Source: a virus
Strand: one strand, 5' to 3'
DNA: 25,070 nt
IMG/VR virus record: IMGVR_UViG_3300020438_003260
Coordinates: 1-25,070 of that record
Part shown: in pieces, positions 1-25,070 of the stretch
How the letters are laid out: every line of letters starts with the position of its first letter
How positions within the stretch are numbered: position 1 is the stretch's first letter
Translations under genes and position numbers: made by a program
Notes under the pieces: generated by a model
Told to the model about the DNA's origin: nothing
Databases searched by the model: none
What the model saw: the letters and a program-made list of their open reading frames with translations, nothing else

Positions 1-1475
1 CTATTGATTGAATTACGAAGTATACCTGTAGAACGGTTTTCGGTATCTGACCATGCAGAATCTACATTAGCAGAGTTCTGTTCAATCTCAGCATTCCAAT
101 CCCATGTCCACGGTGAACTTGCATACCAAGGCGAACCCTCAACTGCAGGTTGTCTTGATACACTACCGTAAGTACCTGTACCACCACCAGAACCACCTGA
201 CCAATATGCGATAGAACTTATTCTAACTTGGTCGTTTACATCATAGAAATGATTTAGGTTTACTAATGGTTTATGAAAGAAGTTTTCTCTTTCATTTATG
301 ATACCAGAATTGTACCTATCAGTAGTTCTTGCACCATACATATACCAATATTGTTGGCCTGTATAACTTGCGTCAACAGGTGCCCAATTTTGGTTGAAGA
401 ACCTACCAGCTTCGGTTTCAAACTTCTCACCTTCAGCAAATGCTGTTGGATCGTAGCCATTACCTTCATCATCAAACCCAATATCACCAGCTAACTTTTG
501 TGAGTAAGTAGCAATATTCTGTTTGTATAGGTTCTGTCCATGTCTCTGTGGAGCACCAATCGCATATAACTCAAATCTTTGGTCATCGGATACAGCGTAT
601 GAACCACCTAAGTAGTAAGCATAAGCATCTGTCCAAGTTCCATCAATAAGACCATCACCAGTTTTCTTAACCAAAGTTGTGCTAAGAGCTAGTTTGTCTC
701 CCATCATAAGACCTGTGTTATAATTGAGTGTTGTTTTCACAAATCCAGCTGCACCAATCTCTTGTTTCAACTTACCACCCTTTTCAAGAGCAGTAGGATC
801 TGTGATTATGTTCATCGTTCCACCAATAGAAGGTGTAGCTAAATTAACAGCTGACAGGCCTCTTTGCATCTGTATTGAGGAAGTAGCATCACCTACTCCG
901 TCCCAATTAGACCAATAAACCCATCCGTTCTCCATATCATTTTGGGGAACACCATTTATCATCACGGCTACATTTCGTTGGTTGAATCCACGAACATTGA
1001 TACGAGCATCACCCGCACCACCACCTTGACCAGTAGCATATACCGATGGTGTCATATTCAGAGACATTGGAATATCTTGTGAACCAAGACGAATTTCCAT
1101 CTCTTCCTTAGTCACCGTTGTATAAGCAACAGGTGTCTTTTCATCAGCACGAGAAGCCAAAACTTCCAACGCTGACATTGCGACTACATCAGTTTCTAAA
1201 TTGAAACTAACGCTAGACACAATATCCCCAACACTAACTGTTTTAGTTTGGGTTATGTATCCAATGTAAGAGGTAGTTATATCAAAAGTACCTGACCCAG
1301 TTTCAATGATGAACTTTCCAGTCTCATCTGTAACTCCGCCGAGTTTAGTACCCTCTACTACAACATTTGCTCCTACAAGTGGTTTCTCTCCTTCACCAAC
1401 AAATCCCGTTACGGCTTGTCCGAAAACAATACCACACATCATTATTGCTGAAAGAATTAGATTACGATTTCTCAT
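1..1475 (-). CDS. TonB-dependent outer-membrane receptor, N-terminal part (runs off window)
   Basis: Outer-membrane, energy-coupled uptake receptor; 491 codons are visible from the ATG and the frame is still open at base 1, where family members usually continue to 700-1000 residues. Seen in order: signal peptide (about 1-20, hydrophobic LILSAIMMCGIVFG), a carboxypeptidase-regulatory-like beta domain (about 22-95; GANVVVEGT, VTDETGKF), a TonB-box-like ALEVLAS at 102-108, and the plug domain (about 114-226) with INVRGFNQRNVAVMINGVP, WVYWSNWDG and SIGGTMNIIT. The barrel begins near 235. The start is fixed by AAGGAG 6 nt upstream. It lies 87 nt downstream of glutamine synthetase on the same strand. 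G+C is clearly higher than the neighbours (two sampled 60-base lines gave 29 and 26 G+C, against 18 in a glutamine synthetase line), suggesting recent transfer from a host or a phage/host junction. The substrate cannot be told. Family call is secure; phage ownership is inferred from continuity. Confidence 0.93.
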   Translation of the reverse strand, partial: MRNRNLILSAIMMCGIVFGQAVTGFVGEGEKPLVGANVVVEGTKLGGVTDETGKFIIETGSGTFDITTSYIGYITQTKTVSVGDIVSSVSFNLETDVVAMSALEVLASRADEKTPVAYTTVTKEEMEIRLGSQDIPMSLNMTPSVYATGQGGGAGDARINVRGFNQRNVAVMINGVPQNDMENGWVYWSNWDGVGDATSSIQMQRGLSAVNLATPSIGGTMNIITDPTALEKGGKLKQEIGAAGFVKTTLNYNTGLMMGDKLALSTTLVKKTGDGLIDGTWTDAYAYYLGGSYAVSDDQRFELYAIGAPQRHGQNLYKQNIATYSQKLAGDIGFDDEGNGYDPTAFAEGEKFETEAGRFFNQNWAPVDASYTGQQYWYMYGARTTDRYNSGIINERENFFHKPLVNLNHFYDVNDQVRISSIAYWSGGSGGGTGTYGSVSRQPAVEGSPWYASSPWTWDWNAEIEQNSANVDSAWSDTENRSTGILRNSIN

Positions 1476-1481
1476 AGTAAT

Positions 1482-1539
1482 CTCCTTGTATTTCATTCAT
1501 GAAATGACACATTTTTCTACAGGTGTGTCGTCTGCCTGT
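1482..1539 (-). promoter_or_regulatory. Receptor leader: possible H-type pseudoknot, hairpin, then ribosome binding site
   Basis: Read on the minus strand: stem 1 ACAGG (1539-1535), loop CAGAC, stem 2 GACACA (1529-1524), stem-1 partner CCTGT (1523-1519), A-rich loop AGAAAAA, stem-2 partner TGTGTC (1511-1506). All pairs are Watson-Crick and the two stems abut, giving canonical H-type pseudoknot geometry. It is followed at once by a 6-bp hairpin with a 4-nt loop (1505-1490) and the Shine-Dalgarno AAGGAG (1487-1482). The order places ribosome access next to a compact fold, as in small translational riboswitches. No known riboswitch consensus was recognised. The fold is seen; the regulatory role is inference. 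Confidence 0.4.
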
Positions 1540-1562
1540 CCGCTTTTTGTAAGTATGTAAAT

Positions 1563-2555
1563 TTATGAACATATTGTTTGAATCAACTTTTGTGATACTA
1601 TATAAGGATCACAATTAGAGGCTGGACGCCTATCTTCTAAATAACCTTTACCATCTCTATTAACTTGCCAAGGTATTCTAATGGAAGCTCCTCTATCACT
1701 TATTCCATATCTAAATTCTGTAATATCACAAGTTTCATGTTTTCCTGTAAGTCTTTGGTCATTATCTTGACCATAAACATCAATGTGTTCTTGATGATGT
1801 ACACCCAACTTACCACAAGCCAATATTATTTGGTCAATACCACCATCTTCTCTCATACCTGATGTAGAGAAATTTGTATGACAACCAGCACCATTCCAAT
1901 CACCTTGAATTGGTTTTGGATGTAGTGAAACTTTTAAATCATGATCTTCACAAATTCTTTCTAATAACCATCTAGCAACCCACAAATCATCACTCATGTG
2001 TATTGTACCACCAGTACCGATTTGGTATTCCCATTGGCCTAACATCACTTCTGCATTTGTTCCACAAATACTAATACCAGCTTTTATACAAGCATTTAAA
2101 TGTTCTCTTGAGATAAATTCACCAATGTTTCTACCACAATAATAATCTCCTTGTGGTGCAGGTTCTTCACCTTGTGGCCAACCCATTGGCCAATCATTTT
2201 CAAATAATGTATATTCTTGTTCAAACCCTACCCATTCAGAGCTAACATTTCTCTCTATTAGTGTTTCTTCAAGTAATCTTCTTGTATTAGATTTATGTGG
2301 TGTATCATCTACATTATAGACTTCACATAATACTATTGAACTATCTTCTTCCAATGGATTTGGATAAACTCTTACTGGTTTTAATTGGCAATCAGAACTA
2401 TCTCCATCCGCCTGTTCAGTAGAACTACCATCAAATCCCCATATTGGACTAAAGCTCCATTCAGGTACTTTTAATGGTTTTTTTACAACCATAGTTTTAT
2501 ATCTTATTTGTGTTGGTGTACAACCATCTAACCATAAATATTCTAATTTGTGCAT
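1563..2555 (-). CDS. glnII: Type II (eukaryotic-type) glutamine synthetase
   Basis: Cytoplasmic ATP-dependent ligase making glutamine from glutamate and ammonia. The 330 residues cover the whole fold, slightly short against the usual 340-375. Visible GSII signatures: EYLWLDG (5-11), WGFDGSST (39-46), GFEQEYTLF (110-118), NAEVMLGQWEYQIG (167-180), KPIQGDWNGAGCHTNFST (214-231), NDQRLTGKHET (265-275), GASIRIP (289-295) and EDRRPASNCDPY (307-318). No truncation or lost motif is apparent. The start has a Shine-Dalgarno (AGGAG) overlapping the nrdJ stop codon, and the genes are 8 nt apart, so they are surely co-transcribed. Base composition matches the phage genes. GSII is not a substrate of the adenylylation system that controls bacterial GSI (family knowledge), so a phage copy could escape host control. 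A role in supplying glutamine for nucleotide synthesis is inferred from adjacency to ribonucleotide reductase. Confidence 0.96.
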   Translation of the reverse strand: MHKLEYLWLDGCTPTQIRYKTMVVKKPLKVPEWSFSPIWGFDGSSTEQADGDSSDCQLKPVRVYPNPLEEDSSIVLCEVYNVDDTPHKSNTRRLLEETLIERNVSSEWVGFEQEYTLFENDWPMGWPQGEEPAPQGDYYCGRNIGEFISREHLNACIKAGISICGTNAEVMLGQWEYQIGTGGTIHMSDDLWVARWLLERICEDHDLKVSLHPKPIQGDWNGAGCHTNFSTSGMREDGGIDQIILACGKLGVHHQEHIDVYGQDNDQRLTGKHETCDITEFRYGISDRGASIRIPWQVNRDGKGYLEDRRPASNCDPYIVSQKLIQTICS

Positions 2556-2563
2556 ATTAACTC

Positions 2564-4579
2564 CTAATTTGCATAATCTTGGTCATCATTATCACCAGTT
2601 AATGGTGTTATTTCACAAGAATCATTATTACAAAATTTATCTATTTCGGCTTCTTCATTTTTAATCACACCAAAAGATAACTTACCTAACTTCTTTACTT
2701 CTTTATTGTAAGTATCTTCATCAATAGCTTCATAAGGCATTTGTTGATAAGCACCATAATCGTGTCTTGGCAATAAACTAATACCTTTTAAATGATATTG
2801 ATAATAATTTAAACAAGGTGCAATTTGGTCTGCTTCCTTTTCAGGATTAAATGTTACTGTACAACTTACTTGGTTATCCGCCCAATGTCTTTGTAAGAAA
2901 GCGGCTAAACTGAATTGTTCCCAAATTGATAGTTCAGCCGCAGTTCTTATACCCTCTCCAACATCAACAGGGACTTCCACAACCATTGTTGTATCTTCTG
3001 AACCAAAAGCTGGTTCAGTTTTGTAACCTGCTTTATGTAACGGCTCCAGTAATTCGGAGTGTTTTGATAACCTTACTCTTCTAATATAAAACCGAGACTC
3101 TGGATAATGTAATCCAGGAGTCGCTCCTGCAAGTAACGAAACCGTGCCTGATGGCTTTACACTTGTAGTCTTAATTGACTTTGGTACTGCAAACCAATCA
3201 CTATATTGTTTATCCCATTCTTGTATTGTATCATATCCATTATTTAACCATTCCTTAAATTCATCTAAACCTCTATTGGTAACAAATTGAGCAACACCAC
3301 TTACACTACATCCAATTCTTCTATTTCTTAACATAACTCTATTTGTATCAGCCCAATGTGTTCTACCCAATGTAACTGTTTTTGCATATAGATATGCATA
3401 TTTTAGTGTCCTTGCATAATCCTCAAATGATTCATGGTTATTTGGAAATGTTTCTACCAAACAACATAGTTCATAACTCTCTAATGATTGTTCTAAACAA
3501 GGATTACCACCCATAACTCTATGGTCTTTATTATCTCCACCATTTTTCATCCTTGAATACTTTCTCATATTTTCTAACCAGGCAAAACCAGGCTCACCAT
3601 TATCCACAATTCGTTCGGCAGCGGCAGTATAATCCATACCCAATTCAGCGAATATACTATTATTACTTGTCCATCCATAAGTCTCTCTATGTTTGTTTAC
3701 TTTATAGTTTTTTAAGTCTAAGTACTCTTCCGAATTTGGATCACCGAATACAATCTCTGCTGTTCTTCTAACATTACCAGCCACAACACATTTACCAATC
3801 ATATTCATTATATCTACAATGGTTGTAATTGTGATTGGTTTTCCTGTATTCTTTTCCAATACCTTTCTTATTTCTTCATGTACTTCTTCTAATGGTTCAT
3901 AACCACTTGCAACACCACCAAATCCCGCGATTGGTTCACCAGCACCTCGTATCTTTGAATAGTCAAACTCAATTTTAGCTTGACCATGAAAATAACTTTC
4001 CAATAACATTCCCAATGATTCTACCCAACCTTCTCTTGTATCAGGTATCTCAAAAGTCTGTACATCTCTATCCTTATCCACACCTTTAACTACTATTTCA
4101 CCAGCACCTTTTGTATCAAAACCAACACCAACACCCAACATACTAGCATCCATTAAAAAACAAAATGGTTTAGCATAATCATCTTTGAGTGTTTTAGTTG
4201 ATACAAATGCACAATTATTGAGTGCAGCATATAAACCTTTTTCTTCTGTGATGGCTGTACCCATAGCCCATAACCCACGACCTGGTGGTAAGAACTTCAT
4301 TGTAAAAATTCTCTCATACATATCTTGTGCTGATGCTTGAGCTTGCCAAGGATTCCAACCCAACTGATGTGAGTCAATCCAATTCTTTTGCATGGTGTAA
4401 GTGCCTTCAACAACTCGTTGAACTGTCTCCCACCATCTTTCGTTTTTTCCATTCTCTTTAATTCTTGAATAGGTTCTCATATAAACCAATTCGCCAAGAC
4501 CATTAAAACCAAATGGTGCCTTCCTTCTTTTATATTTGTTTATAAAATTTTCCGACAACTTAAATTTTTCTTGCAACAT
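2564..4579 (-). CDS. nrdJ: Adenosylcobalamin-dependent class II ribonucleotide reductase (monomeric RTPR type)
   Basis: Reduces ribonucleotides (triphosphates in the RTPR family) to deoxyribonucleotides using a coenzyme-B12 radical. The 671 residues contain the key cysteines at family spacing: NNC at 121-123 (first redox Cys), NPCLE at 359-363 (thiyl-radical Cys361 and Glu363), Cys372 exactly 11 residues later (second redox Cys) and a C-terminal CX4C (650 and 655) that re-reduces the active site. KPSGTVSLL and TPGLHYPES near residue 500 form the substrate-phosphate region. The enzyme is therefore likely active. The ATG has AAGGA 7 nt upstream and follows a 105-nt gap with promoter-like and palindromic sequence. 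It leads the nrdJ-glutamine synthetase pair. B12 dependence means supply rests on the host or on uptake; no cobalamin biosynthesis gene is in view. Slightly shorter than the roughly 740-residue Lactobacillus enzyme. Confidence 0.97.
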   Translation of the reverse strand: MLQEKFKLSENFINKYKRRKAPFGFNGLGELVYMRTYSRIKENGKNERWWETVQRVVEGTYTMQKNWIDSHQLGWNPWQAQASAQDMYERIFTMKFLPPGRGLWAMGTAITEEKGLYAALNNCAFVSTKTLKDDYAKPFCFLMDASMLGVGVGFDTKGAGEIVVKGVDKDRDVQTFEIPDTREGWVESLGMLLESYFHGQAKIEFDYSKIRGAGEPIAGFGGVASGYEPLEEVHEEIRKVLEKNTGKPITITTIVDIMNMIGKCVVAGNVRRTAEIVFGDPNSEEYLDLKNYKVNKHRETYGWTSNNSIFAELGMDYTAAAERIVDNGEPGFAWLENMRKYSRMKNGGDNKDHRVMGGNPCLEQSLESYELCCLVETFPNNHESFEDYARTLKYAYLYAKTVTLGRTHWADTNRVMLRNRRIGCSVSGVAQFVTNRGLDEFKEWLNNGYDTIQEWDKQYSDWFAVPKSIKTTSVKPSGTVSLLAGATPGLHYPESRFYIRRVRLSKHSELLEPLHKAGYKTEPAFGSEDTTMVVEVPVDVGEGIRTAAELSIWEQFSLAAFLQRHWADNQVSCTVTFNPEKEADQIAPCLNYYQYHLKGISLLPRHDYGAYQQMPYEAIDEDTYNKEVKKLGKLSFGVIKNEEAEIDKFCNNDSCEITPLTGDNDDQDYAN

Positions 4580-4609
4580 ATTCTTTCCTTAATTTTGTTT
4601 CCATAAATA

Positions 4610-4639
4610 ACTATAATATATATGTGTTTAGAAACACAA
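4610..4639 (-). promoter_or_regulatory. Candidate nrdJ promoter with palindrome in the spacer
   Basis: In the 105-nt gap before nrdJ the minus strand reads TTGTGT (4639-4634), an 18-nt spacer, then TATAGT (4615-4610), about 30 nt before the ATG. The spacer and -35 contain a dyad TGTGTTT-2 nt-AAACACA (4623-4638) flanked by alternating AT, a layout typical of a repressor site. The -10 area resembles the gp32 upstream region: ATAT(A/G)TATTATAGT occurs in both. No GC-rich stem with a U run is present, so I do not call a terminator for the helicase here. Sequence seen; function inferred. Confidence 0.35.
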
Positions 4640-4684
4640 TATATATATTTTATTCAAGTTTTATGAAAGATTTTCTTTGAAGTT

Positions 4685-6052
4685 CTATTCAAACCCACCA
4701 CCATCAAAATCTTTCTTTTTCTGTGCCAATGTTTTTCTAATATATTCATCAGCATTATTCATTTTCCCTTGTGCGTCTTGTCCCCCTTGTGTATTTGTAT
4801 CATATATTTCTATGGTTCCTGTATTAGTATTAATGGTAGCAGGGAATGTGATACCATCAGGACCAAACCTATTTTTAATTACATGAAACCTACCTGTGTT
4901 TGCAATCTTATCTTCTACTTTTCTACTCATACTCATTACAAAGTCTGCCGTCATAACCTTTGAATAATCTTCACTAACTTTTTCAGCACCGATTACATCT
5001 TCTTCTAATGCTGACCTATTTGCCTGTGAGGCTGTCCATATTGGAATATCAAACTCACCTGCCATACCTCTTAATTCTTCATACACATGACCAATTTGAT
5101 GTCTCTTTTCTGTAAACTTAGATGTTGATTTCATAATGTCTGCATAATCTACCAATACCATATCAGGTTTTATACCTTGCATTTCACATTGTTGTAAGTG
5201 ACCTATCAATGTAGTTACACTAGCGGTTCTTGTTGGGTAGTATTTGATAATCAAATTACCTTTCAACTTACCAATAGCCTTCATTACATCTTCTTTATAA
5301 TATTGTAAATTACCTGTTGGTTGACCACTAATAATTGTATCGTATCTCAACCCAACATATTGTGCATTTAATTCTAATGTGTAGTATATTACGGTTTTAC
5401 CTTGTTTGATTGCTTCTGTACCCAAGGCCTGTAATGTCCAACTTTTACCAATACCTGCAGGAGCTACAATAACACCTAACTCACCACCAGCCAAACCACC
5501 ATCCATCAATTCATTCACACTATCCCATTTTGTAGGTTGTGTTACTCTCGTGGTACTGGATAATCGTTCTTCTAATCCTGTAATATATTCGTGTCCTATA
5601 TTTCGTTCCACACCAGCATTCATAGCACTATCAATCATAGATTTTATCTCATCATAATTTTGCTGTTCCAATAAATCAACTGCTTGCATGATAGCATTTT
5701 TCATCACTTGATTTTTACAAAACTCTAATGATTTCTCTTTAACAAATTCTAAATCTGTAGCTTCTCTATGTGTCCAAACTTGTCTCAATGAATCAATCAC
5801 ACTAGTTTTCAATACATCAGCCTGAACATCATCAATCATTACTTTCAAGGCCTCAATAGTTGGTGGTGATTTATACTTTAAAAAATAATCCTTTATTGAT
5901 TTGACCAAAAACTTATTCGCATCAGAATCAAAGTAACTAACATCTAATATATCAATAATGGTTGTAGTGTATTTTACATCCATCATCAAACTTACTATCA
6001 ATTTACTTTGAAATGATGTTCCATATTGTATTAAGGATTCACTCATAACCAT
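4685..6052 (-). CDS. Replicative DNA helicase, DnaB/T4 gp41-like
   Basis: Hexameric 5'-3' helicase expected to unwind DNA at the phage fork together with a primase not present in this window. The 455 residues (T4 gp41 has 475) show an N-terminal helical domain (about 1-150), then a RecA-like motor domain with Walker A APAGIGKSW (197-205), Walker B MVLVDYADI (298-306) and a SQANRSA segment near 345, the usual motif-3 area of DnaB-type helicases. Two starts are possible: ATG at 6052, or ATG at 6046, whose ATGA overlaps the stop of the methyltransferase; a weak GGGA lies upstream and suits the second by spacing. It is the last gene of the replication run and is followed by the nrdJ leader. Family call is firm; gp41 orthology is inferred from the T4-like neighbours. 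Confidence 0.9.
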   Translation of the reverse strand: MVMSESLIQYGTSFQSKLIVSLMMDVKYTTTIIDILDVSYFDSDANKFLVKSIKDYFLKYKSPPTIEALKVMIDDVQADVLKTSVIDSLRQVWTHREATDLEFVKEKSLEFCKNQVMKNAIMQAVDLLEQQNYDEIKSMIDSAMNAGVERNIGHEYITGLEERLSSTTRVTQPTKWDSVNELMDGGLAGGELGVIVAPAGIGKSWTLQALGTEAIKQGKTVIYYTLELNAQYVGLRYDTIISGQPTGNLQYYKEDVMKAIGKLKGNLIIKYYPTRTASVTTLIGHLQQCEMQGIKPDMVLVDYADIMKSTSKFTEKRHQIGHVYEELRGMAGEFDIPIWTASQANRSALEEDVIGAEKVSEDYSKVMTADFVMSMSRKVEDKIANTGRFHVIKNRFGPDGITFPATINTNTGTIEIYDTNTQGGQDAQGKMNNADEYIRKTLAQKKKDFDGGGFE

Positions 6053-7446
6053 TTATCCCATTGTTTCATAGGTTGTTCTACTTTATTAACTCTAGCCTCT
6101 GCAATTTCAAAATACTCATCTTCTCTTTCTATTCCAATATAAATTCTATCTAAGGTAACACAAGCCATCGGGGTTGTTCCACTTCCCATAAATGGATCCA
6201 ATACTACATCACCCTTTCTACTACCTAATGTAACTAAGTAACTCATTAAAGTCAAGGGTTTTACTGTTGGATGTATGTTCTTACCTGGTTGTAATCCTTT
6301 TTCTGTAAATGAACCTTTACCAGTATCAGTTCTTGTATCTTTTTGTTTAACTTCAAAATTATCTAAACCATCATTCTTTTCTTTTTTACCAGCCTTAGCA
6401 ACTCTCAAAAATGGAAATGTAATTTGAACTTCTTTTGGTAATTTATTCAATCTACTATTCCACCAAGCATCTAAACTATAATATCTACTGAAACCACCCT
6501 CATCATCATAAGTATTTTCATCACTATAAATTGCCTTTTTCGGTGTGTATAACATTTGGTCAGGATTATCTTTATTATTCTTTGGGCTTCTCTTTACACT
6601 TTTTGTAGTAGTTCCATCATTCAATACATCATCACTTACCAATAGGTTGGCGGCAAATCTACCGAGTGGTGATGATTTTAATCTTTCACTTCCCCATCCA
6701 CTATTATATATATTTTCTCCAGCTTTACTTGTATCCCAACTTCCATTTCCACTCAATCTTTTATCTTCCATACTTAAATCTTGAAATGGTATTCTACAAT
6801 CATCTAACCAAGTTATACCTTTTTGATTATCAAGTGCTTGGTCTAAATATCCTTTTTGATTCATTGGTTTCATAGCCACAATCACAACCTCTATGGCTGG
6901 TTTTGGTTGGTATCCACCATAACTTCCATTTAATTGTTTTGCCTCATCAGATGCTGGTTCTCGTATTTCAATATCATTTGTAGCATTTGTAAGATTTTTT
7001 CTATAACCTTGTTCAACTCTTGATTTACTAATAGACTTTTGATAACCAGCAGATTTTTTTCCAACAACCTTACCTTTTAATCCTTTTCTCTTATCAACCA
7101 TTTTACCAATATTACTGGCCTTTGGGAAACCTGTGGCGTATGTCCAATAGATTGGTGTATATCCAATCTCAAATCCAACATCTTCTAACATCTTTATCAT
7201 TCTATATTGTACATCACTTCTTGGTGCACTCATTACGAATGCAAATGCACCAGGTTTTAATACTCGTAATGATTCTGCAAATATTTCTTTGGGTGGCAAC
7301 ATCTTATCCCAAGACTTGCCCATAAATCCATAACCATAAGGTGGATCAGTACACAATAAATCTACTGAATTATCATCGAGTTTTTTCAACTCATCAATAC
7401 TATCCCCTTTGATTAATTTATTTTTTAAAGACGAATATTGGCTCAT
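6043..7446 (-). CDS. Beta-class DNA N4-cytosine/N6-adenine methyltransferase
   Basis: Site-specific DNA amino-methyltransferase. With the ATG at 7446 it has 467 residues. The catalytic motif TDPPYGYGF lies near the N-terminus (33-41) and the S-adenosylmethionine motif DPFMGSGTT near the C-terminus (417-425); this order defines the beta class. The long middle segment is the probable target-recognition region. A longer frame starts at 7470, but the 7446 ATG has AGGA at suitable spacing and reduces overlap with the upstream gene to 29 nt, so I prefer it. No restriction endonuclease is nearby, so it is an orphan enzyme; protecting phage DNA from host restriction is the usual inference. The target sequence cannot be predicted. 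Confidence 0.9.
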   Translation of the reverse strand: MSQYSSLKNKLIKGDSIDELKKLDDNSVDLLCTDPPYGYGFMGKSWDKMLPPKEIFAESLRVLKPGAFAFVMSAPRSDVQYRMIKMLEDVGFEIGYTPIYWTYATGFPKASNIGKMVDKRKGLKGKVVGKKSAGYQKSISKSRVEQGYRKNLTNATNDIEIREPASDEAKQLNGSYGGYQPKPAIEVVIVAMKPMNQKGYLDQALDNQKGITWLDDCRIPFQDLSMEDKRLSGNGSWDTSKAGENIYNSGWGSERLKSSPLGRFAANLLVSDDVLNDGTTTKSVKRSPKNNKDNPDQMLYTPKKAIYSDENTYDDEGGFSRYYSLDAWWNSRLNKLPKEVQITFPFLRVAKAGKKEKNDGLDNFEVKQKDTRTDTGKGSFTEKGLQPGKNIHPTVKPLTLMSYLVTLGSRKGDVVLDPFMGSGTTPMACVTLDRIYIGIEREDEYFEIAEARVNKVEQPMKQWDKWL

Positions 7447-8476
7447 ATTTGTATCCTGCTCCCATAACACTTGATAAGGTTAGTTGTAATGTTTCTTCTT
7501 GTTTAAACCCTAAATCATTTGAAATCTTTACGGTTTCTTCTTCTATGAATTTATATTTTGGTGTGTTTGCGATATTAATTAACATATAACCATTTTCTTT
7601 TAATCCACTATAACAATTTTCAATCGTTTTTCTTAAAAATCCATTTACCCATTTTGTTTGAGTTGGGTACTTCATAAAACTCTGTGTATCTTCGTGTGCA
7701 TATTTTTCGGTGTCGAAATACGGTGGGGAAGTAAAACATAAATCGAGTGATTCTTTTTTTGGTTTGAATACTTCACTTCCTTTACAATATATATCAACTT
7801 GTTTTCCCAAATAAGCAAAATCTTTTTTCATTTTTAACAAACCATCAAATGTCTTAGTGGATGGTTCAGTACCAATATAATGCTTGGTATTTTTAGCGGA
7901 TAAAAAACCTAACAATCGGCCACCCCATCCACAAGACATATCCCATATTGTTCCATCTCCACCAAAGTTTTCATATACTACTTTAGCTGCAGTTGGTCTA
8001 AAATTACTTACACCCTGTGAACCTTGATATAATTTTAAACATTGTCTAAATCTATTTTCTGTAAATACATTATGACCATATTTAATCTGCCATATCCAAG
8101 TCTTTCTAATAATACCTCGTAACATATCATCATCATTAAAATAACCAATAGGTGGCATTTTAGAACTACCACATTGTACATCTACCCAATGAGGAAAATA
8201 AGTCCACGCTAATCGTAAGGCATGCATGGTTTGAATTATTTTCTTGTTCATAAAAATACCCTCAACATCAAACCTCTGTAATTTTCTCATGTGGTCGTGT
8301 TTCTCATCTTCTCGTATTTTTACATAGGGAAATCCATGCTGGCGATAATATTTGAAAATAATATCAATACCATACTCTATATCAATATCATTTATATTGT
8401 GTGTGACTTCGTGATAAGCTGCTTCCAACTCATCTACATTTGTAAATTTTGTTAGTAAATCATAATCAATAATCAT
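7418..8476 (-). CDS. Second DNA methyltransferase-like protein (SPPY motif)
   Basis: 352 residues. The N-terminal half (about 1-160) is not recognised. Then comes an S-adenosylmethionine-binding motif IWDMSCGWGGRLLG (177-190), an acidic turn GTEPS (202-206), and a catalytic TSPPYFD (249-255). Cofactor motif before catalytic motif is the reverse of the neighbouring beta-class enzyme, so the two are not duplicates. The SPPY form is typical of amino-methyltransferases acting on DNA. The start ATG shares an ATGA overlap with the end of the small basic gene upstream, and its 3' end overlaps the next methyltransferase by 29 nt, so the group is translationally linked. Target base and site are unknown; an RNA or protein substrate cannot be excluded. 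Confidence 0.8.
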   Translation of the reverse strand: MIIDYDLLTKFTNVDELEAAYHEVTHNINDIDIEYGIDIIFKYYRQHGFPYVKIREDEKHDHMRKLQRFDVEGIFMNKKIIQTMHALRLAWTYFPHWVDVQCGSSKMPPIGYFNDDDMLRGIIRKTWIWQIKYGHNVFTENRFRQCLKLYQGSQGVSNFRPTAAKVVYENFGGDGTIWDMSCGWGGRLLGFLSAKNTKHYIGTEPSTKTFDGLLKMKKDFAYLGKQVDIYCKGSEVFKPKKESLDLCFTSPPYFDTEKYAHEDTQSFMKYPTQTKWVNGFLRKTIENCYSGLKENGYMLINIANTPKYKFIEEETVKISNDLGFKQEETLQLTLSSVMGAGYKYEPIFVFKK

Positions 8477-8658
8477 TCCAAATTACCATATAAATCTTGC
8501 ATCTTCTTATCATAGAACTCTTGTTTCTTCTTATTACGATACCGTAATCTAGCTTTGGCTTTAAGTTCTTCCTTATTCCTCATATAGTGTTCCATTTGCC
8601 ACTTTCGTTGAGCCTCTTTCTTCTCTTCTATTGTAAAATATTTACGCTTTCTTCCCAT
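8473..8658 (-). CDS. Small basic protein of unknown function
   Basis: 61 residues, about one third Lys or Arg, almost certainly helical, with no Cys or membrane segment. The N-terminal MGRKRKYFTIEEKKEAQRKW and the following RNKEE and RLRYRNKKK resemble short nucleic-acid-binding proteins common in large phages, but I recognise no named family. It overlaps the exonuclease gene by 17 nt upstream and the methyltransferase by 4 nt (ATGA) downstream. GGAG 8 nt before the ATG, inside the exonuclease coding sequence, supports a real gene. DNA or RNA binding is inference from charge only. Confidence 0.7.
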   Translation of the reverse strand: MGRKRKYFTIEEKKEAQRKWQMEHYMRNKEELKAKARLRYRNKKKQEFYDKKMQDLYGNLE

Positions 8659-9721
8659 GTGTTTTCTCCGCCATAAAGTTTAATCGGTTAAACGAAGTAC
8701 TTAACCAACTATTTAAATTAGGCAATGCTGTATATAATTTATCTTCTAAAAACATCTTTTGAAACTTGTGTTTGATTATCCGTTGTATTGGTTGTTCCAT
8801 AATGTTTTGAATTTTTAATTTTGAATTACCAGAGATATTTAAATCATCTAAGTCCATTAATAATTTATTCAATTCCAATTGATCTTTAGAATTAACTATT
8901 TCATTACATAATTTAAATTTATCTTTCTGTACCGACGCACTCTTTATCAAATCATCTATCGAATGTTTATGTGGTGACGCAAAGAAAGGAAACATTTTTA
9001 TTAATGTTTTAAATCCAGCACCCTTGATACCAGGTATACCATCAGATTTATCTCCATCTAAAATTCTGTATAATAGGAAGTTTTTAGAATTTATACCATA
9101 CTCCTCTAAAACCTTTTCTTCATCATACATTTTCTTTTTGGTAGGCGAATAAACACTAATGTTCTTATCTATCAATTGTAAGAAATCTTTATCAGTTGAT
9201 AATATAGTATTTTTAGACTTACTAAATACATGCTTTGCGGAATATCCAATCACATCATCGGCTTCTATATTAGACATATTCACTACCGTTACAGGTAAAC
9301 ATTCTAAATACTCAACTACTCTATTTAACTGAGCAATCATCATTTTATGTTCATCTTGTCTAGTTAGTGAAACACCATCCGTTCTATTCAAACGAAGTGA
9401 CATTTTCCTACCAGCCTTATATTCTGGAAATATTTTCCTACGGCGGCTGGACCCACCTTTTCCATCAAATACTATGATGGTTCTAGTAGGTCCTATCATG
9501 CGTATAACATAACCTAAAGATTTTAAAAAACCAACTATTCCACCAACATGGATACCATCCTCGTTAGTAGTTGGTATTGCGGTAAACACTCGTATAAAAG
9601 TATTTAAACCATCTATCAATAAAACCGAATCATTAGGGGTGCCACCATCAATCTTACCACCTGACTTCTTTATTTCTTCTAAAATAGAAAGATGTCGTTT
9701 GTTAATCACCAATAACCTCAT
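8642..9721 (-). CDS. 5'-3' exonuclease / RNase H, FEN-like (T4 Rnh type)
   Basis: Structure-specific nuclease expected to remove RNA primers and flaps from lagging-strand fragments. In 359 residues the PIN/FEN acidic motifs are in order: LLIDGLN (34-40), IVFDG (83-87), a basic RRRKIFPEYKAGRK arch (93-106), IEADDVIG (152-159), STDKDF (175-180) and the helix-hairpin-helix GDKSDGIPGIKGAG (223-236). All expected metal-binding aspartates appear present. The ATG at 9721 overlaps uvsX by 20 nt and has no good ribosome site; a GTG at 9709 lies 7 nt after GAGG and gives a VINKRHL start, so it may be the true start. It sits directly after uvsX in the replication run, matching a T4-like role. Confidence 0.9.
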   Translation of the reverse strand: MRLLVINKRHLSILEEIKKSGGKIDGGTPNDSVLLIDGLNTFIRVFTAIPTTNEDGIHVGGIVGFLKSLGYVIRMIGPTRTIIVFDGKGGSSRRRKIFPEYKAGRKMSLRLNRTDGVSLTRQDEHKMMIAQLNRVVEYLECLPVTVVNMSNIEADDVIGYSAKHVFSKSKNTILSTDKDFLQLIDKNISVYSPTKKKMYDEEKVLEEYGINSKNFLLYRILDGDKSDGIPGIKGAGFKTLIKMFPFFASPHKHSIDDLIKSASVQKDKFKLCNEIVNSKDQLELNKLLMDLDDLNISGNSKLKIQNIMEQPIQRIIKHKFQKMFLEDKLYTALPNLNSWLSTSFNRLNFMAEKTHGKKA

Positions 9722-10799
9722 CTGTAAATTCTACATCATCAATACCAAGTTTTTCTTTGTATTTTAATATAACTTTATCACAAATGATTCCATAAACATA
9801 CTTTCGTAGTTCATCATTACCAGTAATCAATTCTTCCCAATCCTTAGACATGAACTTATGGTCTTTACCATCTTCATCAGTTAATGTATACCAAGCACCA
9901 CCACTTTTAATAAGTTTGTGTTCTTTCAATACAGTTAACCAAGCACCATAATTATCAATACCTCTATCAAAGTACATATCATAGTCGGCGTGTCTTAAAG
10001 GTGGTCCCAATCTGTTCTTCACAATTTGAGCCCGACACTTCATACCTAATACATTCTTTTTGGAATCTTTAATCTGCCCCATATTCTTTAAACGAATACG
10101 AGTAGATGCGTGAAATGGTAATGCTTTTCCACCACTTGTTGTCCAAGGATCTCCAAACATTACACCGAGTTTTTGTCTAAGTTGATTAGTAAATACTAAG
10201 GCTATTTTTTCTCTACCAATCAATTGAGTAATTTTTCTCATTGCTTTTGATATGATGATTGCTTTTGATGTAGCCCAACCATCTTTCTCAAAATCAGCCT
10301 CAATCTCTACCTTAGTAGATGCGGCTGCCAGTGAATCAACCATTATTGTTACCAATCGGTCTTTATCACTTTCTCTAACTTTAGTCACTATTTCCTCAAT
10401 GGCTTCAAATATTTCTTCTACGGTTTCTAAATGTAGATATAACATTTTACTCATATCAACACCCAATACTTCTAAGAAATCTTGTGAAACTGATGTCTCT
10501 GTATCTATATAAACAGAGATACCATCTTTCTTTTGAGTTTCTGCAAGTATGTGAGCACCAAGTAAAGATTTACCACTTGATTCTAATCCATTGATTTCTG
10601 TAATTCTACCTACGGCAATTCCACCATCTGGTCTATTTGATATAGCCAAATCTAACATAGAACTACCTGTTGATATAAAGTCTTTTATATCAGTTGGTGT
10701 AGTATCACTTCCATCTAAGAAGTAAGCAACTTTAGTGTCTTTGAATTTTTTGTTTAAACTGTCGGCTAAAACATTAGCCAAAACATCATTTACTGACAT
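9702..10799 (-). CDS. uvsX: UvsX/RecA-like recombinase
   Basis: ATP-dependent strand-exchange protein for recombination-dependent replication and repair. Its 365 residues (T4 UvsX about 390) show Walker A GLESSGKS (71-78), Walker B LVTIMVDSLAA (149-159) and the loop-2 region FTNQLRQKLGVMF followed by TTSGGKALPF (about 203-228), as in RecA-family cores. AAGGAG lies 6 nt before the ATG. It follows gp32 after a 103-nt gap that can form a long stem, and overlaps the exonuclease. UvsX works with gp32 in T4 (family knowledge), and their adjacency here fits. UvsX versus plain phage RecA rests on the T4-like context and the short C-terminus. Confidence 0.93.
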   Translation of the reverse strand: MSVNDVLANVLADSLNKKFKDTKVAYFLDGSDTTPTDIKDFISTGSSMLDLAISNRPDGGIAVGRITEINGLESSGKSLLGAHILAETQKKDGISVYIDTETSVSQDFLEVLGVDMSKMLYLHLETVEEIFEAIEEIVTKVRESDKDRLVTIMVDSLAAASTKVEIEADFEKDGWATSKAIIISKAMRKITQLIGREKIALVFTNQLRQKLGVMFGDPWTTSGGKALPFHASTRIRLKNMGQIKDSKKNVLGMKCRAQIVKNRLGPPLRHADYDMYFDRGIDNYGAWLTVLKEHKLIKSGGAWYTLTDEDGKDHKFMSKDWEELITGNDELRKYVYGIICDKVILKYKEKLGIDDVEFTDEVIGD

Positions 10800-10819
10800 T
10801 CCAATCTCCTTATAAATAA

Positions 10820-10891
10820 TGTTTTTGGATAGTTAGGCGTACAAACACAGCCATCTCGTCGCTTAATTCTGTAGGATGCTACCCAAAAACA
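10820..10891 (-). promoter_or_regulatory. Long stem in the gp32-uvsX intergenic leader
   Basis: Arms at 10879-10891 and 10820-10832 pair over 13 positions in minus-strand RNA (TGTTTTTGGGTAG with CTATCCAAAAACA; one G-U, the rest Watson-Crick), enclosing 46 nt. The stem closes 8 nt before the uvsX Shine-Dalgarno. It is not followed by a U run, so it is not a simple terminator. The length (72 nt) recalls a tRNA, but no T-arm or anticodon arm was found. Possible roles are RNA processing, stability or translational control of uvsX. Confidence 0.4.
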
Positions 10892-10902
10892 AGATTTTTT
10901 AT

Positions 10903-11655
10903 TTACGAATTAAATAGTTCGTCAAATGCTTCAGAAGTATTTGATACTGTTTTAGCAGAAGCTAATTCTTTAGTAGATACTTGTGAATTAGAATCATCAG
11001 AATCAGTACTATCTGGATTCAACCAATCATTCAACACTCCTGTTAAATCATCATAGCTTAGTTCTTGGTAAATCTCACCAATTTCTTGTTGAGCCTTTAC
11101 CGCCTCCAAAACTTCAGGTTCGTCTGAGATTGCAGTTTGATTTGGCTTAACCCTAATATTAGTTTTTGGGAAACTAGCACCACTTTCTTCAGCAGTGATA
11201 AATTCCACAACAACATCACGACCATTTACTGGATCGGTAATGTCACCATAATCTGGGTCAGCAATAATGGAAAGTAGTTCTTGGTAAACTGTTTTACCAA
11301 AACCCCAAAACCGTACGCCTTGTCTTTCCTCACCACGAACCACTACTGGTGCAAAGGTTCTCATCTTTGCTTCCAATTTCTTGGCCAGCTGATAATCTTC
11401 CTTACTACCAGAACCTTTAAGTTTTTGTGAAAACTCCTCAATTGGGTCTGGACGACCATGTGAGATAGGCGATAAATAAGAACGATTATTTAAGTTATAA
11501 TGAAAAAACAACTCGATAAACGGGTTATCACGATTGAATTCATAAGGTACAATCCTAATTTGTGTTTTACCAGGTTGAGGTTTCCATAAACTTGATGTTC
11601 TGTTGTTTGTGGTTTGTAGTTGAGCGAGACGCTTTTTGATTGCGGATAAGTCCAT
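10903..11655 (-). CDS. Single-stranded DNA-binding protein, T4 gp32-like
   Basis: Coats single-stranded DNA at the fork and in recombination. 250 residues (T4 gp32 has 301): a basic N-terminal segment (IKKRLAQLQ, 5-13) where gp32 carries its cooperativity element, an aromatic-rich OB-fold-like core (about 22-175) with WKPQPGKTQIRIVPYEF and RFWGFGKTVYQELL, and an acidic Ser/Asp C-terminal tail (about 205-250) ending FDELFNS, the usual partner-recruiting tail. No cysteine occurs anywhere, so the zinc site of T4 gp32 is missing. The ATG has GGAG upstream. It lies directly upstream of uvsX and begins a new unit after a terminator. The call rests on core pattern, tail and context rather than a single motif. 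Confidence 0.85.
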   Translation of the reverse strand: MDLSAIKKRLAQLQTTNNRTSSLWKPQPGKTQIRIVPYEFNRDNPFIELFFHYNLNNRSYLSPISHGRPDPIEEFSQKLKGSGSKEDYQLAKKLEAKMRTFAPVVVRGEERQGVRFWGFGKTVYQELLSIIADPDYGDITDPVNGRDVVVEFITAEESGASFPKTNIRVKPNQTAISDEPEVLEAVKAQQEIGEIYQELSYDDLTGVLNDWLNPDSTDSDDSNSQVSTKELASAKTVSNTSEAFDELFNS

Positions 11656-11658
11656 TTT

Positions 11659-11745
11659 TCATTCTCCTATGTGTATTATTTATTATTTATTTTTTAATTG
11701 TTAATCAAGTATAACCTTGATACTATAATACATATCAACTTGATT
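11659..11745 (-). promoter_or_regulatory. gp32 upstream region: repeated ATCAAG half-sites, -10-like box, AU-rich leader
   Basis: Within 42 nt there are nested inverted repeats: AATCAAGT (11703-11710) with ACTTGATT (11738-11745), ATCAAG with CTTGAT (11704-11721, 6-nt loop), and TTGATA with TATCAA (11717-11738). A -10-like TATAGT (minus strand) lies at 11727-11722. Towards the gene follows about 45 nt of nearly pure A/T with repeated AATAAATAATA units up to the Shine-Dalgarno. This recalls the T4 gene 32 translational operator, a folded element followed by an unstructured AU-rich leader. Operator or promoter function is inference. Confidence 0.4.
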
Positions 11746-11776
11746 CATTAAAAACCATTTTATTTTGCTATTTTGC

Positions 11777-11841
11777 AAAAAAAAGCGACTCCGTTTTTTT
11801 AAGCATGGTAGTAGGTGGATACTAAAAATTGGAGCCGCTTT
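11777..11841 (-). terminator. Rho-independent-type terminator after the TonB_C gene
   Basis: Minus-strand RNA can pair AAAGCGGCTCC (11841-11831) with GGAGTCGCTTT (11792-11782), 11 bp with one G-U, followed by an 8-base U run (11784-11777). The 38-nt loop is long for a classical terminator. It lies between the TonB_C stop (11897) and the gp32 promoter region, exactly where one unit should end. A weaker AU-rich dyad (11851-11864) lies between it and the stop codon. Confidence 0.65.
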
Positions 11842-11896
11842 GAAATCTTCATATATTAATATATATAAAGAAGTTTTCTCAAACTGTAACTTTTTT

Positions 11897-12235
11897 TTAC
11901 TTGAATGTAATTGGCAATTTATATCTTACTCTCACTGGTACTCCGTTTTGGATTGGTGGTGAAAATTTCATTTGTCTGACTTTATCTAAGATAACTTCAT
12001 TGAATGATACATTAAAAGTGTCAACTATTTCAGGTTCTATAACTGTTCCATCTTTATCTATTATGAATTCCACCATTACATTTCCAGTCATATTGGTTTC
12101 TTTATATATGTTTTGTCTTACATCATAATAGTTAAGTTGAAATGGTTTTTTTACTTTGGGTTGGTGGCTCTCATTCGCAAATGAGTCTTGGGAGGCCAAC
12201 ACTCCCACTAGCATTAAACAAAAAAGTCGCTTCAT
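11897..12235 (-). CDS. Periplasmic TonB C-terminal-domain protein, signal peptide only
   Basis: 112 residues. MKRLFCLMLVGVLASQDSFA (1-20) is a good signal peptide with a probable signal-peptidase I site after SFA. Residues about 36-111 match the TonB C-terminal fold: GNVMVEFIIDKDGTVIEPEIVD (51-72), a helix with ILDKVRQMKFSPP (82-94), then NGVPVRVRYKLPITF (97-111). In canonical TonB this domain grips the TonB box of outer-membrane receptors, while a membrane anchor and a long proline-rich linker connect it to ExbB/ExbD. Here there is no linker, no lipobox and only the short signal segment, so the mature product should be a soluble periplasmic domain of about 92 residues, unable to transmit energy by itself. 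GGAG precedes the ATG. Terminators on both sides make it an independent unit inserted between replication and unknown genes. Decoy or adaptor roles are inference. Confidence 0.85.
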   Translation of the reverse strand: MKRLFCLMLVGVLASQDSFANESHQPKVKKPFQLNYYDVRQNIYKETNMTGNVMVEFIIDKDGTVIEPEIVDTFNVSFNEVILDKVRQMKFSPPIQNGVPVRVRYKLPITFK

Positions 12236-12265
12236 TTTTGTTCTCCGTTTGTGGTTTTATTAACT

Positions 12266-12320
12266 AACCGACCACTCGTGTGTTTTATCCTTATTACCAG
12301 TTGGCATATCCGAGTCGGTT
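12266..12320 (-). promoter_or_regulatory. Foldable leader of the TonB_C gene
   Basis: The 143-nt gap upstream of the TonB_C gene contains, in minus-strand RNA, AACCGACTCG (12320-12311) able to pair with CGAG (12278-12275) and TCGGTT (12271-12266), a 10-bp GC-rich stem with a 3-nt bulge and 32-nt loop, placed before the Shine-Dalgarno at 12246-12243. A TATAAT box (12330-12325) lies just upstream of the stem, but I see no good -35 partner. The stem is unusually GC-rich for this gap. A B12-box search by eye found only GCCAACTGG, with an extra base. Role unknown. Confidence 0.3.
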
Positions 12321-12346
12321 TCGCATTATAAATAGAAAACAAGAAT

Positions 12347-12375
12347 AAAAAAAAACTAACATTTTTGTTAGTTTT
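12347..12375 (-). terminator. Strong intrinsic terminator after the 137-residue gene
   Basis: AAAACTAAC (12352-12360) and GTTAGTTTT (12367-12375) form a perfect 9-bp stem with a 6-nt loop. On the minus strand the stem runs into 9 consecutive U (12355-12347). It begins 3 nt beyond the stop codon at 12379, ends the transcript carrying the two unrecognised genes, and isolates the TonB_C gene from upstream transcription. Confidence 0.75.
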
Positions 12376-12378
12376 CAA

Positions 12379-12792
12379 TTAATATTCAACTTCCCAATCA
12401 TTTACATTTATGATTTTATGAATTTTGGTTTTAATAACATTTAACCCTGAATCATTAGTTAATAACAATGAGTTTTGGTATTCACTCCAATCTACTTGAA
12501 ATGATTTATCCAACACACCACCATTTTTTGATCGTATAACTTCATTTAAGGCATTGATTGTATACAATGTATTTGTTTGTTTTTTTCTATGTAGTGAAAT
12601 GGTATCTATAATACCCTCTTGAAAATTTTCTATATACTCTACATTATAAGTACAGATTAACTGATTTGAATCTTCCTTATTGGAAAAGATATATACCTTA
12701 TCATACAATATTTCATTGCAAGTGATAATGATATTGACTATCTTATCTAATTGGTCTTTCTTTACGAAAGTGCAGAGTAGTTGAGTTTTCAT
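12379..12792 (-). CDS. Unrecognised conserved-looking phage protein, 137 residues
   Basis: No family recognised. The sequence looks like a compact alpha/beta domain: MKTQLLCTFVKKDQLDKIVNII at the start, then alternating strands (VYIFSNKED, QLICTYNVEY), a helix-rich middle with TLYTINALNEVIR (about 76-88) and a hydrophobic LLLTNDSGLNVIKTKIHKIINV near the end. There is no signal peptide or membrane segment, so it is probably cytoplasmic or virion-associated. Its ATG overlaps the stop of the 683-residue gene by one base (TAATG), indicating translational coupling, and a strong terminator follows at once. The pair may act together. Composition matches the phage. Confidence 0.75.
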   Translation of the reverse strand: MKTQLLCTFVKKDQLDKIVNIIITCNEILYDKVYIFSNKEDSNQLICTYNVEYIENFQEGIIDTISLHRKKQTNTLYTINALNEVIRSKNGGVLDKSFQVDWSEYQNSLLLTNDSGLNVIKTKIHKIINVNDWEVEY

Positions 12793-14843
12793 TATGCAAT
12801 ATGCCCGTAATCTTTTAAATATTCTAATGTTACTATCTTAGAACCTTCTATTACAAATGAAAATCCAGTAGAACTATTAGACCTAAATTGTACTTGATTA
12901 TATTGTACCTTAGAATCTTTCATACCACTTAACATAAAAGTTCCTACTGTAGCATATCCTTTATTTTCTGAAACCATTACAACTAAAGCTGTACCTAAAT
13001 TCTTAATACTTTTTTTCTTTTCCTCTGAATATTCCTTTCCAGTTTTCAAAAATTTATACGCAGTTCCACTACCAGCTGAATCCAACCCAAAAACTTTATA
13101 TAAAGGTAATGATGTTCTACCGAAATACATACTTTTTTCCAACTCTATCAATTCGTCAAAAATATCTGCAGCACTCCTTATTTTACCTTTAGAATTTTTT
13201 ATCAATCTAGTTAAAGCATCAAATGCTCTTATATTCATCATTAACTTTCTAACACCATTTACATTTAGAGACTTTTTTGCTATACGCTTTACACCATATT
13301 CACCAGCATTAGAATAATTAATACCAGGACTATTACATATCTTTATTAAAGAAGATAATTTGGAATTAACTTCAGCATATAATTTCTTCTGTGCCTTAGT
13401 ATTACCAGCTATAACAATTATAGCCTCATTAACACTCTTCAATTGTTTAGCCTCAACCAACTTACCTTCATTCTTTAAATATTGGCTAGCTAATCCCATA
13501 ATAAAATTATCATTTTCCGTATCTACAACTTTTTTAAAGGATGTAATTTTTGAAAATAATTCAGAAAAGAAAGTTTTTATTTTACCTGCAATTTCAGAAA
13601 ATTTATCAATTACTTTCTTACCAATACTCTTTACAAATTCTTTTCCCTTATTAAATAAATCTCGTAACCCTTCGTCTAACAATTCTACATCAAAATCTTC
13701 CGTAATAAAACTATTTGCCAAAGAATTGTTATCTGCAGCACCAAATTTTGCTGTGAAATCAGCGGTTATTTTTCCTAGTTGAGCACCACCTTCCACTTCT
13801 TTTAATGATACTTGATAAAATTTTTCACCAGTTGACAATGTACATAAACCAGTAGATTTATCGAATGTTACTGTTCCTGTTTTCATATTCTCTATAAAAG
13901 AAGAAACTGCACTATCCACTATAACACAATCAGCAGTATTATCCTTGCCCCCAACAGTAACTAAGTTTGGATTTATTTGTTCAGCACTATAATAATTAGT
14001 TATTTTACCATGTACAATATTCCAATTACCTATACCCAATGATTCTTTAAATTTTTGCATACCACTAGCGATAGCTGCCAATTGAATTAGATTTTGTACA
14101 GAAGCAGTATCCAATTTACCAAGAATATCATGATTTGTCCAATCTTTCCCATTACCAAATGTTGACCTAACTTCACTCTTAAACTTACCTAATATTTCAG
14201 GTACCTTTTCATCTGCAGTCTTAGAGTTTAATGCATTTAATTTATCTAAATAACCCTTAGCATCCATATACATACCCAATAACGCTGCAGATTCCTTACC
14301 CGCTGTATTTAATTTAAACTGATCATTACCAGAAAAATGCTTGAACCAAGAAGAAACTGTACTAGATGTTCCTTTAATATGATATGTATTAGATGAATCT
14401 TTTAGATAAAATTCAACACCACTATCGCTTTGAAACACCTCTATCGCATCATCTGTTGGAGCTGCCTTTTCTGCTGGCATATTAATCATTGGAGAACCAG
14501 AAGGTAACTTTTTAGTAAATGAAGCTTCACCACTAGATGACCAAGTTACCTGATGTCCAACGGGGTATTTATCAGCATGAATACTTGCTTCACTTAATAT
14601 TTCACCAACCCGTATGTAAAAATCTACAATATCCCGTTTATTTATTTTAGGTTTATTTATTTTAGAGTTTAAACCCTTAATACCTCTTAAATTACCAATC
14701 AACTCACTTTTCTGCTGTAGTGTCCAACCTAAATCATCAAGTACTTCTGCTAGAATTCCCAAATGTTTATTATTTTTAAGATTAGGTTTACCACCATCTA
14801 CTTTTGCAGATAATTCTAATAAAATTCTTTCAATAATTGTCAT
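12792..14843 (-). CDS. Unrecognised large phage protein, 683 residues
   Basis: No function can be assigned. The N-terminus LLELSAKVDGGKPNLKN, then HLGILAEVLDDLGW (about 8-38), resembles a short leader motif that I associate with several large marine T4-like phage proteins, but I cannot name it. Residues about 385-435 are Lys-rich and amphipathic (FVKSIGKKVIDKF, IKTFFSELFSKI), perhaps membrane- or DNA-interacting. The C-terminal half is mixed alpha/beta and Lys-rich. No enzyme motif is evident. The gene starts with ATGA overlapping the polymerase-like stop by 4 nt, with GGAGA upstream, and is coupled to the 137-residue gene downstream. Position between polymerase-like and TonB_C genes gives no firm hint; a virion or injected protein is possible. 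Confidence 0.75.
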   Translation of the reverse strand: MTIIERILLELSAKVDGGKPNLKNNKHLGILAEVLDDLGWTLQQKSELIGNLRGIKGLNSKINKPKINKRDIVDFYIRVGEILSEASIHADKYPVGHQVTWSSSGEASFTKKLPSGSPMINMPAEKAAPTDDAIEVFQSDSGVEFYLKDSSNTYHIKGTSSTVSSWFKHFSGNDQFKLNTAGKESAALLGMYMDAKGYLDKLNALNSKTADEKVPEILGKFKSEVRSTFGNGKDWTNHDILGKLDTASVQNLIQLAAIASGMQKFKESLGIGNWNIVHGKITNYYSAEQINPNLVTVGGKDNTADCVIVDSAVSSFIENMKTGTVTFDKSTGLCTLSTGEKFYQVSLKEVEGGAQLGKITADFTAKFGAADNNSLANSFITEDFDVELLDEGLRDLFNKGKEFVKSIGKKVIDKFSEIAGKIKTFFSELFSKITSFKKVVDTENDNFIMGLASQYLKNEGKLVEAKQLKSVNEAIIVIAGNTKAQKKLYAEVNSKLSSLIKICNSPGINYSNAGEYGVKRIAKKSLNVNGVRKLMMNIRAFDALTRLIKNSKGKIRSAADIFDELIELEKSMYFGRTSLPLYKVFGLDSAGSGTAYKFLKTGKEYSEEKKKSIKNLGTALVVMVSENKGYATVGTFMLSGMKDSKVQYNQVQFRSNSSTGFSFVIEGSKIVTLEYLKDYGHIA

Positions 14844-16120
14844 ACAAATTTCTCCGTAATATCTTCCATTTCATGATAATTCCTACCCATTTTAACTTTT
14901 GTAGGATACTTACCACTTCGTTCTAAAATAACCTTTACTTCTTTTAAATAATCCAATTTATCTACTTCTGCATCCCAATCAAACAGAAATGAGTCATAAT
15001 TGTAAAGTATCATTTTACTACTATACTTTTCTATTTTAGGTAATAACTCACTCAATATCTCAATATTACTTTCTGTTTCCATTAATTGTATCATATAATT
15101 AAACAATTTATTTGGATTCATATCAAGTAGGTTTTTCCTATATATCTTCCTATTATAAATATAAGATAATAAGAAATCCGTTGATTTTAGCCGAATAAAT
15201 TTATCCCACAATGCCATTACATACTTATGCACTTTTCCAAAAAATGGATGGTCTCGCATCTCTGGTGGAACTGTTCCATACATATATTTAAATGTTAATG
15301 CCTTACTTTCGTCATAATCCACACCATATAACTTTGCAAAATGTTCATGTACTGAACCCTTTGGAAAATCATACTTCAACTTATTACCAATCAATCGTGG
15401 ATGATAGGCATCATAATCAAACTCCACTAACCAACCTTTATCAAATCTACTAATGAATTGTTTTCTACTACCATCATTCTTATTTAATGCAGCAAAGTTC
15501 ATACCACCAAATCTATTACTTGGTCTACCTGTTGATGTGAATGGATTGTACTCTGAATATACCAACTTTTCTGTTGTTTGTAAACCATTTTTTTCAATTT
15601 CTTTTAATGTAGATAATATGGTTTGGTCATCATCTGTTTCCAAATAATTTAATAACTCCTTACCAAGTGCTTTGAAATATTCCAAGTGTTTTACCAATGG
15701 TACTACATCATTTATATTCTCTTTATCGTAATGTGTTCTATAATAGAAGTTATGAGCATTAGTCAAATATTCGGTTGTGTCAATTGGTTTATTAGTTTTG
15801 ATATACCTATTCCAATTCAAATCATATTTGTTTGGCGCCACTATCATGGCGTTGTGTTCAATATTTTTCAAATCATATATGGCAATCTTCTCTTTGGTTT
15901 CTAACTTCTCACTACAATCAATTACTTTCTCAATATGATTAACAGGTACAATGTATTCATTACCAGTAGGCGATAATACATAATAACAACTAACTCTATT
16001 TTCTAATGGATGTTTATTTACATCTGAATATATTTGTAAATACAAAAATGGTGTTTTCTTAACTCCTTCTTTGAGATTCTCAAACTTTTCAATTGTATCA
16101 ATTACAACTACTTCTCCCAA
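14840..16120 (-). CDS. Minimal family-A DNA polymerase-like protein
   Basis: 426 residues. Family-A palm/finger landmarks occur in order: STGRPSNRFGGMNF (196-209, the TGR...N..N region), motif A EFDYDAYHPRL (233-243), motif B K273-x3-F277-x3-YG (281-282), a late N-x-Q-like helix (337-349) and motif C LYNYDSFLFDWD (372-383). Catalytic Asp235/237 and Asp376 positions are present, but the motif-A Glu is His, the motif-B Arg is Tyr, and motif C reads YDS instead of HDE. No 3'-5' exonuclease motifs are visible in the first 190 residues. The only usable start is TTG at 16120: two codons upstream in frame is a stop-bounded stretch without ATG, and GGAG lies 10 nt upstream. It overlaps thyX by 13 nt. 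It may be a repair/accessory polymerase or a divergent replicative one; T4-like phages usually carry a family-B enzyme, not in this window. Confidence 0.65.
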   Translation of the reverse strand: MGEVVVIDTIEKFENLKEGVKKTPFLYLQIYSDVNKHPLENRVSCYYVLSPTGNEYIVPVNHIEKVIDCSEKLETKEKIAIYDLKNIEHNAMIVAPNKYDLNWNRYIKTNKPIDTTEYLTNAHNFYYRTHYDKENINDVVPLVKHLEYFKALGKELLNYLETDDDQTILSTLKEIEKNGLQTTEKLVYSEYNPFTSTGRPSNRFGGMNFAALNKNDGSRKQFISRFDKGWLVEFDYDAYHPRLIGNKLKYDFPKGSVHEHFAKLYGVDYDESKALTFKYMYGTVPPEMRDHPFFGKVHKYVMALWDKFIRLKSTDFLLSYIYNRKIYRKNLLDMNPNKLFNYMIQLMETESNIEILSELLPKIEKYSSKMILYNYDSFLFDWDAEVDKLDYLKEVKVILERSGKYPTKVKMGRNYHEMEDITEKFV

Positions 16121-16812
16121 TACAATTTACTCCATATCTCGGTTGTCTTTGGAAATACATCAAACATCAATTCTTTCATTGCTTTAGCATATAATTGTAT
16201 TTCTATTTGTGAAGTTTTCTCATCTCGTAACTCAATAAAGTTCATCACTGCTTGAAATGATGCTGTCCAATATACCTCGGTGTACTGATTTAATGGTAAT
16301 ATTATTCTTGCCTGTTCCTTCGCCATACCAGATTCTATCATTCTACTATATGCCATACGAACATTTTTCATAAATTCATTATATGTATCATTCATTCTAG
16401 CTTGTTGTAAATCATCCAATACACCTTCCGAGGCCTGTTTATTATCATCACTTTGTTTTCTCCAAACCTCTGGATGGTAATAATCCTCTACTGGTACATA
16501 CCTACCTGAAATCTCATTCCAAGCGTGGTCTTTGGCAGAACTATTTGAAGTAGTCTCAATACCAACCACATGCTTATACCATTGTCTCATTACGAACTCT
16601 GGTGCCTTTACATGGAATTGTACTTGTAAATGTCTAAATGGTGAATAGTGTTTATATTTGGCAAGATAACGAACCAATCTTTCATCTGACTTATCAAATT
16701 TTGTTTTTCTTTTACCGAATGATACGCGAGCTGAATTAACTACTGTAAGGTCATTACCGAGCGAGTCTACAACCTCGATAAAACCTTTGTCTAATACTTG
16801 GGATTTTAACAT
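16108..16812 (-). CDS. thyX: Flavin-dependent thymidylate synthase
   Basis: Makes dTMP from dUMP using methylene-tetrahydrofolate, FAD and NADPH, without a dihydrofolate reductase. The 234 residues are normal length for ThyX. Visible: HYSPFRH (55-61), FVMRQWYKH (73-81), the diverged RHRxxS-type flavin/dUMP motif region, NEISGRYVP (99-107), and a C-terminal LPLNQYTEVYWTASFQAVMNF segment (about 172-192) followed by helices. The RQWYKHVVG form is one I know from marine bacterial and phage ThyX. ATG is preceded by AAGG within a 68-nt gap holding a promoter-like sequence; the gene overlaps the polymerase-like gene. It completes, with NrdJ, the deoxynucleotide supply encoded in this window. Confidence 0.93.
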   Translation of the reverse strand: MLKSQVLDKGFIEVVDSLGNDLTVVNSARVSFGKRKTKFDKSDERLVRYLAKYKHYSPFRHLQVQFHVKAPEFVMRQWYKHVVGIETTSNSSAKDHAWNEISGRYVPVEDYYHPEVWRKQSDDNKQASEGVLDDLQQARMNDTYNEFMKNVRMAYSRMIESGMAKEQARIILPLNQYTEVYWTASFQAVMNFIELRDEKTSQIEIQLYAKAMKELMFDVFPKTTEIWSKLYWEK

Positions 16813-16815
16813 AAC

Positions 16816-16856
16816 TATAACCTTGATTTATTATAAATATATAACTAATTTCTCAA
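16816..16856 (-). promoter_or_regulatory. Candidate thyX promoter sharing an element with gp32
   Basis: Minus strand: TTGAGA (16856-16851), 15-nt spacer, TATAAT (16835-16830), then ATCAAGGTTATA (16827-16816) ending 3 nt before the ATG and supplying the AAGG ribosome site. The same 12-mer directly follows the -10-like TATAGT upstream of gp32 (11721-11710). The spacer is shorter than the 17-nt optimum. Promoter function is inferred from resemblance only. Confidence 0.35.
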
Positions 16857-16880
16857 AATGTAATTTATTTAACTACTTCC

Positions 16881-19415
16881 CTATTCCTGTTTCAGTTTAT
16901 CTATTTGTTCTTGGTCATGGTTGCCACCAAAGAACCTCCAGTCTGCAGGATTCCACCACTCAAAAGCATCTAAATCTTCTATTCTTGGTTTATTTTCATC
17001 ATCACCTTTATTTACCTGTTCTAACCAACCCTTTTGATCAGGTACATCTGTTTCAGTTTGTTGCTCTACCATTATACCATCCATTACAACTTGTGTTAAA
17101 TCAACCTTCATTACAGATTCAATACCAGTATCCCACCCCTGTAATCCTAAATTATGTGAAACTTTCATTATTTGAAACATACATCTCTTTCTATAATTAT
17201 CAGGTAGGTAATCAACAGTAAATAAATCAAATAATTTAAGGCCAGCAATACCAGGCATAGTAAATGTTACCTTAACTGGTACTATTGGATCAACAGTTGC
17301 CTTTCCAGTCTTGGGATCTATTAGAGTATTATTTATTATACCATTCATAGTTTTAGTATACATATCCATCATTCTACCATGTTTATCATATACAATATTA
17401 TCAGAAGATCCATCTGGTTTTCTTTCATACCAATAATTTTTTCCATCTGCATCCTGTTGTCTTTTTTCACTAGCAATTAATTGTTCTGTTTCTGCTTTTG
17501 ATTTTGCAGTATCTTCTACAGGATTTGACATAAAAGTAAGGGCTTTATCATCTATTTGCTTTAAATTATATGAACTATCTCCATCAACACGATCTACATA
17601 TTCATTTTTTTGAAATGGTGTTAAAATTTTATCAAGAACCTCATCTTTAGAATCTACAGAATTTCCAGTTGTTCCTGGAGAATCCTTTGCGTATGAAGTA
17701 TTACTTATTGCCATCAATGCCCTCATAGCTAACTCATCAGGACCAGGACCTGAAATATCGAGTCCTGCTGGTTTATTACTATGAAAAGTTGCCATAGTTG
17801 CCATTCTTGAAGAATGCTCTACACTTAATTGAAAATTTTTAATTATTGAATGTCTACCATATACTGAAAATTCAAATGCTCCATCAAATTTTTCTTTTCC
17901 TGGTTCATCTGTAGATTTTATACCCATATCAACATTGGGATTACAAGTACTTATTGTTGGTGTCCCAGATTGGTATTTATCATACACACCAATTCTAGTA
18001 TTATCATCTTCATCTGCCCTAACTTCAAAATTCCAAAATCCAGTATATTGTGCACTTACAGTATTCCAATGTGCCATTAAACCACTTTCTAAAGTACTAA
18101 CACCATCTTTCCATATTTGTTTTAAAAATTCACTACTAAAAACCATATTCCTAATAAAACCATAATCAAAGTCATCTGCTTTAAATTTAAAATTAACAAA
18201 ATGGTTTTCAATGCCTTCAATACGCTGTCCTAATATTTTATAATCAGTTATCATTTCTGATGCTAATCCCAAATCTTTCATAACATCTTCACCAGGTAAC
18301 TTAACAGTGGTACCTGGTAAAATTATATCAAGATTTTGTGTAGCAATATTACTATGAAATCTACACCTATTATTAAATTCAAATGTTTGCCCATCAAATT
18401 CATAATAATGTTTTGAACGAATATAATTTAATAGTGATGGAGCAAAATCAGGGGTTGGTCCAACTAAACCCTTAGCAACATCATTGGTAAATGAAAAATA
18501 TGTATTAAGTACTACATCTTCAAACCATCCCCAAGTACAATATCCTTGTACACCATCATGATAACAATCTGGCTTTCCCTTTTTATAGGCAGATAATATA
18601 TGTTTATCTAGTGTACTAACATAATTTATAAAATTATTATTAGCTTTCTTCATTGCTGTTGCAACATCTTTACCATCTGTAGGTTTTGTTTTATTAGGGG
18701 CTTTTGAAGAATCATCTGCGTTTTGAGCAGTAAACACATCATTTGCCATAGCAGTTAATTCCGTAGTACATTCATATTCACCATTTTGACCTACAGTATA
18801 ACTAAAATTAACAATCTTACCAGTGGTAACATAATAATCACCACCCAATGATGTAATTTTATTTCGCTGTGCTCTATATAATTGTTGTAAACCATTAACA
18901 GTATCAAGTTCTGGTTTTTCTGCAAATACGGAAGGAATTGACCAACCAAATTCAACACATACAATTCTACCATGTTTTAATAATGCATTTTGATATTTTG
19001 GAAATTGATTTATATCCCACAATTTCCAATTAATAGTAACTCCTTGTACGGAATGTGATTTAAATTGTGTAGAAATACTAGTAATACCACTATGGGGTCT
19101 AAATGTCGCGGAAGCATCAGAGGTCATAAAATCATCTTGAGATGCTAAAGGACTATTTGCTGGATTAAATCCACCATTACCAGAAGAATTAAATGCACTT
19201 GATAATCTAAACAATTTTCCACTTTCATTATCAGTATCAACAACAGCAGAAATAACTCTAGCCCAACAGGCCTTAGTCAAAACAGCACCCATGGCCTTAT
19301 TACCATCATCAACTGGTCCTAATGGAGATTTATTTTCAGTTTGTCTATTTATACCACGAATTCGTTCAAATAATTTTTTTTGAATATTTTTATGTATTTG
19401 AGTAATTTCAAACAT
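16881..19415 (-). CDS. Large tail/baseplate structural protein, hub-like
   Basis: 844 residues, no signal peptide or transmembrane segment. The N-terminal third has beta-rich segments with PHSGITSISTQFKSHSVQG and a following helix before GRIVCVEFGWSIP (about 105-160), a pattern I associate with virion baseplate proteins. The C-terminal part (about 705-790) reads KVTFTMPGIAGLKLFDLF, YLPDNYRKRCMFQIMKVSH and GWDTGIESVMKVDL, the recurring shape of tail-hub end domains. The middle is Asn/Ser-rich and unrecognised. The start is 2 nt after the LysM-like gene stop, with no clear Shine-Dalgarno, like the other tail genes here. It is the last structural gene before thyX. A specific T4 counterpart (gp27 or another hub protein) cannot be fixed by eye. 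Confidence 0.7.
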   Translation of the reverse strand: MFEITQIHKNIQKKLFERIRGINRQTENKSPLGPVDDGNKAMGAVLTKACWARVISAVVDTDNESGKLFRLSSAFNSSGNGGFNPANSPLASQDDFMTSDASATFRPHSGITSISTQFKSHSVQGVTINWKLWDINQFPKYQNALLKHGRIVCVEFGWSIPSVFAEKPELDTVNGLQQLYRAQRNKITSLGGDYYVTTGKIVNFSYTVGQNGEYECTTELTAMANDVFTAQNADDSSKAPNKTKPTDGKDVATAMKKANNNFINYVSTLDKHILSAYKKGKPDCYHDGVQGYCTWGWFEDVVLNTYFSFTNDVAKGLVGPTPDFAPSLLNYIRSKHYYEFDGQTFEFNNRCRFHSNIATQNLDIILPGTTVKLPGEDVMKDLGLASEMITDYKILGQRIEGIENHFVNFKFKADDFDYGFIRNMVFSSEFLKQIWKDGVSTLESGLMAHWNTVSAQYTGFWNFEVRADEDDNTRIGVYDKYQSGTPTISTCNPNVDMGIKSTDEPGKEKFDGAFEFSVYGRHSIIKNFQLSVEHSSRMATMATFHSNKPAGLDISGPGPDELAMRALMAISNTSYAKDSPGTTGNSVDSKDEVLDKILTPFQKNEYVDRVDGDSSYNLKQIDDKALTFMSNPVEDTAKSKAETEQLIASEKRQQDADGKNYWYERKPDGSSDNIVYDKHGRMMDMYTKTMNGIINNTLIDPKTGKATVDPIVPVKVTFTMPGIAGLKLFDLFTVDYLPDNYRKRCMFQIMKVSHNLGLQGWDTGIESVMKVDLTQVVMDGIMVEQQTETDVPDQKGWLEQVNKGDDENKPRIEDLDAFEWWNPADWRFFGGNHDQEQIDKLKQE

Positions 19416-19417
19416 GA

Positions 19418-19735
19418 CTATTTAGGCTCTAACGAGTCTTGTTTAGAATTTATAATATCATGTTCAGCAAAAAAAGTCGATAAATCCATTGGTATGATAA
19501 GTTTAGTTCCAGATTCAAATTTAAACTTACCCTTAAACGGTGAATTTGCTCTTGCAATAACCCACCATAACGATTGATCTTCATAAAACCTATTAGCAAG
19601 ACTCATATATGAATCTTCATCTCTAGTATAATAAACAACATCAGTTTCCTGTCGTTCTACTTTAGGATATTCAGTAGTTCGTAATACACGATTACCATTT
19701 GAATCTTTTTTAATTATTGTACTTTTATATCTCAT
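19418..19735 (-). CDS. LysM-like baseplate wedge protein (gp53 type)
   Basis: With the ATG at 19735 the protein has 105 residues. Residues about 43-87 resemble a LysM-type fold: SYMSLANRFYEDQSLWWVIARAN then GTKLIIP, as in T4 gp53-like wedge proteins and other small tail proteins that bridge the baseplate. The longer frame from 19774 would overlap the upstream gene by 26 nt and adds only an unlike-looking leader, so I prefer MRYKST. It sits between two large tail genes, which supports a baseplate role. The orthology to gp53 is inference from fold resemblance, size and position. Confidence 0.7.
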   Translation of the reverse strand: MRYKSTIIKKDSNGNRVLRTTEYPKVERQETDVVYYTRDEDSYMSLANRFYEDQSLWWVIARANSPFKGKFKFESGTKLIIPMDLSTFFAEHDIINSKQDSLEPK

Positions 19736-19748
19736 TTTATTATGCCCG

Positions 19749-22130
19749 TTATAAAGTTTTAGCCCAACCAACATCTACACCCGCACTAGTCCTATCAGGA
19801 GAAGATGTGGACCCGTTTTTAGGATCGTTAGTACCAAATGTACCATAATTTCCACTACCAGCACCACTATCTGTTAACCAAGGCACATCATAATGTTTAC
19901 CTACTGTCTGTGGTAAATATCTACCAACATAAACAAAATTAACACTAACATTGAAAAATTGTGGTATTTGAAATCCCTCGTCAATTTCCCAAGTAGTATT
20001 ATCTTCTGTCGAAATACTGATATTATCAAAATATCCTGGAGTGTTATTATACAAATCACCAACAGTTAAATAAATATATGGTGCAACTGGCCGTTCTTCT
20101 ACATCATTTGGTATCATTTTTTTAAATGTAGGATATCCCAACCCCATTAAATAATTCATTTTTTCTTGAATGATTGGTATTTCTTGTTTAGAAAATGCTG
20201 CAACTTTAAAAGTTAACCCAACTGTTCTCGAAGTTTTTGTGTAGATATGAACTTCATCAGGTCTACCAATATATGCTTCTTTTGCCCACTCTGGAGTAAC
20301 AGTATCTGTTATAGCACCTAAATGTGCTGGAAAGATTAACCATTTTCCATTAACTGCATCTCTAATTTTAAATTTTATAAAATCTTTTGGTAATGTGTTG
20401 TCTGGAGTACCAACCGCATAACCCAAATCACCAAATTTACCACCATAGGCGACTTGTAATTGATTCGATACTCCTACTGAATATAAACCACCCTCTCCAG
20501 TTTTAATCTTGGACTTGCCTAAGTTAAACTCATCTGCTTTTTTCTTATCCGCTACATATCCAGTACCAACTCGTTGATCCCGCATTTGAGTATATCCAAA
20601 CTCTTCAGTTGCCACATCATTCTCTGGTGTAAAATTTAAACTACCACCTTCAGGAAGAAAATTAAGTTTTTTATCTGTGGAAGAATCTGCTTTAAACACA
20701 AAACCACTTTGGCCGTGGCCGCCACCTTCAGTTAATTTATCACCACCTGGACCAGTTGTAGATGGAGCCATTTCTTTACCATCTATACTTCTACCAAAAG
20801 CGGTCAAATCTGCATATGTAGTCAATAAATTACCATCATCACCTAAATCTCCACCAAAAGGTCCTTTCATACTCTTATGTTGATGTTTAGGATCTGTCCA
20901 AGCTGTTTGAAATAATCCTAAAGCAGATAATGGTCCTGGATCATCATTACTTCCCTCACCATCAACAATTCTTGTTTTTCTTAACTCATCTAATTTATTT
21001 TCATCTGGTAATTGAACACCTAAGGCTGCACTTCCCCTACCAAGAATTTTATCAAAAAGACTTTTCTTTTCTACATTAGCTTCTTGGTCTTGTGGTTTTG
21101 TTTTTGGATAGGATGGTGGTTCTCTAAAATCTGTAAAATTACCCTTTGTATGTCTTGGTAAATTAACATACGGAATTAATGAACCTAAAGGACCTAATGG
21201 ATTAAAAATTCTATTTTCACCTCTAGCATTTTGTGCAGTTAGTAAAAATTGATTAGCATTCCACATCAATCCTTTTGCAGTTAAATTCCACTTACCTATT
21301 CTAATTACATCTTCTACGGTTCTAACTATTTTAAATGGTAAAATTGTTATAGCACTATCTACTACCCAATCCAAAGAATCATATCTATCCCCAATCTCTT
21401 TTATAATGTATGGTGAATCAGAACCAAAAACTCCTTTATTAGCATTACTATCGTAAGTTCCACCTCTTAATCCAGCATTCCCACCAAATTTTATATATTC
21501 ATCTGTAATTTCATAAGGAGCATCATAAGTGTCTCCATCAATATCTTTAAATTCTTTTTTATCTGGTAGTGCCCCATATGGATGATCTTCACTAAACATT
21601 GGAATTAGAGGTTTGTTTGGAACTTTAGAGACATACTCACTTGATTCTTTTGGTTGAACATCACCTTTGTTTATTCCAGGTTCTACTGACTCTTTAGATT
21701 TAGCTACTTTTTTATAATCAACATTAAGTATTTTCAAATCTGGTTTTGATTTTATTTTAGGTGGAGAAGTATCTCTTATACCATCATAGTCATCATCTGT
21801 TCCCAATACATTAGACTCTATATCACCATATAAACTTGTTTTTCCATCAAATGTTAAATCCCCCATACCAACAAAATCTGAAGTTCCTTTATGTTCTTTA
21901 CTTATAGTAAATCCTACCGCATGGGTATTGTAAAAATAATCAACACCCGTACTTGAAGTTTTAAAATTAAAATCATTACCACTACCAACTATAAATTCAG
22001 TTTTATCTCCAGTTTCTCTTGTAGGTGTAAATCCAGTCGCATTATCCTCACCAAAATACTCATCATGTTTTTGACCTACTTTATTGTAGTTGAAACTTTT
22101 TATATCGGTTAACATATCTATTAATGGCAT
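19749..22130 (-). CDS. Tail/baseplate structural protein, unrecognised family
   Basis: 793 residues. The first 400 or so are Gly/Asp/Lys/Pro-rich and probably extended; one hydrophobic stretch near 265-330 (WVVDSAITILPFKIVRTVED, LTAKGLMWNANQFLL) is helical. The C-terminal domain (about 595-770) is compact and beta-rich, with FIKFKIRDAVNGKWLIFPA, EVHIYTKTSRTVGLTFKV, a helix EIPIIQEKMNYLMGLGYP, PYIYLTVGDLY and PQFFNVSVNFVYVG. This arrangement is familiar from myovirus tail-tube/baseplate proteins, but I cannot name the T4 counterpart. AGGA precedes the ATG. It lies 12 nt after the tape measure gene and before the LysM-like gene, so a tail-tube or baseplate assembly role is inferred. Confidence 0.7.
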   Translation of the reverse strand: MPLIDMLTDIKSFNYNKVGQKHDEYFGEDNATGFTPTRETGDKTEFIVGSGNDFNFKTSSTGVDYFYNTHAVGFTISKEHKGTSDFVGMGDLTFDGKTSLYGDIESNVLGTDDDYDGIRDTSPPKIKSKPDLKILNVDYKKVAKSKESVEPGINKGDVQPKESSEYVSKVPNKPLIPMFSEDHPYGALPDKKEFKDIDGDTYDAPYEITDEYIKFGGNAGLRGGTYDSNANKGVFGSDSPYIIKEIGDRYDSLDWVVDSAITILPFKIVRTVEDVIRIGKWNLTAKGLMWNANQFLLTAQNARGENRIFNPLGPLGSLIPYVNLPRHTKGNFTDFREPPSYPKTKPQDQEANVEKKSLFDKILGRGSAALGVQLPDENKLDELRKTRIVDGEGSNDDPGPLSALGLFQTAWTDPKHQHKSMKGPFGGDLGDDGNLLTTYADLTAFGRSIDGKEMAPSTTGPGGDKLTEGGGHGQSGFVFKADSSTDKKLNFLPEGGSLNFTPENDVATEEFGYTQMRDQRVGTGYVADKKKADEFNLGKSKIKTGEGGLYSVGVSNQLQVAYGGKFGDLGYAVGTPDNTLPKDFIKFKIRDAVNGKWLIFPAHLGAITDTVTPEWAKEAYIGRPDEVHIYTKTSRTVGLTFKVAAFSKQEIPIIQEKMNYLMGLGYPTFKKMIPNDVEERPVAPYIYLTVGDLYNNTPGYFDNISISTEDNTTWEIDEGFQIPQFFNVSVNFVYVGRYLPQTVGKHYDVPWLTDSGAGSGNYGTFGTNDPKNGSTSSPDRTSAGVDVGWAKTL

Positions 22131-22142
22131 TTTCGTTTCCTA

Positions 22143-24809
22143 TTAATCTTGTTTTAAGTTTTCTGTAGTTTTATTTAATTTTTCTAATGCAGCAAGTATA
22201 TCTTCTTGAGCTTTCGTATTCATTTCTATTCTTCTTTCGTTTGTTTTATATGCCCTTATCTCATCTCCTGTTACTCCACCAGCCTCTATACCAGTCTTTC
22301 TTGAGTCCAATTTTGCTCTATTATTTCTTTGTAGTGCTAATTGTTTTTCTAAATCTGCCTTATTGGATCCTCCAATTGACTTTCCTTCTTTTGCTGCCTT
22401 GTTCAATTCTGCCTGTTTTTCCAATCTAACCTTCTCTTCTTCTTTCTTCTTCTTATCCATTGCAGCTTTCATCGCGGCCTGTTCTGCAGCTTTCTTTGCT
22501 GCTTGATGTTTAGCCTTATCATCAATATTCTTCTTTTCTTTTTGTATATTTTCCCTTTCCATTTTTGTTAAATTTTCACTGGTTTTATTTGCCATATCTA
22601 CTGAATCTTTAGAGGCCTTGCTTACATCTCTTGCAATCAAGGCAGCATCTATAGCTACCGACGCTGCAGTTCCTATACCAGGTATTATGGAAGCAGCTCC
22701 ACTTGCTACCTCCGCTAAAGCACCCAATCCATCACCTTTCATTAATCTACCAGCCGCAAATCCTAATCCAGCAATTAAACCGACACCAGGTATCTTCTTT
22801 AATAATGATTTACCAACTCCTTTGGCCATTCCTTTAGCTAATGTCTTACCACCAACTTTTTTTAGAATATTTGCACCAACCTTCTTTACCATTCCTTTAC
22901 CAGAACTAGCTATTCCCTTAGCTAACCCAAGTCCTTTTCCCGCAACACCTCTAGCAATTCCCATTCCCTTTGAAGCTACTCCACTAGCCATTCCAAGTCC
23001 TTTTCCCGCAACACCTCTAGCAATTCCCATTCCCTTTGAAGCTACTCCACTAGCCATTCCAATTCCTGATACAAGTGCTCCTTTACCTTTGCCTAAAACT
23101 TTACCAAGTAGACCTTTACCTTTCCCGAGACCTTTCATGATTTTACCGAAACCACCTTGTGCAAGTGTATTAAGAGTTATGGCTGTAACTAAAACATACA
23201 TTGCAACTTTTAAAGCATTATCAGCAGTTAATAAATTTCTCGTCATCAAAGTACTTTCATCCATAGACTTTTTTAACTTTTCTTCTGAAGTTTTATCTGG
23301 TTCTTTCATTTCAATTTTACCACTTGTCATCTTAGCCAATTCGTCTGCACTTACACCAATAGAATCAGCAAGAGCTTGTCTTTGCATAACATTCATTTTT
23401 TGGAATTCAGCTGCACCCCCTATTTGATCCATAATACTTTTTGTAGCCCCCTCTAAATCACCACTCAATGCTAATTCTCTAGCCTTATTATAATTTAATT
23501 GTTTACCAATTAACATAGAGGCTTCCATCTCGGCTTGTATGGAAGATTCAAAGTTTAATAAAGAATCACTCATCTTTACCAAAGTACCAAGTTCCATTCC
23601 TAATTTTTTAGCAGCAACGGCAGCTCTAATCATATTTTTACCACCATCATTTCCATATTTAGCAAAACTTTCAGTATTGGCGGCTATGTCTGCCATAATT
23701 GCCCCAGGAGCAACATCATTAGCAATAGCCAATTCAGCACCAAACTTCATAGTATTCAATGCAGCATCCTGCGACTCAGCCCCAAGCCCTTCCATTTGTT
23801 TCATTACTTTAGCAGAGGTTTCCATTGAAATATTAAGACCTTTTTCAAATACTCCCATTTGTTTTATAGTAGATTTTTGTACTGATTCCATTGTACCAAA
23901 TTCACCCACAATAGCACCAACTGCCTTTTGGGAATCATAACCTAATTTTGCAGAATGAGAAAGTCCTGGACCAAATTTATTCCACACTACCGAACTAGCA
24001 GTGGTCATCCTCTCCGTCATATCATCTGCCTGTGCTAAACTAGCTCCAGTAGATTCTTGATATGCCTTAGATGCATTGACCATTTTTTCATACAATTTTA
24101 CTACACCAATCAATGCCGCACCAATTGCCATCCAGGGATTTTTCATCAAGGTTTTCACCATAGCCTTTGCCATAGCAACTGTTTGTTTAGCATTTTCTTT
24201 TAAATCACCAGTTATAGATACTAATTTTTTTCTAGCTGCCTCTTCAGATTGTACTGCTCTAGCTGTTTCTTGATTAGTTTCTAATATATCTTGTTCTGTT
24301 TGTAAAGTTTCTATTAATGCTTTCTTTTCATCTTCCGTAAGACCAGTAGTATCTGCCTTAATACGCTCTATTTCTTGGGTAATTGACTTACTTTTCGCTT
24401 GAGAATTAGCAATATTATAATTAAGCATTGCAGTCTTTTCTTCAGCAGTTGCTATCTTACCTACTGTTTTTAATAACTCCTCTTTTCCATGTACTAGTTT
24501 TTTTTCATTTTTAATTAATTTGTTCGTGTCCTTAATATTCTTACGATTCTTAGTTATCTTGGCCTCGATTGCTTTTTTATCTTTACCCCTCGCATGGACT
24601 AACTGTTCTTGTAACTTCTTTTCCTCATCCAACAACTCAGCTTGCTTACTATACATATTCCTTAAATTTTCTGCTGCTTCTATTCTTTTCTTATCTATAC
24701 CAAGTTGATCTTCTTGTAAGAGACGCTTCGTTCTAGCGTCAACTACTGATTGAGCGTCAAGGTCTGCTATTTCTTGTTTTAGTTTCTTTTCTTGTTCTAG
24801 ATTAGCCAA
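22143..24809 (-). CDS. Tape measure protein
   Basis: 888 residues spanning the tail lumen and setting tail length. Residues 1-220 are long charged coiled coil (repeated Glu/Lys/Gln heptads). About 228-240 is a hydrophobic segment (AIGAALIGVVKLY). The 255-500 domain, with LSHSAKLGYDSQ, GAELAIANDV, MIRAAVAAKKLGM, MSDSLLNFESSIQAEMEASM and KARELALSGDLEGA, is the pattern I know from phage tape measures. Residues 560-690 are Gly/Ala/Lys-rich with hydrophobic runs and a 22-residue tandem repeat; the C-terminus is again coiled coil. The only start is TTG at 24809: the frame has a stop six codons upstream and no ATG until residue 52. It follows the 81-residue gene by 4 nt. Confidence 0.88.
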   Translation of the reverse strand: MANLEQEKKLKQEIADLDAQSVVDARTKRLLQEDQLGIDKKRIEAAENLRNMYSKQAELLDEEKKLQEQLVHARGKDKKAIEAKITKNRKNIKDTNKLIKNEKKLVHGKEELLKTVGKIATAEEKTAMLNYNIANSQAKSKSITQEIERIKADTTGLTEDEKKALIETLQTEQDILETNQETARAVQSEEAARKKLVSITGDLKENAKQTVAMAKAMVKTLMKNPWMAIGAALIGVVKLYEKMVNASKAYQESTGASLAQADDMTERMTTASSVVWNKFGPGLSHSAKLGYDSQKAVGAIVGEFGTMESVQKSTIKQMGVFEKGLNISMETSAKVMKQMEGLGAESQDAALNTMKFGAELAIANDVAPGAIMADIAANTESFAKYGNDGGKNMIRAAVAAKKLGMELGTLVKMSDSLLNFESSIQAEMEASMLIGKQLNYNKARELALSGDLEGATKSIMDQIGGAAEFQKMNVMQRQALADSIGVSADELAKMTSGKIEMKEPDKTSEEKLKKSMDESTLMTRNLLTADNALKVAMYVLVTAITLNTLAQGGFGKIMKGLGKGKGLLGKVLGKGKGALVSGIGMASGVASKGMGIARGVAGKGLGMASGVASKGMGIARGVAGKGLGLAKGIASSGKGMVKKVGANILKKVGGKTLAKGMAKGVGKSLLKKIPGVGLIAGLGFAAGRLMKGDGLGALAEVASGAASIIPGIGTAASVAIDAALIARDVSKASKDSVDMANKTSENLTKMERENIQKEKKNIDDKAKHQAAKKAAEQAAMKAAMDKKKKEEEKVRLEKQAELNKAAKEGKSIGGSNKADLEKQLALQRNNRAKLDSRKTGIEAGGVTGDEIRAYKTNERRIEMNTKAQEDILAALEKLNKTTENLKQD
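22929..23060 (-). repeat. Exact 66-bp tandem duplication inside the tape measure gene
   Basis: Bases 22929-22994 and 22995-23060 are identical as read by eye. The unit is in frame (22 residues, with VASKGMGIARGVAGKGLG), around residues 584-627. Diverged partial copies flank it (IASSGKGM on one side, GKGKGALVSGIGMASG on the other), so an older Gly/Ala repeat was recently extended. Such changes can alter tape measure length in whole-repeat steps. Confidence 0.9.
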
Positions 24810-24813
24810 TATA

Positions 24814-25059
24814 CTATCCCAAACCTAATACAGATAGTACTTTTTGTTTAAAACCTTTAGGATTTTGCTTTATACTCTTCATATTCTTTTTGAGTCTAGC
24901 CAATTTTCTTGCTTTAAGACGGTCAGGTGCAGATTGACCAATTGCGCCTATTCTTTCTTCAGCATCTTGATTTATTTGGTCAATCAAATCATCAAAAAAG
25001 TTATCTAAAAATCCCTCTTGATGTAATTTAATTAATTTAGCCTTAGTAGCTTCTGTCAT
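24814..25059 (-). CDS. Small helical protein before the tape measure
   Basis: 81 residues, unrecognised. The N-terminal half is acidic and helical (LHQEGFLDNFFDDLIDQINQDAE), the C-terminal half strongly basic (LKARKLARLKKNMKSIKQN), ending VLSVLGLG. Position directly before a tape measure gene, 4 nt apart, is where many tailed phages encode tail assembly chaperones, and the size is suitable. No signal peptide. No clear ribosome site is visible in the 11 bases before the ATG. A chaperone role is an inference from position; no frameshift signal was seen. Confidence 0.65.
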   Translation of the reverse strand: MTEATKAKLIKLHQEGFLDNFFDDLIDQINQDAEERIGAIGQSAPDRLKARKLARLKKNMKSIKQNPKGFKQKVLSVLGLG

Positions 25060-25070
25060 TGTAATTTTCA

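Follow-up and report, generated by a model that had tools for sequence, protein, structure and literature searches.

A stand-alone gene for a secreted TonB C-terminal (TonB_C) domain is present in the viral DNA analysed here (25,070 nucleotides, hereafter the window) and in related phages. The gene (P0001; 11897..12235, minus strand) is a self-contained cistron that begins with an ATG at 12235, ends with a stop codon at 11897 and specifies a 112-residue protein, as indicated by its open reading frame, Pfam match, AlphaFold model and PDB match, family alignment and purifying selection. We tentatively favour the view, at somewhat less than even probability, that its product is a host-type TonB tip that binds TonB boxes without transferring force, and that it is one of several phage genes that interfere with the host envelope. 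The TonB_C domain, the idea of a dominant-negative TonB and the occurrence of solo TonB_C proteins in bacteria are already known; what is new is a phage family that is absent from the phage family libraries we searched and that is linked to a phage-borne pilin-like cassette with homologues in putative hosts.

A leader joined directly to a TonB_C domain

Residues 45–112 match the Pfam profile PF03544 (TonB_C) over positions 10–78 of 79 (E 3.7e-13; 50.2 bits against a gathering cut-off of 24.6), and the protein also matches NCBIfam TIGR01352 (E 3.1e-9). The N-terminus, MKRLFCLMLVGVLASQDSFA, has a brief basic segment, a run of hydrophobic residues and small ones within its first 20 positions, a pattern typical of a cleaved signal peptide. 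This signal-peptide-like leader comprises about residues 1–21 (12173..12235, minus strand), and residues 22–112 (11900..12172, minus strand) are the presumed mature periplasmic protein. An N-terminal membrane anchor and a proline-rich linker are absent, as just ~10 residues separate the presumed mature start from the point where conservation of the domain begins; the region upstream of the domain has 2 prolines per 20 residues in the window protein and 1–6 across the family. An earlier note, made from the letters of the window, had described a signal-peptide-like leader followed by TonB_C with no anchor, proline linker or lipobox, and the open reading frame, the Pfam match and a 35-member family all agree with that description, to which we add the placement on the minus strand.

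An AlphaFold model built with 35 family members had an overall pLDDT of 83.6, with low confidence in the leader and values of 85–98 for ten-residue blocks of the mature part, except for residues 41–50 (67). The predicted topology, a1-b1-b2-a2-b3 with b3 at residues 103–111, is that of the TonB_C fold. The best match among solved structures was the FoxA-bound TonB tip (6i97_D; Z 11.3, 86 residues, 1.9 A, over residues 23–112), and further matches included 1u07 (Z 9.6), BtuB-bound 2gsk_B (Z 9.4) and FusB (Z 9.4). Profile search and structure prediction of the protein alone, both proposed in the earlier note, have therefore each recovered TonB_C. The viral structure library returned no match at E <= 0.001, BFVD no clear relative and the defence database no match for the protein.

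Two other identities were considered and set aside. Residues 32–38 (FQLNYYD) fit the published D-box pattern, as is true of 9 of the 35 family members, and host solo proteins have an ordinary lead-in to helix 1 at the corresponding position; a D-box mimic that jams ExbD was judged unlikely because the pattern is not kept across the family. A lipoprotein was rejected, since there is no lipobox and the cysteine found at about position 6 in 25 of 35 members lies inside the hydrophobic core.

The gene lies between g137, which specifies a 137-residue protein (12379..12792, minus strand), and a gene for a T4-type single-stranded DNA-binding protein (SSB; 10903..11655, minus strand; PHROG E 5.2e-16). 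It has no exbB or exbD neighbours, and no ExbB or ExbD match was found among the scanned window genes. The leader region that separates g137 from the TonB_C gene (12236..12378, minus strand) contains a hairpin with a U-run at the g137 end, a TATAAT-like element and a CGGAG ribosome-binding site. It is highly conserved, its conservation in alignments with the two nearest relatives (L172 and L002) nearly equalling that of the gene itself. Evidence of a conserved RNA in this region was sought in Rfam, which gave no match, and in folding energy, which showed no excess. On the 3' side of the gene is a terminator-like hairpin with a U-run (approximately 11779..11841, minus strand; AAAGCGGCUCC...GGAGUCGCUUUUUUUU), which is kept in L172 and L002 and was missed by a pattern scanner because its loop is too long; the segment 11770–11890 folds far better than its shuffles (z -5.25). 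The mature part is under purifying selection (pairwise omega 0.09–0.41 in eleven close pairs), and the leader evolves faster than the mature part in most, though not all, close pairs of the window's sublineage, as expected for a signal peptide. Contamination with bacterial DNA was ruled out, because the gene is flanked by phage replication genes and structural-type genes and recurs in viral contigs with the same synteny.

A divergent phage family and its putative hosts

Scanning viral contigs with a nine-member alignment yielded 37 contigs, a count that is biased, as is the apparent invariance of QNG-P-V, by a scan pattern that fixes those residues. Conservation extends to Y105, L107–I109 and an N-terminal P-F-L, all of which lie outside the pattern. 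Besides the window protein we recovered 34 further phage-type homologues, and all 35 match TonB_C at E <= 0.01. Their alignment reveals a common architecture of leader, 10–25 residues, TonB_C and an end at or just after b3. The b3 strand with its LPI core is kept in every member, including at positions outside the search pattern, while its end varies (PIKIK in L194, L198 and L202; PIKVKK in L200). A lipobox, an anchor or a proline linker occurs in none of the 35, and fusion to a TonB N-terminus, which the earlier note had named as evidence against its view, occurs nowhere in the phage clade (0 of 35 homologues).

In a phylogenetic tree the phage proteins form one clade (support 92/93), and the ExbBD-linked TonBs of putative hosts form a separate one (100/98*), with the deep order of the tree unsure because few columns are available. 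Together with a DTFN signature particular to the phage family, this long separation suggests that the family has been diverging in phages for a long time. Like TonB of the ExbB-ExbD-TonB complex, the phage protein has a C-terminal TonB_C domain with the same fold (Z 9–11 to solved tips) and a presumed periplasmic location, but unlike TonB it lacks a membrane helix, a proline-rich linker and a consistently conserved D-box, and it falls outside the clade of host ExbBD-linked TonBs.

A survey of related phages found the same gene, in several genomic contexts, in 8 of 50 fragmentary viral records of the phage clade. In PHROGs the window protein was unmatched at E <= 0.01 and a single one of the 35 members had a weak match (0.0069); records of isolated phages held no clear relative. 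Four human-gut 'Bacteriophage sp.' records gave matches of 29–34% confined to the domain, and the sole full-length match in named bacterial genomes (L207, from TMED198) lies on a contig whose open reading frames suggest phage DNA. We found no report of a phage TonB tip in the open-access literature, a scope that excludes most subscription journals.

The window also encodes a TonB-dependent receptor (P0004; 3..1496, minus strand; Plug E 7.1e-14, CarbopepD_reg_2 E 5.1e-15), of which the first 498 residues are present before the contig ends. Plug was found in 44 of 50 related viral records, and the full-length protein, near-universal in the phage clade, has about 915–968 residues. Between the receptor and a ribonucleotide reductase gene is a glutamine-synthetase-like gene (1563–2555) whose product has only 330 residues (Gln-synt_C E 2.7e-15, Gln-synt_N E 7.1e-9). 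Genomes from the phylum of TMED198 encode homologues of the receptor with up to 73% identity (149 of 199 sampled genomes at E <= 1e-20). This makes that phylum, which is probably Marinimicrobia (SAR406), the likely host group. Several of these putative host genomes have, next to ExbD-type genes, a gene for a canonical TonB with membrane helix and proline-rich linker; the putative hosts also encode many receptors, such that a target for a decoy exists.

A variable cargo site and a pilin-like cassette

In the window and its near relatives the TonB_C gene occupies the interval between g137, the upstream border, and SSB, the downstream border (11656–12378 in the window). This interval is variable: among 34 SSB-seeded loci with at least 2.5 kb of upstream sequence, two hold TonB_C, many are empty and others contain unrelated genes or pilins. 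Its contents elsewhere include genes for a 553-residue protein (L017) and a 424-residue protein (L077).

Other phages have TonB_C at the end of a cluster of genes on one strand, after C9, one to three copies of C17, C6 and C2 (L314, L289, L301 and L302 are examples of the cassette). C9 is prepilin-like (GNSLAEFAVTT...), C17 is a type IV pilin (Pfam N_methyl, E 1.4e-7), C6 has, by its sequence, one membrane helix and a periplasmic domain, and C2 is a secreted protein, modelled with low confidence (pLDDT 64). In order to probe this linkage without bias, we seeded an independent scan with C9, which gave 50 loci, 29 of them with 4 kb of downstream sequence. TonB_C directly follows the cassette in 16 of the 29 and is absent in 13, as compared with a chance expectation of about 1–2% for TonB_C within 4 kb (from a density of 8 in about 2.2 Mb, 50 records), a figure that is rough because the loci are related. 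The order pilins-C6-C2-TonB_C is invariant, on one strand, at two genomic sites, with TonB_C typically no more than 130 bases from C2. One of these sites is the g137-SSB interval, where cassette and TonB_C occur together in L289, L301, L306 and L315. In L203 and L204 the order is g137-C9-C6-C2-TonB_C-SSB, and the window, which has TonB_C without pilins, looks like that locus minus the pilins, with the direction of change being either way. Neither C9 nor C2 had a match in records of isolated phages. In the putative host phylum C9 homologues were found in 17 and C2 homologues in 16 of 199 genomes, C17 homologues being present as well; C9 and C17 occur in tandem arrays on putative host chromosomes, and in two inspected genomes these arrays adjoin genes that appear to be of pilus or secretion type.

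These data raise the possibility, unlikely on balance but a serious rival to a decoy, that the TonB_C protein is a periplasmic accessory of the cassette, with the fold serving to grip a secretin, an outer-membrane protein or a product of the cassette itself, at the time when phage pilins are entering the host filament machine, extending it or poisoning it. The invariant order in 16 of 29 independently seeded loci argues for such a role, as does the finding that the three genomes with the host solo TonB_C proteins most like the phage family (G156, G246 and G202) are all among the 16 with C2 homologues. However, the window's sublineage retains TonB_C without the cassette, and the same is true in several other contexts (the cassette is missing from 14 of 23 TonB_C-seeded loci that have sufficient sequence upstream). 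Many copies of the cassette have no TonB_C, and the host solo genes that we inspected are situated away from pilin arrays.

Possible roles: decoy, retained host function or adaptor

A stand-alone secreted TonB_C protein is not a phage invention, since chromosomes of the putative host phylum encode proteins of about 112–165 residues with the same architecture, and do so in at least two conserved contexts. They include L258, L259, L260 and L265–L288, which belong to several groups; by eye, one (L284, L286, L288) adjoins a gene for a long two-component-type protein and another adjoins methyltransferase/PspC-like genes. Host solo proteins such as L258, L259 and L260 resemble the phage protein in having a signal-peptide-like leader directly followed by TonB_C and in their similar length, and some end in V-K/R-Y-x-LP as the phage family does. 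The phage copy may therefore do whatever these host proteins do, having been captured as a gene for outer-membrane housekeeping or signalling, possibly without TonB-box binding. We regard this second serious rival to the decoy as improbable, since the phage family is a single, long-separated clade with a DTFN signature. The host solo proteins are spread over several tree groups distinct from that clade, have SLGP/SGG-type turns where the phage family has DTFN and are found in other gene contexts. An adaptor that stabilises or gates the phage-encoded receptor, a role also suggested in the earlier note, is highly doubtful, for although the window also encodes the receptor and nearly all phages of the clade have it, most of those without TonB_C still have it too, the distance between the two genes is about 10 kb in the window and reaches about 71 kb elsewhere (G043), the linkage is to the pilin-like cassette, and a TonB_C domain without an anchor cannot energise a receptor.

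We return to the competitive decoy, for which the fold, the profile match and the presence of the gene in related phages, all checks proposed in the earlier note, speak in favour, while the host solo proteins offer another reason for such a protein to exist. We infer a periplasmic location, TonB-box binding and an effect on infection. The mature domain would use b3 to pair with the TonB boxes of TonB-dependent receptors in the outer membrane, both the host's and the phage's own, the window receptor being a possible target or partner; untied to the ExbB/ExbD motor, it would occupy receptors without pulling on them and so lower TonB-dependent traffic. The likely benefit would be exclusion of superinfecting phages or bacteriocins that rely on TonB-energised receptors, with TonB_C acting as one gene of an envelope-interference group that, in related phages, may include pilin-like decoys and a replacement receptor. 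According to its title, a 2001 study by Howard et al. (J Bacteriol 183:5885; cited in PMC9769762) reportedly found that the TonB periplasmic domain, made in vivo in E. coli, inhibits FecA and FhuA transport, which suggests that a soluble periplasmic domain can be inhibitory. In the complexes known so far, strand b3 of one TonB molecule pairs with the TonB box of a receptor (PMC7014051), and force from ExbBD acts through the N-terminal part of TonB (PMC10907165). By itself, therefore, a tip could grip a receptor but could not pull on it. There are precedents for phages that disable TonB-dependent receptors or type IV pili to exclude rivals: Cor targets FhuA, and proteins of Pf4 and other Pseudomonas phages target pili (PMC11436027). 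Taken together, these precedents make a competitive decoy the likeliest single reading. Counting against it are the presence of the gene in a minority of the phage clade, its several contexts and the variable b3 end of some members. We know of no TonB-dependent phage in the putative host phylum.

Cor and T5 Llp-type exclusion proteins, which act on FhuA and have folds different from TonB_C, resemble the phage protein in proposed outcome, a TonB-dependent receptor less used by other phages, but differ in site of action, as the phage TonB_C would act from the periplasmic side. Mar_Mega_1 is likewise a phage that carries part of a Ton system, in its case a receptor rather than a TonB tip; its authors interpreted the gene as one for nutrient uptake, and it provides a precedent for a phage-borne TonB-dependent receptor (PMC9723777).

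More speculatively, and with no great likelihood, one class of marine phages may carry an envelope-interference cassette that releases decoy subunits of host surface machines (type IV pilins, a TonB tip and a TonB-dependent receptor) into the infected cell; no viral protein that inhibits the Ton system from the periplasmic side is known so far, and the soluble tip would be the first. If the decoy acts as proposed, it would be a phage-made dominant-negative TonB, a simple shut-off of receptors exploited by many phages and bacteriocins, and it would offer a natural means of inhibiting TonB-dependent uptake. The link to the pilin-like cassette, in which three of four genes have host homologues, provides a testable gene set for the remodelling of cell surfaces by abundant uncultivated marine phages.
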